Made by a program: the position numbers and the translations under genes. Below, one piece after another: positions 1 through 64,000 of a stretch of 64,000 bases of DNA (the first letter of the stretch is position 1; each line of letters begins with the position of its first letter). Under the pieces are notes generated by a model. That model had not been told where the DNA came from. It made no database searches and worked only from the letters and a program-made list of their open reading frames with translations. The DNA comes from Pseudotabrizicola formosa (lineage in GTDB: Bacteria > Pseudomonadota > Alphaproteobacteria > Rhodobacterales > Rhodobacteraceae), in assembly GCF_002900965.1 (NCBI RefSeq), contig NZ_PJOM01000005.1, forward strand, positions 124,001 to 188,000. Reading direction: 5' to 3'.

Positions 1-290
1 GGCCATGGACGCGGTTCCGCCGCATCACCCTGCCCTTGTCGCTCGAAGGCGTCTCGTCGGGCTGTACGCTCGTGTTCCTGATCTCGACCGGGGTCTATGC
101 CACGCCGGTCCTGCTGGGCGGCCCCAGCACCACGCTGTTTTCCGAGGTCATTGCCGGGTTCTTCCATGTCGCCGGTGACCAATGGCCGGTGGGTGCAGCC
201 TTTGCCGTCATCATGCTGGTGACCGCATTGCTGCTGACCGGAGCGTTCACGAAACTGATGGCCCATCTGGCCGGGAGGGTAAAGCAATGA
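1..290 (+). CDS. ABC transporter permease, spermidine/putrescine (PotB) type, 5'-truncated
   Basis: The frame beginning at base 3 is open from the window edge to TGA at 288-290, giving the last 95 residues of an inner-membrane permease. The visible part has the end of the cytoplasmic coupling region (RRITLPLSLEG) followed by hydrophobic membrane segments, including residues around LVFLISTGVYATPVLLGG, which resembles the PotB/PotH C-terminus. The stop overlaps the next permease start (ATGA), so it is the first visible gene of a permease-permease-ATPase operon. The binding protein must lie upstream of the window. The substrate (polyamine or another small amine) cannot be read from the sequence. 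Confidence 0.85.
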   Translation, partial: PWTRFRRITLPLSLEGVSSGCTLVFLISTGVYATPVLLGGPSTTLFSEVIAGFFHVAGDQWPVGAAFAVIMLVTALLLTGAFTKLMAHLAGRVKQ

Positions 291-1073
291 CCCGCAACAC
301 CCGCATCCTGATGCAATGCATTTACTGGGCCTTTGTCCTCTATCTGCTGATCCCGCTCGCCCTGATGATGCTCATGGGCTTCAAGGATTCAAAGTTCATC
401 GGCTTCCCGATCCGCGATGTGACACTGGATTGGTATCTGGCGGTGTTTCAGGACAGCCAGGTGCTCAACGCCATGGGCTACTCGGCGATCATCGGCGTCC
501 TGTCCACGGCCATTGCCCTGTTCATGGGCACATGGATCGCGGTCGCCCTGACGGGCCGCAGCTTCTGGGGCCGGGCGATCCTTCTTGGCCTCACCCTTCT
601 CCCCGCCGTGATCCCCGGTGTCATCTCGGCCATCGCCTTCCGCATTGCGGCGCGGCTGGTGGGGCTGGAGCCGGGCATGTGGGCGATCATCTGGTCGCAT
701 GCCATCCACAACGTGCCCTTCGTGGTGCTGGTCGTGATGGCCCGCCTGTCCACCCTGCCCAAAAGCTATGGCGAGGCCGCGCAGGATCTGGGCGCCGATC
801 CGATCATCACCTTCTTCCGGGTGACACTGCCCTACCTCACCCCGGCCATGATCGGCGGCGGCATCTTCTGCCTGCTCCTGAGCTTTGACGACTTCGTCCG
901 CTCCTTCTTCCTCGGCGGCTATGAACCCACCCTGCCGGTGCTGATCTTTGCCAAGCTCCGCTCTGGCATGTCTCCCGAAATCAACGCAATTTCCACAGTC
1001 GTTCTGGTGCTTACCGCTGTGCTCGGCCTCTGGGCCGAACGGTCGATGCGCGGAATGAAGAAGAGGGCCGCAA

Positions 1074-1081
<8 letters not shown>
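287..1081 (+). CDS. ABC transporter permease, PotC type
   Basis: Inner-membrane permease of 264 residues, the usual PotC/PotI size. It opens with a membrane segment (WAFVLYLLIPLALMMLMGF) and carries the coupling-loop signature EAAQDLGADP followed by FFRVTLPYLTPAM, typical of BPD-type permeases that dock on the ATPase. The C-terminal piece MSPEINAISTVVLVLTAVLGL is characteristic of PotC homologues. Start chosen at ATG 287, which overlaps the preceding stop by 4 bp; a longer reading frame from 182 would run through the upstream gene. The gene overlaps the following ATPase by 8 bp, so the three genes are probably translationally coupled. Substrate unknown. Confidence 0.9.
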
Positions 1082-2156
<1,075 letters not shown>

Positions 2157-2166
2157 CCCCCAGCGG

Positions 2167-2199
2167 GGCGTGACCGGGCACAACCGCCCGCGTCACGCC
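2167..2199 (+). terminator. stem-loop after the Pot-type operon
   Basis: In the 53-bp gap between the ATPase gene and the MATE gene, GGCGTGAC pairs perfectly with GTCACGCC, and a short inner GGGC/GCCC stem encloses a small loop. There is no U-tract, so it may be a Rho-assisted end or a 3' stabiliser rather than a classical intrinsic terminator. Confidence 0.45.
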
Positions 2200-2209
2200 G
2201 GACACCATC

Positions 2210-3559
2210 ATGACAAACCTTGCCCGGCCAGAGATCACCGCCTCCGCGATCACCCATCGCCGGGTTCTGAACATCGCGCTGCCCATCCTTGTGTCCAATG
2301 CCACGATCCCGCTGCTGGGTCTGGTCGATACGGCGGTGGTCGGGCAGATGGGGGCCGCCGCCCCCATCGGGGCCGTGGGTCTGGGCGGCATCATCCTGTC
2401 CACCATCTACATGCTGTTCACCTTCCTGCGCATGGGCACCTCTGGCCTGACCGCGCAGGCGCATGGCCGGGGCCAGCCGCGTGAAACCGCGCTTGTGCTG
2501 CACCGTGCCCTGCTGATCGCGGCGCTGTGCGGCGCGGGGATGATCCTCTTGCACATTCCGGTCCTGGTCGGGGCCTTCGCCCTGTCGCCCGCCTCGGACG
2601 AGGTGGAGGATCTGGCCCGCACCTATGTGTCAATCCGCATCTGGGGGGCCCCCGCCACCATCGCGCTCTATGCCATGACCGGCTGGCTGATCGCGCTGGA
2701 AAAGGCACGCGCGGTGCTGATGCTGCAACTCTGGATCAACGCCATCAACATTGCGCTCGACGTGCTCTTCGTCATCGTGCTGGGCCTTGGGGTGGCGGGG
2801 GTGGCCACGGCCACCCTCATCGGCGAATGGGCCGGTTTTGCCATGGCCCTCTGGCTGTGCCGCGCCGCCTTTGTCCCCGCCCTGCGCTCGCGCTGGGCCG
2901 AGATTTCCGAACGCGTGGCGCTCAAACGCACCATGTCGATGAATGCCGATCTGGTGCTGCGCTCGGTCCTGCTGCAGGCCAGCTACACCTCTTTCGTGTT
3001 TCTCTCGGCGGGGCAGGGCGATGTGAACCTTGCCGCCAATCAGGTGCTGCTGCAATTCCTGCACCTGTTTTCCTATATGCTCGACGCCTTCGCCTTTTCG
3101 GCCGAGGCGCTGGTGGGTCAGGCCGTGGGGGCGCGCTCTGTCGGCCCGTTGCGCCGCGCGGCCATCCTGTCCGGCAAATGGGCGCTGGGCGGCAGCCTTG
3201 TTCTCACCACCGCAGCCCTGTTCGGCGGCCCGCAACTCATCGCCCTGATGACCACCGCCCCCGAGGTGCAGGCCGAGGCGATGCGCTATCTGCCTTGGGT
3301 CTGGATCATGCCGCTGGCCAGTTTCGGCAGCTTCATCTTTGACGGCATCTTCATCGGGGCCACCATGTCGCGCCAGATGCGCAACGTGATGTTCCTCTCG
3401 CTCATCTTCTATCTGGCCACCATCCTGATCGGCCTGCCGCTGATCGGCAATCACGCCCTGTGGCTGGGGCTGATCGTGATGAGCTTGGCCCGCACCCTGC
3501 TGATGGCGCGCAGCTACCCGCAGGTCGAGGCCAAGGCCCGCCTGCCGCAAGCCGCATGA
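2210..3559 (+). CDS. MATE family efflux transporter (DinF-like)
   Basis: Integral membrane protein of 449 residues, the normal length for a 12-helix MATE exporter. The N-terminus RVLNIALPILVSNATIPLLGLVDTAVVG is the canonical MATE helix 1 with the DinF-subfamily pattern. The family exchanges Na+ or H+ for organic cations, drugs or metabolites; the substrate here is unknown. It begins 53 bp after the ABC ATPase, past a stem-loop, so it may be a separate transcription unit. It ends 5 bp from the convergent XRE-cupin regulator. Start at ATG 2210 puts the conserved ITHRRVLNIALP motif 11 residues in, as usual. Confidence 0.9.
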   Translation: MTNLARPEITASAITHRRVLNIALPILVSNATIPLLGLVDTAVVGQMGAAAPIGAVGLGGIILSTIYMLFTFLRMGTSGLTAQAHGRGQPRETALVLHRALLIAALCGAGMILLHIPVLVGAFALSPASDEVEDLARTYVSIRIWGAPATIALYAMTGWLIALEKARAVLMLQLWINAINIALDVLFVIVLGLGVAGVATATLIGEWAGFAMALWLCRAAFVPALRSRWAEISERVALKRTMSMNADLVLRSVLLQASYTSFVFLSAGQGDVNLAANQVLLQFLHLFSYMLDAFAFSAEALVGQAVGARSVGPLRRAAILSGKWALGGSLVLTTAALFGGPQLIALMTTAPEVQAEAMRYLPWVWIMPLASFGSFIFDGIFIGATMSRQMRNVMFLSLIFYLATILIGLPLIGNHALWLGLIVMSLARTLLMARSYPQVEAKARLPQAA

Positions 3560-3564
3560 CGCCG

Positions 3565-4125
3565 CTAGCTGTTCTGCACGATCAGGATGGCCCGCGCCGG
3601 TCCGGCCAGTGCCTCAATCCGGTGCGGGCGGTCGGCGAAATAGCGCGCCGTGTCGCCGGTGCCCAACTGCTGGCTTTCCTCCCCCGAGGTGACCGCGATC
3701 ATGCCGTCCAGCAGGGTCAGATGCTCCCGGCAGCCCGGCCCATGCGGGTCGCTGATCAGCTTGCCGCCTTCCGCAAAGGTCAGGTCATACACCTCATGCA
3801 CCCCCACCGCTTCGGCAGGCGACAGGATGCGGATGCTGACCCCAAGGCCGCGCCCGCCGATCACCGGGGCCGCCTCGGCCCGGATCACCTCGATCCTTGG
3901 GGTTTCCCGCGCCTCCAGCAGACCGGCGAAATCCACCTGCAAGGCCTGCGTCAGGTTCCACAGCGTCGCCACCGTCGGGCTGCTCTCGCCGCGTTCAATC
4001 TGGCTGACCATGGACCGGCTGACCCCCGACAGCCGCGCCACGGCATCAAGGCTCAACCCTTTGGCCGTCCGCGCCTCCTTCAAAGAGGCGGCAAGACGGG
4101 CGTGAATTTCCGAACGCGGGTTCAT
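3565..4125 (-). CDS. XRE-family transcriptional regulator with cupin sensor domain
   Basis: Predicted DNA-binding regulator of 186 residues. Residues about 8-65 form an XRE helix-turn-helix (LKEARTAKGLSLDAVARLSGVSRSMVSQIERGES). The C-terminal half is a cupin fold that normally binds a small ligand. Start chosen at ATG 4125 (MNPRSEIHAR), because a longer frame from 4206 would add residues unlike the family. It is divergent from the EamA-type exporter at 4319, so it plausibly controls that exporter, a common arrangement for XRE-cupin proteins. The ligand is unknown. Confidence 0.88.
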   Translation of the reverse strand: MNPRSEIHARLAASLKEARTAKGLSLDAVARLSGVSRSMVSQIERGESSPTVATLWNLTQALQVDFAGLLEARETPRIEVIRAEAAPVIGGRGLGVSIRILSPAEAVGVHEVYDLTFAEGGKLISDPHGPGCREHLTLLDGMIAVTSGEESQQLGTGDTARYFADRPHRIEALAGPARAILIVQNS

Positions 4126-4318
4126 AAATGATCTCTGACTTGGGCCAAGACGCCATGCCGGACCGACGGGCGCACCCTGTGAATCGTGACCCAATACCGC
4201 TTGCATGGCAACATTTTAAGTGTCGCAGGCCGTGCCGGAAACGCCGGGTCAGCCGGCAGGCTGCTTTTGCCGGCGCGGAGTCTGGTCTTCGGGTCTTGGC
4301 CATGGCATCACACCCGTG

Positions 4319-5206
4319 ATGGAACTCTGGATCGTCTTCACGGTTTTTGCCGCCCTCACGCAAACCCTGCGGTTCGCCTTGCAAAAGGCACTGGGGTCGA
4401 CCGGGCTTTCCCCGGGCGGGGCCACCTTTGCCCGGTTCCTGTTTGCCGCCCCGCTGGCCACGGCAGCGGCCTATGCACTTTACCTGTCCTCCGGCGTCTC
4501 TCTGCCCATGCCCGGCGCGGTCTTCTTTGGCTATGTGGTCATGGGCGGCATCGCGCAGATCATCGCCACCGAACTGACCGTCCGGCTGATGGGAATGCGC
4601 AGTTTTGCCACCGGCATCGCCTTTACCAAGACCGAAGTGTTGCAGGCCGCGGTCGCCTCGGCGCTTATTCTGGGCGAGATGGTATCGCTGGGGGCCGCGC
4701 TTGCCATCGCTGTCGGCTTTGCCGGGCTGGTCTGCCTGTCCTTTCCGCGCGCGGCCGCCTTTGAAGGCCGCCCCGTCGCCTTCGGCCTTGCAGCGGGCGC
4801 GCTGTTTGCGGTGGCGGCCATCTGCTATCGCGGGGCCACCCTGTCGCTGGAACCGGCCCCGTTCCTGCTGCGCGCGCTCTTGGCCTTGGCGACGGCCACG
4901 GTGTTCCAGTCGGTCATCATGGCGCTCTGGCTCGCCTTGCGCGAACCCGGCGAAATGGCCCGCGTGTTGCACGGCTGGCGCCGCACGATGCCGGTGGGCC
5001 TCACCGGCCTTCTGGGCTCGCTGGGCTGGTTCGCCGCGTTTTCCCTGCAAAACGCGGCTTACGTTCGCGCGCTGGGGCAGGTCGAGGTGATCTTTACCCT
5101 GCTGTTCTCCACCCTCTGGTTCCGCGAAAAACTGGGCGGGCGCGAGGTGGCGGGTCTGCTGCTGGTCTCGGTCTCGGTGATCTTTCTGGTGCTCGGCACT
5201 GGTTAG
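4319..5206 (+). CDS. EamA/DMT family transporter
   Basis: Hydrophobic protein of 295 residues with about ten predicted membrane helices in two EamA repeats; the second repeat ends in GQVEVIFTLLFSTLWFREKL, a hallmark of this family. Such proteins export or import metabolites such as amino acids; no substrate can be assigned. ATG 4319 (MELWIVFTVF) starts directly at the first helix. The frame is open further upstream to 4220, but that stretch is not membrane-like. It is divergent from the XRE-cupin regulator and convergent with ugpC, with a hairpin in the 37-bp gap. Confidence 0.85.
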   Translation: MELWIVFTVFAALTQTLRFALQKALGSTGLSPGGATFARFLFAAPLATAAAYALYLSSGVSLPMPGAVFFGYVVMGGIAQIIATELTVRLMGMRSFATGIAFTKTEVLQAAVASALILGEMVSLGAALAIAVGFAGLVCLSFPRAAAFEGRPVAFGLAAGALFAVAAICYRGATLSLEPAPFLLRALLALATATVFQSVIMALWLALREPGEMARVLHGWRRTMPVGLTGLLGSLGWFAAFSLQNAAYVRALGQVEVIFTLLFSTLWFREKLGGREVAGLLLVSVSVIFLVLGTG

Positions 5207-5236
5207 GACGGGGCGGCCCTGCCGCCGCCCCTGTCC
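5206..5236. terminator. bidirectional hairpin between the EamA gene and ugpC
   Basis: GGACGGGGCGGC at 5206-5217 pairs with GCCGCCCCTGTCC at 5224-5236 with one bulged T, around a 6-nt loop. It sits exactly between two convergent genes, which is where a shared terminator is expected. No strong U-tract on either strand. Confidence 0.5.
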
Positions 5237-5243
5237 CAAGCGG

Positions 5244-6302
5244 TTACAACCGCTTGCCGGTCGCGGGCGAAAACAGATGGATGCGCCCCTCGGCCGCCGC
5301 CACATGCAGCCGGTCGCCACGTTTGGCCACCGTGTTGCCCGGCAGGCGCAGCGTCATCAGAACCTCTGACCCCTCGATGACGCCATAGCCAAAGGCATCC
5401 GCCCCCAGCCATTCCACCGACTTCAGCACCACCGGAATCGCTGGCGTTCCCGCCTCCACCAACACCATATCCTCGGGCCGCAACCCCAGCCGGACCTCGC
5501 CGCTGGCGGGCAGCCCCGGCAAGGGCAGGCGCTGACCGCCGGGCAGCACCGCCACCCCGGCCTCGGCCCGCACGGTAAAGATATTCATCGCGGGCGATCC
5601 GATGAACCCCGCCACAAACTCGCTGGCCGGGTTGGTATACACCTCATGCGGGGTTGCGATCTGTTCGGCCACCCCCTTGTTCATCACGATCAGCCGGTCG
5701 GCCAGCGTCATCGCCTCCACCTGATCATGCGTCACATAGAGCGTGGTCTGCCCGGTCCGCTGATGCAACTCCTTGATCTGCAAGCGCATCTGCACCCGCA
5801 GCTTGGCATCCAGGTTCGACAGCGGCTCATCGAGCAAAAACGCCGCCGGTTCGCGCACCAGCGCGCGCCCCATCGCCACCCGCTGCCGCTGCCCGCCCGA
5901 CAGCGCGCGCGGCTTGCGGTCCAGATATGGCTCCAGCTCCAGCATGGTCGCCGCCTTCGCCACGCGGGCGTCAATCTCGGCCACCGGCATCTTGGCGATC
6001 TTCAACCCGTACGCCATGTTCTCGCGCACGCTCATATGCGGGTACAGCGCATAGTTCTGGAACACCATCGCGATGTCGCGCTCGCGCGGTTCCAGATCAT
6101 TCACCACCCGGTCGCCGATGGAAATCGTGCCGGCGCTGATCCCCTCCAGCCCCGCCACCATCCGCAGCAACGTGGATTTGCCGCAGCCCGAAGGCCCGAC
6201 GATCACCACGAATTCGCCGTTGGAAATGTCCATCGTGATCCCATGGATCACCTCTTGCCCGGCATAGCTTTTGCGCAGGTCGTTCAGTTGGATATGTGCC
6301 AT
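5244..6302 (-). CDS. ugpC: sn-glycerol-3-phosphate ABC transporter ATP-binding protein UgpC
   Basis: ATPase of 352 residues of the MalK/UgpC subfamily, which energises import of glycerol-3-phosphate and glycerophosphodiesters. Walker [10 protein letters not shown] (about residue 37), Q-loop [11 protein letters not shown], signature [16 protein letters not shown], Walker [16 protein letters not shown] and H-loop [15 protein letters not shown] are visible, followed by a C-terminal regulatory domain with FIGSPAMN. It is the last gene of ugpBAEC, starting immediately at the ugpE stop. Family certain; substrate inferred from the whole operon. Confidence 0.92.
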
Positions 6303-7172
6303 TTACTTCTCCGTCTCGACAAGGCCCTTCACGAACCAGCGCTGCATCAGCACGACCACAAGGATCGGCGGCAGAATGGCCAGCACCGAAGTCACCATGA
6401 CGAGGTTCCAGGGGGTATCGGCATCGGCAAAAGAAACCATCTTCTTCAGCGCGATGACGATCGTGTTCATTTCATTCGAATTGGTCACCAGCAGCGGCCA
6501 CAGGTATTGCGTCCAGCCATAGATGAACTGGATCACGAAGATCGCCGCCACATTGGTCAGCGACAGGGGCCACAAAATGTCCTTGAAGAACCGCCAGGGT
6601 CCGGCACCATCCACCCGTGCCGCCTCCAGCAATTCATCAGGAATCGTCATGAAGAACTGCCGGAACAACAGCGTCGCCGTGGCCGAGGCGATCAGGGGCA
6701 GGATCAGACCGGCATAGGTGTCGATCAACCCCAGATCCACCATCACCTTGTAGGTCGGCTGAATCCGCACCTCCACCGGCAACATCAGGGTGATGAAGAT
6801 CAGCCAGAAACAGGCCATGCGGAACGGGAACTTGAAGAACACGATGGCATAGGCCGAGGCCATCGAAATCACGATCTTGCCCACCGCAATCCCCACCGCA
6901 ATCAGCGTGGTATTGCCCAAGAGCCGCCACAGGCTGACCCCGCCGATCCGGTCGATCTCGCCGGAAAACGCGGCGCGGTAGTTTTCGTACCCTTCTGCCC
7001 CCGGCAACAATGGCAGGGGCGGGCGCAGGATCGTCTGCACCGAATGGGTCGAGGCGATGAAGACATAATAGACCGGAAAGGCCACGATGATCACGCCAAG
7101 GATCATCCACAGATGCGCGATCGTCCGCGCCGCGCCCCGCGCCGCCAGCGGGCTGTGCGTTCCATTATCCAT
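6303..7172 (-). CDS. ugpE: sn-glycerol-3-phosphate ABC transporter permease UgpE
   Basis: Inner-membrane permease of 289 residues (E. coli UgpE is 281). The coupling loop [22 protein letters not shown] and the C-terminal segment [25 protein letters not shown] match UgpE closely. The start overlaps the ugpA stop by 8 bp, implying translational coupling. With UgpA it forms the membrane channel served by UgpB and UgpC. Confidence 0.93.
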
Positions 7173-8046
7173 AATGCACCCGCTTTTCGATGAACCGGAA
7201 CTGGAAGGCGGTCAGCGCGATCACGATCACCATCAGGATCACCGATTGAGCGGCAGAATCGCCCATGATCAGGTTGACGAACCCGTCGTTGTAAACCTTG
7301 TAGACCAGCGTTTCGGTCGATCTGCCGGGTCCGCCGCCGGTCACCGCATGGATGATCCCGAAGGTATCAAACAGCGCATAGACCGTGTTCACCACCAGAA
7401 GGAAGAATGTGGTAGGGGCCAGCAGCGGAAACACGATGGTCCAGAACGCATGCCTGCGGCTTGCGCCATCAATCGCCGCCGCCTCCAGCAAGGATTTCGG
7501 AATCGCCTGCAACCCCGCCACAAAGAACAGGAAATTATAGCTGATCTGCTTCCAGGTCGCCGCCGCCACCACCAGCGCCATCGCCTGCTCACCATCCAGC
7601 AGCGGGTTCCAGTTGATGCCCAACTGGCGCAAGGGCCAGGCCAATGTGCCAAAGGACGGGTTGAACATGAACAGCCACAGCATGCCCGCAATCGCCGGGG
7701 CCACCGCATAGGGCCAGATCATCATGGTGCGGTACAATCCCTTGCCCCGGATGATCTTTTCGGCCTGAACCGCCAGAAACAGCGCGATCCCCAGCGCAAA
7801 GAAGGCGACGAGCACCGAAAACACCACCGTGACCTGCAGGGCATTCAGATAGGCCGGATCGTTCAGAACCTTGCGGAAGTTCGCCAGCCCCACGAATTGA
7901 GACGACAGCCCGAACGGGTCTTCGCGCAGCACAGACTGGCGAAAGGCTTGCGCGGCAGGCCAATAGAAAAAGATCAGGGTGATCGCCAGTTGCGGTGCCA
8001 GCAAAAGCCAGGGCAGCAACTTGTGCGGAAAGACGGTGCGCCGCAT
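7165..8046 (-). CDS. ugpA: sn-glycerol-3-phosphate ABC transporter permease UgpA
   Basis: Permease of 293 residues, the usual UgpA length. It starts with a positively charged end and a first helix ([22 protein letters not shown]) and has the coupling motif [22 protein letters not shown]. Start chosen at ATG 8046 ([11 protein letters not shown]), preceded by AAGGA; the frame is open to 8085, but that part overlaps the hairpin described at 8077-8107. Second gene of the ugp operon, separated from ugpB by a terminator-like element that should lower permease output relative to the binding protein. Confidence 0.92.
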
Positions 8047-8070
8047 CCATAGTCCTTGCGTTGCGAAAAA

Positions 8071-8107
8071 AACAAAGGCGCGCATCGGCGGGGGGCCGAT
8101 GCGCGCC
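8071..8107 (-). terminator. intrinsic terminator/attenuator between ugpB and ugpA
   Basis: A perfect 13-bp stem (GGCGCGCATCGGC at 8077-8089 and GCCGATGCGCGCC at 8095-8107) with a 5-nt loop is followed, reading on the minus strand, by a T-rich tract (three T, G, then seven T). This is a textbook Rho-independent terminator, yet it lies inside the operon, so it likely acts as a partial terminator giving extra ugpB transcript. Confidence 0.85.
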
Positions 8108-8121
8108 CGGGGGTGGCTGAC

Positions 8122-9420
8122 TTAGCCGCCGGTTGCCTCGCGGATCGCGGCATTGCCGCGCTCGACCGCGTTGTTCAGCGCCTGTTCAGCAGTCTGCTGA
8201 CCCGACAGCATGTTCTCATACTCTTCGTTCTGGATGTCGCGCAGCTGCGGCAGGTTCGGGGCGCGCACGCCTTTCGAATTCGCCGTCGGGGCCTTGCCCG
8301 ACATCTGCAGGATCGGCACTTCACGGGCCGGGTTGGTTTCATAGAAGCCCGAGGCCTTGGTGGCCTCATAGGCGGCCAGAGTCACCGGCAGATAGCCCGA
8401 CTGTTCGTGCAGATACTGCTGCACTTCGGTCTGCGACAGGTAGTTGAAGAAGGTGCCGACACCTTTGTACACTTCGTCCGACTTGCCGCCCATCACCCAG
8501 AGCGAGGCACCGCCCGGCGTGGTGTTCTGCGGCGCGCCTTCGGCCGTGTCGTCATACGGCAGCTGGCCGATGCCATAGTTCATGCCCGACTTGACGATAT
8601 CGCCCAGCCCGCCCGAGCTTTCGGTCAGGATGCCGCACTCACCCGAGGTGAAGTTCTGCTTGGCTTCCGAGGTGCGGCCGCCATAGACGAACACGCCCTC
8701 TTTCGCCAGATCGGCCAGGGTCTGGAAGTGGTTGACGAAATTCGGTGCGTTGATCGCCAGTTCCGGGTTGCCGGCCAGACCGTTTTCGTTGCTGGCCCAG
8801 GACAGGTTGTTCCAGGCGGCAAAGTTTTCGGTGTGGATCCAGGTCAGCCAGGTCGAGGTATAGCCACAGGTGGCAGCGCCGCTTTCCTTGATCTGGCGCG
8901 CAGCGGCCCAGACTTCGGCCCAGGTGGTCGGCGGGGTATTCACGTCCAGCCCGGCCTTCTCGAAGATATCCTTGTTGTAATACAGGATCGGCGAGGACGA
9001 GTTGTAGGGGAAGGACAGCATTTCGCCTTCGGGGCTGGAATAATAGCCCACGATGCCCGGCAGATACTGGCTCTTGTCAAATTCGAAACCTGCCTCGCTC
9101 AGCACTTCGGCCACCGGCTTGATGGCCCCCTGCGCGCCCATCATCACGCCGGTGCCCACGTCGAACACCTGAATGATGTCCGGGGCCTGCCCTGCGCGGA
9201 ACGCGGCGATCCCGGCGTTCAGCGTTTCAGGATAGGTGCCCTTGAACACGGGCATTACCTTGTATTCGGATTGGCTGGCGTTGAAATCGGAAGCAATTTT
9301 CTCGACCACTTCGGAGTTGGCACCGGTCATCGCATGCCACCACGAAATCTCGGTCTGCGCCTGCGCCGACATCGGCAGCGCGATCAGGCCAAGGGCCCAC
9401 AGGTTCACGGTTTTCATCAT
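8122..9420 (-). CDS. ugpB: sn-glycerol-3-phosphate periplasmic binding protein UgpB
   Basis: Extracytoplasmic solute-binding protein of 432 residues (E. coli UgpB is 438) with a Sec signal peptide ending ALPMSAQAQ. The mature start TEISWWHAMTGANSEVVEKIA and the motif PDIIQVFDVGTGVMM are characteristic of UgpB. Starts at ATG 9420 or the adjacent ATG 9417; an AGGAGG site lies 6 nt upstream of the first. It captures glycerol-3-phosphate or glycerophosphodiesters, a phosphorus source under Pi limitation. First gene of the minus-strand ugp operon. Confidence 0.94.
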   Translation of the reverse strand: MMKTVNLWALGLIALPMSAQAQTEISWWHAMTGANSEVVEKIASDFNASQSEYKVMPVFKGTYPETLNAGIAAFRAGQAPDIIQVFDVGTGVMMGAQGAIKPVAEVLSEAGFEFDKSQYLPGIVGYYSSPEGEMLSFPYNSSSPILYYNKDIFEKAGLDVNTPPTTWAEVWAAARQIKESGAATCGYTSTWLTWIHTENFAAWNNLSWASNENGLAGNPELAINAPNFVNHFQTLADLAKEGVFVYGGRTSEAKQNFTSGECGILTESSGGLGDIVKSGMNYGIGQLPYDDTAEGAPQNTTPGGASLWVMGGKSDEVYKGVGTFFNYLSQTEVQQYLHEQSGYLPVTLAAYEATKASGFYETNPAREVPILQMSGKAPTANSKGVRAPNLPQLRDIQNEEYENMLSGQQTAEQALNNAVERGNAAIREATGG

Positions 9421-9478
9421 TGTCTTCCTCCTAGGGATTTGCTGACTGGGCACCTATTCCCGAAAGACATGTCATCCA

Positions 9479-9518
9479 TGTAACAATCGGCCTCCCCGGC
9501 ACCCCTTCACCTGTTACA
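9479..9518. promoter_or_regulatory. candidate operator, TGTAACA-N26-TGTTACA inverted repeat upstream of ugpB
   Basis: Two perfectly complementary heptamers start 33 bp apart (about three helical turns) and lie 59-98 bp upstream of the ugpB start. On the minus strand TTGTTAC-N4-ATGACAT also has the 7-4-7 geometry of a degenerate Pho box. The two readings overlap, and neither is proven. Confidence 0.35.
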
Positions 9519-9592
9519 AAGGCCAATTTTTTACCGGCAAGTCAATTGTGAACCGTCATGATGCGGTTTTGCCCGCCGCAAAGGCCGGCTTC

Positions 9593-9648
9593 GGGCCAGG
9601 CGCGGGCGGTCATGCGGGGCAATGCCCCCGACGCCGGGCGCCTGGCCC
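9593..9648. terminator. nested hairpin downstream of cysW
   Basis: GGGCCAGGCGC (9593-9603) pairs perfectly with GCGCCTGGCCC (9638-9648), and the enclosed segment contains a second hairpin GGGGC/GCCCC. It lies 99-154 bp past the cysW stop and has no U-tract, so it is a plausible 3' end of the sulfate operon or a cruciform-forming repeat. Confidence 0.4.
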
Positions 9649-9746
9649 AAAGGTAAACGAATCCTTAATGTCCCGGAGTCAAGTCATTGATATTGCATGA
9701 TATTGAGGGGTGTAACACAGGGGGAACCCCGTGGTAAACCCGGCCC

Positions 9747-10574
9747 TCACGCACCCCGCCGCCCTTCCAGCACCGCCTTGACGACCAGCGCCACCAAGGC
9801 CAGCAGGGTCAGCACCGACGCCGCCGCAAAGGCCCCGGTCGCGTTCAGATCGTTGAACAACAGCTCCACATGCAGGGGCAAAGTATTGGTCTGGCCGCGG
9901 ATATTGCCCGAAACCACCGACACCCCGCCAAACTCCCCCACCGCCCGGGCCGTGCACAGCACAGCCCCATAGAGCAGCGCCCAGCGGATGTTGGGCAGCG
10001 TCACCCGGGCAAACATCTGCCAGCCCGACGCCCCCAGCGTCAGCGCCGCCTGCTCCTGCTCCGACCCCTGCGCCTGCATCAGGGGCAGCACCTCGCGCGC
10101 CACAAACGGCGCGGTCACGAACATCGTCACCAGCACGATCCCGGGCAGCGCGAACATCACCTGCAGGTCATTGGCCTGCATCCACGGCCCCAGGATCCCT
10201 TGCCGCCCATAAAGCAACAGATAACAGATCCCCGCGATGATGGGCGAGATCGAGAAGGGAATCTCGATCGCCGTCACCAAAAGACTGCGCCCCGGAAAGC
10301 GGAACCGCGCCACAGCCCAGGCCGCCGCAATCCCGAAGGCAATGTTTATCGGCACCACGATCAGCGCCACAATACTGGTCAGCCAGATCGCATGCACGGT
10401 GGACGGGTCCATCAGATTGGCCGCATAGACCTGCCAGCCTTCGGCAAAGGCGCGCGCAAAGATATAAATCAGCGGCGCCACCACGATCAGCAGCGTCACC
10501 ACGACCGCCACCCCGATCAACAGGCGCGGCATCATCCGGGTCCGGGTCGGGTCCATCGCAAGCGTCTGCATCAT
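9747..10574 (-). CDS. cysW: sulfate ABC transporter permease CysW
   Basis: Inner-membrane permease of 275 residues for sulfate/thiosulfate uptake. The family signature VAREVLPLMQAQGSEQEQAA with ALTLGASGWQMFARVTLPNI and the following ARAVGEFGGVSVVSGNIRGQT are diagnostic of CysW. The start overlaps the cysT stop by 4 bp. Last gene of cysA-sbp-cysT-cysW. Sulfate assimilation needs sirohaem for sulfite reductase, as does the nitrite reductase encoded nearby. Confidence 0.93.
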   Translation of the reverse strand: MMQTLAMDPTRTRMMPRLLIGVAVVVTLLIVVAPLIYIFARAFAEGWQVYAANLMDPSTVHAIWLTSIVALIVVPINIAFGIAAAWAVARFRFPGRSLLVTAIEIPFSISPIIAGICYLLLYGRQGILGPWMQANDLQVMFALPGIVLVTMFVTAPFVAREVLPLMQAQGSEQEQAALTLGASGWQMFARVTLPNIRWALLYGAVLCTARAVGEFGGVSVVSGNIRGQTNTLPLHVELLFNDLNATGAFAAASVLTLLALVALVVKAVLEGRRGA

Positions 10575-11413
10575 GCCCCCTTGAAGCGCATCGCCCAGGC
10601 CTGCAGCCGGTTCGATACCACCAGCAGCACCAGCGCAAACAGCAGGAGCACCAGCGCAATCGCCGAAGCGCCCTGATAGTCAAACTCTTCCAGCCGGATA
10701 AACGCCAATAGCGCCGCGATTTCCGTCTTCATCGGCAGATTGCCGGCAATGAACACGATGGCCCCGAATTCACCCAAGGATCGGGCGAACGCAATGGTGC
10801 AACCCGCCAGCCATGCTGGCAAGATCTGCGGGAACACCACGCGGGCAAAGATCGCCCCTTCCGACGCGCCCAGCGTGCGCGCGGCCTGCTCATAGGCCGG
10901 GTCCAGATCCTCCAGCACCGGCTGCACCGTGCGCACCACAAAGGGCACCGAGGTAAAGGCCATCGCCAAGGCCACACCCCAGATCGTGTAGACGATGGAA
11001 ATGCCCTGCGGCTCCAGAAACTGGCCAATCCAGCCATTCGCCGAAAACAGCGCCGTCAGCGACAGCCCGGCCACCGCCGTCGGCAAGGCAAAGGGGATGT
11101 CCATCAGCGCGTCCAAGATCCGCTTGCCGGGAAACTCATAGCGCACCAGCACCCAGGCCATCAGCAAACCATAGACCGCGTTGAAAAGGGTCGCGATCAC
11201 CGCAGCGGTGATCGTGACCTGAAACGCTGCCACGGCGCGCGGCGCCGTGACAATGGCCCAGAACCGCGCCGGGCCGATTTCGGCCCCTTTCAAGATCAGC
11301 GCCAGCACCGGGATCAGGATGATCACGGTCAGGTACAGCAGCGTCGTGCCAAGGCTCAGGGTGAACCCCGGCAAGACGCGCTTGGCGCGGACAGGCGCGG
11401 CAGCTTGACTCAT
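10571..11413 (-). CDS. cysT: sulfate ABC transporter permease CysT (CysU)
   Basis: Permease of 280 residues. Motifs include PFALPTAVAGLSLTALF, the coupling-loop segment EQAARTLGASEGAIFARVVFP, and SLGEFGAIVFIAGNLPMKTEI, all typical of CysT. It overlaps both neighbours by 4 bp. It forms the channel with CysW, energised by CysA and fed by the adjacent binding protein. Confidence 0.93.
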   Translation of the reverse strand: MSQAAAPVRAKRVLPGFTLSLGTTLLYLTVIILIPVLALILKGAEIGPARFWAIVTAPRAVAAFQVTITAAVIATLFNAVYGLLMAWVLVRYEFPGKRILDALMDIPFALPTAVAGLSLTALFSANGWIGQFLEPQGISIVYTIWGVALAMAFTSVPFVVRTVQPVLEDLDPAYEQAARTLGASEGAIFARVVFPQILPAWLAGCTIAFARSLGEFGAIVFIAGNLPMKTEIAALLAFIRLEEFDYQGASAIALVLLLFALVLLVVSNRLQAWAMRFKGA

Positions 11414-12411
11414 TGGTTCACAAAGACCTGATCAAGGATCGCGCCATCGGCCAGATGATCCGCCCGCACGGCATCCCAGCCGCCGAACACCTCATCCACC
11501 GTGACCAGCCGCACTTCGGGGAAGTCGCCGGCGTATTTCGCGGCCACATCGGCATCGCTGACCCGGTAGAAGTTCTGCGCCAGAATATCCTGCGCCTCTG
11601 GCGTGTAGAGCCATTCAAGGTAGGCCGTCGCCACCTCGGTCGTGCCCTTCGCTTCGGCGTTTTCGGCCACAACCGCAACCGGGAAGGCCGCGAACAGCGA
11701 CAGCGATGGCGTCACGCGCTCAAACCCCTGCGCCGCGTATTCACGCGCGATGCCGCCGGTCTCGGCCTCGAAGGTCACCAGCACGTCGCCCAGTTCCCGC
11801 TCGGCAAAGGTTTGCGTGGCGGCACGCCCGCCGGTGTCGAACACCGGAACCGAAGACAGGATGGCTTTCACGAATTCCTGCGCCTTTGCGTGGTCGCCGC
11901 CGTTCTGCTCCAGCCCGTAGGCATAGGCCGCAAGATAGGTATAGCGCGCGTTGCCGCTGGTTTTGGGGTTCGGGAAGATCGGGGCCACGTCTTCACGGGC
12001 CAGATCCGACCAGTCGCGGATGTTCTTGGGGTTGCCCGCGCGCACAAGGAAGGCGGGCAGCGAGTAATAGGGCGACGCCCCGTTCGGCAGCGCCTCGCGC
12101 CAGTTTTCGGGCAACAGGCCACCTTCGGCCAGCACGTCGATGTCGGTTTCCTGATTGAAGGTCACCACATCGGCCTGCAAGCCTTCCAGAATGGCGCGGG
12201 CCTGACGCGACGATCCGCCATGGCTTTGGTCAATCGTCAGATCGCGGCCGGTGTCGGCCTTCCACTTGGCGACGAACGCCGGGTTCAGCGCCTCGAACAG
12301 CTCGCGTGCGATGTCGTAGCTGACGTTCAGCAGGCTGTCTTGCGCAGCTGCCGGGGCGGCAACCCCCAAAGTGGCGGCCAGAACGGCGGCCTTGATCAAT
12401 CCGTGTTTCAT
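11410..12411 (-). CDS. sbp: sulfate/thiosulfate-binding periplasmic protein
   Basis: Solute-binding protein of 333 residues with a clear signal peptide (KAAVLAATLGVAAPAAAQ). The mature sequence has LNVSYDIARELFEALNPAF and the sulfate-binding stretch QSHGGSSRQARAILEG, hallmarks of Sbp/CysP. Start at ATG 12411 is set by AAGGAG 8 nt upstream; the frame is open further up, but that sequence lies inside cysA. It overlaps cysA and cysT by 4 bp each. The sequence alone does not decide between Sbp and CysP. Confidence 0.92.
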   Translation of the reverse strand: MKHGLIKAAVLAATLGVAAPAAAQDSLLNVSYDIARELFEALNPAFVAKWKADTGRDLTIDQSHGGSSRQARAILEGLQADVVTFNQETDIDVLAEGGLLPENWREALPNGASPYYSLPAFLVRAGNPKNIRDWSDLAREDVAPIFPNPKTSGNARYTYLAAYAYGLEQNGGDHAKAQEFVKAILSSVPVFDTGGRAATQTFAERELGDVLVTFEAETGGIAREYAAQGFERVTPSLSLFAAFPVAVVAENAEAKGTTEVATAYLEWLYTPEAQDILAQNFYRVSDADVAAKYAGDFPEVRLVTVDEVFGGWDAVRADHLADGAILDQVFVNQ

Positions 12412-13499
12412 CGACGTATCTCCTTGAGAGGGGAAAGCGGCACGGCTGCTTGCGCGATGCCGTCCAATGGGAAAACCGCGCCGGTCAGCGGGCGCAGGCG
12501 GTATGCAGTGCCAAGGGTCAGATCCGGGGCCGAATGGCGCAACAGGTCCACCGGCACCAGGGTGCCATCGGCCTGCCGCAAGGTGGCGCGGATCATCGCG
12601 CCGTTGCTGGCCTTGTGGGTCAGCACCCAAGGGCTGGCAGGGTCGGCGTGCAGCGCAATGGCATCGGGGCGCAGGAACAGCTGTGCCGGGCCGTCGGCCA
12701 TCGCCCGACGCTCCAGCCCGCTGGCGTCCAGCCCCGCAGCCTCGGCCCGGCCACCGCGCAGGGTGACAGGCAGCTCCACCACCGCGCCCATGAAGCGGGC
12801 GACAAAGGGTGAGGCAGGGGAATCGTGGATCTGGTCGGCGGACCCGATCTGCTCGATCCGGCCTTCGCCCATCACCACTACGCGGTCGGCCAGTTCGAAC
12901 GCCTCTTCCTGATCATGCGTCACGAACAGCGTGGTGGACCCGGTTGCCTGATGCACCTCGCGCAGCCAGGCCCGCAGGTCGCGGCGGATGGCGGCATCCA
13001 GCGCGCCAAAGGGTTCGTCCAGCAACAGCACGGCCGGTTCGATGGCAAGGGCGCGCCCCAGCGCCACCCGCTGCCGCTGCCCGCCCGAAAGCTGCGCCGG
13101 AAAGCGGTCAGCCAGCTGCGGGATCTGCAACAGGTCCAGCAGATCATCAACCTTGGCGGCAATCACCGTCTTTGACGGGCGCTCGGCCTTGGGCCGCACG
13201 GTCAGGCCAAAGGCAATGTTGTCGCGCACGGTCATATGCGGAAACAGCGCGTAATGCTGGAACACAAAGCCGATCCGCCGTTTTTGCGCGGGCAGGGGCA
13301 GCCAATCCTGCCCATTGACCACCAGCCCCCCGGCATCGGGCCAGTCCAGCCCCGCAATGATCTTGAGCAGCGTGGTCTTGCCCGACCCCGAAGGACCAAG
13401 CAGCGCCACAAGCTCCCCGTCATTGATCGTCAGATCAATGCCGCGCAGAACAGCGGTCTGGTCAAAGCGCTTGGTCAGCGACGAAATGGCGATTGTCAT
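12408..13499 (-). CDS. cysA: sulfate ABC transporter ATP-binding protein CysA
   Basis: ATPase of 363 residues, matching CysA length. Walker A GPSGSGKTT (about residue 34), Q-loop VFQHYALFPHM, signature [15 protein letters not shown], Walker B LLLDEPFGALDAAIRRDLRAWL and H-loop [15 protein letters not shown] are intact, with a TOBE-like C-terminal domain. First gene of the operon, an order (ATPase first, then binding protein) that differs from the enteric one. Start at ATG 13499; promoter expected in 13500-13722. Confidence 0.92.
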   Translation of the reverse strand: MTIAISSLTKRFDQTAVLRGIDLTINDGELVALLGPSGSGKTTLLKIIAGLDWPDAGGLVVNGQDWLPLPAQKRRIGFVFQHYALFPHMTVRDNIAFGLTVRPKAERPSKTVIAAKVDDLLDLLQIPQLADRFPAQLSGGQRQRVALGRALAIEPAVLLLDEPFGALDAAIRRDLRAWLREVHQATGSTTLFVTHDQEEAFELADRVVVMGEGRIEQIGSADQIHDSPASPFVARFMGAVVELPVTLRGGRAEAAGLDASGLERRAMADGPAQLFLRPDAIALHADPASPWVLTHKASNGAMIRATLRQADGTLVPVDLLRHSAPDLTLGTAYRLRPLTGAVFPLDGIAQAAVPLSPLKEIRR

Positions 13500-13722
13500 G
13501 CGAGTCTTCCTGTGCTCGCGGTGACATGCGCTGATCGCCTGCGCAGTTCAATGGCCGCCCAGGGCGCCCAGCCGTTCCTTTCAGGGAGGATACGGGAACA
13601 ACATTCCGGGCCGGCCATCGCGGCCGCGCTGTCGTTTGCCTGTGCCCCCGTCTTGCAGAACCCTGTGCGCCCGGGCCATGCCCCGCCATGACGCGGTTCT
13701 TTTTAACCCTACAGCGGGCGCG

Positions 13723-14796
13723 TCAGACCTCGACGCTGACCCGCCCGATCGGGTTGGAACAGCAGGCCAGAATGTACCCTTCGGCAATCTCGTCATCCGA
13801 GATCCCGCCATTGTGCACCATATGCACCTCGCCCGCCGTCTTGCGCACCTTGCAGGTGCCGCACAGGCCAAAGGTGCAGCCCGAGGGGATGTTCAGCCCC
13901 GCCTTGCGGGCCACGGCCAGCACCGTGTCGGTTTCCGCGCAGGCGGCGGTAACGCCAGAGCTGGTAAAGGTCACGGCAGCGCGGCTGTCGGCATCGGGCA
14001 CCACATCGGTAATCGGCTCGGCATCGCTTTCCTTGCGCACCGGCGCGCCGAAGCTTTCCTGATGATAGCGCTCCATGTCATAGCCGATCGACACCAGCAT
14101 CTCGCGGACCGATTGCATGAACGGTTCCGGCCCGCAGCAGAACACCTCCCGCTCAAGGTAATCCGGCGCCATCAGGCCCAGCATGATCTGGCTGAGCCGC
14201 CCCTGAAAGCCGTGCCAGGTGCGGAACGGGTCGGGCTCCTCGACCGTGAAGCGCAGTTTCAGCCCCGGCACCCGGTTGGCGAAATTCTCCAGCCGTTCGC
14301 GGAAGATGATCTCGGACGGGCGCTTGGCGGCGTGGACAAAGACGATGTCCGGCATCTCGCCCGAATCCCAGGCCCAGGTCGTCATCGACATCATCGGCGT
14401 GATCCCGGACCCCGCCGAGATGAACAGGTATTTCTGCGCCGGATGGCGATGAAAGCTGAAAATCCCCGATGGCCCGAAGGCCTTGATCCGCATGCCGGGC
14501 TTCAGGTGGTTCAGCATCCAGCGCGTGCCGATCGAGGTCGCCTGCGCCTTCACGGTGACCGAAATCGACAAGGGCCGCGACGGGCTGGAGCTGAGCGTAT
14601 AGGTCCGCTGCACATTGCCACCGGGCACCGGCAAATCCAGCGTCACGAATTGCCCGGGCTGATAGTCGAACCACGCCCCCGATGGCGCGCGGAAGGTAAA
14701 GGTGGCGGTATCGGCGGTGTCGGGGACCACCATGGCGCATTCAAGCGGCTCGGAATCCTGCCACGGCTTTGCCGCCCAGTTCATCTGCTGCGCCAT
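13723..14796 (-). CDS. gbcB: glycine betaine monooxygenase, reductase subunit (GbcB-like)
   Basis: Flavin/iron-sulfur reductase of 357 residues that passes electrons from NAD(P)H to the GbcA oxygenase. In order: FAD-binding barrel with RTYTLSSSPS (about residue 64), NAD-binding GSGITPMMSM (about 127), and a C-terminal plant-type [2Fe-2S] domain with C307-x4-C312-x2-C315 and a fourth cysteine at 345. It follows gbcA by 3 bp. The pair demethylates glycine betaine to dimethylglycine and formaldehyde in Pseudomonas; related pairs act on stachydrine or other betaines, so the substrate is likely but not certain. Confidence 0.85.
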   Translation of the reverse strand: MAQQMNWAAKPWQDSEPLECAMVVPDTADTATFTFRAPSGAWFDYQPGQFVTLDLPVPGGNVQRTYTLSSSPSRPLSISVTVKAQATSIGTRWMLNHLKPGMRIKAFGPSGIFSFHRHPAQKYLFISAGSGITPMMSMTTWAWDSGEMPDIVFVHAAKRPSEIIFRERLENFANRVPGLKLRFTVEEPDPFRTWHGFQGRLSQIMLGLMAPDYLEREVFCCGPEPFMQSVREMLVSIGYDMERYHQESFGAPVRKESDAEPITDVVPDADSRAAVTFTSSGVTAACAETDTVLAVARKAGLNIPSGCTFGLCGTCKVRKTAGEVHMVHNGGISDDEIAEGYILACCSNPIGRVSVEV

Positions 14797-14799
14797 GGT

Positions 14800-16038
14800 C
14801 TATTCCGCCGCCATGCTGGGGGCCGGGGTCAGCTTTTTGGTCATCGACCCACAATACCAGTCGATGAACTGGATCACGCCCTCTTCCTGAATCGGCGAAT
14901 AGGGGCCGGGTTCATAGGCCGGCGACAGAATGCCCTTCTGGTTTTCCTCGACCACCTGCCGGTCCTCGTCATTGGTGGCCAGCCAGACATGGGTCAGGGT
15001 TTCCAGATCGTAATCCTTGCCTTCGACCGCATCCTTGTGAACCAGCCAGGTGGTGGTCACTTGCGTCTCGGTCGGGCTGATCGGCAGCACGCGGAAGGTG
15101 ATGGCATGATCGCCAAGGAAATGGTTCCAGGTGTTGGGGTAGTGATACATGAGCAGGCTGCCCGCATCGTTGAACGGCATCTGGCCCATGCGTTTGGCCA
15201 CCGCGGCCTTGGTGCTCATCGTATAGCTTTCGGCGTTGTTCAGCAGCGGAATGCGCGCCAGCCGCCACTGGAAATCCGGGGCATGCACAAACCGCGACGG
15301 CAGGCCCGCCGCCTCGCAGCGCTCCCAATGCTCCAGAATTTCCGGGCTGGCCGAATGCGGCCCATCCATCGCCCCGATCTTGGGGTTATCCGAGAAGGTG
15401 CGGCATAGCGCCGGGTGCGAGCCACCACAATGATAGCATTCGCGGTTGTTCTCGATCACCAGTTTCCAGTTGCCCTTTTCGACAATGCTGGACGAAAACG
15501 CCACCTTGGTCTCGGCAAGGCCCGAGGGCGCCAGATAGGTCGCGGCGGTGCGGGCCAGATCGGCAATCGCAGGCGGCACTTCGGCCAGACAGATATAGAC
15601 GACGCCGCCCAGATCGACGCAATGCACCTTTTTCAACCCATAGGCGGCGGGGTTGAAATCCTCGCCCATGTCACGCGCCCAGGCCAGCTTGCCATCCAGA
15701 TCATAGGTCCACTGGTGATAAGGGCAGACCAGCTTGGTCACCGTGCCGCTGGTCTTGGCGCACAGGCGCTGGCCGCGATGGCGGCAGACGTTGTGGAAGG
15801 CGCGGATGCGGCCATCGGTGCCGCGCACGATCACCACCGGATAATCGCCCACCTGCAATGTCGCGTAAGATCCGGCCTTTGCCAATTCGCAGGCCGGCAC
15901 GGCGAACAGCCATTCCTTGTACCAGATCTGCTCCAGATCGGTCTGATACACACCCGGATCACAGTAAAGGTCACGCATCAGGGCAAAATTTGCCTTGCGC
16001 GACTGGAGTTCGCGACGGATCTCGTTCTGGTTCAGCAT
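14800..16038 (-). CDS. gbcA: glycine betaine monooxygenase, Rieske oxygenase subunit (GbcA-like)
   Basis: Oxygenase of 412 residues. The Rieske cluster ligands are C85-x-H87 (CRHRG) and C105-x2-H108 (CPYHQW). The mononuclear iron site is visible as NNRECYHCGGSHP with H203 and H208. This CYHCGGSHP signature is typical of the GbcA/stachydrine-demethylase branch rather than classic aromatic dioxygenases. Start at ATG 16038 is preceded by GAGG at a good distance. Co-transcribed with gbcB. No dimethylglycine or sarcosine dehydrogenase is nearby, so the rest of the pathway must lie elsewhere. Confidence 0.86.
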   Translation of the reverse strand: MLNQNEIRRELQSRKANFALMRDLYCDPGVYQTDLEQIWYKEWLFAVPACELAKAGSYATLQVGDYPVVIVRGTDGRIRAFHNVCRHRGQRLCAKTSGTVTKLVCPYHQWTYDLDGKLAWARDMGEDFNPAAYGLKKVHCVDLGGVVYICLAEVPPAIADLARTAATYLAPSGLAETKVAFSSSIVEKGNWKLVIENNRECYHCGGSHPALCRTFSDNPKIGAMDGPHSASPEILEHWERCEAAGLPSRFVHAPDFQWRLARIPLLNNAESYTMSTKAAVAKRMGQMPFNDAGSLLMYHYPNTWNHFLGDHAITFRVLPISPTETQVTTTWLVHKDAVEGKDYDLETLTHVWLATNDEDRQVVEENQKGILSPAYEPGPYSPIQEEGVIQFIDWYCGSMTKKLTPAPSMAAE

Positions 16039-16369
16039 CTGGACCTCGCCCTGCCCAATTCGCCGCTGTCGTCAGCGGCCCCTTAAAGCCGCAGAATATG
16101 CATTTGCAGCATGTGCCCTATCGCGGCGCCGACTTGACGTGATCGCTTTCCGACTTGGCAAAAAACCACAGGTCCGGCGGGCTTTGCTGCACCCGAGGCA
16201 CGGCAGGTGAACAGGGCCCCAGCTTGAGTTCTTTTCGTGCTGAAGTTGTGGGCAGATGTCAGAAATTCAGGGAATTTCCGGGCAGTTTCCGGTCCCGCAG
16301 CGCGGCAGGGCGCAGGTCTTTCGCACCGGCGCTTGCCGCCGCGTTTTCCAAGCTGACGGGGTGATGGTC
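16039..16369. other. divergent intergenic region between gbcA and nasT
   Basis: About 330 bp without a supported gene. It contains a perfect 7-bp hairpin (GCCGCTG/CAGCGGC, 16062-16079) in the gbcA leader and a perfect inverted repeat GAAATTC-AGG-GAATTTC (16262-16278) 92-108 bp upstream of nasT. I found no convincing sigma54 or NtrC consensus. Confidence 0.55.
16262..16278. promoter_or_regulatory. inverted repeat GAAATTC-N3-GAATTTC upstream of nasT
   Basis: Perfect 7-bp arms with a 3-bp spacer, AT-rich in an otherwise GC-rich region, ending 92 bp before the nasT start. It has the size of a dimeric regulator operator; the binder is unknown. Confidence 0.4.
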
Positions 16370-16951
16370 ATGGCACGGCTTTCCATCATTGTGGTCGAGC
16401 GCGACAGGGACCGCGCGCTGCGCATTGTCGATGGTCTTATGGCCTCGGGCGATCATGCGATCACGGTCATTTCCGAAAAAACCGGCCTTGCCCGCAGAAT
16501 CGCCGAGCAAAAGCCCGATATCGTGCTGATCGACGTGGCCGATCCGTCACGCGATGTGCTGGAGGAACTGGCACTGGTCTCGGGCCCGATGGAGCGCCCA
16601 GTGGCGATGTTCGTGGACCGCTCCGATGAACAGCTGACCCGTGCCGCGATCGAGGCCGGGGTCTCGGCCTATGTGGTGGATGGATTGCAGCCAGACCGGA
16701 TCAAGCCGGTGCTGGATGCCGCCATCGCCCGGTTTCACATGTTTCAGAAGATGCGCGCCGAACTGGCCGCCACCAAGGCCGCGCTGGAGGATCGCAAGAT
16801 CATCGACCGCGCCAAGGCCATCCTGATGAAGGCGCGCGGTATTGATGAAGAGGCCGCCTATGCCCTGCTGCGCAAGACCGCGATGGATCAGAAACGCCGT
16901 GTGGCCGACATCGCGCAGCAACTGGTCATGGCGGCAGGATTGCTGACATGA
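16370..16951 (+). CDS. nasT: ANTAR-domain antitermination regulator NasT
   Basis: Response-regulator-like RNA-binding protein of 193 residues. Residues 1-120 form a receiver-like domain (LSIIVVERDRDRALRIV and DIVLIDVADPSRDVLEEL); residues about 130-190 form the ANTAR domain (KIIDRAKAILMKARGIDEEAAYALLRKTAM). In known NasTS systems NasT binds leader RNA hairpins and prevents termination, and is held inactive by NasS until nitrate or nitrite binds NasS. Start at ATG 16370 (MARLS); ATG 16364 is an alternative. It overlaps nasS by 4 bp, and its likely RNA target is the leader at 18231-18349. Confidence 0.9.
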   Translation: MARLSIIVVERDRDRALRIVDGLMASGDHAITVISEKTGLARRIAEQKPDIVLIDVADPSRDVLEELALVSGPMERPVAMFVDRSDEQLTRAAIEAGVSAYVVDGLQPDRIKPVLDAAIARFHMFQKMRAELAATKAALEDRKIIDRAKAILMKARGIDEEAAYALLRKTAMDQKRRVADIAQQLVMAAGLLT

Positions 16952-18123
16952 GCCTGATCCCCCTGCGCCTTGGCTATGTCCCGCTGACCGATGCCGCCCC
17001 CCTGATCATGGCGCAAGAGCTTGGCTTTGCGGCAGAGGAAGGGCTGCACCTCAATATGATCCGGGTGCAAAGCTGGGCGCAAAGCCGGGATCTGCTGGGC
17101 ATGGGCGGCATTGACGCGGCGCATATGCTGGTGCCCTTGCCAATTGCGCAGACGCTGGGCCTTGGCCCCGATTATCCCCGGTTCGATCTGGTGATGATGC
17201 TGTCGGTGGGCGGGCAGGCGATTGCGGTCAGTGCCGCGCTGGCCGATGCAATGCGGGCGCAGGGCCATGGCTTTGGCTTTGACGATCCGGTGGCGGCCCG
17301 CACCGCCTTGGCAAGCGTCGCTGGCGGGCAATTGCGCGTGGGCGTGCCCTTCCCGTTCTCGACGCAGGCCGAACTGGTCCGGCGGTGGCTTGGCGGCACG
17401 GAACTGGCCGCAGGCGTGACCATCCACACGGTCCCCCCGCCGCTGATGGCCGACGCCTTGGCGGCGGGCGAGGTGGATGCCTTCTGCGTGGGCGAGCCCT
17501 GGGCCTCTTATGCCGTGGAAACCGGGGTCGGCGCGCTGTTGCTGGCGGGCCGGGCGATCTGGGCCTCGCCGCCCGAAAAGGGGCTGGTCCTGACCCGTGA
17601 TTTTACCGAAAGCCGCGCGGAGGAAACCGGGCGGCTGATGCGCGCGGTCTGGCGCGCCTGCCGCTGGCTCGACCGGCCCGACAATCGCGGTACGGCGGCC
17701 GAAATCCTATCGCGGCCGGACTACCTGAACCTGTCACCGGAACTGACCGAACGCGGCCTTCTTGGCCGGTTGCACATCAGTGCGGCGGGAGAGGTGCGGC
17801 AGTTTCCCGGCTTTATCCGCTTTCACGAGGGCGGGGCGAATTTCCCGTGGCGCAGTCTGGCGGCGCTGCTGGCGCGGCGGATTGCCGGGCTGCACGGGCT
17901 GGACGTGGCGCGCGCGATGGAACAGGCGACGGAATGCTTCCGCACCGATCTGTACCGCCAGCATCTGCGCAGTGCGGGGGCCGATCTGCCGGGCGCATCG
18001 GCCCGAATTGAAGGCGCTATGGCGCATCCGACCGCTGTTGCGTCAGAGAAGGGCCAGATGATTCTGGCCCCGGATGCGTTTTTTGACGGCGAAACCTACG
18101 ATCCGGCGTTTGCACTGCGCTGA
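16948..18123 (+). CDS. nasS: nitrate/nitrite sensor NasS
   Basis: Protein of 391 residues related to the nitrate-binding protein NrtA but lacking any signal peptide, so it should be cytoplasmic, the defining feature of NasS. Shared motifs with the periplasmic paralogue downstream are GYVPLTDAAPLIMA near the start, VPPPLMADALAAGEVDAFCVGEPW in the middle, and the C-terminal FFDGETYDPA. Paired with nasT by a 4-bp overlap. It is expected to sequester NasT without nitrate and release it on ligand binding. Confidence 0.9.
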   Translation: MSLIPLRLGYVPLTDAAPLIMAQELGFAAEEGLHLNMIRVQSWAQSRDLLGMGGIDAAHMLVPLPIAQTLGLGPDYPRFDLVMMLSVGGQAIAVSAALADAMRAQGHGFGFDDPVAARTALASVAGGQLRVGVPFPFSTQAELVRRWLGGTELAAGVTIHTVPPPLMADALAAGEVDAFCVGEPWASYAVETGVGALLLAGRAIWASPPEKGLVLTRDFTESRAEETGRLMRAVWRACRWLDRPDNRGTAAEILSRPDYLNLSPELTERGLLGRLHISAAGEVRQFPGFIRFHEGGANFPWRSLAALLARRIAGLHGLDVARAMEQATECFRTDLYRQHLRSAGADLPGASARIEGAMAHPTAVASEKGQMILAPDAFFDGETYDPAFALR

Positions 18124-18161
18124 AGGATTCAGCAGACCTAACCGCCTTTGCGCAAATGTCA

Positions 18162-18182
18162 TGCTGCACCTGCGATGCAGCA
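18162..18182 (+). promoter_or_regulatory. first hairpin of the nitrate-operon leader
   Basis: A perfect 7-bp stem TGCTGCA/TGCAGCA encloses a 7-nt loop CCTGCGA. It lies where the first hairpin of an ANTAR target is expected, but the loop is not the consensus hexaloop with A1 and G4, so its role is uncertain. Confidence 0.35.
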
Positions 18183-18230
18183 GCGCAGCGCTTGACCGGC
18201 GAGCCGGAACGGTCGCATGCTGACAAGTAA

Positions 18231-18256
18231 GATCAAAGGCAATGGCGCTTTCGATC
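18231..18256 (+). promoter_or_regulatory. ANTAR-type RNA hairpin (NasT target) in the nrtA leader
   Basis: GATCAAAGGC (18231-18240) pairs with GCTTTCGATC (18247-18256), with one A-C mismatch and one G-U wobble, and encloses the hexaloop AATGGC. The loop has A at position 1 and G at position 4, the conserved signature of ANTAR-binding hairpins. It precedes a terminator and follows nasTS, the exact context for NasT antitermination. Confidence 0.7.
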
Positions 18257-18300
18257 TGACCATCTTCCGCAAAGATGCGGTCCCCCAAAATGGCAACGCG

Positions 18301-18349
18301 GCCACCCGTCCTGACCTCACACCCGAGGCAGTGATCGAGGTGGCTTTTT
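18301..18349 (+). terminator. leader terminator upstream of nrtA
   Basis: GCCACC (18301-18306) pairs with GGTGGC (18339-18344), followed directly by five T. An inner CCTC/GAGG hairpin (18315-18328) sits in the loop. An alternative helix ACCTC (18314-18318) with GAGGT (18337-18341) shares bases with the outer stem, so the two are mutually exclusive. The element ends 60 bp before the nrtA start. Confidence 0.6.
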
Positions 18350-18409
18350 GCCGTTCAGCCCAAGCCCGCCGCGCAGCCGCCGGCCCGGCCTTTGCCAGAG
18401 GACACGCCC

Positions 18410-19699
18410 ATGACCCTGATCCAGCCCACCCGCCGCAGCTTTCTGAAATCCGCCGCCAGCGTCGCTGCAACCGCCGCCGCTGTCCGTCTTGCCCTGCCGG
18501 GCGGGGCATGGGCCGCCACGGCCACGCCCGAAGTCACCGGCTGTACGCTGGGCTATATCGCGCTGACCGATTCTGCGCCGCTGATCATCGCGCTGGAAAA
18601 GGGCTTCTACGCCAAACATGGCATGCCGGATGTGAAGGTGGAAAAGCAGGCCAGCTGGGGGGCCACGCGTGACAACATGGCACTGGGCGCGGCATCGGGC
18701 GGCATCGACGGCGGCCATATCCTGCGCCCCAAGGTGCATTTGTATTCCACCGGCAGCGTGATGCAGAACAACCAGCCGCTGCCGATGTATACCCTGCTCA
18801 ACCTGAACGAGGACGCGCAGGCGATTTCGGTGTCCCAGACCTATGCCGACAGCGGCGTCGGGCTGGACAGTGCGCCGCTGCGCGAGATCTTCGCGGCCAA
18901 GCGTGCCGCAGGGGCCGAAATCCCCGTCGCCATGACCTTCCCCGGCGGCACCCATGACCTGTGGATGCGCTATTGGCTGGCCGCCGGCGGGATCGACCCG
19001 ACCAAGGATGTCGATCTGATCGTGGTGCCGCCGCCGCAGATGGTGGCGAACATGAAGGTCGGCAATATGGAGGCCTTCTGTGTCGGCGAGCCGTGGAATG
19101 AACAGCTGGTCAATCAGGGCATCGGCTTTACCGCCACCACCACCGGCGAGATCTGGGCAAACCACCCGGAGAAGATCCTTGGCATGCGCGCCGAATGGGT
19201 GGACGCCAACCCCAATGCCACGCTTGCCCTGATGATGGCGGTGATGGAGGCGCAAAGCTGGTGCGACGATGCCGCCAACAAGGACGAGATGGCCGAAATC
19301 ATCGGCCGCCGCCAATGGTATAACGTGCCGGTCGCCGATATCGTGACCCGGCTGAAGGGCGAGATCAACTATGGCAACGCACGGCAGGAAAGCCGCACCG
19401 ATCTGGCCATGAAATTCTGGCGGAACGGGGCCACCTCTTTCCCGTGGAAGTCGCTCGATACCTGGTTCATCACCGAAAACAAGCGCTGGGGCTATTTCCC
19501 CGGCGATCTGGACACCAAAGCCGTCGTCGATGCCACCAACCGCAGCGACCTGTGGCTGCAGGCGGCGGCGGGTCTGGGAATCGACACCTCGGCCTTTGGC
19601 GACAGCCGCGGGGCAGAGACCTTCTTTGACGGCAAGACCTTCGATCCCGCCAACGCTGATGCCTATCTCGACAGTCAGTCGATCAAGGCCATGGTGTAA
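18410..19699 (+). CDS. nrtA: nitrate ABC transporter substrate-binding protein (NrtA/NasF)
   Basis: Periplasmic nitrate-binding protein of 429 residues. The N-terminus has a twin-arginine signal (RRSFLKSAAS followed by a hydrophobic run to GGAWA). The mature part has GCTLGYIALTDSAPLIIALEKGF, VVPPPQMVANMKVGNMEAFCVGEPWNEQ and the C-terminal FFDGKTFDPANADAYL, all NrtA-like. Start chosen at ATG 18410 with AGAGGA 7 nt upstream; a TTG at 18392 is in frame but lacks a site. First structural gene behind the NasT-controlled leader. Confidence 0.92.
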   Translation: MTLIQPTRRSFLKSAASVAATAAAVRLALPGGAWAATATPEVTGCTLGYIALTDSAPLIIALEKGFYAKHGMPDVKVEKQASWGATRDNMALGAASGGIDGGHILRPKVHLYSTGSVMQNNQPLPMYTLLNLNEDAQAISVSQTYADSGVGLDSAPLREIFAAKRAAGAEIPVAMTFPGGTHDLWMRYWLAAGGIDPTKDVDLIVVPPPQMVANMKVGNMEAFCVGEPWNEQLVNQGIGFTATTTGEIWANHPEKILGMRAEWVDANPNATLALMMAVMEAQSWCDDAANKDEMAEIIGRRQWYNVPVADIVTRLKGEINYGNARQESRTDLAMKFWRNGATSFPWKSLDTWFITENKRWGYFPGDLDTKAVVDATNRSDLWLQAAAGLGIDTSAFGDSRGAETFFDGKTFDPANADAYLDSQSIKAMV

Positions 19700-19709
19700 G
19701 GGGGTGGCC

Positions 19710-20594
19710 ATGTCTGTCGTCGCACTCAAGAAAACCCCCGCCCCGGCCAAGCAGGCCCCGGCGCAGGTGCTGCCACTGCCGGTCCCTGCGAAACCCAGCC
19801 AATGGCTGCAGAAATCCGGGTCATGGCTGGTCTCCTCGGTGCTGCCGCCGCTGGTGGTGCTGATGATCCTGCTGGCCATCTGGCAGATCGCCTTTTCCGG
19901 CCCCACCGCCGGGCTGCCCACGCCCACCAAGGTCTGGGCCGAAAGCAGCGAGCTGATCCTAGATCCGTTCTTTGTCTACGGCTCGCAGGACATCGGCCTT
20001 GGCTGGCGGGTGCTGACCTCGCTGGAACGGGTGGCCTACGGCTTTGGGCTTGCCGCCGTGGCGGGGGTGTTGATCGGCGCGGTCATTGGCCAGTCGGCAC
20101 TGATGATGCGCGGCTTTGACCCGATCTTTCAGGTGCTGCGCACCGTGCCACCGCTGGCCTGGCTGCCGATCAGCCTTGCCGCCTTCATGGACAGCCGCCC
20201 CAGCGCGATTTTCGTGATCTTCATCACCGCAATCTGGCCCATCATCATCAACACCGCCGCCGGGGTCCGCGCCATTCCCCAGGATTACCGCAACGTCGCC
20301 GCCGTCCTGCGCCTGAACCAGATCGAGTTCTTCTGGAAGATCATGGTTCCCTCTGCCGCGCCCTACATCTTCTCGGGCCTGCGCATCGGGGTTGGCCTGT
20401 CATGGCTGGCCATCGTCGCGGCCGAGATGCTGACCGGCGGCGTCGGCATCGGGTTCTTCATCTGGGATGCGTGGAATTCCTCGCGCCTGACCGACATCAT
20501 CGTGGCGCTGATCTACATCGGAGTGACCGGCTTTGTGCTGGATCGTCTGGTGGGCTGGATCGGTTCCGTTGTCTCCCGGGGGACTGCATCATGA
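19710..20594 (+). CDS. nrtB: nitrate ABC transporter permease NrtB
   Basis: Permease of 294 residues with a proline/alanine-rich N-terminal tail of about 30 residues before the first helix (SSVLPPLVVLMILLAIWQIAF). Motifs FDPIFQVLRTVPPLAWLPISLA and MLTGGVGIGFFIWDAWN identify NrtB. Start at ATG 19710, 10 bp after the nrtA stop; the frame stays open upstream inside nrtA. The stop overlaps the ATPase start (ATGA). Confidence 0.92.
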   Translation: MSVVALKKTPAPAKQAPAQVLPLPVPAKPSQWLQKSGSWLVSSVLPPLVVLMILLAIWQIAFSGPTAGLPTPTKVWAESSELILDPFFVYGSQDIGLGWRVLTSLERVAYGFGLAAVAGVLIGAVIGQSALMMRGFDPIFQVLRTVPPLAWLPISLAAFMDSRPSAIFVIFITAIWPIIINTAAGVRAIPQDYRNVAAVLRLNQIEFFWKIMVPSAAPYIFSGLRIGVGLSWLAIVAAEMLTGGVGIGFFIWDAWNSSRLTDIIVALIYIGVTGFVLDRLVGWIGSVVSRGTAS

Positions 20595-21400
20595 CCATGG
20601 CACCGACCAGATACCTGCACATCGACCGTATCAGCAAAACCTTCACCAATGGCGCAAAGGTCACCGAGGTGCTGTCAGACATTCGCCTGACCATCGACAA
20701 GGGCGAATTCGTCTCGATCATCGGCCATTCCGGTTGCGGCAAATCCACCCTTCTGAACCTGATCGCCGGGCTGACCGACGTGACCACGGGTGCGCTGAAA
20801 CTGGAAGGCCGCGAGGTGAACGCACCGGGCCCGGAACGCGCCGTGGTGTTTCAGAACCACAGCCTGCTGCCCTGGCTCACCGTCTATGACAACGTGAAAC
20901 TGGCGGTCTCCAAAGTGTTCTCCGGCACCAAAACCCGGGCGGAACGGCATGACTGGATCATGCAGAACCTCGATCTGGTGCAGATGACCCATGCCGCCGA
21001 CAAACGCCCCGGCGAGATTTCGGGCGGGATGCGGCAGCGCGTCGGCATCGCCCGCGCCCTGTCAATGGAACCCAAGGTGCTGCTGCTGGATGAACCCTTC
21101 GGCGCGCTGGACGCGCTGACCCGGGCGCATCTGCAAGACGCGGTGATGGATATCCACGCCCGCCTTGGCAACACCATGATCATGATCACCCATGATGTCG
21201 ATGAAGCCGTGCTGCTGGCCGACCGCATCGTGATGATGACCAACGGCCCGGCGGCCACGATCGGCGAGGTGCTGGAGGTTCCCATCCCCCGCCCGCGCGA
21301 CCGCATCGCGCTTGCCAGCCACCCCGATTACGTCCGCGCCCGCGAAGCGGTGCTGCGGTTCCTCTATGAACGTCATCGCTTCGTCGAAGCGGCGGAGTAA
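20591..21400 (+). CDS. nrtC: nitrate ABC transporter ATP-binding protein (NrtC/NrtD-like)
   Basis: ATPase of 269 residues, a single NrtD-sized domain without the NrtA-like C-terminal sensor domain of cyanobacterial NrtC. Walker A GHSGCGKST, Q-loop VFQNHSLLPWLTVYDNV, signature ISGGMRQRVGIARAL, Walker B LLLDEPFGALDALTR and H-loop ITHDVDEAVLLADR are present; NHSLLPWLTVYDNV is typical of nitrate/sulfonate-type ATPases. Start at ATG 20591 overlaps nrtB by 4 bp. Only one ATPase gene is present, so a homodimer is expected. Confidence 0.9.
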   Translation: MTMAPTRYLHIDRISKTFTNGAKVTEVLSDIRLTIDKGEFVSIIGHSGCGKSTLLNLIAGLTDVTTGALKLEGREVNAPGPERAVVFQNHSLLPWLTVYDNVKLAVSKVFSGTKTRAERHDWIMQNLDLVQMTHAADKRPGEISGGMRQRVGIARALSMEPKVLLLDEPFGALDALTRAHLQDAVMDIHARLGNTMIMITHDVDEAVLLADRIVMMTNGPAATIGEVLEVPIPRPRDRIALASHPDYVRAREAVLRFLYERHRFVEAAE

Positions 21401-21405
21401 CCGAT

Positions 21406-23832
21406 ATGAAACAAAAACTTGTGGTGATCGGCGCGGGCATGGCCTCGGGCCGGATGCTGGAGGCTTTGTTTGAGGCGGGGGGCAATTTCGATGTCACCCT
21501 GTTCAACGCTGAGCCGCGCGGCAATTACAACCGGCTGATGCTGTCGCCGGTGCTGTCGGGCGAAAAAACCTATGATCAGATCGTGACGCATGATGCGGCG
21601 TGGTATCAGGCCCACGGAGTCGATTGCCGCTTTGGTGAACCGGTCGTCAAGATCGACCGCACCAACCGCATCGTCACTTCCAACACCGGCGGCGTGCCCT
21701 ATGACGCGCTGGTGATTGCCACCGGATCGGCCCCGTTCATCGTGCCGGTGCCGGGCAAGGATCTGCCGGGCGTGGTCGCCTACCGCGATCTGGAAGACAC
21801 CAATGCGATGATTGCCGCCAGCAAACCCGGTGCCCGTGCCGTGGTGATCGGCGGCGGCCTGCTGGGGCTGGAGGCTGCCGCAGGCATGGCCGCACGCGGG
21901 GCCGAGGTCACGGTCATTCACCTGATGGGCCATCTGATGGAACGTCAGCTGGACCCCGCCGCCGGATACCTTCTGCAAAAGGATCTGGAACGTCGCGGCA
22001 TCCGCATCCACTGCAAGGGGGCCACCAAGGCCATTCTGGGCACCGACAGGGTCGAGGCCGTGCTGCTCGAAGACGGCACCGTCTACCCCGCCGATCTGGT
22101 CTGCATGGCCGTGGGCATCCGGCCCGAGGTGCGGCTGGCCAATGACGCGCATCTGGAGGTGGGGCGGGGCATCACGGTGGATGACCAGATGCGCACCTCT
22201 GACCCGGCGATCTTTGCACTGGGCGAATGCGTGGAGCATGACAAACAGCTCTTCGGCCTCGTCGCCCCGCTTTACGATCAGGCCAAGGTGCTGGCCGCAA
22301 CCCTGCTGGGGCAGCAAGCCGCCTTCAAGCCCGTCCAGACCGCCACCAAGCTCAAGGTCACCGGGGTTGATCTGTTCAGCGCAGGTGACTTTGCCGATGC
22401 GCCGGGGCGTGAGGATATCGTGTTCCGCGATCCGGGGCGCGGGGTCTACAAGCGCCTGATCCTTGAGGGTGATAAGCTGATCGGCGCGGTGATGTATGGC
22501 GACACCGCCGATGGCGCATGGTTCTTTGACCTGATCAAACAGGGCAAACCGATAACCGACCAGCGCGACACGCTGATCTTTGGCCCGGCCTTTCAGGGAG
22601 GTGCCCAAACGGACCCTCTGGCAGCCGTTGCAGCCTTGCCGCCTGAGGCGGAAATCTGTGGCTGCAACGGCGTCTGCAAGGGCAAGATCGTCACCGCCAT
22701 CGGCGGCGGGGCCACCACATTGGATGCCGTGCGCATGGCCACCAAGGCCAGCGCCAGCTGCGGCACCTGCACCGGCCTCGTGGAACAGGTGATGGCCTTG
22801 ACGCTGGGCGACAGGTTCAGTGCCAACACCAACCCCCCGATGTGCAAATGCACCGATCACACGCATGAAGACGTGCGCAGGCTGATCAAGTCGATGGGGC
22901 TGAAATCCATTCCCGCCGTGATGCAGGAATTGGGCTGGAAAACGGTTGGCGGCTGCGCGTCCTGCCGCCCGGCGCTGAACTACTACCTCATCGCCGACTG
23001 GCCGACCGAATACACTGACGACCGCCAGTCGCGCTTTGTCAACGAACGCAACCACGGCAATATCCAGAAGGATGGCACCTATTCGGTCGTGCCGCGCATG
23101 TGGGGCGGCGTCACCACACCCGCCGAGCTGCGCGCCATCGCCGATGCCGCCGACCGCTATGCCGTGCCGATGGTCAAGGTCACCGGTGGCCAGCGGATCG
23201 ACCTGCTGGGCGTCAAGAAAGAAGACCTGCCCGCCATCTGGTCCGACCTGAACGCCGCAGGCATGGTCTCGGGCCACGCCTATGCCAAGGGTCTGCGCAC
23301 GGTGAAAACCTGTGTCGGCACCGAGTTCTGCCGCTTTGGCACCCAAGACAGCACCGGGCTGGGGATAAAGCTGGAAAAGCTGCTTTGGGGGGCATGGACG
23401 CCCGCCAAGGTCAAACTCGGCGTCTCGGGCTGCCCGCGCAACTGCGCCGAAGCCACCTGCAAGGACATCGGCGTGGTCTGCGTCGAGTCAGGCTATGAAA
23501 TCAGCGTCGCAGGCGCCGCTGGCATGGACGTGCGCGAAACCGAGTTTCTGTGCAAGGTCACCACCGAGGCCGAGGTGATGGAGGTGATCGCCGCCTTCAC
23601 CCAACTCTACCGCGAAAACGCCCGCTACCTGCACCGCATCTACAAATGGGTGGCCAAGGTGGGGCTGGACTGGTGCCGTGCGCAGGTCGAAGACCCGGCC
23701 ACCCGCCGCGCGCTCTATGACCGGTTCATGCTGTCGCAATCGGTCTACCAGACCGACCCATGGGCCGAACTGGCCGCCAAACCGGCGGATTGGGCCCCGA
23801 TTGCCGACCTGACGCTGAGGGCCGCAGAATGA
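21406..23832 (+). CDS. nirB: assimilatory nitrite reductase large subunit NirB
   Basis: Cytoplasmic NAD(P)H-dependent nitrite reductase of 808 residues that makes ammonium from nitrite. In order: FAD/NAD domain (GAGMASGRMLEAL near residue 6, VVIGGGLLGLEAAAGMA near 147), a BFD-like [2Fe-2S] domain (CGCNGVCKGKIV and SCGTCTG), a second cysteine-rich element (CKCTDHTHED and GCASCRPALNYY), then the sirohaem/[4Fe-4S] domain with CVGTEFCRFG and SGCPRNCAEATCKD. All cofactor cysteines are present. Starts 5 bp after the transporter ATPase; NirD follows with a 4-bp overlap. Confidence 0.95.
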   Translation: MKQKLVVIGAGMASGRMLEALFEAGGNFDVTLFNAEPRGNYNRLMLSPVLSGEKTYDQIVTHDAAWYQAHGVDCRFGEPVVKIDRTNRIVTSNTGGVPYDALVIATGSAPFIVPVPGKDLPGVVAYRDLEDTNAMIAASKPGARAVVIGGGLLGLEAAAGMAARGAEVTVIHLMGHLMERQLDPAAGYLLQKDLERRGIRIHCKGATKAILGTDRVEAVLLEDGTVYPADLVCMAVGIRPEVRLANDAHLEVGRGITVDDQMRTSDPAIFALGECVEHDKQLFGLVAPLYDQAKVLAATLLGQQAAFKPVQTATKLKVTGVDLFSAGDFADAPGREDIVFRDPGRGVYKRLILEGDKLIGAVMYGDTADGAWFFDLIKQGKPITDQRDTLIFGPAFQGGAQTDPLAAVAALPPEAEICGCNGVCKGKIVTAIGGGATTLDAVRMATKASASCGTCTGLVEQVMALTLGDRFSANTNPPMCKCTDHTHEDVRRLIKSMGLKSIPAVMQELGWKTVGGCASCRPALNYYLIADWPTEYTDDRQSRFVNERNHGNIQKDGTYSVVPRMWGGVTTPAELRAIADAADRYAVPMVKVTGGQRIDLLGVKKEDLPAIWSDLNAAGMVSGHAYAKGLRTVKTCVGTEFCRFGTQDSTGLGIKLEKLLWGAWTPAKVKLGVSGCPRNCAEATCKDIGVVCVESGYEISVAGAAGMDVRETEFLCKVTTEAEVMEVIAAFTQLYRENARYLHRIYKWVAKVGLDWCRAQVEDPATRRALYDRFMLSQSVYQTDPWAELAAKPADWAPIADLTLRAAE

Positions 23833-24164
23833 GCCGGTTCATCGACATCGCCGCCTTGGAGGATATTCCCCGTCAGGGCGCAAGGCTGGTCAAAACCGCG
23901 CTGGGATGTATCGCGGTGTTCCGCACCGCTGATGACCGGGTCTTCGCGCTGGAAGACCGCTGTCCGCACAAGGGCGGCCCGCTGTCCGAAGGCATCGTGC
24001 ATGGCACTTCCGTTACCTGCCCGCTGCATGCCTGGGTGTTCGACTTGAACACGGGCCAAGCGCAGGGCGCAGATGAAGGCGCGGTGCAGACTTTTGCCGT
24101 GCAGCTGACCGCAGGGCGCGTGCTGCTGGATGCCACCCGCCTTGCCCGGCGCTCTGCCGCATGA
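23829..24164 (+). CDS. nirD: nitrite reductase small subunit NirD
   Basis: Rieske-type protein of 111 residues, partner of NirB. It has CPHKGG and CPLHAW, so both Cys-His pairs of a Rieske cluster are kept; many NirD proteins have lost these ligands. Start at ATG 23829 overlaps the nirB stop by 4 bp and gives a normal length. It overlaps nasA by 4 bp. Confidence 0.92.
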   Translation: MSRFIDIAALEDIPRQGARLVKTALGCIAVFRTADDRVFALEDRCPHKGGPLSEGIVHGTSVTCPLHAWVFDLNTGQAQGADEGAVQTFAVQLTAGRVLLDATRLARRSAA

Positions 24165-26758
24165 CCGCAGTCCGCACAACCTGCCCCTATTGCGGCGTCG
24201 GCTGCGGGGTGATTGCCACGACAGACGGCAAGGGCGGCGTACAGATCAAGGGCGACCCCGACCACCCCGCCAACCGGGGCCGGTTGTGTGTGAAGGGCGC
24301 GGCCTTGGGCGAAACCCTGTCCACCGAAGGGCGGCTCATGGCACCGATGATCCGGGGGCGGGAAGCCACATGGGATCGCGCGCTGGATGAGGTGGCCACG
24401 CGGTTCTCGCAAACCATCGCCAGGCACGGCCCGGATTCGGTGGCACTCTACGTCTCGGGCCAGCTGTTGACCGAAGATTACTACGTCGCCAACAAGCTGA
24501 TGAAAGGCTTCATCGGCAGCGCGAATATCGACACCAACTCGCGGCTCTGCATGGCGTCTTCCGTTGCCGGCCACCGCCGCGCCTTCGGGTCAGATACCGT
24601 GCCAGGCCAGTACGAAGATCTGGAACTGGCCGATCTGGTGGTTCTGACCGGCAGCAATCTGGCATGGTGCCACCCGGTCCTGCATCAGCGCCTGATGGTC
24701 GCCAAGGCCGCCCGGCCCGCGCTGAAGATCGTGGTGATCGACCCGCGCCGCACCGCCACCTGCGAAGGCGCAGACCTGCATCTTGCCCTTGCCCCCGGCG
24801 CCGATGCCCATCTGTTCAACCTGCTTTTGTGCCACATCGCCGATCAGGGCCGCCTGAACCCGGACTTCCTGCCCCATGTGGCAGGGCTGGACGCGGCCCT
24901 TGCCACCGCCCGCATCAGCACCGCCGACGACACCGGATTGCCCCCGGCAGACCTCGCCGCTTTCCTCTCCCTCTGGGCCAGCACCAAGCGCGTCGTCACC
25001 GTCTATTCCCAGGGCATCAACCAATCCGACTCTGGCACCGACAAGGTCAACGCCATCCTGAACTGTCACCTCGCCACTGGCCGCATCGGCCGCCCCGGCA
25101 TGGGGCCGTTTTCCATCACCGGTCAGCCCAATGCCATGGGCGGGCGCGAGGTGGGCGGGCTGGCCAATATGCTCGCCTGCCATCTGGATCTGGAAAACCC
25201 CACCCACCGCAATGCCGTGCAGGCCTTCTGGGCCGCCCCCACCATGGCAACCAAGCCGGGGCTGAAGGCGGTGGACATGTTCCGCGCGGTCGAAGAGGGG
25301 CGCATCAAGGCACTGTGTATTCTGCACACCAACCCCGCGGTCACCATGCCCGACGCCCATCGCGTGGCCCGCGCCATCGCCGCCTGCGACTTCGTCGCGG
25401 TCAGCGACATCTGGCCCAATACCGACACCGCCCGTCTGGCCCATGTGCTGCTGCCCGCCGCAGGCTGGGGCGAAAAAGATGGCACCGTCACCAATTCCGA
25501 GCGGATGATCAGCCGCCAGCGCGCCTTTGCCCCGCCCCCCGGTCAGGCCCGGGCCGATTGGTGGCACCTGGCGCAGGTGGCACAGCGCATGGGCTTTGCG
25601 GGGTTCGACTGGGACAGCCCGGCGCAGATCTTCGACGAATACGCCCGCCTGTCCGGCGTGGCGGGCCGCTTGGGTAGCGATTTCGACATCTCGGGGCTGG
25701 CCGGCACGGAGTACGAAACCTTCCCCCCGATGGTCTGGCCGCAGGCGGCGCGCAAGGGAGGGCGCTTCTTTGCCGATGGCCGGTTCCACACCCCCGACGG
25801 CCGCGCCCGGTTGCTGCCCGTCACCGCCCGCCTGCCCGCCCCCGCCACGCAAACCCTGCCGTTCCGCCTGAACACAGGCCGCGTCCGTGACCAGTGGCAC
25901 ACGATGACCCGCACCGGCATGGCCCCGCGCCTGACCCGGCATCTGGGCGAGCCCTATCTGGAACTGCACCCCACAGATGCCGCCCGCCTTGACCTCGCCC
26001 CCGCCGCACTGGCCGAGGTGCACAATGACCATGGCCGCAGCCTCCTGCGGGTGATGATCAGTGCCTCCGTGCAGCCCGGTCACCCCTTCGCCCCGATGCA
26101 CTGGACGGGCGAGACCGCCCCCACAGGCCGCATCGACGCTTTGGTGCCCGCGCTGACAGACCCGGTCTCCGGCCAGCCCGCCAGCAAATCCGCCGCCGTG
26201 GCGATCCGCCCCTATGCAGCCCGCTGGTATGGCTTTGCCCTGTCACAGCGCGATGTGACCCCGATCTGCGACTACTGGGCCAAGGGTCGCATTGCAGGCG
26301 GCATCCAGCTGGAACTGGCGGGGCAGGCAGAGCCCGAAGACTGGGCCGATTGGGCCTGCACCCTGTTCGGCCTGCCGCCCCCGTCCGCCATGCTCTCCGA
26401 CCCGGCGCAGGGCCTGCATCGCATGGCCTTTACGGCGCATGGCAGGCTGACCGCTGCCCTGTTCATCGCCCGCGATCCGGTGCTGCTGTCGCGCGCGCAT
26501 CTGTCCACAGCGCTCGGTGACACCGACCTGTCGGTCCTCGCAGGCCGCCCCGCCGCCAACCGCCCCGATCCCGGCCCAACCGTCTGTGCCTGCCTGAACG
26601 TGGGGCTCAACACCCTCCTGCGCGCGATCAGCACCGATGGGCTGATGAGTGTCGATGCCATCGGTGCCGCCCTTGGCGCGGGCACCAATTGCGGCTCTTG
26701 CCGCCCGGAGCTTGCTGCCCTTCTGTCCCGCCACAGCCACCGCGAGGCCGCCGAATGA
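24161..26758 (+). CDS. nasA: assimilatory nitrate reductase catalytic subunit NasA
   Basis: Molybdopterin enzyme of 865 residues reducing nitrate to nitrite in the cytoplasm. The N-terminal [4Fe-4S] ligands are C8, C11, C15 and C43 (CPYCGVGCG and GRLCVKG). The molybdenum-cofactor domain follows (VASSVAGHRRAFGSD region and GVNQSDSGTDKVN-like QGINQSDSGTDK). A C-terminal BFD-like [2Fe-2S] domain (VCACLNVG and TNCGSCRPEL, about residues 806-850) is present, as in some NasA proteins. No dedicated NasC-type reductase is encoded nearby, so electrons probably come through NirB or a ferredoxin. Confidence 0.94.
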   Translation: MTAVRTTCPYCGVGCGVIATTDGKGGVQIKGDPDHPANRGRLCVKGAALGETLSTEGRLMAPMIRGREATWDRALDEVATRFSQTIARHGPDSVALYVSGQLLTEDYYVANKLMKGFIGSANIDTNSRLCMASSVAGHRRAFGSDTVPGQYEDLELADLVVLTGSNLAWCHPVLHQRLMVAKAARPALKIVVIDPRRTATCEGADLHLALAPGADAHLFNLLLCHIADQGRLNPDFLPHVAGLDAALATARISTADDTGLPPADLAAFLSLWASTKRVVTVYSQGINQSDSGTDKVNAILNCHLATGRIGRPGMGPFSITGQPNAMGGREVGGLANMLACHLDLENPTHRNAVQAFWAAPTMATKPGLKAVDMFRAVEEGRIKALCILHTNPAVTMPDAHRVARAIAACDFVAVSDIWPNTDTARLAHVLLPAAGWGEKDGTVTNSERMISRQRAFAPPPGQARADWWHLAQVAQRMGFAGFDWDSPAQIFDEYARLSGVAGRLGSDFDISGLAGTEYETFPPMVWPQAARKGGRFFADGRFHTPDGRARLLPVTARLPAPATQTLPFRLNTGRVRDQWHTMTRTGMAPRLTRHLGEPYLELHPTDAARLDLAPAALAEVHNDHGRSLLRVMISASVQPGHPFAPMHWTGETAPTGRIDALVPALTDPVSGQPASKSAAVAIRPYAARWYGFALSQRDVTPICDYWAKGRIAGGIQLELAGQAEPEDWADWACTLFGLPPPSAMLSDPAQGLHRMAFTAHGRLTAALFIARDPVLLSRAHLSTALGDTDLSVLAGRPAANRPDPGPTVCACLNVGLNTLLRAISTDGLMSVDAIGAALGAGTNCGSCRPELAALLSRHSHREAAE

Positions 26759-27573
26759 GCTTTCTTCAGAACCCCGCCACGATCATCCCCGGCGCTGACA
26801 GCCCAAGGCAAGGCCGCATCACCCTTGTCGGGGCCGGGCCGGGTGCGGCAGACCATCTGACACTCCGCGCCGTCCGCTGCCTGGGCCAGGCCGATGTGAT
26901 CTACTATGACCGGCTGGTCGACCCCGAGGTTCTGGCCTTCGCCCGCCCCGGCGCAGAGTGCATCTTTGTCGGCAAGGAGGTTGGTGCCCACAGCTGGCCG
27001 CAATCCCGGATCGACGCGACAATCGTTGCCGCCGCCCTGCAGGGCAAGCATGTGGTGCGGCTCAAATCCGGCGATCCGTCAATCTTTGGCCGCGCCGGCG
27101 AAGAGATTGCCGCCGCCCGCGCCCATGGCATTGCCATCGACGTCATTCCCGGCGTCACCGCCGCCTCTGCCGCCGCCGCCAGCCTGTGCCAGCCGCTCAC
27201 CCTGCGCGGCGTGACAGACCGGGTGGTGCTGGCCACTGCCACCTGTTGCACCGGCGACATGCCGTCAGGCGTGGCCGAAATGGCGCGGCCCGGCACCTCG
27301 CTGGTGTTCTACATGGCGATGAACCAGCTCGACGCGCTGACCGCGCAGCTGCTGCTGGCCGGGGTGTCCCCCGCTCAGCAGGTGACGGTTGCCGCCAATA
27401 TCTCGCGCCCCGATGAACGTGCGATCACGACCACGCTGGCACGGCTGTCGCAGGATTGCCGGGCGGCACAGCTGCGCAATCCGGCGATCCTGCTGATCGA
27501 ACTGGCAAAACTGGCCGGGGAGGCGATGGCACAGGTCGGGTCGGACCCTGCCAAAGTGGTCTGCCCTGCCTAA
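26755..27573 (+). CDS. cobA: uroporphyrinogen-III C-methyltransferase
   Basis: SAM-dependent methyltransferase of 272 residues making precorrin-2, the precursor of sirohaem needed by NirB. Motifs: GRITLVGAGPGAADHLTLRA, ADVIYYDRLV, VRLKSGDPSIFGRAGEE and DVIPGVTAASAAAA, the standard SUMT set. It is the short form without the CysG dehydrogenase/chelatase domain. Start at ATG 26755 overlaps nasA by 4 bp, so it is the last gene of the nitrate operon; its end overlaps the convergent epimerase gene by 4 bp. Confidence 0.93.
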   Translation: MSFLQNPATIIPGADSPRQGRITLVGAGPGAADHLTLRAVRCLGQADVIYYDRLVDPEVLAFARPGAECIFVGKEVGAHSWPQSRIDATIVAAALQGKHVVRLKSGDPSIFGRAGEEIAAARAHGIAIDVIPGVTAASAAAASLCQPLTLRGVTDRVVLATATCCTGDMPSGVAEMARPGTSLVFYMAMNQLDALTAQLLLAGVSPAQQVTVAANISRPDERAITTTLARLSQDCRAAQLRNPAILLIELAKLAGEAMAQVGSDPAKVVCPA

Positions 27574-28511
27574 GACCCTGCATCCCGCAGCATAGCGCGC
27601 AGACTGTCCTCCAGCGCGATCTTCGGGGCCCAACCCGTGGCCGCCCTCAGGCGCGCGGGGCTGCCGATGCTTGTGCGGACAGCCGCGGGATTGTGCAGGC
27701 CGCCGTCGCGGATCACCGGCTGCCAGCCGCCAAGCCGGCACAGCAGGTCCAGAACCTGGTGCAAGCTGTGTCCCTGACCGCTGGCCACATTGAACATCCC
27801 CTGCGGACCTTTGGGCTGGCCCAGCCTCACCAGTGCCGCCGCCACATCGCGCACATCCACCCAGTCCCGCACCACCTGAGCGTTGGAAAGCGCGAAATCC
27901 GAAGGCTCCGCGCGCAGCTGCGCGGCAAAGAGCTGCGGCACCAGATGCGCAGGCTGGCCCGGGCCGGTCACATTGAACGGCACCGCGACCGCCAGATCAA
28001 GACCCAGCCGCTTGGCCTGTGCCAGCGCATGCAGCGTCACCGCCGCCTTGCTGACCCCATAAGCCCCGGCGGGGCGCAGCGGATGGTCTTCTCGGATGGC
28101 CTCCAGACCCTCCGGCATCGGCGCATAGATCGCGGCGGAGGACACCACCACCAGCCGCACGGGCCGCGGCAGGCCCGCCGCCGCCGCGATCAGCCGCGCC
28201 GTAGCGGTCAGATTGGCCGCCGTCAGCGCGGCCCGGCCCTCCTCGGTCGGGGGCGCTTGGGTCAGGCCAGCACAGTGGATGATGCCATCGGGCCGCAGGT
28301 CGGCCAGCAGGGCTTGCAGCGGATCGGTCACCAGATCGGCGCAACCTACCTCTGCCCCTGGCGGCACTGGCGCTGCCGGGGCCGTCCGGTACAGGGCAAT
28401 CGCGCGATGACCGCTGGCCAACAGGGCCTGCACAACCGCCCCGCCGACAAAGCCGCCCGCGCCGGTGACCAGCACCCGCCGCCCTGTGTTGTCCTGCCTG
28501 ATGGGGTCCAA
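27570..28511 (-). CDS. NAD-dependent epimerase/dehydratase (extended SDR)
   Basis: Extended short-chain dehydrogenase of about 313 residues acting on an unidentified (probably nucleotide-sugar) substrate. The Rossmann motif GAGGFVGGAVV lies at the N-terminus; VVVSSAAIYAP supplies the Ser/Tyr region and YGVSKAAVT the catalytic Y-x3-K. The start is uncertain: no ATG fits. TTG 28511 with GGAAAG upstream is chosen; TTG 28571, directly after the preceding gene, is the longer option. Last gene of the five-gene lipid-like cluster. It could make an activated sugar for the glycosyltransferases, which is inference. Confidence 0.8.
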   Translation of the reverse strand: MDPIRQDNTGRRVLVTGAGGFVGGAVVQALLASGHRAIALYRTAPAAPVPPGAEVGCADLVTDPLQALLADLRPDGIIHCAGLTQAPPTEEGRAALTAANLTATARLIAAAAGLPRPVRLVVVSSAAIYAPMPEGLEAIREDHPLRPAGAYGVSKAAVTLHALAQAKRLGLDLAVAVPFNVTGPGQPAHLVPQLFAAQLRAEPSDFALSNAQVVRDWVDVRDVAAALVRLGQPKGPQGMFNVASGQGHSLHQVLDLLCRLGGWQPVIRDGGLHNPAAVRTSIGSPARLRAATGWAPKIALEDSLRAMLRDAGS

Positions 28512-28577
28512 CGCGTCTTTCCGTGCCTGCCTGATGCAGCGCAGTTGGCGGCAAGACCCGGCGGCAATCAAGCCCTC

Positions 28578-29348
28578 TCAGCGCCCCGCATCCCCCTGTC
28601 TCGTGGCAAATGCGCCCTTGCCCTGCCGCAGCAATGCCATGCCGCCCCGCCCGGCCCCGGCCGGACCATACCGGGGATCAGCCCGGCGCAGATAGGCAAT
28701 CTGGCGCAAGGTTGTCGTGACACAGACGGTTCCCAGAATGTCGCGCATCATGCCGATATCGGCCCTGATACCCTCCCGCCAGCCGGTCTTTGCGGCCTTC
28801 GACGGGCTGGACACGCGCGGCCAGCCGACAATCGCCACCGACAGACCGGCGGCCTGAATATGGGTGTTCAGGAACACCTCCAGCCCAAAGCGTGGCAGCG
28901 CGTTCAGCCCCGGCAGAATCGGCCGGATCAGCCACATCGGCAGCACCCGCTCGCCGGTGATGTAATCGACGCCCAGCCAGTGCCAGACTCTTGGCGCATT
29001 GCCCCGCAGCGACAGCGCCACATCGGTCCGCCCTTCGGCCACCGGTGCCAGCAACTGTGACAGGTCTGCCGCGCATAACCCGGTCAGATCGGCATCCAGC
29101 AACAGCACATGGCTGGTACGAACCTCGCGCAGCGCCTGCGCCACCGCCGCCGACTTGCCCCGGTTGGGCCACAGCCGCACCACCCGCACCCCGGCGACCC
29201 GGGCCACCGCCGCCGTGTCATCGCGCGATCCGTCATCCACCACCACAACCGACTGGATCATCGGGTGATTCTGCACGGCGGCCAATACGGCGGTGAGGCG
29301 CGCGGCCTCGTTATGTGCGGGGATCAGACAGGTGAAGGTGGGTGTCAT
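28578..29348 (-). CDS. glycosyltransferase family 2
   Basis: Protein of 256 residues with a GT-A fold: LIPAHNEAARL at the start, VVVVDDGSRDDT (nucleotide-binding Asp), and LLLDADLTGL (the DxD-like metal site). No clear membrane helices, though WLIRPILPGL could associate with membrane. Start at ATG 29348 overlaps the DedA gene by 4 bp; the frame is open further upstream inside that gene. The acceptor is unknown; the neighbours suggest a lipid. Confidence 0.85.
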   Translation of the reverse strand: MTPTFTCLIPAHNEAARLTAVLAAVQNHPMIQSVVVVDDGSRDDTAAVARVAGVRVVRLWPNRGKSAAVAQALREVRTSHVLLLDADLTGLCAADLSQLLAPVAEGRTDVALSLRGNAPRVWHWLGVDYITGERVLPMWLIRPILPGLNALPRFGLEVFLNTHIQAAGLSVAIVGWPRVSSPSKAAKTGWREGIRADIGMMRDILGTVCVTTTLRQIAYLRRADPRYGPAGAGRGGMALLRQGKGAFATRQGDAGR

Positions 29349-29917
29349 GTGTCTTTCTCGCTGCGGGAGGTGAGATGAAAAAGGGCAAAGACAACAGCAC
29401 AGAACAGCACCAGCAGTGCCGCGCCGATCAGCCCCAGACCGGCCCGGCCGGTCACCGCGCCAAACCACCAGCCGAAGGCAAGGCAAAGGCCGGTCTTGGG
29501 CAGGGTCGCCAGCGTGTTCAGAACCAGAAACCGCATCACCGGCATCCGGGCCATGCCCGCCGCCAGCAACACGGCAAAGCCTGCCGAATGCGTCAGCTTG
29601 CCCAGCACCAGAAGTCGCCCGCCATTGCGCCGGAAGGTCCGCAGCGCGCCCGCCAGCCGCCGCCGCGTCACACCAAACCGCCCCAGCCAGGGCAGCGCCA
29701 GACCGGCGCGCCCCCGGCGCCCGATCCAGTACAGCACGACATCGCCCGCCAGATCGGCCACGACCAGCACGACAAAGGCCAGTTGCAACGGCACCAGCCC
29801 GGCCTTTGCCAGATAGCCTGTCACCACCGACACCACCGGCCCTTCCAGCAGGGCCAGGGGCGCGATGATCAGCAATCCGTAGTCGCGGATCAGCGCACCG
29901 ACATCCGCTTCGGTCAT
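29345..29917 (-). CDS. DedA/VTT-type membrane protein
   Basis: Hydrophobic protein of 190 residues. It carries a re-entrant-like segment LEGPVVSVVTGYLAKAG, then GRRGRAGLALPWLGRFG and RFLVLNTLATLPKTGLCLAFGWWFG, the DedA pattern of two membrane-dipping regions. Members of this family are linked to lipid scrambling or undecaprenyl-phosphate flipping. Start at ATG 29917; it lies between two glycosyltransferases and overlaps the GT2 gene by 4 bp. The context would suit movement of a lipid acceptor or product. Confidence 0.75.
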   Translation of the reverse strand: MTEADVGALIRDYGLLIIAPLALLEGPVVSVVTGYLAKAGLVPLQLAFVVLVVADLAGDVVLYWIGRRGRAGLALPWLGRFGVTRRRLAGALRTFRRNGGRLLVLGKLTHSAGFAVLLAAGMARMPVMRFLVLNTLATLPKTGLCLAFGWWFGAVTGRAGLGLIGAALLVLFCAVVFALFHLTSRSEKDT

Positions 29918-29921
29918 CCGC

Positions 29922-31046
29922 TTACTCGGCGGGCAGGGTGCGCGGCGCAGGCGACAGCACCGTGCCCCGCCAGTCAAAGCCCCGCCGCAGGAAGGTGGCC
30001 AGCCAGATCGGCAGCATCAGCAGATCGCGCAAGACCAATACCGGCACAGCCCACAGCCCCGCAGGCCAACCCGCGCGGGCGGCCACAAAGATCTCTGCCA
30101 GATACCACACAGCCGCATACAGCAGCCCGTAAACCGGATCGGCCCCCGTCATCATCAAGGCTCCGAAGGCAGCGGCAACCGGCACCAGACCGCCGTTCAG
30201 AACCTCAAGGGCGAACAGAACCGGAAAGGCGTCCCGCCGCACCCGGCTCCACCGCACCTGCCGGGTCCAGACCTGCGCAAGGCTGCGCCGCCCGATCGGC
30301 TGGGCAAAGGGCAGGGGGGTCAGCGTCACCTCGCGCCCCAGCGACCGCGTGATCTGCGTGGCGGCCGCATCTTCGGCCAGGGTCTGCCCCAAAGCCCGCA
30401 ACCCACCGGCATGTTCCAGCAAGGGCTTGTTGAAGAACAGCGTCTTGCCCTGCGCAAAGGCGGGGCCGATGCTGGCGGCGGCATGTTGCAGCAGCGCCTG
30501 ATTGCTGTTGAGAAAGGCACATTCCAAAGCGCCCCCCAGATTTTGCGGACGGCTCCCCACCGGGGGCGAAGACACCAGCCCGGTGGCGGGCCCCCAGCTT
30601 CCCACCACCGTCGCCAGATAATCCGGCGGCAGCATCAGATTGCTGTCGGTCATGCAGACCCAGTCCCCGCTGGCCGCAGCCCAGCCCTTGAACACATTGT
30701 TCAGCTTCGGATTGCCCGAAATCCGGTCCAGCCCGATCAGCAACCGCGCGGGTACCTGTGGGTTGCGCGCGATCAGACGGTTGACCAATGCGATCACCGG
30801 GTCATCCGGGCTTTGCGCGCAAAAGATAACCTCATAGCGCGGATAGTCCTGATCGAAGGAGGATTGCAGCGTTTCCGCGTCAAACGCATCCACCCCGCAA
30901 ACCGGGCGCAGCAGGGTCACGAACGGGGTGCCGATCACACCTGCCGCCGGTGCCCTGCGCCGCAGCCGGTGCAGATACAGCCCCACGGCCCCCAGATGCG
31001 CCAGCAAAAGCACCGCCGCCACTGTGGTCAAAGCCAAAGCCATCAT
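29922..31046 (-). CDS. membrane glycosyltransferase, GT21 (ceramide/diacylglycerol glucosyltransferase) type
   Basis: Protein of 374 residues with an N-terminal helix (LALTTVAAVLLLAHLGAVGLYL) and several C-terminal helices. The GT21 fingerprint is complete: FDQDYPRYEVIFC, CMTDSNLML (D2), ALGQTLAEDAA (D3) and the RQVRWSR (Q/R-x-x-RW) motif. In alphaproteobacteria this family includes enzymes that glycosylate diacylglycerol. Start at ATG 31046 (or 31043) with GGAGG upstream, overlapping the phosphoesterase gene by 4 bp. Diacylglycerol as acceptor is inferred from the PlcP-like partner. Confidence 0.82.
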   Translation of the reverse strand: MMALALTTVAAVLLLAHLGAVGLYLHRLRRRAPAAGVIGTPFVTLLRPVCGVDAFDAETLQSSFDQDYPRYEVIFCAQSPDDPVIALVNRLIARNPQVPARLLIGLDRISGNPKLNNVFKGWAAASGDWVCMTDSNLMLPPDYLATVVGSWGPATGLVSSPPVGSRPQNLGGALECAFLNSNQALLQHAAASIGPAFAQGKTLFFNKPLLEHAGGLRALGQTLAEDAAATQITRSLGREVTLTPLPFAQPIGRRSLAQVWTRQVRWSRVRRDAFPVLFALEVLNGGLVPVAAAFGALMMTGADPVYGLLYAAVWYLAEIFVAARAGWPAGLWAVPVLVLRDLLMLPIWLATFLRRGFDWRGTVLSPAPRTLPAE

Positions 31047-31837
31047 GTTGCCCCCTCCAGATCCTGCGCCGCCAATCCGCTGCGCAGGGCCGCAGCCTCT
31101 GGCCGCCAGCACAGCAGGCGCAGGCTGCCATCAGGCTGTTCCGACAGCGCCGTCATGCTGTCCAGCCAGTCGCCGCAATTGGCATAGGTCAGACCATGGT
31201 CATCATGCAGACCCGCGATGTGGAAGTGCCCGCAAATCACCCCATGCACCCCATGCGCCCGCGCCATCTCCACCAGCCGGCGTTCATGCCTGCGCCCCCG
31301 GTACAACAGCGAATTGACCCCGGCCAGCAGCGCCTCGATGGTGCTGCGCGCCTCTGCCGAACTGCCACGCCGCAGCACCGACAGCCCCCGGTCCACCCGC
31401 CGCAGCACGTGGTCGATCCGGCTGCCCAGACGGGTCATCGTATGAGACCGTACCGCGCGCGCATCCGCAATATCGCCATGCAGCACCAGATAGCGGCGCT
31501 GATCCCCGGCCTGATGGATCACATGATCCACCGCCGCCACGGCCAGATGCTTCGGGGCGGGGGCCTGCGTCGGGTCCGGGTCATGATTGCCGCGCAGATA
31601 GTGGATCACCGCCCCCGCCCTCTGCCGGTCGCGCAGGTGATCAACCACCTGCTGCGCCTCTTCGGTCCAATGCGGCAAGAGCGGCTGCCACAGGTCCAGC
31701 ACATCGCCGACCAGAAAATAGGTCTTGGCATGGTTGTGCTGCAGGAAAGACAGGATCAGGTCTGCCCGGCTGCCCAAGGCCCCAAGATGCAGGTCTGACA
31801 GGAACAAGGCGCTGTGATGTCTGACTGATCCGGTCAT
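31043..31837 (-). CDS. plcP: PlcP-like metallophosphoesterase (putative phospholipase C)
   Basis: Calcineurin-type phosphoesterase of 264 residues with all metal motifs: FLSDLHLG, LVGDVLDLW, LRGNHDPD, LVLHGD and ICGHFH. It resembles LpxH-annotated proteins, but in alphaproteobacteria such proteins next to glycosyltransferases include PlcP, which cleaves phospholipid head groups to diacylglycerol during phosphate limitation. Start at ATG 31837 is set by GGAG 7 nt upstream; the frame is open to 31969. First gene of the cluster, with a palindrome 21 bp upstream and a degenerate Pho-box-like array further up. A role in lipid A synthesis (LpxH) or as another UDP-lipid hydrolase cannot be excluded. 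Confidence 0.65.
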   Translation of the reverse strand: MTGSVRHHSALFLSDLHLGALGSRADLILSFLQHNHAKTYFLVGDVLDLWQPLLPHWTEEAQQVVDHLRDRQRAGAVIHYLRGNHDPDPTQAPAPKHLAVAAVDHVIHQAGDQRRYLVLHGDIADARAVRSHTMTRLGSRIDHVLRRVDRGLSVLRRGSSAEARSTIEALLAGVNSLLYRGRRHERRLVEMARAHGVHGVICGHFHIAGLHDDHGLTYANCGDWLDSMTALSEQPDGSLRLLCWRPEAAALRSGLAAQDLEGAT

Positions 31838-31857
31838 GCGCCTGCTCCGCTTTGCCC

Positions 31858-31880
31858 TTTGCGCCAAGCCTTGGCGCAAA
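31858..31880. promoter_or_regulatory. perfect 11-bp inverted repeat upstream of plcP
   Basis: Arms TTTGCGCCAAG (31858-31868) and CTTGGCGCAAA (31870-31880) flank a single base. The element sits 21-43 bp upstream of the start codon, where a repressor operator would act. The 1-nt centre makes an RNA hairpin less likely than a DNA-binding site. Confidence 0.5.
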
Positions 31881-31894
31881 AGCGCAACGGTCGT

Positions 31895-31923
31895 GTGAAG
31901 GATTTGCTGCATTGCGGCGACAG
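31895..31923 (-). promoter_or_regulatory. degenerate Pho-box-like array upstream of plcP
   Basis: On the minus strand three heptamers are spaced by 4 nt: CTGTCGC, ATGCAGC and CCTTCAC. The last is identical to the second half-site of the clear Pho box of pstS in this window; the first matches the CTGTC core. The middle one is poor. Position (58-86 bp upstream of the start) is similar to that at pstS. Confidence 0.3.
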
Positions 31924-31975
31924 TTGCGGCCAAGGCAGGCCCACTCATGGGCGCCGCGCCACCCGGCACGCCGGG

Positions 31976-33307
31976 TCAGATCAGCGCCCGACAGGCCTTT
32001 GCGGCGGCCTGCACGATGCCGTCGCGTGCGATGTGCCGCCCATCCCGCACCACATGCCGCCCCATCGCCCAGACATCCGCAACCGTCAGATCCCGCCCGA
32101 AAACCCAGCGGTCCAGCACATGGTCATCGGCCATATCAAGACCCATCGGGTCATGCAGCGCCACCAGATCGGCCGGCGCGCCCGCCGCGATCTGCGGGGC
32201 CGGGGCCCCAAGCGCCTGCGCCCCGCCACGGGCCGCCCCCAGAACCAGCCGCGCGCCGGTAGACCCGGTATCGGCACAGAGATTGCGCGCGCGGCGGTGC
32301 AGGCGCTGCGAATATTCCAGCATCCGCGCCTCTCCTGCCGCCGTGATCTGCACATTGCTGTCGGTGCCGAACCCGAACCGCCCCCCCGCCGCCAGAAACG
32401 GCTCGGCAGGGAAAATCCCATCCCCCAGATTGGCCTCGGTGATCGGGCACAGGCCGACCACGGCACCCCTGTCGGCAATGCCCTGCACCTCGGCCGGGGT
32501 CAGATGCGTGGCGTGGATCAGGCACCACTCCGGCCCGACCGGGGCCCGGTCCAGCAGATACGCCACCGGGCGCTGGTCGCAAAAGGCAAGGCAATCCTCC
32601 ACCTCCTGCACCTGCTCGGCAATGTGCAGGTGCAAGGGCCGCCCCGGAAAGGCCTGCGCCAGCGCGGTGATCTGCTCCATCGTCGCCGCGCGCAGCGAAT
32701 GCGGTGCCAGCCCCACCCGGTCCTGCCCCCGCGCCATCCCGTCGCAGGCCTCCACCAGACGCGCAAACCCGTCGATATCATCTAAGAACCTGCGCTGCCC
32801 CTCACCTGCGGGTTTCGGGCCAAAGCCGCCATGGGCATAGAACACCGGCAGATGCGTCAGGCTGATCCCGGTCTCCTCCGCCGCCGCGAAGATGCGGCAG
32901 GACATCTCGGCCGGGTCATCATAGCGCGACCCATCCGGGCGGTGGTGCAGATAGTGGAACTCCCCCACCCGGGTAAACCCCGCCTCGAGCATTTCCACAT
33001 AGGCCAGCGCAGCAATCGCCTGCATCGCCTCCGGTGTCAGGTTCAGGGCAAAGCGATACATCATCTCGCGCCAGGTCCAGAAACTGTCTGGCCCCGGTCC
33101 GCGCTGTTCGGTCAGGCCGGAAAAGCCGCGCTGAAACGCATGGCTGTGCAGGTTTGGCAGGCCGGGAATCACACTCCCGGCCCGGTGATCCCCGGGCTGC
33201 GGCGGGGTGCCTGCCGTGACGCGCTCAATCCGCCCGCCCGCCAGCACCAGCCGCACATCGCGCGCCCAGCCTTCGGGCAGCAGAGCAGTCCGGGCGTGCA
33301 GCGTCAT
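31976..33307 (-). CDS. hutF: formimidoylglutamate deiminase HutF
   Basis: Amidohydrolase-superfamily enzyme of 443 residues converting N-formimino-glutamate to N-formylglutamate and ammonia, the marker of the five-step histidine pathway. Motifs: LPNLHSHAFQRGFSG (metal His pair), VGEFHYLHHRPDG, GLAPHSLRA, LHLHIAEQVQEVEDC and CPITEANLGDGIFP followed by FGTDSNVQI. Start at ATG 33307, preceded by AGAGGA; longer frames upstream cross the promoter region. Divergent from hutI. Its product is the substrate of HutG. Confidence 0.94.
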   Translation of the reverse strand: MTLHARTALLPEGWARDVRLVLAGGRIERVTAGTPPQPGDHRAGSVIPGLPNLHSHAFQRGFSGLTEQRGPGPDSFWTWREMMYRFALNLTPEAMQAIAALAYVEMLEAGFTRVGEFHYLHHRPDGSRYDDPAEMSCRIFAAAEETGISLTHLPVFYAHGGFGPKPAGEGQRRFLDDIDGFARLVEACDGMARGQDRVGLAPHSLRAATMEQITALAQAFPGRPLHLHIAEQVQEVEDCLAFCDQRPVAYLLDRAPVGPEWCLIHATHLTPAEVQGIADRGAVVGLCPITEANLGDGIFPAEPFLAAGGRFGFGTDSNVQITAAGEARMLEYSQRLHRRARNLCADTGSTGARLVLGAARGGAQALGAPAPQIAAGAPADLVALHDPMGLDMADDHVLDRWVFGRDLTVADVWAMGRHVVRDGRHIARDGIVQAAAKACRALI

Positions 33308-33339
33308 GGCGGTTTCCTCTGCCAAAGGGGCTATGCAAG

Positions 33340-33366
33340 TGATCTTTGATATGTATATACTTGAAA
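33340..33366. promoter_or_regulatory. candidate HutC operator between hutF and hutI
   Basis: An AT-rich stretch in the divergent region contains the perfect palindrome GTATATAC (33353-33360) followed by TTG. HutC operators described in other bacteria are built around similar TGTATATAC-type repeats. The position between the two divergent hut units fits, but the wider symmetry is poor. Confidence 0.45.
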
Positions 33367-33428
33367 CAGACGCAAAGGAAGCAAAACCTTTTCCACACAC
33401 CCTTTCCCACCTGCCAAAGGGGGCCGCC

Positions 33429-34631
33429 ATGCCAGCCACGCTCTGGACCAATGCAAGGGTTGTTACCGCCGATGGCGGCATCCCCCGCGCCCCGCAGCCG
33501 GGCGCGCTGGAGGTGCTGACCGAAGGCGGCCAGATCCTCGCCGTCGGCCCGGCGCTCCCCCGTGCCGGGGCCGCGATCATGGATTGCGCAGGCCGCCTGC
33601 TGACCCCCGCCCCGATCGACTGCCACACCCATCTGGTCTTCGGCGGCGACCGGGCGACCGAATTCGAAATGCGGCTCGATGGCGTGCCCTATGCCCAGAT
33701 CGCGGCACAGGGCGGCGGCATCAGGGCCAGCATGCGCGCCACACGCGCCATGGATGTGGATTCGCTGGTGGCCGCCAGCCTGCCAAGGCTGGATCATCTG
33801 CTGGCCGAAGGCACCGGCACGGTCGAGGTCAAATCCGGCTACGGCCTGTCGGTTGCGGCAGAGCTGACCATGCTGCGCGCCGCCCGCGCGTTGGGCCAGG
33901 CACGGCGGGTGCGCATCTGCACCACATGGCTGGCCGCCCATGCCCTTCCGCCAGATTATGAAGGCCGCCCCGAGGCCTATATCGCCGAGGTGGCGATTCC
34001 CGGCCTGACCGCCGCCCATGCCGAAGGTCTGGTCGATGCGGTGGACAGTTTCTGCGAAACCATCGCGTTCACGCCCGACCAACTGGCTCCGCTCTACGAT
34101 CACGCCCGCGCTTTGGGCCTTCCGGTCAAGATCCATGCCGAACAGCTGTCGCAGAGCGGGGGCACCGCCTTTGCCTGCGGCTACAACGCCCTGTCGGCAG
34201 ACCATCTGGAACACGCAACTGCGGCAGACGCGCAGGCCATGGCCGCCTCCGGCACCGTGGCCGTGCTGCTGCCCGGTGCCTTTTATACCTTGCGCGAAAC
34301 CGTCCTGCCCCCGGTGGCCGCCTTCCGGGCGGCGGGCGTGTCGATGGCGCTGGCCACCGATTGCAACCCCGGCACCTCGCCGCTGACCTCCATCCTGCTC
34401 ACCATGAACATGGGGGCCACGCTGTTCCGCCTGACCGTGGCCGAATGTCTGCTGGCCGTCACCGCCCATGCCGCCCGCGCGCTGGGCCTGCAAGATGTTA
34501 CCGGGCGCATCGCCCCCGGCCTCGCGGCGGATATGGCGCTGTGGGATGTGCAAACCCCGGCGCAACTGGTGGCGCGGATCGGATTCAACCCGCTGCATGC
34601 GCGGATCTATCAAGGAGAGCGGGTCGCATGA
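33429..34631 (+). CDS. hutI: imidazolonepropionase HutI
   Basis: Metal-dependent hydrolase of 400 residues opening imidazolone propionate to formiminoglutamate. Visible: [20 protein letters not shown] (metal ligands and substrate loop), [38 protein letters not shown] and [13 protein letters not shown]. Length matches the family. Start at ATG 33429 ([11 protein letters not shown]); upstream in-frame sequence lies in the promoter region. It overlaps hutH by 4 bp and leads the hutIHGUD unit. Confidence 0.95.
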
Positions 34632-36160
34632 CCGACATGATCCTGACCCCCGGCACAGTGCCGCTGTCTACCTTGCGTCACCTCTACTGGCAGGGCGGCG
34701 CGCCCAGCCTGACCCCCGCCTGCGCCCCCGCCGTGGCCCGCGCCGCGGCCCGGATTGCCGAAGTCGCCGCAGGCGACGCAGCGGTCTACGGCGTCAATAC
34801 CGGCTTTGGCAAACTTGCCTCCATCCGCATCGCAGCGGGTGATGTGGCGCAGTTGCAGCGCAACCTGATCCTGTCGCATTGCTGCGGGGTAGGGGCCCCG
34901 CTCGACGCCTCCGTGGTGCGCCTGATCCTGACGCTCAAGCTGATGTCACTTGGCCGCGGCGCCTCCGGCACGCGGCCAGAGGTGGTGGCGCTGATTGAGG
35001 GGATGCTCGCCCATAACATAATGCCGGTAATCCCCGAAAAAGGCTCGGTCGGCGCCTCTGGCGATCTGGCCCCGCTTGCCCATATGGCAGCGGTGATGAT
35101 CGGCGAAGGCGAAGCCTTTGTCGGCGACACCCGCCTGCCGGGGGCGCAAGCCTTGGCAAGCGCCGGTCTGGCCCCGGTGGTACTGGCCGCCAAGGAAGGT
35201 CTGGCGCTGATCAACGGCACGCAGGTCTCCACCGCCCTCGCCCTCGCCGGCCTGTTCCGGGCCGAACGCGCCCTGCGCGCGGCCATCGTCACCGGCGCGC
35301 TGTCCACCGATGCCGCCATGGGCTCCACCGCCCCCTTTGCGGCGGAAATCCACGCCTTGCGCGGCCATCGGGGCCAGATCGACGTGGCCGCCAGCTTGCG
35401 CGCCCTGCTGACCGGCAGCCAGATCCGCGACAGCCACGTAACGGGCGATGAACGCGTGCAAGACCCCTACTGCATCCGCTGCCATCCACAGGTGGCGGGG
35501 GCCGCGCTGGACATTCTGCGGGGCGTCGCCCGCACGCTGGAGATCGAGGCGAATGCCGCAACCGACAACCCGCTGGTCCTGTCGGATGGCTCGGTCGTCT
35601 CTGGCGGCAATTTCCACGCCGAACCCGTGGCCTTCGCCGCCGACATCACCGCCTTGGCGGTCGCCGAAATCGGCGCCATCGCCCAACGCCGCATCGCCCT
35701 GCTGGTCGATCCCGCGCTGAACTTCGGCCTGCCGGGGTTCCTCACCCCAAAACCGGGCCTGAACTCGGGCCTGATGATCGCCGAAGTCACCTCCGCCGCC
35801 TTGATGAGCGAAAACAAGATGCTGGCGCACCCGGCCTCGGTCGATTCCACCCCCACCTCGGCCAACCAAGAGGATCACGTGTCGATGGCCTGCCACGGCG
35901 CGCGGCGCCTGCTGGCCATGACCCAGAACCTGAACTGGATCATCGGGGTTGAGGCGATGGTGGCCGCGCAAGGTGTCGAAATGCGCGGCCCACTCACAAC
36001 CTCCCCCGCCTTGCAGGCCGCGATTGCCGCAATCCGCGCCCAAATTCCGGCGCTGGAGGCAGACCGCTTCATGGGCACCGATATGGAGGCGGCGGGCGAT
36101 CTGGTCGCCTCCGGCGCGCTGGAGGCGGCCGGCGCGGACCTTCTGCCATGGGTGGCATGA
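34628..36160 (+). CDS. hutH: histidine ammonia-lyase HutH
   Basis: Enzyme of 510 residues removing ammonia from histidine to give urocanate. The A143-S144-G145 triad in [16 protein letters not shown] forms the MIO prosthetic group, and VNTGFG (about residue 56) and [12 protein letters not shown] are conserved active-site regions. Size equals Pseudomonas HutH. Start at ATG 34628 with the 4-bp overlap to hutI; hutG overlaps its stop. Confidence 0.96.
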
Positions 36161-36951
36161 TGTACCCCGTTCAGGTGCGCCGGGGCGACGGCCCGCTCAT
36201 CCTCGCCTTCCCGCATGTCGGCACCGAACTCCCGCCACAGGTCGCCGCCCGCCTGAACGCCGAAGGCCAGCGCTTGCGCGACACCGACTGGCATATCCAC
36301 ACCCTCTACGCCAACCTGATCCCTGGCCTGACCACCGTCACCGCCACGCAATCGCGCTATGTGATCGACCTCAACCGCGACCCGTCAGGCGCCAGCCTCT
36401 ACCCCGGCCAGACCACCACCGGCCTGATCCCGGAGACCACCTTCGACAATGTGCCGATCTGGCAGCAGCCGCCCGGCCCGCAGGATGTGGCGCATTGGCT
36501 GCAAGCCGTGCACCAGCCCTACCACGCCGCCCTCGCGTCTGAAATCGCCCGCGTCCAGGCGCGCCACGGGGTCGCAATCCTCTATGACTGCCACTCCATC
36601 CGCTCGCAGATCCCGTGGCTGTTCCCCGGCACACTGCCCGACCTCAACATCGGCACCAACAATGGCACCACCTGCGCCCCCGAACTGGAGCAAGCGGTGA
36701 CCCGGATCGCCGCCGCCTCCGGCCACACATGGGTGCTGAACGGGCGCTTCAAGGGCGGCTGGACCACCCGCCACTATGGCCACCCCGAGGCGCAAGTGCA
36801 CGTCCTCCAGATGGAACTGTCGCAGATCACCCATCTGGAGACCGAAGCCCCGCCCTTCGCGCTGCACCCCGCCCGCAGCGCCCATCTGCGCCAGACCCTT
36901 ACCCAAATCCTCGCCACGCTGGCCGATCTGGCCCCGCGTCTGGCCCGCTGA
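36157..36951 (+). CDS. hutG: N-formylglutamate deformylase HutG
   Basis: Zn-type deformylase of 264 residues producing glutamate and formate, the last step of the HutF branch. Motifs: [61 protein letters not shown] and [13 protein letters not shown]. Two adjacent ATGs (36157, 36160) are possible; 36157 overlaps the hutH stop by 4 bp. This is a true HutG; the related protein at 59093 belongs to another branch. Confidence 0.93.
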
Positions 36952-36963
36952 CAGGAGGCAAAC

Positions 36964-38649
36964 ATGACCCGCCACAACACCCGCGACATCTACCCCGCCA
37001 CCGGCACCGACATCACCTGCAAAAGCTGGCTGACCGAGGCCGCCCTGCGCATGCTGATGAACAACCTGCACCCCGATGTGGCCGAAAACCCGCATGAACT
37101 GGTGGTCTACGGCGGCATCGGTCGCGCCGCCCGCACATGGGAGGATTTTGACCGTATCTGCGCCTCCTTGCGTGACCTCGAGTCAGATGAAACCCTGCTG
37201 GTGCAATCCGGCAAGCCGGTCGGCATCTTCCGCACCCACACGGATGCCCCCCGCGTGCTGATCGCCAATTCCAACCTTGTCCCCCACTGGGCCACATGGG
37301 CGCATTTCCACGACCTCGATCGCAAGGGCCTGATGATGTACGGCCAGATGACCGCCGGGTCCTGGATCTACATCGGCACCCAAGGCATCGTGCAGGGCAC
37401 CTATGAGACCTTCGCCGAAGCCGGTCGCCAGCATTACGACGGCAGCCTGAAAGGCCGCTGGATTCTGACCGCGGGCCTGGGCGGCATGGGCGGCGCGCAA
37501 CCCCTTGCGGCGGTGATGGCAGGCGCCTGCTGCCTCGCCGTGGAATGCGACGAGACCCGCGCCGATTTCCGCATCCGCACCCGCTATTGCGACGCCAAGG
37601 CCCATACCTTGGATGAAGCCCTCGCCCTGATCGACCAATGGACCAAGGCGGGCGAGGCGAAATCCGTCGCCCTGATCGGCAATGCCGCAGACATCTTCCC
37701 CGAGATCTACCGCCGCATGCAAGCGGGCGAGCCGATGCCCAACACCCGCCCCGATATCGTCACCGACCAGACCTCGGCCCATGACCCGCTCAACGGCTAT
37801 CTGCCCCGCGGCTGGACCGTGGCCGAATGGCAGGCAAAACGCGAAACCGACCCCGCAGCGGTGGAGGCAGCCGCCCGCGCCTCGATGCGCGACCATGTGG
37901 CGGCGATGGTGGGCTTCTGGAACGCGGGCGTGCCGACGCTGGATTACGGCAACAACATCCGGCAGGTCGCCAAGGAAGAAGGCTTGGAAAACGCCTTTGC
38001 CTTCCCCGGCTTCGTCCCCGCCTATATCCGCCCGCTGTTCTGCAAAGGCATCGGCCCGTTCCGCTGGGTGGCCCTGTCGGGCGACCCCGAGGACATCTAC
38101 AAGACCGACGCCGCGATGAAGAAACTCTTCCCCGACAACACCCATCTGCACCGCTGGCTTGACATGGCGGCTGATCGCATCGCCTTTCAGGGCCTGCCCG
38201 CCCGCATCTGCTGGATCGGTCTGGGCGACCGCCACCGCGCCGGGCTGATGCTGAATGACATGGTCCGCAGCGGAGAGCTGAAAGCCCCCGTGGTGATCGG
38301 GCGCGACCATCTGGACTCCGGCTCCGTCGCCAGCCCAAACCGCGAGACCGAGGCGATGAAGGATGGCTCCGATGCCGTCTCCGACTGGCCGCTGCTGAAC
38401 GCCATGCTCAACGTGGCGGGCGGGGCCACATGGGTGTCGATCCACCATGGCGGCGGGGTGGGCATGGGGTTCAGCCAGCATGCGGGCGTGGTGATCGTGG
38501 CCGATGGCAGCGACGAGGCCGCCAAACGGCTTGAACGCGTGTTGTGGAACGACCCCGCCACCGGCGTCATGCGCCATGCCGATGCGGGCTATGACACAGC
38601 CCGCACCTGCGCCGCAGATCACGGGCTGCGCCTGCCGGGCCTCCTGTGA
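36964..38649 (+). CDS. hutU: urocanate hydratase HutU
   Basis: NAD+-dependent urocanase of 561 residues, the standard length. Conserved stretches include [52 protein letters not shown] (NAD+ binding), [14 protein letters not shown] and [13 protein letters not shown] around the catalytic cysteine. Starts 12 bp after hutG; it overlaps hutD by 4 bp. Confidence 0.96.
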
Positions 38650-39152
38650 ACGGCCTCTATCCCGCCGCCGCCCGCAGCTTCCGCCCGTGGAAGAACGGCG
38701 GCGGCCAGACGGCAGAGATCCTGTGCTGGCCCGAAGGGGCGGGCCTCAAAGACTTCACCCTGCGCCTCAGCACCGCGCGGGTGGAAACCTCCGGCCCGTT
38801 CTCGCTGACGGTGATCGAAGGCGGCGCCATGGTCCTGACCATCGACGGCAAGACCCACCCCCTCGGCCCCGGCAGCCCGCCTTTCGCCTTTGCCGGTGAT
38901 ACCCCCTGCACCGCGCAACTGACCGGGCCGCCGCTCCTTGATTTCAACGTGATGACCCGCCGCCCCCTGCGCGCGCGCGTTACCACCGGCCCCTTGGCCC
39001 CGGACGCCCGCTTTGCCCTGCTGCTGGCCCCCGCCGCCGGGCTGGCACGGCTGGATCTGCTGGATCTGCACCAGGCCGACCCAGGTCTGCTGGCGGCACT
39101 GACCGGCACCCCCGCCATCGCGGTCCACCTGCCTAGCCCGCCTCCGGCGTGA
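38646..39152 (+). CDS. hutD: HutD family protein
   Basis: Small protein of 168 residues with the HutD fingerprint: [14 protein letters not shown] near the N-terminus and FNVMTRRP in the centre; the fold is cupin-like. HutD is regularly found with hut genes and is thought to limit the level of histidine catabolism, but its exact role is not settled. It begins with GTG 38646 overlapping the hutU stop by 4 bp. Its 3' end overlaps the end of convergent hutC by 20 bp. Confidence 0.88.
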
Positions 39153-39849
39153 ACCGGCTGACCAGCTGGTGCCTTGCGCCGGGGTAGGTCTGGCTGACCA
39201 GGGTCACCCAAAGCCCCGCACTCTCGGTCCGGCGGGTGACTTCCAGACAGGCCTCCCCCACCGGCAGCGCCAGGGCCCGCGCCATCGGCGCAGGCGCGTT
39301 CAGCGCCCTTATGCGGTGCTCGGCCGATGTCCACGGGATCTTGCGCAACAGCCATTGACCGGGGGCGACAGCACGAAAATCCTGCTCCAGCGCGGCAGGC
39401 GCGCTGACCGGGTTGATGATGCGCGCCTCATGGCAGAACGGTTGCTCTCCGGCATAATGCACCCCTTCCAGAGCCAGCACCTCGGTCGCAGCGTCAAGGC
39501 GCGCGGCCTGCATCTCATCCTTGCGCGGCGGGCGCAGCGCCCGCAGCGTCAGCGCAAACCGCCACTCCAGACCAAGTGCGCGCACCTCGGCCTCGATATC
39601 GGGAATCGCCATCACCGCCGCCTGCGCCATCGGCTGCGCCACAAAGGTGCCCAGCTTCTTGCGCCGCACCAGAAAGCCTTCGCGGGTCAGCTGGCCCAGC
39701 ACCTTGTTCATCGTCATCCGCGACACGCCATGGCGTTCCGCCAAAGCCGTCTCGAACGGCAGTTGAAACCCCGGCGGCCAGTCACCACCGGTGATCCTGT
39801 CGCGCAACTCTGCAAGGATGCGGTCGTGATGGGTGGTGCGGCTGTCCAC
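39133..39849 (-). CDS. hutC: histidine utilisation repressor HutC (GntR family)
   Basis: Regulator of 238 residues. N-terminal winged helix (RILAELRDRITGGDWPPGFQLPFETALAERHGVSRMTMNKVLGQL) and a UTRA ligand-binding domain (about residues 80-238). HutC proteins repress hut genes and are released by urocanate. Start chosen at GTG 39849 (VDSRTTHHDRIL) with GAGG upstream; a TTG at 39903 would give an 18-residue extension. Convergent with hutD and overlapping it at the 3' ends. Likely operator in the hutF-hutI divergent region. Confidence 0.9.
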   Translation of the reverse strand: MDSRTTHHDRILAELRDRITGGDWPPGFQLPFETALAERHGVSRMTMNKVLGQLTREGFLVRRKKLGTFVAQPMAQAAVMAIPDIEAEVRALGLEWRFALTLRALRPPRKDEMQAARLDAATEVLALEGVHYAGEQPFCHEARIINPVSAPAALEQDFRAVAPGQWLLRKIPWTSAEHRIRALNAPAPMARALALPVGEACLEVTRRTESAGLWVTLVSQTYPGARHQLVSRFTPEAG

Positions 39850-39912
39850 TTGGCCCTCGCTCTGGTCAGGGACCAACCTAGACGCGCGGGGCAGGGGGAA
39901 CAAGCGGCGGGC

Positions 39913-41046
39913 TCAGGGCATCTTGCTGGCGATATAATTGGCGAATTCGAAATTCGGCCGCTCCAGATGGCTCAGCGCCCCGGGGGTGGACAGATCCGCA
40001 CACAGCCCCCGGTACACCCGTTCCACACAGCCCTTGTCTTCCACATTCACATCATCCAGCAGCGCCTTCAGCGCCGCGAAATGCGCCGGGGCCTCCGGGT
40101 CCGCCGCCCAATCGGGCGCAAGGCCGCCGCCAAACAGCACATGCACCTTGCCCGGCCCGTCGGGCGTCAGGCACAGATACCAGAAATACCCCGGCGTCAG
40201 GGTGATCAAGAGGGCAGGGTAGATCGACAACAACCAGGTGATCCGCCGCTCCTCCCCCACCAGCGTGGTGTTTGACGGATGCGCCAGCGTCAGCGGCAGG
40301 GAGTCATTCTTGACGATGTAATGGTAATTGAACGCCGGAAACCCTTCGGGGCAGGTCATCTTGAGCAGATCCACCGTGCCGCCGATCGTGTCCTGATGGC
40401 AGACCGGCAGGTGATAGCTTTCCATGAAATTCTCGGCCAGCACCTTCCAGTTGGTGTTCCAGTGAAACTCCTCACGGAACGCCTCCACATATTTCCCCAT
40501 ATCCAGATAGCCGACCAGATCCTCCACATCGCGCAGCACCTCTGCGGGGGGCGGCGCATCCGGGTTCAGCGTGACCATGATCCAGCCCAGCCAATCCTCC
40601 ACCCGCACCTTGGGCAGCGCGATCTGGTCCTTGCAGAACGATTCATTGAGCGTCATCGCAGGCGCCCCGCGCAAGCTGCCGTCAAGGTTATAGGTCCAGG
40701 CATGATAGGGGCAGACGATGGCCCGTGTATTGCCGCGCCCTTCCAGCAGCGTGCTCATCCGGTGGCGGCAAACATTGGACAACCCCCGCAGCACGCCCTC
40801 ACGGTCGCGCAGGATGATGATCGGCTCGCCCGAGATTTCCATCGTCAGGTAATCGCCGGGGTTGGGCAGCGCATCGGCCCGCCCGGCACACAGCCAGTCG
40901 CGGGCAAAGATATGCTCCTCCTCCAGCGCCGCAAACTCCGGCGAGGTATAGACCGATTTCGGCATCGCCTTTGCCCGCGCGAAGGGCTGCGCCACATTGG
41001 CGCGCAATTCGGCAAGGGGGGTCAGCTCCGGGTCGTGGCGGGTCAT
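39913..41046 (-). CDS. Rieske non-haem iron oxygenase, alpha subunit, substrate unknown
   Basis: Oxygenase of 377 residues. Rieske ligands C93-x-H95 (CRHRMS) and C112-x2-H115 (CPYHAW); the catalytic iron site is in NWKVLAENFMESYHLPVCH, with H212 and H217. The closest textbook relatives are choline/carnitine-type and ring-hydroxylating monooxygenases. It has no reductase gene beside it. Start at ATG 41046 with GGAGGT upstream. It lies 120 bp after the FAD monooxygenase gene on the same strand and ends the unknown LysR locus. Substrate is probably an amine or quaternary ammonium compound, by context only. Confidence 0.82.
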   Translation of the reverse strand: MTRHDPELTPLAELRANVAQPFARAKAMPKSVYTSPEFAALEEEHIFARDWLCAGRADALPNPGDYLTMEISGEPIIILRDREGVLRGLSNVCRHRMSTLLEGRGNTRAIVCPYHAWTYNLDGSLRGAPAMTLNESFCKDQIALPKVRVEDWLGWIMVTLNPDAPPPAEVLRDVEDLVGYLDMGKYVEAFREEFHWNTNWKVLAENFMESYHLPVCHQDTIGGTVDLLKMTCPEGFPAFNYHYIVKNDSLPLTLAHPSNTTLVGEERRITWLLSIYPALLITLTPGYFWYLCLTPDGPGKVHVLFGGGLAPDWAADPEAPAHFAALKALLDDVNVEDKGCVERVYRGLCADLSTPGALSHLERPNFEFANYIASKMP

Positions 41047-41166
41047 CAGACACCTCCGTCTGCCATGGGTTCCTGTGTCAGAATGCGCAAGCATCGCCTC
41101 TCGGGCAAGCGCGCTGTGGCCGGATCGCCGTCCTTTGCGCGCGGCATCGGCCGGGGTGCCTGCGGC

Positions 41167-42399
41167 TCAGGCATGTGCAGGCACCCGCGCCGCAATATGC
41201 GCGGCCAGCCGTTCCGCATCGCGCCAGGCCCCCCAGATGAAGGCCGACCCCCGGCACGACAGCCAGGGCAGCCCGACGAAATACAACCCCGGCACCTGCG
41301 CCACGCCCTCGCGGTGCAGCGGGCGGCCCTGCGCGTCGAAGGCATCAATCTTGATCCAGCCATAATCCAGCGCATAGCCCGTGGCCCAGACAATGCTGGT
41401 CACCCCCTCTGCCGCCAGATCCAGCGACAGCCGGGGCTGCGTCACACAACCCGGCAAGGGCGCAAATACCCGCGCGCTTGGCTCCTCGGGCAAGCTCAAC
41501 CCATGGGCGGCGGCATAGGCATCCGCCTCATCCAGCACCGACAGGTAATTGGCATCCCCCCGCGCGATGTTCTGCGCCAGATCACCGTTCACCGTCACCG
41601 CCCCATCGGCAAAGCCATTGGCCCGCCCCAGCAGCACCACGCCCTGCGCGGCCAGCCGGCGGAAATCCATCGTCTGCCCGCCATAGGCCCCGCTGACCGC
41701 AATCGTCACATGCTCGGTCCCCGGTTCCTTGGCCTTGGCGTCCCACTTGCCCAGTTTCCCCAGCCACCAGACGAAATCCTGCCCCCGGTAGCGCCGTGGC
41801 GGGCGGTCATGCGGCCCGACCGACAGAAACACCTGACGCCCCGACCGCTGCAATTCCTCGGCAATCTGCGCGCCCGACGATCCCGCCCCCACCACCAGCA
41901 CCGCCCCCGCAGGCAACTGGCCGGGCGCCTTGTACGCGCTGGAGTGCAGCTGCATCAGCCCCGCCCGCGCCGGCACCATGTCGGGGATCAGCGGCTTCTG
42001 GAACGGCCCGGTGGCCACCACCACCTGCGCGGCTTCGATCACCCCGTCCCGGGTTTCCGCGCGAAACCCCGCCGCCGTGCGGTGCAGCGCCACCACCTCC
42101 ACCCCGCAGCGCACGGGGGCGTTGATCTTCGCCGCAAAGGCCTCGAAATACGCCGCCACCTGCTCTTTCCCGGCAAAGGCATCCGGGTCCAACCCTTCAA
42201 ATTCCTGTCCGGGAAAGCGGTCATGCCAGGCCGGGCCATTGGCCACCAGCGACTCCCAGCGTTCCGACCGCCAGCGTTCGGCAATCCGCGCGCGTTCCAG
42301 CACCAGATGCGGCACGCCCCGTTGCGCCAGATGGGCCGAGGTCGCAATCCCGGCCTGACCGGCCCCGATCACCAATGTGTTGACAGTCTCCACAGCCAT
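41167..42399 (-). CDS. FAD/NAD(P)-dependent flavin monooxygenase (CzcO/FMO-like)
   Basis: Flavoprotein of 410 residues with an N-terminal FAD motif GAGQAGIATSAHL, a second nucleotide motif GAGSSGAQIAEEL and the ATGY element (VWATGYALDYGW) seen in flavin-containing monooxygenases. These enzymes N- or S-oxygenate or hydroxylate small molecules. Start at ATG 42399 with AAAGGG upstream. The LysR-type palindrome GCTTAGG-N5-CCTAAGC is centred 89 bp upstream, overlapping the end of the lysR gene. Substrate unknown. Confidence 0.82.
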   Translation of the reverse strand: MAVETVNTLVIGAGQAGIATSAHLAQRGVPHLVLERARIAERWRSERWESLVANGPAWHDRFPGQEFEGLDPDAFAGKEQVAAYFEAFAAKINAPVRCGVEVVALHRTAAGFRAETRDGVIEAAQVVVATGPFQKPLIPDMVPARAGLMQLHSSAYKAPGQLPAGAVLVVGAGSSGAQIAEELQRSGRQVFLSVGPHDRPPRRYRGQDFVWWLGKLGKWDAKAKEPGTEHVTIAVSGAYGGQTMDFRRLAAQGVVLLGRANGFADGAVTVNGDLAQNIARGDANYLSVLDEADAYAAAHGLSLPEEPSARVFAPLPGCVTQPRLSLDLAAEGVTSIVWATGYALDYGWIKIDAFDAQGRPLHREGVAQVPGLYFVGLPWLSCRGSAFIWGAWRDAERLAAHIAARVPAHA

Positions 42400-42478
42400 C
42401 GGCCACCCTTTCCGCAACAGGATGCCCACAGACTACCCCGCCCCCTGCTTTGGAAAAACCATGACCTGTCTTAGCTTT

Positions 42479-42497
42479 GCTTAGGCACCGCCTAAGC
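42479..42497. promoter_or_regulatory. LysR-type operator, copy 1 (upstream of the FAD monooxygenase)
   Basis: GCTTAGG-CACCG-CCTAAGC, a perfect 7-bp palindrome with 5-bp spacer that contains the T-N11-A LysR box. Centre at 42488, 89 bp before the monooxygenase start codon. It covers the stop codon of lysR. The same palindrome recurs at 44625. Confidence 0.75.
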
Positions 42498-43436
42498 GCC
42501 GGGGTCCACAACCGGGCGCAGGCTGCGCACCTTGTCGGGCGTCAGCGCCTCGCGGCAATGGGTCACAAAGCTGCGCACCGTCAGCGCGGCCTGCGCCCCC
42601 GGCGTCAGGATCAGCCCCAGCCGCATCGGCCGCACCGCCCCCACCAGCGGCACAAAGCGCAGCGGCTGGCCATCGGGCGACCGGTCCGACCAAGGCCGGA
42701 TATTGGCGATGGAATAGCCAAAGCCTTGCCCGACAAGGCTTTGCATCACCCCCATGTCCCGCGTCCGCTCCACGATTCGCGGCTTGACCCCATCCGCCTC
42801 AAAGCAGGACAGGAAATAATCGGCCGACAAGGGCAGATCCAGCAGCACCATCGGATGCGCGGCCAGATCCTGCGGGGTCACAGTCTCGCACCCGGCCAGC
42901 GGATGGCCAACCGCCAGCACGGCATAGGGGGTCAAGCTGACCAGCGGCACAAATTCAAGCTCCGCTGGGATGTTGAGGTCATAGCCCAAGGCGGCGTCCA
43001 GCGTCCCCTTGCGCAAGCCGTCATACAGCTCTGGCTGGTCGCCTTCGGACTGGTGAAACGCCACCTGCGGATGCAACAGCGTGAAACTGCGCCGCAGCTG
43101 CGGCAGAATCACCTGCGCAAAGGTGATCAGCCCGCCCACATGCAGCCGCCCCTGCACCGTCTGCGTGATCGCCCCCGCCAGATCGGTCAACTGCCCCGCC
43201 TGCGCCAGAACCTGCCGCGCGTGGTCAGACAGCTGCCGCCCCGCACTGGTCAGCGACAACCCCTGCGCATGGCGGCGCACAAACAGCTGCACCCCGAATT
43301 CCTGCTCCAGATGCGCAATCGCGGCCGAGATTGAAGGCGACGACACATTCACCCGCTCCGCCGCCAGCGCAATCGACCCGGCCTCGCCCACCGCGACCAG
43401 GTATTCCAGCTGCCGAAGGGTGAATCGCAGGGGCAT
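42492..43436 (-). CDS. LysR-family transcriptional regulator
   Basis: Regulator of 314 residues. N-terminal helix-turn-helix (FTLRQLEYLVAVGEAGSIALAAERVNVSSPSISAAIAHLEQEFG), then a periplasmic-binding-like effector domain from about residue 90. Start at ATG 43436 with AAGG upstream. It sits inside the locus it probably controls, between DUF1028 and the monooxygenase. The two identical palindromes at 42479 and 44625 are its best binding-site candidates. Effector unknown. Confidence 0.9.
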   Translation of the reverse strand: MPLRFTLRQLEYLVAVGEAGSIALAAERVNVSSPSISAAIAHLEQEFGVQLFVRRHAQGLSLTSAGRQLSDHARQVLAQAGQLTDLAGAITQTVQGRLHVGGLITFAQVILPQLRRSFTLLHPQVAFHQSEGDQPELYDGLRKGTLDAALGYDLNIPAELEFVPLVSLTPYAVLAVGHPLAGCETVTPQDLAAHPMVLLDLPLSADYFLSCFEADGVKPRIVERTRDMGVMQSLVGQGFGYSIANIRPWSDRSPDGQPLRFVPLVGAVRPMRLGLILTPGAQAALTVRSFVTHCREALTPDKVRSLRPVVDPGA

Positions 43437-43455
43437 GGCGGCCTTTCAGACGGGA

Positions 43456-44127
43456 TCATTCATCGCCGGGCACCCCATAGCTGGGGGCGGCGCTCGGGTC
43501 TGTCGCGCGTTGCACATAGGCCTGCATCTGCGGATGATACACCTCCCACGCCGCCCGCAGCATCCCGATTGGGTCATCCGCCCAGTCGATCCGCAGATCG
43601 GCCAGCGGCCAGCTCAACCGGTCCGCCAGCATCAGCCCGGCGGAATGCACCGGCCCCGCCTCGCCCCCCGCCGCCAGCCCCGCCTCCAGCGCCAGCATCA
43701 GCCGCGCCCCCAGATCGCCCGTCGCGGCCTCAAACCCCGCAACCATGGCGGCGGGAACGGCCTCATGCGCCAACAGATTGCCCCCCGCCGCACAATCCAC
43801 ACCCGCCGCCTCGCCCCATACCCCCAACACCTGCCGCCCGGAATGAAGGGCGGTATGCCCCTGCGCATCGATCACCAGCAATTGCCGGTAATCGATATGC
43901 GCCCGCCCCGCCGTCACCCTTGCCAAAGCCTCCGGCGCAGATCGCCCGGCTGCCATCTGATCCAGCAGCATCGGCCCCAGGCCTGGATCGGTCACATTCT
44001 GGCTTGCCACCGCCCCCACCCCGGCCCGCACATGCGCACAGCGCGCCGCCACGGCAGGCGAGGATGAGGCGATAACCATGCCGAACTGGCCGGTGCGCGC
44101 ACAGCGCGCGATCAGCGAAAACGTCAT
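43456..44127 (-). CDS. DUF1028 family protein (putative Ntn-type hydrolase)
   Basis: Protein of 223 residues with the DUF1028 signature: TFSLIARCARTGQFGMVIASSSPAVAARC at the start, VGAVASQNVTDPGLG, and GNLLAHEAVPAAM. The family resembles N-terminal nucleophile hydrolases but has no firmly established reaction; it is often found with RidA proteins and amidohydrolases in amine or amide catabolic loci. It starts 4 bp after the RidA stop and is followed by lysR. Confidence 0.85.
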   Translation of the reverse strand: MTFSLIARCARTGQFGMVIASSSPAVAARCAHVRAGVGAVASQNVTDPGLGPMLLDQMAAGRSAPEALARVTAGRAHIDYRQLLVIDAQGHTALHSGRQVLGVWGEAAGVDCAAGGNLLAHEAVPAAMVAGFEAATGDLGARLMLALEAGLAAGGEAGPVHSAGLMLADRLSWPLADLRIDWADDPIGMLRAAWEVYHPQMQAYVQRATDPSAAPSYGVPGDE

Positions 44128-44131
44128 GGCG

Positions 44132-44545
44132 CTAATCCGGGATCACGGCGGTGCCGTCAATCTCCACCAGCCAGTCCGGCCGCGCCAGCGCGGTCACCAC
44201 CACCCCGGTGGAAACCGGATGCACATCCTTGATATATTCGCCCATGGTCCGGTACACCGCCTCGCGGTGGCGCACATCGGTCAGGTAGACCACCACCTTG
44301 CACAGATGTTCCATGCTGCCACCCACCTCCTCCAGCAGCTGCCGGATGTTCTGCATCACCTTATGGGTCTGCTCCACCGGGTCATGGCTGCCGATGTTCT
44401 GCGCGGTGTCCAGATCCTGCGGGCACTGGCCGCGCAGGAACACCATGCGCCCGCGCGCCACCACGGCCTGCGCCAGATCATTGTCCAGCTTCTGTTCGGG
44501 ATAGGTGTCCTTGGTGTTGAACTTGCGGTGGCGGGTATGGGCCAT
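44132..44545 (-). CDS. RidA (YjgF/YER057c/UK114) family protein
   Basis: Protein of 137 residues of the RidA superfamily, whose members hydrolyse reactive enamines/imines or act on related aminoacrylate-like intermediates. Visible: VVARGRMVFLRGQCPQD, THKVMQNIRQLLEEVGGSMEHLCKVVVYLTD and HPVSTGVVVTALARPDWLVEID. Start at ATG 44545 with AGAGG upstream. The LysR palindrome copy 2 is centred 89 bp upstream. Probably co-transcribed with DUF1028. Confidence 0.88.
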   Translation of the reverse strand: MAHTRHRKFNTKDTYPEQKLDNDLAQAVVARGRMVFLRGQCPQDLDTAQNIGSHDPVEQTHKVMQNIRQLLEEVGGSMEHLCKVVVYLTDVRHREAVYRTMGEYIKDVHPVSTGVVVTALARPDWLVEIDGTAVIPD

Positions 44546-44624
44546 GGGAACCTCTGTGATCGGGGGCGATGCCGCAGCATGCACCCTCCGTGGCTAAAGA
44601 AAAAGCACGGCATCCTGTCCCGCT

Positions 44625-44643
44625 GCTTAGGTTTTTCCTAAGC
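44625..44643. promoter_or_regulatory. LysR-type operator, copy 2 (upstream of the RidA gene)
   Basis: GCTTAGG-TTTTT-CCTAAGC, with the same arms as copy 1. Centre at 44634, 89 bp before the RidA start codon, the same distance as copy 1 from its gene. On the gene-sense strand both sites are followed within about 20 nt by ACAGG. Confidence 0.75.
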
Positions 44644-44754
44644 CGGCACCTCCGCCCCTTGCGCACAAACGTCATGACGTAAACCATACGCAGGCCAGAC
44701 ATGGATCAGACGCAAATCATACCTGAAATTTCAAGCATTTTCAGACGCTTGCCG

Positions 44755-46410
44755 TCACATCGCCTGATGCGTGATCCGCCCGCCGCAAACCGTCAGCGCG
44801 ATGGGGGTGGACCCAAAGGCCTCGGGCGCCAGCGCCTCCACATCGGCGTCAATCATCACCAGATCCGCCGCCATCCCGGGCACCAGCCGCCCGACCAGCG
44901 TGTCCCGATGCGCCGCCCAGGCCCCGCCCGCGGTATAGGCGTGCAGGCTGGCCATCAGCCCCACCCGCTCATCGGCGCATCCGTCATAGGGCGCGCGCGT
45001 CAGCGCCGCCTGCAAGCCGCGCATCACCGATACATCGGTCACGGGCCAGTCACTGGCAAAGGCCAGTGCAGCCCCTTGATCCGCAAGGGTTTTCCACAGA
45101 TACGCATCCTGCCATCGCGCCTGCCCGATCCGCTCCAGCGTCGGCATCAGCGGAAAATCCATCGCGCCGGGCGGGTGCGGCGGTTGCAGGCTGGCGGTAA
45201 TGCCAAGCGCGCCAAGCCGGGGGATATCGGCAGGGTCGATCAGCTCGATATGCTCAATCCGGTGCCGGCTGTCGCGGCGGCCATTGGCCTGTTGCGCGGC
45301 CTCATAGCCGTTGATCGTGGTGCGCACCGCCCCGTCTCCGATCGCATGGACCGCAATCTGCAGGCCGCGCCGGTCGATCTCTGTGGCGATCCGATTGAAA
45401 ATATCTTGCGAAAACAATGGCTCAGACCGATGCCCGGGCTGGTCCGGATAATCACGGATCATAAAGGCCGTCCGGCTGTCGACCACCCCATCCATGAACA
45501 TCTTCACAAAACCCGCTTGCAACCAGTCATCGTTGAAGTCGCGGGTCATCGCCTCGGCCCGGTCCAGCGCCGACAGGTCCATATGCGGCTTGAAGTGGAA
45601 CGGCACCTTCACCCGCGCGGTCAGCCGCCCCTCGGCCTGCATTTCTCGCAGCAATTCAAGCGTATAGCGGTTGCCATCCATGTTCACCATGCTGGTGATG
45701 CCATGCGCCGCACAGTGCCGCAGCCCCGCCTCGATCTTCGCCTTGTCAATCGCCCGCTCCGCCGCGTTGGGCGGTGATGCAGGTTCCTCGCCGGTCGCAA
45801 TGCCAAGGTTCAGCCGCGCCTCACCCCCAAGGGCAATCACCGGCGCAAAGGCTTCAAATTCAAGCAGTTCCCCGGTGGCCATGCCATCGGACCCCATCAC
45901 CACCTCATGCCCATGGGGCGTGTCCAGCCCATGCAGAATGCCCGCTGCGCGCAGGGCCGCCGTATTGGCCCAGACGGTGTGATGGTCATGCGAGGTCATC
46001 GCAATCGGGCGGTCGGGCAGGATCGCATCCAGATCATGCCGGGTGACCGGATGATCCAGCATGGCATAATCCGCCCCTTGGGCCATCAGCAGCGGCCGGT
46101 CCGGATGTGCCGCGCCAAACCGCCGGAACGCATCCGTCAAAGCCTCCATCCCATGCAGGCCCGACACATGCAGATGCCCCAGCTCGGCCCCGCCCAGCAC
46201 CAGATGCAGGTGGCTTTCCACAAAGCCCGGCAACACGGTACGTCCTTTCGCATCAATGACTTGCGTGGCCGGCCCCGCCAGAGCCTCCACTTCGGCGCGC
46301 GTGCCAAGGGCAAGGATGCGCCCCGCCGCAATGGCCACCGCTTCGGCACGAGGGCGGGTGGCGTCCATCGTCAGGACGCGGGCATTGGTCACGATCAGAT
46401 CGGGTGTCAT
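44755..46410 (-). CDS. YtcJ-like metal-dependent amidohydrolase
   Basis: Amidohydrolase of 551 residues. Metal site VLPGFVESHLHLVLGG, then MTSHDHHTVWANTAALRAAGI, the lysine region AGFVKMFMDGVVDSRTAF, IAVHAIGDGAV and the C-terminal FASDWPVTDVSV, all as in YtcJ/NfdA-type enzymes that hydrolyse N-formyl or other N-acyl amides. Start at ATG 46410, 1 bp after the amidase stop. The substrate is unknown; pairing with an amidase implies two successive amide cleavages. Confidence 0.85.
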   Translation of the reverse strand: MTPDLIVTNARVLTMDATRPRAEAVAIAAGRILALGTRAEVEALAGPATQVIDAKGRTVLPGFVESHLHLVLGGAELGHLHVSGLHGMEALTDAFRRFGAAHPDRPLLMAQGADYAMLDHPVTRHDLDAILPDRPIAMTSHDHHTVWANTAALRAAGILHGLDTPHGHEVVMGSDGMATGELLEFEAFAPVIALGGEARLNLGIATGEEPASPPNAAERAIDKAKIEAGLRHCAAHGITSMVNMDGNRYTLELLREMQAEGRLTARVKVPFHFKPHMDLSALDRAEAMTRDFNDDWLQAGFVKMFMDGVVDSRTAFMIRDYPDQPGHRSEPLFSQDIFNRIATEIDRRGLQIAVHAIGDGAVRTTINGYEAAQQANGRRDSRHRIEHIELIDPADIPRLGALGITASLQPPHPPGAMDFPLMPTLERIGQARWQDAYLWKTLADQGAALAFASDWPVTDVSVMRGLQAALTRAPYDGCADERVGLMASLHAYTAGGAWAAHRDTLVGRLVPGMAADLVMIDADVEALAPEAFGSTPIALTVCGGRITHQAM

Positions 46411-46411
46411 C

Positions 46412-47830
46412 TCAGTCCTCAAGTTGCGGCGGGCGTTTGCGCGGCCAGTCGGTGGCAAGGTGATAGGCCTGACCCATGGCCAGAACGGCGGCATCGGCCC
46501 CCACAGGCCCCGCCAGTTGCATCCCCATCGGCAGACCATTGGCCCCAAAGCCAACGGGCACCGACAGGGCAGGCAGCCCGATCAGGCTGACCGGAATCAC
46601 CACTTCCATCCAGCGGTGATAGGTGTCCATCGTCACCCCGTTGATCTCTTGCGGCCACCGCCAGCCGACCGGGAAGGGCCAGACCTGCGCCGTCGGCAGC
46701 GCGATCGCGTCAAACCGGGTGAACAGCCGCGCCATATGGGCATAATAGCGGCTGCGGATGGTCGAGGCCTCAAACACAGCCTGCGCCGTAAGACCTTGGC
46801 CCTGCTCGATTTCCCACAGCGTTTCGGGCTTCAACAGCGCCCGCTTGGCGGGGTCGTCATAAAGCGGCTTCATCCGCCCCGCGTTCAGCATCGCGCGCAG
46901 GGTGGTCCAGGCCTGCCACAGCTTTTCGGCGGGGAAGGGCGGGGCAACCGCCTCGACCTCGGCCCCTTGCTCGGCAAAGACCTGCAACGCCGCCTCGCAC
47001 AGCGGCACGATCCCCGGTTCCATCGCATAGGCCCCGCCCCAATCGGCCAGCCAGGCAATGCGCTTGCCCCGCAGGCTCGCCTGCGCCAGTCCCGCGGTAA
47101 GATCCTGAACCGGCACTGAAAACGGCACCTCAGGGTTTGGCCCGGCCTGCACCTGCAACAGCCGCGCCACATCTTCGACAGTGCGGCCCATCGGCCCTTC
47201 GGTGGCCAGGGTGGCAAGGAAGGTATCGCCATCGGCATCACCGGGCACCAGCCCCCAGCTGGGCCGGAAACCATAGACGTTGCAGAACCCCGCCGGGTTG
47301 CGCAGAGATCCCATCATGTCGCTGCCATCGGCCACCGGCACCATCCGCGTGGCAAGCGCCGCTGCCGCGCCGCCGGATGACCCGCCCGCCGTGCGCGTCA
47401 GGTCATAGGGGTTGCGGGTGGCCCCGAACACCGGATTGAAGGAATGGCTGCCATGGCCCCACTCCGGTGTATTGGTCTTGCCGATAAAGATCGCCCCCGC
47501 GGCGCGCATTCTTGCCGCCAGCAGATCATCAGCCTGCGGCACATGATGCGCAAACAGAGGACTGCCCCACGTGGTCCGCAAGCCCTTGGTCGCACACAGA
47601 TCTTTGACCGCCAGCGGCAGACCGTGCAGCCAGCCCTGCGGTGGTGCATCATCCGCCGCCCGTGCTTTGGCCATCAGCGCATCGGCATCGCACAACGACA
47701 CCACCGCATTGACCTGCGGGTTCACGGCGGCAATCCGTGCCAGACAGGCCGCCATCACCTCGGACGGGGCCAGCTGCCGCGCCGCGATCATGCGGGCCAG
47801 ATCGCTGGCAGACTGCTCGCACAGCTCCAT
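46412..47830 (-). CDS. amidase (amidase-signature family)
   Basis: Serine amidase of 472 residues. The catalytic set is visible: K76 in LPLAVKDL, the cis-serine in AGGSSGGAAAALA (residues 151-152) and nucleophile S175 in DGSDMMGSLRNPAGF. The family cleaves a wide range of amides. It follows the binding-protein gene after a 68-bp gap with a strong hairpin, and precedes the amidohydrolase by 1 bp. The imported compound may be an amide or be converted to one. Confidence 0.88.
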   Translation of the reverse strand: MELCEQSASDLARMIAARQLAPSEVMAACLARIAAVNPQVNAVVSLCDADALMAKARAADDAPPQGWLHGLPLAVKDLCATKGLRTTWGSPLFAHHVPQADDLLAARMRAAGAIFIGKTNTPEWGHGSHSFNPVFGATRNPYDLTRTAGGSSGGAAAALATRMVPVADGSDMMGSLRNPAGFCNVYGFRPSWGLVPGDADGDTFLATLATEGPMGRTVEDVARLLQVQAGPNPEVPFSVPVQDLTAGLAQASLRGKRIAWLADWGGAYAMEPGIVPLCEAALQVFAEQGAEVEAVAPPFPAEKLWQAWTTLRAMLNAGRMKPLYDDPAKRALLKPETLWEIEQGQGLTAQAVFEASTIRSRYYAHMARLFTRFDAIALPTAQVWPFPVGWRWPQEINGVTMDTYHRWMEVVIPVSLIGLPALSVPVGFGANGLPMGMQLAGPVGADAAVLAMGQAYHLATDWPRKRPPQLED

Positions 47831-47857
47831 GCTGTTTACACCTTTGGGGTCAAAGCT

Positions 47858-47880
47858 GTGGGGGGCAGACCGCCCCCCAC
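47858..47880. terminator. GC hairpin between the Pot-type binding-protein gene and the amidase gene
   Basis: GTGGGGGGC and GCCCCCCAC form a perfect 9-bp stem with a 5-nt loop. There is no U-tract on the minus strand, so it more likely protects the binding-protein mRNA or slows transcription than ends it. Confidence 0.55.
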
Positions 47881-47897
47881 GGACAGGCGAGGACAGC

Positions 47898-48923
47898 TTA
47901 CTTCAGCAATTCGGTCCAGATTGCCGTCATGTACTGCTGCGCCGTGGGCGAGCAGGTGGGCAGGAACACGCCCGCCGCCTGGTGCTCTTCGGGGGTCACC
48001 ACCTCGGGGGCGGTTTTCATGTCTTCGGGCATGAAGGCCTCGGAACCCGCTATGCCGTTGTTGTAGCGCGCAAAGGCCGAGATCATCGCGGCATTTTCCG
48101 GCTCCATGATGAAGTTCATGAAGGTGTATGCTTCCTCCACATTCTGGGCGTCGGCCAGCAGCATCACCGAATCCATGAAGATCGGATAGCCTTCCTTGGG
48201 GTAACCATGTGCAACGGTGTCATTGGCCAGACGTGCCCGCATGCTGGACCCGTTCCAGTTGACCGATGCCGCCCAGTCATTGTTGGCCAGTTTTTCGGTG
48301 GCCCCGTAATCCATGCTGATCCAATGCGGCTTGGCGGCCAGCAGCACGTCACGGGCCTTTTTCAGCACTTCGGTATCTTCGGTGCAGGGCTCGCCGCCGA
48401 CATACATGACAGCAAGGTTCACCACATCGGTCATTTCAGGGACAACGTTGATCTTGCCTTTCAACTCATCCGGCACGTCCAGAAAGATCGCCGATGTATT
48501 GATGTCGCCAGTGTAGACGGCGGTGTTGACCGACATGCCGATCGACCCCCACTGCCAGGGAACCGAATGCGTGCGGCCCGGATCCCAGGCCACATCCATC
48601 CATTCGGGGGCAATATTGGCGTGGTTGGGCAACTTCGCCATGTCAAGTTCAACCGCCAGCCCCTTTTGGACAAAGATCGGGACATAGTTGGTCGAGGGCA
48701 CCACCAGATCAAAGCCATGCCCGCCGGCCTCGATCTTGGCCAGGGCAGTGTCGTTGCTGTCGTAATCGGTGACGGTGACCTTGATGCCGGTTTCCGCCTC
48801 GAACTTTGCCAGCAGGTCCGGCCCGGTGTAATTGCCCCAGTTGTACAGGTTCAGAACCCCTTCGGCCTGTGCCAATGAGGTGGTTGCGGCCAGAAAGGCC
48901 AGAGCTGTCAATGTGCGTTTCAT
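47898..48923 (-). CDS. Pot-type ABC transporter substrate-binding protein
   Basis: Periplasmic protein of 341 residues with signal peptide (ALAFLAATTSLAQA). The mature part LNLYNWGNYTGPDLLAKFEAETGIKV and FDLVVPSTNYVPIFVQKGL are PotD/PotF-like. PotD aromatic and acidic ligand positions are partly visible (YNWGNYT, TDVVNLAVMYVGG), but exact substrate cannot be read. Last of the transporter genes potA-potB-potC-potD, and followed by the amidase. Confidence 0.9.
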   Translation of the reverse strand: MKRTLTALAFLAATTSLAQAEGVLNLYNWGNYTGPDLLAKFEAETGIKVTVTDYDSNDTALAKIEAGGHGFDLVVPSTNYVPIFVQKGLAVELDMAKLPNHANIAPEWMDVAWDPGRTHSVPWQWGSIGMSVNTAVYTGDINTSAIFLDVPDELKGKINVVPEMTDVVNLAVMYVGGEPCTEDTEVLKKARDVLLAAKPHWISMDYGATEKLANNDWAASVNWNGSSMRARLANDTVAHGYPKEGYPIFMDSVMLLADAQNVEEAYTFMNFIMEPENAAMISAFARYNNGIAGSEAFMPEDMKTAPEVVTPEEHQAAGVFLPTCSPTAQQYMTAIWTELLK

Positions 48924-48942
48924 CGGTCGTCTCCCTGTGATG

Positions 48943-49746
48943 TCAGTTTTTTTTGCGCGTCAGGATGAAGAACAAGGTCAGCAAGATCACGGTCAGCCCC
49001 AGAAGGGCGGTCGAGATGGCGTTGACCTCGGGCGTGATGGCGCGTCGCATCTGGCCCAGCATGTAGGTGGGCAATGTGTCCTGCCCGCCCGACTTCACGA
49101 ATTCGGTGATCACCACGTCGTCAAGGCTGATCACAAAGGCCAGCATCGCCCCGGCGGCAATGCCGGGGGCCAGCAGCGGCAGGGTAACATGGCGGAAGGT
49201 CTGCCAGGGATTGGCATAAAGATCTGTGGCCGCGGTTTCGAGGGACAGGTCCATCCCTTCCAGCCTTGCGCGGATCGGCAGATAGGCGAAGGGCGTGCAA
49301 AAGGCGGCATGGGCCAGGATCAGATAGCCCAACCCCTGATAGCCGGTGGCCTGTTTGACCACGCCGAACAGGATCAAAAGCGCTACGGCGGTTACGATTT
49401 CCGGCACCATCAGCGGCTGGTTGATCACCACATAGATAAAGGTTTGTCCGCCAAATGCCGCCCGCCGTGTGGTGCCAAGGGCTGCCATGGTGGCCACGGT
49501 GGTGGCGATGGCACTGGCGCAGGTGGCGATGATCAGCGACCGGGCAGTGGCACCCTTGACGGCCTCGTTGTTCCAGGCGTCGGCATACCAGTGCAGCGAC
49601 CAGCCCTCCCACACGGCGACAGAGGGGCCCGAGTTGAACGAAAACACCACCAGGGTCAGGATCGGCAGGTACAGCAGGACAAAGACCGCAATGGCCACGC
49701 TGGCAAAGCCGGGCAGACGCGACACTTCGAACCTGCGCTCAGCCAT
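48943..49746 (-). CDS. Pot-type ABC transporter permease (PotC-like)
   Basis: Permease of 267 residues. First helix VAIAVFVLLYLPILTLVVFSF, coupling loop ETAATDLYANPWQTFRHVTLP, then FVISLDDVVITEFVKSGGQDTLPTYM and the C-terminal RAITPEVNAISTALLGLT are diagnostic of PotC. Start at ATG 49746 with GGGGAG upstream, overlapping the PotB-like gene by 8 bp; the frame is open to 49779. Confidence 0.92.
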   Translation of the reverse strand: MAERRFEVSRLPGFASVAIAVFVLLYLPILTLVVFSFNSGPSVAVWEGWSLHWYADAWNNEAVKGATARSLIIATCASAIATTVATMAALGTTRRAAFGGQTFIYVVINQPLMVPEIVTAVALLILFGVVKQATGYQGLGYLILAHAAFCTPFAYLPIRARLEGMDLSLETAATDLYANPWQTFRHVTLPLLAPGIAAGAMLAFVISLDDVVITEFVKSGGQDTLPTYMLGQMRRAITPEVNAISTALLGLTVILLTLFFILTRKKN

Positions 49747-50650
49747 GCGGGTTGCTCCCCTTTGTGCTGGCGCGGACATAGATCAGCAGGGCGGCCATCA
49801 CGATCAGCAGCAATGCCATCGACAGGGCCGCACCAAGTGGCCAGTTGCGCCCCTGACCGAACTGCAATTCGATGAAATTGCCGATCATCATGTTCTTGCC
49901 ACCACCCAGCACGCGCGGCGTGACATAGGCCCCGAGCGAGGGCACAAAGACCAGGATCGATCCCGCAATGATGCCCGGCTTGACGATGGGCAGGATGACA
50001 TGGCGCAACACCTGCAACCGGCTGGCGTAAAGGTCATACCCTGCCTCCAGCAGCTTCATGTCAAAGCGGTCGATGGCGGCGAACAACGGCAGCACCATCA
50101 GCGGCAGGTAGACATAGGCCATGCCGATGAACACGGCCGTATCGGTGTTGATCAGGCGGATCGGTTCGGAAATCAGCCCGAGGCTGATCAGCACCGTGTT
50201 CATCAGCCCTTCATTGCGGATCACCTCGTTGATGGCAAAGGTGCGGATCAGCAGGTTGGTCCAGAATGGGATGGTGATCAGGAACAGCCACATCGCGCGC
50301 TGCGCCGGGGGGCGGGTGGCAATGAACCAGGCGGTCGGAAAGCCAAGGGCAAAGGTCAGGGCCGTCGTCATCAGTGACAGCTTCACCGAGCGCCAGAAAA
50401 TCGTCAGATGCGCGTCGGCCAGATTCATCGTGCCGTCAAAGATGTCACGGGTGAACAGGATGCCGACCCAGCCATCCAGACTGAATTCCCATATCACATT
50501 GCCATATTGGCCGGGGGTCAGAAAGGAATAGACCAGCACGATCAGAAGCGGGCCAGATGCCGCGAGAAACAGCAGGCTCAGCGCCGGAGCGGACAGAAGC
50601 CAACCATTGCGGCTGGATTTTCTGCGCTGGCTTTGTTCGGCGGGGCTCAT
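49739..50650 (-). CDS. Pot-type ABC transporter permease (PotB-like)
   Basis: Permease of 303 residues. ALSLLFLAASGPLLIVLVYSFLT forms the first helix; FLITIPFWTNLLIRTFA and the coupling loop EAGYDLYASRLQVLRHVILP are PotB-like, as is VFVPSLGAYVTPRVLGGGKNMMIG. It starts 4 bp after the ATPase stop. Second gene of the transporter. Confidence 0.92.
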   Translation of the reverse strand: MSPAEQSQRRKSSRNGWLLSAPALSLLFLAASGPLLIVLVYSFLTPGQYGNVIWEFSLDGWVGILFTRDIFDGTMNLADAHLTIFWRSVKLSLMTTALTFALGFPTAWFIATRPPAQRAMWLFLITIPFWTNLLIRTFAINEVIRNEGLMNTVLISLGLISEPIRLINTDTAVFIGMAYVYLPLMVLPLFAAIDRFDMKLLEAGYDLYASRLQVLRHVILPIVKPGIIAGSILVFVPSLGAYVTPRVLGGGKNMMIGNFIELQFGQGRNWPLGAALSMALLLIVMAALLIYVRASTKGSNPHG

Positions 50651-50654
50651 GGCG

Positions 50655-51710
50655 CTACTCCCGGATCAGCCGGGCAGCGCCCGGTTGAAAGGTCACGGCG
50701 ACGGGCTGACCCGTGGTAAAATCCGCACCGCCATCCACGGGGCTTGGCACGCGCGCGGTCAGGGCGGTGCCGTCTGAAAGCTCCAGATTGACGTGAATAT
50801 CGGTGCCGAAATAAACGACCCCCGTGACCGTAGCGGCAAGGCCGGCCCCAACCCCTGCCGGGCCAAGGCGCAGCTGTTCGGGCCGCACGATCAGCACGCT
50901 GCCCTCTCCCTCGGCGGCAATCACATCGCCTGTACTCAACCGCGCGCCTTGCGGCGTTGCGGTCACCGGCAGGAAATTGGTCTCGCCAATAAAGCTGGCG
51001 ACGAAGCGGTTGACCGGGCGGGTGTAGATGTCTCGCGGTGCGCCGACCTGCTGAATGCGCCCTGCGCTCATCACCGCGATCCGGTCGCTCATGGTCAGGG
51101 CTTCTTCCTGATCATGGGTGACAAAGACAAAGGTGATGCCGGTTTCAAGCTGCAACCGCTTGAGTTCCACCTGCATTTCCTTGCGCAGCTTGAGGTCCAG
51201 CGCCGACAGCGGTTCATCCAACAGCAGCACCTTGGGGCGGGGGGCAAGCGCACGGGCGAGGGCCACGCGCTGTTGCTGGCCGCCGGAAAGCTGGCTGGTC
51301 TTGCGCTCGGCCATCGCTTCAAGCTTGACCAGTGCAAGCATTTCAGCCGTTGTCGCTGCAATCTCGGCCTTTGGCCTGCCCTGCATCTTCAGGCCAAAGC
51401 CGATGTTTTCTGCCACGGTCAGATGTGGAAACAAGGCGTAGGACTGAAACACCGTGTTCACCGGGCGGCGGTTGGGCGGCATCTCGGTCACATCGGCGCC
51501 GTCGATCAGGATCTTGCCAGCCGTCGGCATCTCGAACCCTGCGATCAGGCGCAAAAGCGTGGTCTTCCCGCAGCCAGACGGACCCAGCAACGTAAAGAAC
51601 TCTCCGGTTGCGATGTCCACCGAGACATCATCCAAGGCGCGCAGCGCGGCGGCTCCCTGACCGAAGGCCTTGATGATCTTCTGCGCGGTGATCGCCGCCT
51701 TTTGGGTCAA
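50655..51710 (-). CDS. Pot-type ABC transporter ATP-binding protein (PotA-like)
   Basis: ATPase of 351 residues. Walker [11 protein letters not shown]-loop [11 protein letters not shown], signature [15 protein letters not shown], Walker [20 protein letters not shown] and H-loop [15 protein letters not shown], followed by a TOBE domain. The start is a TTG at 51710, preceded by GGGAG at 8 nt; no ATG fits. First gene of the unknown locus; an inverted repeat lies 37-60 bp upstream. Paralogous to the PotA-type gene at 1074, so the window holds two such transporters. Confidence 0.9.
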
Positions 51711-51746
51711 GTGACTCGCTCCCTCATATTTTGATCAATCTGATCG

Positions 51747-51770
51747 TTGCTTGCGCAATGGGGCAAGCAA
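51747..51770. promoter_or_regulatory. inverted repeat upstream of the PotA-like gene
   Basis: TTGCTTGC and GCAAGCAA are perfect 8-bp arms around an 8-bp spacer, 37-60 bp before the TTG start. It could be an operator or a leader hairpin. The arms partly resemble but do not equal the GCTTAGG palindromes of the same locus. Confidence 0.4.
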
Positions 51771-51904
51771 AACCTTTCCCGTCGCCTCTCGAATGTGACA
51801 TTCAGCCTGCGGATCGCCCAATTTGCCGACCCGACATTGGGCATCGCCGTGGCGCGTTTGCAGGGAGGCTGCGGCAAGGGCGCACCGGGCACGATGCGGG
51901 CCGA

Positions 51905-51922
51905 CTGTCATCCAACCTTCAC
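51905..51922 (+). promoter_or_regulatory. Pho box upstream of pstS
   Basis: CTGTCAT-CCAA-CCTTCAC: the first half-site is the exact PhoB consensus and the second is close, with the correct 4-nt spacing. It lies 85-102 bp upstream of the pstS start codon, so pstSCA should be induced by PhoB under phosphate limitation. Confidence 0.8.
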
Positions 51923-52006
51923 ATAACAGAGATAAATGCGTCATGCGGCGGCGCTATTCCCACCGGCAGGTCGACTCGACGGCCATGAGATTTAAAGGAG
52001 CGATCC

Positions 52007-53044
52007 ATGAACATGTTTAAAATTTCCGCCTCGGCGCTGGCAATCGCCGCTGCTGCCACCGCTGCTGATGCGCGCGATCAGGTGCAGGTCACCGGATCTT
52101 CGACCGTTCTGCCCTATTCGACCATCGTGGCTGAAGCATTCGGCGAAAACTTTGATTTCCCGACCCCGGTCGTGGAAGGTGGCGGTTCGGGCGCTGGCCG
52201 CAAGAAGATGTGCGAAGGCGTGGGCCCCAATACCGCCGACATCGCCAACTCGTCGTCGCGCATCACCAAGGGCGACTATGAGCTGTGCATGTCCAATGGC
52301 GTGACAGAAATCATCGAAGTCCGCTTTGGCTATGACGGCATCGTCTTCGCCTCGGACGTCAACGGCCCGGAATTCGCCTATACCCAGGCAGACATCCATG
52401 GCGCTCTGGCTGCCAAGGTTCTCAAGGACGGCGCTCTGGTCGACAACACCGCCAAGACCTGGGCAGATGTTAACCCTGCTCTGCCGGCTCAAGACATCCT
52501 GGTCTTCGTTCCCGGCACCAAGCACGGCACGCGCGAAGTGTTCGATGAAAAGGTGATCCTGCAGGGTTGCGTTGACAATGGCACGTTCGAGGCCCTGAAG
52601 GCTGCTGCAAACGGCGACGAGGATGCTGCCGAGGAAGGCTGCATGGCGCTGCGCACCGACGGCCTGTCCGTCGATATCGATGGCGACTACACCGAAACCC
52701 TGGCCCGTGTTGACGCCAACAAGAACGGCATCGGCGTGTTCGGTCTGTCGTTCTACCAGAACAACACCGACAAGCTGCGCGTCGCCACCATGAGCGGTGT
52801 GATTCCCACCACCGAAGCCATCGCTGCCGGTGACTATCCCGTGTCGCGCCCGCTGTATTTCTACGTCAAGAAGGCCCATCTGGGCGTGATCCCAGGCCTG
52901 CAGGAATACATCGACTTCTTCGTGTCGGATGACATGGCAGGACCGGATGGCCCATTGGCCGCCTATGGCCTGGTGTCCGACCCGGAACTGGCTGCGACTC
53001 AGGCCATGGTTGCTGCCGGAACGCCGATGGCACCGATCGAGTGA
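52007..53044 (+). CDS. pstS: phosphate ABC transporter substrate-binding protein PstS
   Basis: Periplasmic phosphate-binding protein of 345 residues with signal peptide (SALAIAAAATAADA). The mature start QVQVTGSSTVLPYSTIVAEAF, VEGGGSGAGRKKMCEG and SSSRITKGDYELC give the phosphate-binding Thr/Ser positions of the PstS family. Codons here include more T- and A-ended ones than in neighbours, fitting high expression or a different history. An AAGGAG site (AAAGGAGCGATCC) precedes ATG 52007. Controlled by the Pho box upstream; a terminator-like hairpin follows. Confidence 0.94.
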   Translation: MNMFKISASALAIAAAATAADARDQVQVTGSSTVLPYSTIVAEAFGENFDFPTPVVEGGGSGAGRKKMCEGVGPNTADIANSSSRITKGDYELCMSNGVTEIIEVRFGYDGIVFASDVNGPEFAYTQADIHGALAAKVLKDGALVDNTAKTWADVNPALPAQDILVFVPGTKHGTREVFDEKVILQGCVDNGTFEALKAAANGDEDAAEEGCMALRTDGLSVDIDGDYTETLARVDANKNGIGVFGLSFYQNNTDKLRVATMSGVIPTTEAIAAGDYPVSRPLYFYVKKAHLGVIPGLQEYIDFFVSDDMAGPDGPLAAYGLVSDPELAATQAMVAAGTPMAPIE

Positions 53045-53058
53045 TCGACCGAAACATC

Positions 53059-53090
53059 GAGAGAGCGCGGCGTCGCGCTCTCTCTTTCCT
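53059..53090 (+). terminator. terminator/attenuator hairpin between pstS and pstC
   Basis: GAGAGAGCGC and GCGCTCTCTC form a perfect 10-bp stem with a 6-nt loop, followed by the pyrimidine tract TTTCCTTTC. It should let pstS exceed pstCA transcript levels, as at ugpB-ugpA. Confidence 0.75.
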
Positions 53091-53125
53091 TTCGCCCACG
53101 GGCGTCTCCTGAAAGCGGTTTTGCC

Positions 53126-54586
53126 ATGAGTGTCGGCCTTCTTTCCCTGATCGTCCTTGTCATTTCGGCGGTGGGCTTCGTCATGGCGCGTGCCCGCGCC
53201 CTGAAAAGCGCCGGTGGCAATGTCCGGGCCCTGCATTCGCTGCCGTCCTACTATGGACAGGCAGCTCTTCTGTTCACGGCTGTCCCGGCCTTTGTGCTGA
53301 TGGCCCTGTGGCTTTTGATCCAGGGGCCGATGATCGATGCACGCATCATCGGACAGTTGGGGCCAGACGTCGCCACCGATGCAACCGCCGCGAAACTGGC
53401 GATGAGCGACGTGCGCCGCATCGCCGGTGGTCTTGATGCCTTGCAAGTGCAGCTTGGCCTGTCAAACGCGGACCTCAGCGCGTTGCGCGCAGAGGTGAGC
53501 GATGTCCGCGCCAGTCTTGCACAGGTCGGTGTCGCTTTGGGCAGTGACATCAGGGCCGAGGTCTTCGAGGCCGCCAAGGCCTATCGTATCGCGCAATCCT
53601 CCAGCGCGTTGGCAATGAGCATCACTGTTATCCTGACGGCACTTGCCGGTTTTGGGTTTGCAGTCATGCGGACCACCCGCGATTTCCGCGCGCGCAACGT
53701 GACAGAGCAGTTCATTCTTTGGGTCTTCATCGCGGCGGCGACGGTCGCCATCCTGACGACCATCGGCATCGTCCTGTCGCTGCTGTCAGAATCGATCAGG
53801 TTCTTCAGCCAATACCCGATTTCCGAGTTCTATTTCGGCACGGTCTGGAATCCGCAGTTTCGCGGCGGGTCTGACCTTGGCCTTCTGCCCTTGCTGTGGG
53901 GCACGCTTTACATCAGCTTTGTCTCGATGCTGGTGTCCGTGCCGCTTGGCCTGTTCACGGCGATCTACACTGCCGAATATGCACCCCAGCAGGTGCGCAA
54001 TGTGATCAAGCCACTCATCGAGGTGATCGCCGGCATCCCGACGGTTGTCTTCGGTCTTTTTGCCCTTGTGACGGTTGGCCCGTTCTTGCGCGACTTCATC
54101 GCCGTGCCGACCGGGCTTGGCAATTCCGGATCGTCCGTGATGACCGCCGGTCTGGTCATCGGCATCTTGAACACGCCTTTCATCTCGTCCTTGGCTGATG
54201 ACATCATCAACTCGGTGCCTAATTCCCTGCGCGAAGGCTCTTATGGTCTTGGGGCCACCAAATCGGAAACGATCCGTCAGGTTGTGTTGCCGGCCGCTTT
54301 GCCGGGGATCGTCGGTGCGGTGCTGCTGGCTGCAAGCCGTGCGATCGGCGAGACGATGATTGTGGTGATGGGGGCAGGCGCAGCTGCCAAACTGGGGCTG
54401 AACCCCTTTGAAGCGATGACGACGATCACCGTGAAGATCGTCAGCCAGTTGACGGGTGACCTTGCCTTTGACTCGCCCGAAACGCTGGTGGCCTTTGCGC
54501 TTGGCCTTACGCTGTTTTTCTTGACGCTGGGGCTCAACATCTTTGCCCTGTGGTTCGTGCGCAAATACCGGGAGCAGTACGACTAA
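53126..54586 (+). CDS. pstC: phosphate ABC transporter permease PstC
   Basis: Permease of 486 residues, longer than the 319 of E. coli because of an N-terminal extension of about 220 residues. The extension has membrane segments near residues 1-20 and 45-65 and a soluble middle with heptad-like repeats; this form is common in alphaproteobacteria. The core has YPISEFYFGTVWNPQFRGGSDLGLLPLLWGT, GIPTVVFGLFAL and the coupling loop LREGSYGLGATKSETIRQVVLPAALPG. It overlaps pstA by one base (TAATG). Confidence 0.93.
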   Translation: MSVGLLSLIVLVISAVGFVMARARALKSAGGNVRALHSLPSYYGQAALLFTAVPAFVLMALWLLIQGPMIDARIIGQLGPDVATDATAAKLAMSDVRRIAGGLDALQVQLGLSNADLSALRAEVSDVRASLAQVGVALGSDIRAEVFEAAKAYRIAQSSSALAMSITVILTALAGFGFAVMRTTRDFRARNVTEQFILWVFIAAATVAILTTIGIVLSLLSESIRFFSQYPISEFYFGTVWNPQFRGGSDLGLLPLLWGTLYISFVSMLVSVPLGLFTAIYTAEYAPQQVRNVIKPLIEVIAGIPTVVFGLFALVTVGPFLRDFIAVPTGLGNSGSSVMTAGLVIGILNTPFISSLADDIINSVPNSLREGSYGLGATKSETIRQVVLPAALPGIVGAVLLAASRAIGETMIVVMGAGAAAKLGLNPFEAMTTITVKIVSQLTGDLAFDSPETLVAFALGLTLFFLTLGLNIFALWFVRKYREQYD

Positions 54587-55950
54587 TGACCGACATATCT
54601 CAATTCCCCGCGAGCGGCGCGCCTCCGGCGCGGGCCACAAGCTCGCTCATGGCGAATACGCCTCGCACCCTGCGTCGCAACGCGGCTGAAAAGCGGTTCC
54701 GCCTTTATGGGCTCATCGCGGTCTCTATTGCGCTGACAACCCTTGCGATCATGCTGTTCACGATCTTTCGGGACGGGTCATCCGCCTTCGTTCAGGCCAA
54801 GATTGTCTTCCCGGTGGCCATCGACGCGGCTGTCGTTGACAAGGCTGGCACCCGCGATCTTGCCGAGATGTCAAAAGTCACGACTGTCGGCTATGGCCGC
54901 GTGCTCGGGGCCTCTCTGGTGCAGCATCTGACCGACCGGAACATTGTGGTCGACGGCAGCACAGAGAAAGAAATCGCCGACATGATTTCGAAGGATGCTC
55001 CGGCACGCCTGCGGGACATGGTGCTGGCAGACCCTTCTTTGGTCGGCCAGACCATCAGTTTTGAGGCCTTCGCCACCGGCCGGATCGACGGGTACCTCAA
55101 GGGACGCGTGGATCGTGAAATCGCGGCACGCGACTCGAACGTCTCGGTGCTGCAGCTGGACCTGGCAGATGCCATGGTGGACGCCGGCATATTGAAAAGC
55201 AGCTTCAACTGGCGCTTCATCACCGCGCCGGACGCCTCTGACCTGCGTCCCGAGGCTGCGGGCCTGGGTGTGGCCTTGCTGGGCACGCTTTACATGATGG
55301 TTCTGGTGTTCATCTTCACGTTGCCGCTGGGTGTTGGTGCCTCGATCTATCTGGAAGAGTTCGCTCCGAAGAACTGGTTCACCGACCTTGTCGAGGTGAA
55401 CATTTCGAATCTGGCAGCTGTGCCGTCCATTGTTTATGGCATTCTGGGTCTTGCGGTCTTTATCAACTTTGCCGGCCTGCCCTCCTCTGCGCCATTGGTC
55501 GGTGCCCTTGTCCTTACGCTGATGACCTTGCCGACGATCATCATCGCGACACGGTCCGCCATCCGCGCCGTGCCGCCCTCAATCCGCGATGCTGCCCTTG
55601 GGGTCGGTGCGTCCAAGATGCAGATGGTTTTCCATCATGTCCTGCCCTTGGCCGCGCCCGGCATTCTGACCGGAACGATCTTGGGTCTTGCCTCGGCGCT
55701 CGGGGAAACCGGCCCGCTGCTGCTGATCGGCATGGTTGCCTTTGTGACCAATTATCCGGCCAGCCCGTTTGATGGCGGTGTCATGGACCCGGCGACGGCA
55801 CTGCCGGTGCAGGTCTATTCCTGGGCCTCGCGGTCCGATCCGGCCTTCATCGAGCGGTCGTCCGGCGCGATCATCGTGCTGCTGGCCTTTCTTGTGGTGA
55901 TGAACGTCGCGGCGATCCTGTTGCGTCGCCGGTTCGAGCGGCGCTGGTAA
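54586..55950 (+). CDS. pstA: phosphate ABC transporter permease PstA
   Basis: Permease of 454 residues (E. coli 296), extended by a large predicted periplasmic segment of about 170 residues between the first helix and the conserved core. Core motifs: LEEFAPKNWFTDLVEVNISNLAAVPSIVYGILGL and RDAALGVGASKMQMVFHHVLPLAAPGI. Start at ATG 54586, overlapping the pstC stop. The gene that normally follows (pstB ATPase, then phoU and phoB) is absent; a dienelactone hydrolase comes next. Confidence 0.93.
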   Translation: MTDISQFPASGAPPARATSSLMANTPRTLRRNAAEKRFRLYGLIAVSIALTTLAIMLFTIFRDGSSAFVQAKIVFPVAIDAAVVDKAGTRDLAEMSKVTTVGYGRVLGASLVQHLTDRNIVVDGSTEKEIADMISKDAPARLRDMVLADPSLVGQTISFEAFATGRIDGYLKGRVDREIAARDSNVSVLQLDLADAMVDAGILKSSFNWRFITAPDASDLRPEAAGLGVALLGTLYMMVLVFIFTLPLGVGASIYLEEFAPKNWFTDLVEVNISNLAAVPSIVYGILGLAVFINFAGLPSSAPLVGALVLTLMTLPTIIIATRSAIRAVPPSIRDAALGVGASKMQMVFHHVLPLAAPGILTGTILGLASALGETGPLLLIGMVAFVTNYPASPFDGGVMDPATALPVQVYSWASRSDPAFIERSSGAIIVLLAFLVVMNVAAILLRRRFERRW

Positions 55951-56082
55951 GCCGCGATTCTTCAAACGCGCTCATCATGACGGGGGGCTTGCCGAAAGGT
56001 GGGCCCCTCTCGCATTTGTGACGCTGGTCAACGCGCGCTTCGGACTTAAGCTGTCAATGGAGTCAGCAGGATGGAGACCGGC

Positions 56083-56970
56083 ATGAACAGATTGACCGCC
56101 AAGGATTTTCACCCCGATCTGCTGGAGCTTTACGATTTTTATGCCCATGGCAAGATCACGAAACGTGAGTTTCTGGATCGGGCAGGCCGGTTCACTGTTG
56201 GCGGCATGACCGCTATGGCGCTCTTGTCGGCAATTTCGCCCAACTATGCGTTGGCCCAGCAGGTGGCCTTTACCGATCCCGACATCGTTGCCGAATACAT
56301 CACTTATCCTTCGCCCAACGGTCATGGCTCGGTGCGCGGCTATCTGGTGCGGCCTGCTGCGGCGACCGGCCGGGTGGCCGCAGTGGTGGTGGTCCACGAA
56401 AACCGCGGGCTGAATCCCTACATTGAGGACGTGGCCCGCCGTGTGGCCAAGGCAGGCTACATCGCGCTGGCCCCGGACGGTCTGTCATCAGTCGGCGGCT
56501 ATCCCGGGAATGACGAAAAAGGGCGTGCGTTGCAGGCCCAGGTCGACCCGACAAAGCTGATGAACGACTTTTTCGCGGCGATCGACTTTCTGATGGCCCA
56601 TGAAACGACCACCGGGAAGGTCGGGATCACCGGCTTCTGCTATGGCGGCGGCGTGTCGAATGCGGCAGCGGTGGCCTACCCGGAGCTGGCTTGCGCCGTG
56701 CCGTTTTACGGGCGTCAGGCCGCGGCGGAAGATGTGCCAAGGATCAACGCTCCCATCCTGCTGCACTATGCCGAACTCGACACCCGCATCAATGAAGGCT
56801 GGCCAGCCTATGAAGCCGCGTTGCAGCAGGCGGGCAAGACCTATGAGGCACATATCTATCCCGGCGTGAACCACGGGTTCCACAATGATTCTACCCCGCG
56901 CTATGATGAAGCGGCGGCCAAGCTGGCCTGGGACCGTACGCTGGAGTGGTTTGCCAAGTATCTCGCCTGA
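56083..56970 (+). CDS. dienelactone hydrolase family protein, exported
   Basis: Alpha/beta hydrolase of 295 residues. An N-terminal region KITKREFLDRAGRF followed by a hydrophobic run to ALAQ looks like a Tat-type signal (KRE-F-L rather than RR). The catalytic Cys is in GFCYGGG, with the His in NHGFHN, as in dienelactone hydrolases, but the natural substrate of exported members is unknown. Start at ATG 56083 with GGAG 6 nt upstream; ATG 56071 is also possible. It lies 132 bp downstream of pstA. Confidence 0.85.
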   Translation: MNRLTAKDFHPDLLELYDFYAHGKITKREFLDRAGRFTVGGMTAMALLSAISPNYALAQQVAFTDPDIVAEYITYPSPNGHGSVRGYLVRPAAATGRVAAVVVVHENRGLNPYIEDVARRVAKAGYIALAPDGLSSVGGYPGNDEKGRALQAQVDPTKLMNDFFAAIDFLMAHETTTGKVGITGFCYGGGVSNAAAVAYPELACAVPFYGRQAAAEDVPRINAPILLHYAELDTRINEGWPAYEAALQQAGKTYEAHIYPGVNHGFHNDSTPRYDEAAAKLAWDRTLEWFAKYLA

Positions 56971-57069
56971 TGCGTCAGATCTGCACGCGGCACAGGTCCG
57001 GGGCTGGCCAGATCGGGGTGACAGTGTGACCGGTTGCACAGGGCCGCATTTTGCGGCATCTGAACCGCC

Positions 57070-57435
57070 ATGGTTCTGCGTCTGATCATGCGGTTGCGCC
57101 GTCTTGTCCTGATCGCCTTGCTGGCGGTTGGCCTCGCTGTTTCCGGTTTCGGACATCGCGCCCCGATGGCACAGGATGCGCAACTCGAGGCGCTTTTGCT
57201 GTCCGGCTTTACCATGGCCGATCTGTGCACCCCGTCCGGCTCGGATGAGGCGGCATCTGCTGTTCCCTGCCTTGCCTGCACGCCCTCGGGTCCGGTTCTT
57301 ATTCCTGCCCTGGGCTGCATGTTGCGCCCGGCGGATGTGCAGGTGCTTGCGGCCGTGTTTGCCCCGCGCGAACGCAGAACCGTCGCCAGCGTTCATGACC
57401 CCGCCCACGCGCCGCGTGCGCCGCCCCTGGCCTGA
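57070..57435 (+). CDS. small exported hypothetical protein with a CxxC motif (DUF2946-like)
   Basis: Predicted 121-residue protein with an N-terminal hydrophobic segment (LVLIALLAVGLAVSGFG) and the motif PCLACTPSG in the middle. It sits 72 bp upstream of a copper-chaperone gene, so a metal-linked role is plausible; short proteins of this kind (DUF2946) often accompany copper uptake genes. The sequence does not allow a firm assignment. Start at ATG 57070 or 57088; both lack a strong ribosome-binding site. Confidence 0.55.
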   Translation: MVLRLIMRLRRLVLIALLAVGLAVSGFGHRAPMAQDAQLEALLLSGFTMADLCTPSGSDEAASAVPCLACTPSGPVLIPALGCMLRPADVQVLAAVFAPRERRTVASVHDPAHAPRAPPLA

Positions 57436-57507
57436 TCCTGTCTGTCTGAATCCTATCCAGTCCTGACAGCCGGCACAGTGCCGCGCTCAAGCCAAAAGGC
57501 AATTATC

Positions 57508-58005
57508 ATGAATGCTCGTCTTTCTTCGTTCCGTCTGGCCCCCTCGCTGCTGGCCCTATGTGCAGCGCTTGCCCTGGCAACCGCTGGGCACGCCCATGGC
57601 GTCACTGCGGGTGATCTGGAAATCATCCATCCCAATATCCTTGCACCGGCACCTTCGGCCAAGTCGGCGGCGGGCTATATGGGCATCGCCAATGCCGGCA
57701 CCACCGCGGATCGGTTGATCGGCATCGAAGTGCCCACGGTCGCGCGGTCCGAACTGCACACCACCGAACACGGCACCGATGGCGTGGCGCGGATGATGCA
57801 TGTCGACGGCATCGAGATCCCGCCGGGTGAAACCGTTCTGCTGGAGCGTGGCGGCATGCATATCATGCTCATGGGCCTGACCGGCCCATTGGTCGAAGGC
57901 CAGATGGTGCCTGGCACACTGGTCTTCGAAAATGCGGGCCGGGTCGAGGTCGAGTTCAGCGTCGACCCGTCGGATGGCGTCGATCATTCCGACATGGGAC
58001 ACTGA
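57508..58005 (+). CDS. periplasmic copper chaperone (PCu(A)C family)
   Basis: Protein of 165 residues with a signal peptide (LLALCAALALATAGHA) and PCuAC motifs: SAAGYMGIANAGT, ELHTTEHG, ARMMHVDGIEIPPGETVLLERGGMHIMLMGL with the Cu(I)-binding His and Met residues. Such proteins deliver copper to cytochrome oxidase. A second metal-rich tail ends in DHSDMGH. Start at ATG 57508 with AAGG 8 nt upstream. Confidence 0.9.
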   Translation: MNARLSSFRLAPSLLALCAALALATAGHAHGVTAGDLEIIHPNILAPAPSAKSAAGYMGIANAGTTADRLIGIEVPTVARSELHTTEHGTDGVARMMHVDGIEIPPGETVLLERGGMHIMLMGLTGPLVEGQMVPGTLVFENAGRVEVEFSVDPSDGVDHSDMGH

Positions 58006-58044
58006 TCCCGCAACCCCCCGTGGCGGTCTGCTGCCACGGGGCTC

Positions 58045-58920
58045 CTATCGGTAGCGCCGGAAAAACCGTGATCGGTCGTACAGCGTTTCCATCCGTTTCA
58101 TCCGGCCTTCGGTTTCCGCCCATGTCCGGCTTTGCACACTGGCGAGCAGCGTTTCCACCAAGACCAGAATCGACACTGTGGAATCCCAGGCCGAAGGCGC
58201 CTCGATATGTGCGGTCAGGGTGTGGCGGGCGTGCGCGGCGGCGGGGCTGACCCAACGGTCGGTGATCACCACCACCTCTGCCCCCTGTTCCACCGACAAT
58301 TCCACCAACTGGAGCACCGAGTTTTCATAGCGGCGGATATCGAACGCCACCAGAACATCGCCGGGCTTCATGTCCAGCAGGGCGGGGGGCCAGGTGTTCG
58401 ACATGTCGGACAACAATGTGACCTCGGGCCGCACCACCTTCATCAACGATACAAGATAGTCGGCATGGGCATGGGTGATGCGCCCGCCCATGGCAAAGAT
58501 CCGGCGCGACGGGTCGGCCAGAAGGTTGGCCACCGCGTCGAAATCGCCATGGTTGATCTGACTCAGCGTCGCTTGCAGATTGGCCACCACCGCGGCGGCA
58601 AAGCGGTTCAGGATATGGGTGTCGGGTGCCCCCCCGGCCCAACGATCGTGCTTGACCAGCGGCGATTCGAGCATCGCCCCCACTTCACCGCGCAGGGCCG
58701 ACTGAAAGTCAGGGTAGCCCCGGTAGCCCAGCTTCTGACACAGGCGCACCACGGTGGGGGTCGAGACCTCTGCCGCCCGTGCCAGGGCCGTGATGGAGCC
58801 AAGCGCTGCCACCGGATACTGGCGCAGGATATGGGTTGCCACCTGGCGTTCTGCGCGGGTCAGATCGGGCAGAGCGGCGCGCAGCCTGTCTTCAACGCCA
58901 AGGGGAAGGTCCATATCCAT
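58045..58920 (-). CDS. RpiR-family transcriptional regulator
   Basis: Regulator of 291 residues: N-terminal RpiR helix-turn-helix (LTRAERQVATHILRQYPVAALGSITALARAAEVSTPTVVRLCQKLGYRGYPDFQ) and a C-terminal SIS domain (about residues 115-260), which usually binds a phosphosugar or related ligand. Start at ATG 58920 or 58914; a longer frame begins at 58980. Divergent from the hydrolase-TRAP unit at 59093, which it probably controls. AT-rich palindromes lie in between. Confidence 0.9.
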   Translation of the reverse strand: MDMDLPLGVEDRLRAALPDLTRAERQVATHILRQYPVAALGSITALARAAEVSTPTVVRLCQKLGYRGYPDFQSALRGEVGAMLESPLVKHDRWAGGAPDTHILNRFAAAVVANLQATLSQINHGDFDAVANLLADPSRRIFAMGGRITHAHADYLVSLMKVVRPEVTLLSDMSNTWPPALLDMKPGDVLVAFDIRRYENSVLQLVELSVEQGAEVVVITDRWVSPAAAHARHTLTAHIEAPSAWDSTVSILVLVETLLASVQSRTWAETEGRMKRMETLYDRSRFFRRYR

Positions 58921-58988
58921 GCCTTTCCTGCCAGAATTGTGCCCCGCATAACGCCAGCGGAACGGTCGATTGCGCATCACTGTGCTGG

Positions 58989-59034
58989 ATTTCCGAAATG
59001 ATTGTAACAGAAAATGCGCAGAAGAAAAATTCTT
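58989..59034. promoter_or_regulatory. candidate RpiR operators in the divergent region
   Basis: Two perfect palindromes lie between rpiR and the 59093 gene: ATTTC-C-GAAAT (58989-58999) and AAGAA-AAA-TTCTT (59022-59034). A TTGACA at 59033-59038 could be a -35 element, so the second palindrome overlaps the promoter. RpiR sites often carry GAAA/TTTC arms. Confidence 0.45.
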
Positions 59035-59092
59035 GACAGAACCGTGTCAGATCAGGAACCCTGACGATACCAAGAGGGGCACCGAGTCACTG

Positions 59093-59860
59093 ATGAGCCT
59101 GCAGTCCATCCAGACCGATTTTGTGGCATCTGTCGAAAACCGCGATGCTGCAGGGGCCATTCTGCTGGTCTGCGAGCACGCGAGCAACGCTTTTCCAGCG
59201 CCCTGGGGCCGGCTTGGCCTGACCGATGCGCAAGCCCGTGCCCATGTGGCCTGGGACCCGGGCGCGCTGGACCTGTCGCGCGCCCTTGCCGCACGTCTGG
59301 ATGCCGCGCTGGTGCATGCCCCGGCCAGCCGGTTGATCTATGATCTGAACCGTGGCCCCAACCGCGCCGATGCCATGGCCCCGAGGTCCGAGGTGCACGA
59401 CATTCCTGGCAACACGGGCCTGACCCCGCTGGACCGCCTGCACCGGGCCGAGGCGCTGTATCTGCCGTTTCACACCAGCCTGCAGGCCGAGATCGTGCGG
59501 CGACTGGCGCTCGGTCGGCCAACGGTTCTGATCACGATCCATTCCTTTACGCCGGTCTATCACGGTCAGCACCGCGCGGTGGAGTTCGGCGTGATCCATG
59601 ATGCCGATGACCGCATGGCCCGGGCCATTGTGGCGGCGGCACAGGACCTGTCCGGGCTGGCCTGCGCGCTGAATGAACCTTATTCCGCTGCCGATGGTGT
59701 GACCCATACCTTGCGCCTGCACGCCACGCCCTATGGTCTGGCCAATGCGATGCTGGAAATACGCAATGATCTGATTGCCACGCCCGGCCAGGTGGAGGCC
59801 ATGGCCAGTCAACTGGCCCCGGTGCTGCAAACGGCACTTGCCACCATGGCGGAGGGCTGA
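59093..59860 (+). CDS. N-formylglutamate amidohydrolase superfamily protein (COG3931 type)
   Basis: Protein of 255 residues. VCEHASNAFPAPWG, HVAWDPGALDLSRALAARL, SRLIYDLNRGPNRADAM and LITIHSFTPVYHGQ form the metal and substrate region, homologous to HutG but in a different subgroup. The hut locus already has its own HutG, so this protein likely cleaves another formyl- or acyl-amino compound. It heads a TRAP transporter and glutamine-synthetase-like unit. Start at ATG 59093; the upstream part is promoter sequence. Confidence 0.82.
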   Translation: MSLQSIQTDFVASVENRDAAGAILLVCEHASNAFPAPWGRLGLTDAQARAHVAWDPGALDLSRALAARLDAALVHAPASRLIYDLNRGPNRADAMAPRSEVHDIPGNTGLTPLDRLHRAEALYLPFHTSLQAEIVRRLALGRPTVLITIHSFTPVYHGQHRAVEFGVIHDADDRMARAIVAAAQDLSGLACALNEPYSAADGVTHTLRLHATPYGLANAMLEIRNDLIATPGQVEAMASQLAPVLQTALATMAEG

Positions 59861-59863
59861 TCG

Positions 59864-60370
59864 ATGCCGCGTTTTGCCCTTGCCTTCGTGCGGCTGGTGG
59901 ACCGCCTGAATTACGGCGTGGGCCGTATGGCGATGTACCTTTTGTTTGTTCTGATGGGCATCCTGATGTGGTCTACCATCAGCAAGGCCGCCTTCACCCC
60001 ATCGCTCTGGACGCTGGAAATGGCCCAGTTCGTGATGGTGGCCTATTTTGTGCTGGGCGGACCCTATGCGATGCAGATGGGCAGCCATGTGCGCATGGAC
60101 CTGTTCTATGCGAAGCAAAGCCCGGTGCGGCAGGCGTGGTGGGATGCGATCACCGTGCTGGCACTGATCTTCTATCTTGGGGTGATGCTTTGGGGGGCCG
60201 TCGATTCCACCCTGTATTCGCTGCAATACAACGAACGCAGCCCCACAGCCTGGCGACCCTATCTCTGGCCGATCAAGGTGATCCTTTGTGTCGGATTTTT
60301 TCTCATGCTGTTGCAGGCCCTCGCTGCGCTGATCCGTGACCTGGCCACCATCCGCGGGGACACCATCTGA
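59864..60370 (+). CDS. TRAP transporter small permease (DctQ)
   Basis: Four-helix membrane protein of 168 residues. Membrane segments include YLLFVLMGILMWSTISKAAF, and SLWTLEMAQFVMVAYFVLGGPYAMQMGSHVRMDLFY has the DctQ signature of helix 2. It begins 3 bp after the amidohydrolase and overlaps the large permease by one base. Forms the transporter with DctM and the binding protein at 61762. Confidence 0.9.
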   Translation: MPRFALAFVRLVDRLNYGVGRMAMYLLFVLMGILMWSTISKAAFTPSLWTLEMAQFVMVAYFVLGGPYAMQMGSHVRMDLFYAKQSPVRQAWWDAITVLALIFYLGVMLWGAVDSTLYSLQYNERSPTAWRPYLWPIKVILCVGFFLMLLQALAALIRDLATIRGDTI

Positions 60371-61713
60371 TGCCCTATGAGATGATTGCCGCCCTGATGT
60401 TCTCGACCATGCTGCTGATGATGATGACCGGGCAGCGGGTGTTCGGCATCATCGGCTTTGTTGCGGTGGTGGCGGCCATTCTGCTCTGGGGGCAGGGGGG
60501 CGAGCAGATGGGCTTTTCCGCCACGATGAAGCTGATGCGCTGGTATCCGCTGTTGAGCCTGCCGATGTTCGTGTTCATGGGCTATGTGATGTCGGAATCG
60601 CGGCTGGCCGATGATCTGTACCGCATGTTCTACCTGTGGTTTGGCCGGGTGCGCGGCGGTCTGGCGGTGGGGACGATCCTGCTGATGGTGCTGATCTCCG
60701 CAATGAACGGGCTTTCGGTCGCCGGCATGGCCATCGGGTCAACGATCGCGCTGCCCGAACTGCTGAAGCGCGGCTATGACAAGCGCATGGTCACCGGCGT
60801 CATTCAGGCGGGCTCCAGCCTTGGCATTCTGATCCCGCCTTCCGTCGTGCTGGTGCTCTATGCGATGATCGCCCGCGCGCCGGTGTCAGAGTTGTGGCTG
60901 GCGGGGCTGATGCCGGGCCTGCTGATGGCGGCCATGTTCATCCTTTATATCCTTCTGCGCTGCCGGTGGCAGCCCTGGCTCGCCCCGGCGCTGTCGGCCG
61001 AAGAGGCGTCGCAGATCACCCGGGCCGAAAAGCTGCGCAGCCTGCGGGCGGGGCTGCTGCCTTTTGTCATCTTCGGCGCGATGATGCTGCCCTTCATCTA
61101 TGGCTGGACCTCTTTGGTCGAAAGCAGCGTGATCGGTGTGGCGGCAACTGTGGTCGGGGCGGTGATCAAAGGCACCTTCACCCGCCAGGTTTTTGAGGTT
61201 GCGACCCGCAATACTTTGGGCATCACCTGCATGTTCATGTGGGTGATCCTCGCCGCCTTGTCCTTCGGCGCGGTGTTTGACGGGCTCGGCGCGGTCAGGG
61301 CGGTTGAGACGCTGTTTGTCGACCGGCTGCACATGAGCCCCTGGACGATCCTGATCCTGATGCAGCTGTCCTTCCTGCTGATGGGGATGTTTCTGGATGA
61401 CACGGCGATGCTGGTGATCGTGGCACCCCTGTATGTGCCGCTGGTCGCAATGCTGGATTTCGGGATGCCGCGGCTGGATGTGCTGGTCTGGTACGGGGTG
61501 CTGTATACCATCACCTGCCAGATTGCTTACCTCACGCCGCCATTTGGGTATAACCTGTTCCTGATGCGGGCCTTTGCGCCCAAGGAAATCAGCATGGGCG
61601 ATATTTATCGCTCGGTCACGCCGTTTGTCGGGGTGATGATTGTGACCCTTGGGCTGATCATGGCCTTTCCACAAATCGCGCTTTGGCTGCCGCATCTGAT
61701 CTATCGAAACTGA
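60370..61713 (+). CDS. TRAP transporter large permease (DctM)
   Basis: Multi-spanning permease of 447 residues of the DctM/Siat type: SLPMFVFMGYVMSESRLADDLY, SAMNGLSVAGMAIGSTIALPELLKRGYDKRM, GSSLGILIPPSVVLVLYAMIA and the C-terminal YLTPPFGYNLFLMRAFAPKE. It imports organic solutes with a sodium gradient. The start overlaps the DctQ stop. Confidence 0.93.
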   Translation: MPYEMIAALMFSTMLLMMMTGQRVFGIIGFVAVVAAILLWGQGGEQMGFSATMKLMRWYPLLSLPMFVFMGYVMSESRLADDLYRMFYLWFGRVRGGLAVGTILLMVLISAMNGLSVAGMAIGSTIALPELLKRGYDKRMVTGVIQAGSSLGILIPPSVVLVLYAMIARAPVSELWLAGLMPGLLMAAMFILYILLRCRWQPWLAPALSAEEASQITRAEKLRSLRAGLLPFVIFGAMMLPFIYGWTSLVESSVIGVAATVVGAVIKGTFTRQVFEVATRNTLGITCMFMWVILAALSFGAVFDGLGAVRAVETLFVDRLHMSPWTILILMQLSFLLMGMFLDDTAMLVIVAPLYVPLVAMLDFGMPRLDVLVWYGVLYTITCQIAYLTPPFGYNLFLMRAFAPKEISMGDIYRSVTPFVGVMIVTLGLIMAFPQIALWLPHLIYRN

Positions 61714-61761
61714 GGTGCGGACATACCGCGCCCATTCCCCCACCAACAAGAGGTATCAAAG

Positions 61762-62814
61762 ATGACAACATCCAGACGTTCCTTTCTGACCAAGACCGCC
61801 AGCCTCGCCGTGGGCGCTGGGGCGGCAACCCTTGCCACCCCCGCAGTCACCCGCGCGCAGGACGTGATCAAATGGCGGATGCAGACCTATGCCGGGGCGG
61901 CATTGGGCGAAGAGGTGGTGAAACCCGCCATCGACGCCTTCAACCGCATGGCTGCCGGCCAGATGGAGATTGAGCTGTTCTACGCCGATCAGCTGGTGCC
62001 TACAGGTGAGCTGTTTCAGGCCATGCAGCGCGGGACCATCGACTGCGTGCAGTCGGATGACGATTCCATGGCCTCGCCCACCGAGGTGACCGTGTTCGGC
62101 GGCTACTTTCCGATGGCGCTGCGCTACAGCCTCGATGTGCCGGCGCTGTTCAACAAATACGGGCTCAAGGAAATTTGGGAAGAAGAATATGCCAAGGTGG
62201 GCGTCAAGCACATCTCGGCCGGGGCCTGGGATCCGTGCCATTTTGCGACCAAGGATCCGATCAACAGCCTCGCAGATCTGCAGGGCAAACGCATCTTCAC
62301 CTTCCCCACCGCTGGCCGTTTCCTGACCCAGTTCGGCGTGGTGCCTGTCACCCTGCCGTGGGAGGATATCGAGGTTGCAGTGCAGACCGGCGAGCTGGAT
62401 GGCATCGCATGGTCGGGCATCACCGAGGTCTACACGGTGGGCTGGTCGAATGTGACCAACTACTTCCTGACCAACAATATCTCGGGTGCATGGATCGGGC
62501 ATTTCTTTGCCAATATGGACAAGTGGAATGCTTTGCCGCCGCATCTGCAGGAAATGCTGGCGACCTGTTTTGAGCAGTCGCATTACTACCGCCAGCACTG
62601 GTACTGGGCCGGTGAGGCTGACCTGCGCCTGAACGGCGGCAAGCTGCAGCTGACCACCATTCCCGATGAGGAATGGGCCACTGTAGAGGCGGCCGCCGTG
62701 ACGTTCTGGGATGAAATCGCCGCTGAATCCGAGGTCAAGGCCAAGGTTGTGGCGATCTTCAAACAGTATAACGAGGTGCAGCAAAAGGCCGGGCGCCCCT
62801 ATCGCTATGGCTGA
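61762..62814 (+). CDS. TRAP transporter substrate-binding protein (DctP)
   Basis: Periplasmic protein of 350 residues with a twin-arginine signal (SRRSFLTKTASLAVGAGAATLA, cleavage near TRAQ). The mature start VIKWRMQTYAGAALGEE and AGAWDPCHFATKDPI identify a DctP-type protein. AAGAGGT precedes ATG 61762. The ligand cannot be inferred from sequence; the amidohydrolase and glutamine-synthetase neighbours suggest a nitrogen-containing carboxylate or amine. Confidence 0.9.
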   Translation: MTTSRRSFLTKTASLAVGAGAATLATPAVTRAQDVIKWRMQTYAGAALGEEVVKPAIDAFNRMAAGQMEIELFYADQLVPTGELFQAMQRGTIDCVQSDDDSMASPTEVTVFGGYFPMALRYSLDVPALFNKYGLKEIWEEEYAKVGVKHISAGAWDPCHFATKDPINSLADLQGKRIFTFPTAGRFLTQFGVVPVTLPWEDIEVAVQTGELDGIAWSGITEVYTVGWSNVTNYFLTNNISGAWIGHFFANMDKWNALPPHLQEMLATCFEQSHYYRQHWYWAGEADLRLNGGKLQLTTIPDEEWATVEAAAVTFWDEIAAESEVKAKVVAIFKQYNEVQQKAGRPYRYG

Positions 62815-62832
62815 TGTTTCGCATGCGAAACA
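62815..62832. promoter_or_regulatory. 18-bp perfect palindrome before the glutamine-synthetase-like gene
   Basis: TGTTTCGCATGCGAAACA reads the same on both strands and starts directly at the end of the TRAP binding-protein gene, 73-90 bp upstream of the next start. It has TTTC/GAAA arms like the RpiR-site candidates at 58989. A GC hairpin at 62836-62858 follows it. Confidence 0.5.
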
Positions 62833-62835
62833 AGG

Positions 62836-62858
62836 GGGGTGCGCAGTCGGCGCGCCCC
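62836..62858 (+). terminator. hairpin after the TRAP binding-protein gene
   Basis: GGGGTGCGC pairs with GCGCGCCCC (one G-U wobble) around a 5-nt loop. No U-tract, so it may be a weak terminator or mRNA 3' stabiliser. Confidence 0.4.
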
Positions 62859-62904
62859 TGTCTATGCAAGACCATGATCGAATAATGACGGACGGGGATA
62901 AGGA

Positions 62905-64000
62905 ATGCCGGGCAATCTGACGCTGGACGCTTTGCGCGAAATGGTGGACGCGGGCACTGTTGACACGGTTCTGGTGGCTGCGGTCGACATGCAGGGCCGC
63001 CTGATGGGCAAACGGTTTCATGCCCGGTTCTTTCTGGATGGCGGCTACAAGGAAACCCATTGTTGCAACTACCTGCTGGCGGTCGACATGGAGATGACCA
63101 CGGTGCCGGGATATAAATCCGCCGGCTGGGAGCAGGGTTACGGCGATTACATGATGAAGCCGGATCTCGACACGATGCGTGTGGTGCCATGGCTGCCGGG
63201 CACGGCGCTGGTGCTGGCTGATCTGATGGACCATGCGGGCAAGGAAGACATCACTGTAAGCCCGCGCGCCATTCTGAAACGTCAGGTCGCCCGCGCGCGC
63301 GCCTTGGGGTTTGAGCCGATGATGGCGACGGAGCTGGAGTTCTACATCTTCGAAAACGCCTATGACGACCTGCGCGATGGCGGGCTTGCCCGGCTGAAGC
63401 CGATTTCCGGCTATAACGAGGATTATCACATCTTCCAGACCACCAAGGAAGAAGGGCTGATGCGCGATGTGCGCAACGGTCTGTACGCCGCCGGCATTCC
63501 GGTGGAGAACACCAAAGGCGAAGCGGATGCCGGCCAGCATGAGGTGAATTACCGCTATTCTGACGCGCTGGATACGGCGGACAACCACATCATCGTCAAG
63601 CAAGCGGTCAAGGACATTGCCCATGCCAAGGGCAAATCGGTGACCTTCATGGCCAAGTATGACCACCGCAAGGCCGGGTCTTCCAGCCATGTGCACCAAA
63701 GCCTGTGGACCAAGGACGGCAAGCCGGTGTTCTACGATCACGACGACGCAAACGGCATGTCGGCCACGATGAAGCAGTTTGTGGCCGGTCAATTGGCACA
63801 TGCGCAGGAAATCACCGCTTTCCTTGCGCCTTACGTGAACAGTTACAAGCGCTTCACCATCGGCATGTTTGCGCCCACCAAAGCCGTGTGGAGCGCAGAC
63901 AACCGTACCGCGGGGTTTCGCGTCTGCGGCGCGCATACCAAGGCGGTACGGGTCGAATGCCGCATACCGGGCAGTGACGTGAACCCGTATCTGGCCTGTG
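62905..64000 (+). CDS. glutamine synthetase family protein (gamma-glutamyl ligase, PuuA/GlnT-like), 3'-truncated
   Basis: The frame is open from ATG 62905 (AAGGA upstream) to the window end, 365 codons. VDMQGRLMGKR, MATELEFYIFE, GEADAGQHEVNYRY, MAKYDHRKAGSSSHVHQSLW and APTKAVWSADNRTAGFRVCG are glutamine-synthetase active-site regions. The ELEFY and GQHE motifs keep the metal ligands. The sequence groups by eye with gamma-glutamylamine or GlnT-type ligases rather than housekeeping GlnA. It probably ligates glutamate to an amine derived from the TRAP substrate. Confidence 0.85.
   Translation, partial: MPGNLTLDALREMVDAGTVDTVLVAAVDMQGRLMGKRFHARFFLDGGYKETHCCNYLLAVDMEMTTVPGYKSAGWEQGYGDYMMKPDLDTMRVVPWLPGTALVLADLMDHAGKEDITVSPRAILKRQVARARALGFEPMMATELEFYIFENAYDDLRDGGLARLKPISGYNEDYHIFQTTKEEGLMRDVRNGLYAAGIPVENTKGEADAGQHEVNYRYSDALDTADNHIIVKQAVKDIAHAKGKSVTFMAKYDHRKAGSSSHVHQSLWTKDGKPVFYDHDDANGMSATMKQFVAGQLAHAQEITAFLAPYVNSYKRFTIGMFAPTKAVWSADNRTAGFRVCGAHTKAVRVECRIPGSDVNPYLAC

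Follow-up and report, generated by a model that had tools for sequence, protein, structure and literature searches.

The window analyzed here is a 64,000-nucleotide stretch of a Pseudotabrizicola formosa contig, in which two runs of genes on the minus strand are each preceded by a copy of the same interrupted palindrome. The genes and sequence elements concerned are given below with coordinates, strand, description, and basis of assignment.

39133-39903, minus: regulator of the GntR/UTRA type, HutC-like from its surroundings, closing the co-directional FMO run (domain, context)
39913-41055, minus: Rieske non-haem iron oxygenase (Ring_hydroxyl_A; under the GbcA cut-off), same direction as FMO (domain match)
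41167-42399, minus: FAD-dependent monooxygenase (FMO; Pyr_redox_3), HinF-type, putative imidazoleacetate monooxygenase (family and gene order)
42430-42435, minus: putative -10 of the FMO promoter, TAGTCT, alignment positions 61-66 (alignment)
42454-42459, minus: putative -35 of the FMO promoter, GTTTTT, alignment positions 37-42 (alignment)
42456-42475, minus: proximal conserved block of operator 1, putative activation binding site, alignment positions 21-40 (alignment)
42479-42497, minus: LysR operator 1, predicted recognition site, GCTTAGG-N5-CCTAAGC (sequence, genome scan, relatives)
42492-43436, minus: LysR-type regulator (HTH_1 and LysR_substrate), HinK-like, in third place in the ridA run (domains, homologues)
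43456-44127, minus: DUF1028 protein, putatively HinH-type, putative amidase (gene order)
44132-44545, minus: RidA family protein, HinL-type, enamine/imine deaminase (family and gene order)
44576-44581, minus: putative -10 of the ridA promoter, CATGCT (alignment)
44600-44605, minus: putative -35 of the ridA promoter, CTTTTT (alignment)
44602-44621, minus: proximal conserved block of operator 2, putative activation binding site (alignment)
44625-44643, minus: predicted LysR operator 2, GCTTAGG-N5-CCTAAGC, upstream of ridA (sequence, genome scan, alignment)

The HinF-, HinL-, and HinH-type names follow family membership and gene order, not direct comparison with Hin protein sequences, and the enzyme name imidazoleacetate monooxygenase is taken from excerpts of PMC6467879. 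The operons are predicted to extend over ridA-DUF1028-lysR and FMO-Rieske-hutC, and lysR, as the third gene of the ridA run, is probably autoregulated. Genes of the HutH, HutG, HutD, and amidohydrolase (HutI-like) families adjoin in the window together with the GntR/UTRA gene, and hutU was named there by eye; an amidase, an amidohydrolase, and a PotD-like ABC transporter adjoin as well, with homologues in three related loci (L038, L039, and L041).

The first-pass annotation had described two identical palindromes, each holding a T-N11-A LysR box, with one copy overlapping the lysR stop codon, and all of this was confirmed. GCTTAGG-N5-CCTAAGC stands at 42479-42497 and 44625-44643 (centers at 42488 and 44634) with identical 7-nt arms, and the T-N11-A box lies inside TTAGG-N5-CCTAA in both copies. 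In operator 1, one arm supplies the TAG that ends lysR (42494-42492, minus strand), and this stop codon also lies within the palindrome arm in the five Pseudotabrizicola loci (L038 to L042). The same annotation had stressed an equal spacing of 89 nt from palindrome center to start codon, which holds as measured here (first ATG bases at 42399 for FMO and 44545 for RidA); however, the number varies in congeners, the palindrome lying 90 to 96 nt from the FMO start and 88 to 119 nt from the RidA start in five Pseudotabrizicola relatives. The equality was therefore rejected as a conserved feature and is regarded as partly a coincidence.

A scan of the organism's own genome (3,702,758 bases on 14 contigs), which the annotation had proposed, located the exact full palindrome at these two promoters only and not scattered over the genome, with two more places at 2 mismatches. 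Likewise, TTAGG-N5-CCTAA occurred exactly only in these two copies in the 3.7-Mb genome, CTTAG-N7-CTAAG with at most one mismatch occurred at one place beyond them, and the looser TTAG-N7-CTAA occurred exactly at two additional places, both without GG/CC. Extended to the proximal contacts, the pattern matched one of the two sites exactly and the other with 1 mismatch, with two hits elsewhere at 3 mismatches; its mirrored control gave 2 and 6. Within the window, no further copy was found at up to 3 mismatches, hut genes included. The count at that threshold was not significant (2 found versus 1.29 expected); the weight rests on the exact matches. A chance repeat was rejected, considering that the exact palindrome is restricted to the two sites and that the extended pattern likewise separates them.

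To place the motif among relatives, a footprint set of 73 loci (the window and 72 others) was fetched by LysR relatives; L043 and L059 represent one contig, so that one locus is counted twice in the footprint counts and the promoter alignment. Sixty of the 70 non-own LysR matches were fetched, those omitted being G068, G078, G273, G264, G096, and G223 and one further copy each in G073, G026, G187, and G239, and a second set of 19 loci contributed its first 12 (L038 to L049), with L050 to L056 (27 to 31% identity) left out. The motif was scored when 8 or more of its 10 bases matched in the 300 nt before a gene, and leading and internal genes were split by a crude rule that asks no more than whether -40 to -150 is covered by another cluster gene. 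By this count, the motif preceded the leading FMO gene in 44 of 47 loci (43 of 46 without the duplicate), the leading Rieske gene in 19 of 24, the leading RidA gene in 12 of 26, and the FMO gene classed as internal in 6 of 9, with corresponding counts of 1/60 for internal DUF1028, 1/37 for internal RidA, 0/13 for internal Rieske, and 1/27 for leading LysR. At 9 or more of 10 bases, it stood before the leading FMO gene in 26 of 47 loci versus at most 5 of 47 for any of ten control motifs; at 8 or more, the controls reached 14/47 (swapA), 12/47 (N4 spacer), and 11/47 (N6 spacer) before leading FMO and 8/24 (N6 and swapA alike) before leading Rieske. An 8/10 site was missing ahead of the lead gene in several loci, including L049, L086, L101, L104, L105, L107, L111, and L114. 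The exact motif was present in 28 of 66 LysR-positive versus 33 of 229 LysR-negative genomes of the family (Fisher P, 3.5e-6), the remaining 38 LysR-positive genomes having imperfect sites at most.

Away from the LysR locus, an exact operator was found beside FMO genes in G034, G104, and G174, at 104, 92, and 115 nt, respectively, from the first matched FMO residue (six other such genes were left out). In the relatives, the motif (8/10, within 260 nt) preceded 25 of 34 histamine dehydrogenase matches and 13 of 20 matches to the PotA-type transporter (ABC) ATPase, and 12 of 109 distinct sites were common to two divergent genes. A site lies 27 to 30 nt before lysR itself in L043, L045, L047, and L059. 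Across the phylum, where the best 29 non-own FMO matches were scored, the operator (9/10) was missing in all 17 loci of other classes (one reached 8) and in 5 of 12 same-class loci, including 3 of 4 from the same family; an operator common to hinF-type promoters outside the class was thus rejected. A different element, ..AGCTTTTyCCTAG (CTAGGGAAAAGCTGC-like), lies 153 to 166 nt upstream of FMO in L179, L190, and L193.

Eighty-five promoters were aligned on the palindrome, with 12 divergent sites counted twice, and since the promoters had been selected for carrying it, the conservation of the flanks is the sole independent evidence. Conserved there were positions 17 to 40, with TTT at 38 to 40, and A62, together with a weak TAnnnT-like box at 61 to 66 (full TAnnnT at 61 in only 15%). 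The palindrome, proximal block, TTT, and box may represent, respectively, the LysR recognition site, the activation site, the -35, and the -10, and at the catabolic promoters some 53 nt separate the center of the palindrome from the start of the putative -10 downstream. A conserved proximal block and a putative -35/-10 pair at fixed distance, as expected of a LysR operator, are hence present, the -10 being weak.

The protein encoded between the palindromes carries HTH_1 (70.6 bits) and LysR_substrate (113.1 bits) domains, both over the cut-off, and appears to resemble HinK. Its best solved homologues were 6m5f and 3fzv (191 bits; the next, 95 bits), the latter, a P. aeruginosa protein, being probably PA0218/HinK. 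A LysR protein adjoining a hinF-type gene in a distant genome had the window LysR as its best match in the P. formosa genome (172 versus 61 bits).

Taken together, the genome exclusivity, the motif before orthologous lead genes in dozens of related genomes with the orthologous LysR, and the distant FMO genes with the operator support the two-promoter LysR regulon that the first-pass annotation had put forward. That annotation did not extend to the activation-site/-35/-10 geometry, to the likely hin-type imidazole-4-acetate pathway, or to the histamine dehydrogenase and transporter that belong to the regulon in relatives. It is highly probable (roughly 0.85), judging from sequence comparison, that both palindromes are operators of the LysR encoded between them, which would activate two gene groups for the breakdown of imidazoleacetate-type compounds; binding by LysR, activation as against repression, the inducer, and the substrate are what we infer here. 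In such a regulon, one LysR dimer would anchor a tetramer on TTAGG-N5-CCTAA at about -65 and a second dimer would contact the proximal activation site abutting or overlapping the -35, and upon binding of the inducer, for which imidazole-4-acetate or a closely related compound is the most likely choice, RNA polymerase would be activated by this complex at both promoters. One promoter would drive ridA-DUF1028-lysR, so that the regulator would amplify itself, and the other FMO-Rieske-hutC, the enzymes forming a HinF/HinL/HinH-type set that would open the imidazoleacetate ring. Judged by family membership and gene order, these core genes appear to match hinF-hinL-hinH of the imidazole-4-acetate pathway, with DUF1028 placed as HinH from gene order, and lie under candidate LysR control. 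As histamine dehydrogenase was not found in P. formosa, the inducer there is likely to be imidazoleacetate or one of its relatives.

The palindromes might instead act as RNA hairpins terminating the preceding genes, with operator 1 overlapping the lysR stop, operator 2 lying about 110 nt after the amidohydrolase stop on the same strand, and each able to fold into a stem of 7 bp and a loop of 5 nt. However, no U run follows either hairpin, a search of 42300-44750 for terminator-like sites gave 0 (1.5 expected by shuffling), and no gene ends at the 12 of 109 sites that lie between two divergent genes in relatives. Moreover, arm pair 5/11 is unpaired in 54 of 109 sites versus 3 with another Watson-Crick pair, giving no sign of compensation, a count biased by the choice of sites for 8 of 10 consensus bases. 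A Rho-independent terminator was rejected on these grounds, and termination is extremely improbable. Hardly better placed are operators of another regulator, for example the HutC-like GntR protein (39133-39903), whose gene is the last co-directional one of the FMO run, with hut genes adjoining: of the 72 relatives, only the five Pseudotabrizicola loci have a listed GntR match with 40% identity or more, while the motif occurs in most of the others; T-N11-A near -65 plus a proximal site is LysR geometry; and the hut genes, like the rest of the window, lack further copies at up to 3 mismatches.

Some LysR proteins are repressors, and the sites shortly before lysR in the four loci named above would fit autorepression there. 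Nevertheless, a center about 53 nt upstream of the putative -10 and a conserved block abutting the -35 correspond to activated LysR promoters, and a repressing LysR on a plain repressor site is improbable, if somewhat less so than a foreign regulator. An unlikely alternative of more substance accepts the operators and changes the pathway, the inducer being a different imidazole or amide compound imported by the neighboring PotD-like transporter. Histamine dehydrogenase was not found in the own genome (best match, 31% identity), and the amidase, amidohydrolase, and ABC transporter adjoin in the window, with homologues in the three loci given earlier. On the other hand, FMO-RidA-DUF1028, corresponding to the hinF-hinL-hinH order, occur together in 25 of the best 29 phylum loci, and histamine dehydrogenase carries the operator in relatives and adjoins the cluster in Pseudotabrizicola alkalilacus (L040); the relatives' flavoprotein matches the solved histamine dehydrogenase 6de6 at 1,211 bits.

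A wider reading, to which we give somewhat less than an even chance, is that imidazoleacetate-type compounds are the domain of an alphaproteobacterial regulon so far undescribed, whose own operator is TTAGG-N5-CCTAA. Its members would be histamine dehydrogenase, the PotA-type transporter, HinF-type or HpaB-type monooxygenases, and the Rieske oxygenase, which may handle N-methylated imidazoleacetates, and in Pseudotabrizicola hutC would be under the LysR promoter, tying imidazoleacetate induction to the control of histidine degradation. Literature searches, with subscription papers such as the HinK paper (Sci. Bull. 2021) outside their scope, showed no published operator or regulon of this kind among the papers listed; in the table excerpts of PMC5343134, HutC appears alongside two LysR regulons, and nowhere does that paper mention histamine, imidazole, or RidA. 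For a widespread family, an uncharacterized LysR and a set of RidA, DUF1028, FMO, and Rieske genes would come together in one regulon concrete enough to test, its operator, promoter geometry, targets, and candidate inducer being specified, and in it the Rieske oxygenase and the HpaB-type enzyme gain regulatory context. This suggests that some genes annotated as "DUF1028 domain-containing protein" or "NAD(P)/FAD-dependent oxidoreductase" serve imidazoleacetate or histamine breakdown.

Compared with known systems, the locus resembles a hut cluster in its adjoining HutH, HutG, HutD, and HutI-like family genes and GntR/UTRA gene and differs from one with HutC in that the palindrome is confined to two sites in the window and HutC figures just as the final gene in the FMO run. 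Classical LysR operator pairs (such as BenM/CatM and CbnR) combine a T-N11-A recognition site near -65 with an activation site near -35; the interrupted palindrome with T-N11-A, the proximal second block, and the putative -35/-10 at fixed spacing follow this plan, whereas the consensus, TTAGG-N5-CCTAA, is its own and two separate promoters on one strand are served. The known counterpart is the HinK regulon of Pseudomonas putida U and P. aeruginosa (hinDAC and hinFLHG; histamine and imidazole-4-acetate), in which, according to excerpts of PMC8231116, HinK binds the hinD and hinF promoters with imidazole-4-acetate as effector. Unlike there, lysR lies here within the ridA run, a Rieske oxygenase is added, the window organism lacks histamine dehydrogenase, the relatives' first step appears to be histamine dehydrogenase where the HinK system has the aminotransferase HinC, and the operator (9/10) occurs at 0 of the 17 hinF-type promoters scored outside the class. 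Shared with the HinK regulon, as far as the excerpts of PMC8231116 and PMC6467879 go, are a LysR regulator that works at two separate promoters as well as on its own gene and the order of the hinF FAD monooxygenase, hinL enamine deaminase, and hinH genes, which is that of FMO-RidA-DUF1028. The candidate regulon appears to be new, while being of a kind that is already known.

The two palindromes GCTTAGG-N5-CCTAAGC reported by the first-pass annotation were recovered exactly at 42479-42497 and 44625-44643, upstream of the genes for a FAD monooxygenase (FMO) and a RidA protein. Since the minus-strand ATGs start at 42399 (FMO) and 44545 (RidA), both palindrome centres lie 89 nt from the start codon; this equal spacing, correct as measured in the window, is not fixed, and the distance ranges from 88 to 119 nt in the genus. 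The TAG stop codon of lysR is indeed the TAG inside one palindrome arm, an overlap also found in five of five Pseudotabrizicola relatives. A scan of the own genome (3.70 Mb) detected the exact 19-mer pattern only at these two sites, as it did the exact core TTAGG-N5-CCTAA, and when the pattern was widened to the proximal contacts, the two sites stood at 0 and 1 mismatch, with nothing else below 3.

Palindromes and gene neighbourhood in the window
44625-44643: palindrome copy 2, GCTTAGGTTTTTCCTAAGC
44545-44132, minus strand: RidA
44127-43456, minus strand: DUF1028
43436-42492, minus strand: LysR
42479-42497: palindrome copy 1, GCTTAGGCACCGCCTAAGC
42399-41167, minus strand: FMO
41055-39913, minus strand: Rieske oxygenase, GbcA/CntA-like with scores below cut-offs
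39903-39133, minus strand: GntR/UTRA regulator (HutC-like), closing the co-directional FMO-Rieske run
36964-38649: hutU, named by eye, not by family search
Past the cluster, plus strand: amidohydrolase (HutI-like), aromatic lyase (HutH), FGase (HutG) and HutD family genes
Opposite flank of the cluster: amidohydrolase, amidase and PotD-type ABC transporter

To follow the motif in related genomes, LysR orthologues (E ≤ 1e-60) were collected, which occurred in 66 of 295 family genomes. A further 19 loci, among which five Pseudotabrizicola loci showed 85-90% identity, came from named genomes; the first 12 of these 19 were used, and the sample comprised 73 loci (the window plus 72, with one duplicate). 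Within 300 nt upstream, the core motif matched at least 8 of 10 bases before 44/47 leading FMO, 19/24 leading Rieske and 12/26 leading RidA genes, and before just 1/60 internal DUF1028 and 1/37 internal RidA genes; for lysR the counts were 1/27 (leading) and 10/45 (internal). Ten control motifs reached 0 to 14 of 47 leading FMO genes at the 8/10 level, and at 9/10 the real motif was found in 26/47 versus 5/47 for the best control, while two control motifs also obtained 8/24 before leading Rieske genes at 8/10. Moreover, the exact core was present in 28/66 LysR-positive versus 33/229 LysR-negative genomes (odds ratio 4.4, P 3.5e-6); therefore, over half of the LysR-positive genomes hold no more than imperfect sites. 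Among relatives, the cluster is frequently rearranged, and the operator tends to move together with the genes: in the three genomes with FMO away from the LysR locus whose upstream sequence was read (G034, G104 and G174), the exact motif lies 104, 92 and 115 nt before the first matched residue, and six more genomes carry a displaced FMO-type gene (at least 56% identity, at least 9 kb away). The sites, their exclusivity and conservation, and the promoter geometry are shown, and the two-promoter LysR regulon proposed in the first pass is supported and extended.

Regarding this geometry, positions 1-15 served to align 85 promoters (FMO, Rieske and RidA; <80% alike), all picked because an 8/10 palindrome lay at a distance of 70-200 nt, and conservation outside these positions was observed at C17 (0.87), G21 (0.74), T23 (0.69), A29 (0.84), T35 (0.84), T38 and T39 (0.81 each), T40 (0.71) and A62 (0.75). 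The block is directly visible in Pseudotabrizicola alignments and recurs in 23 histamine dehydrogenase promoters, where T38 and T39 reach 1.00. Judged from sequence, positions 17-40 may be read as the activation site, 37-42 as a putative -35 and 61-66 as a putative -10 (GTTTTT/TAGTCT for FMO and CTTTTT/CATGCT for ridA in the window), which would put the centre of the palindrome close to -65 relative to the predicted start; the -10 is weak, with a complete TAnnnT at position 61 in 15% of promoters. LysR would then anchor on the palindrome, a second LysR contact would abut the -35, and inducer-dependent activation would cover both ridA-DUF1028-lysR, as positive autoregulation, and FMO-Rieske-hutC; LysR binding, the direction of control, the inducer and the operon ends are the parts that we infer. 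The HutC-like gene ends the FMO-Rieske run, and a homologue keeps this place in the five Pseudotabrizicola loci; this hut repressor gene (39133-39903) may therefore be driven from the LysR promoter as well. In addition, three loci (L043, L045 and L047) have an extra motif copy 27-30 nt before lysR, and four (L074, L075, L090 and L094) have motif pairs 21 bp apart between divergent FMO and RidA, which suggests autorepression, or recognition and activation sites in tandem.

Further genes bear the motif in relatives (8/10, within 260 nt), including a 693-aa flavoprotein gene (25/34 matches) and a PotA-type ATPase gene (13/20 matches). The flavoprotein aligned (1211 bits, residues 1-686 of 689) with 6de6, a histamine dehydrogenase of solved structure. 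In 12/72 loci, 11 of which had histamine dehydrogenase, an aldehyde dehydrogenase sharing ≥60% identity with its counterpart in locus L071 was present, and the Rieske oxygenase gene accompanied the cluster in 36/64 loci, possibly, as a speculation, for demethylation of N-methylimidazoleacetate. An HpaB-type monooxygenase bears the operator in L058 (12398-13912, 91 nt) and L110 (4360-5898, 96 nt), whose fetched stretches contain no HinF-type gene; at E 1e-60, the genome of the former (G205) has none and that of the latter (G263) only one, at 39%. The LysR also has relatives on plasmids of Klebsiella, as well as of Pantoea and Acetobacter (103 records), as does the monooxygenase (105 records).

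Histamine dehydrogenase was not found in the own genome (best match 31% identity). In the congener P. alkalilacus (L040, 1495-3552), it adjoins the cluster with 67.5% identity, on the side where the window carries the amidohydrolase and amidase, and no operator of at least 8/10 precedes it there.

The nearest solved relatives of the window LysR are 6m5f and 3fzv (191 bits; next 95), the latter of which we take to be HinK. Moreover, a LysR from a distant genome, encoded next to a hinF-type gene there, has the window LysR as its clear best match in the own genome (172 versus 61 bits). Passages of PMC2881104 assign 3fzv to P. aeruginosa, and those of PMC8231116 describe HinK as a LysR protein responding to imidazole-4-acetate and acting on the hinD and hinF promoters. 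The FMO-RidA-DUF1028 order, grouped in 25/29 further loci across the phylum, corresponds to hinF-hinL-hinH of P. putida U and P. aeruginosa (enzyme names as in excerpts of PMC6467879), a likeness of arrangement rather than of directly compared Hin protein sequences. Of the 29 phylum loci matching FMO best, 17/17 outside the class lacked the operator (9/10); within the class it was present in 7/12, and it was missing from 3/4 same-family loci. In three loci of other classes (L179, L190 and L193), a distinct shared CTAGGGAAAAGCTGC-like element lies 153-166 nt before hinF-type genes and is a candidate operator there. The lack of histamine dehydrogenase in the own genome, together with this operator distribution (0/17 outside the class, 3/4 same-family loci without), speaks against a plain 'histamine' label. 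Not equated with HinK or the HinK operator, the system represents a new regulon of a known type, putatively operating like the HinK regulon on imidazoleacetate-type compounds.
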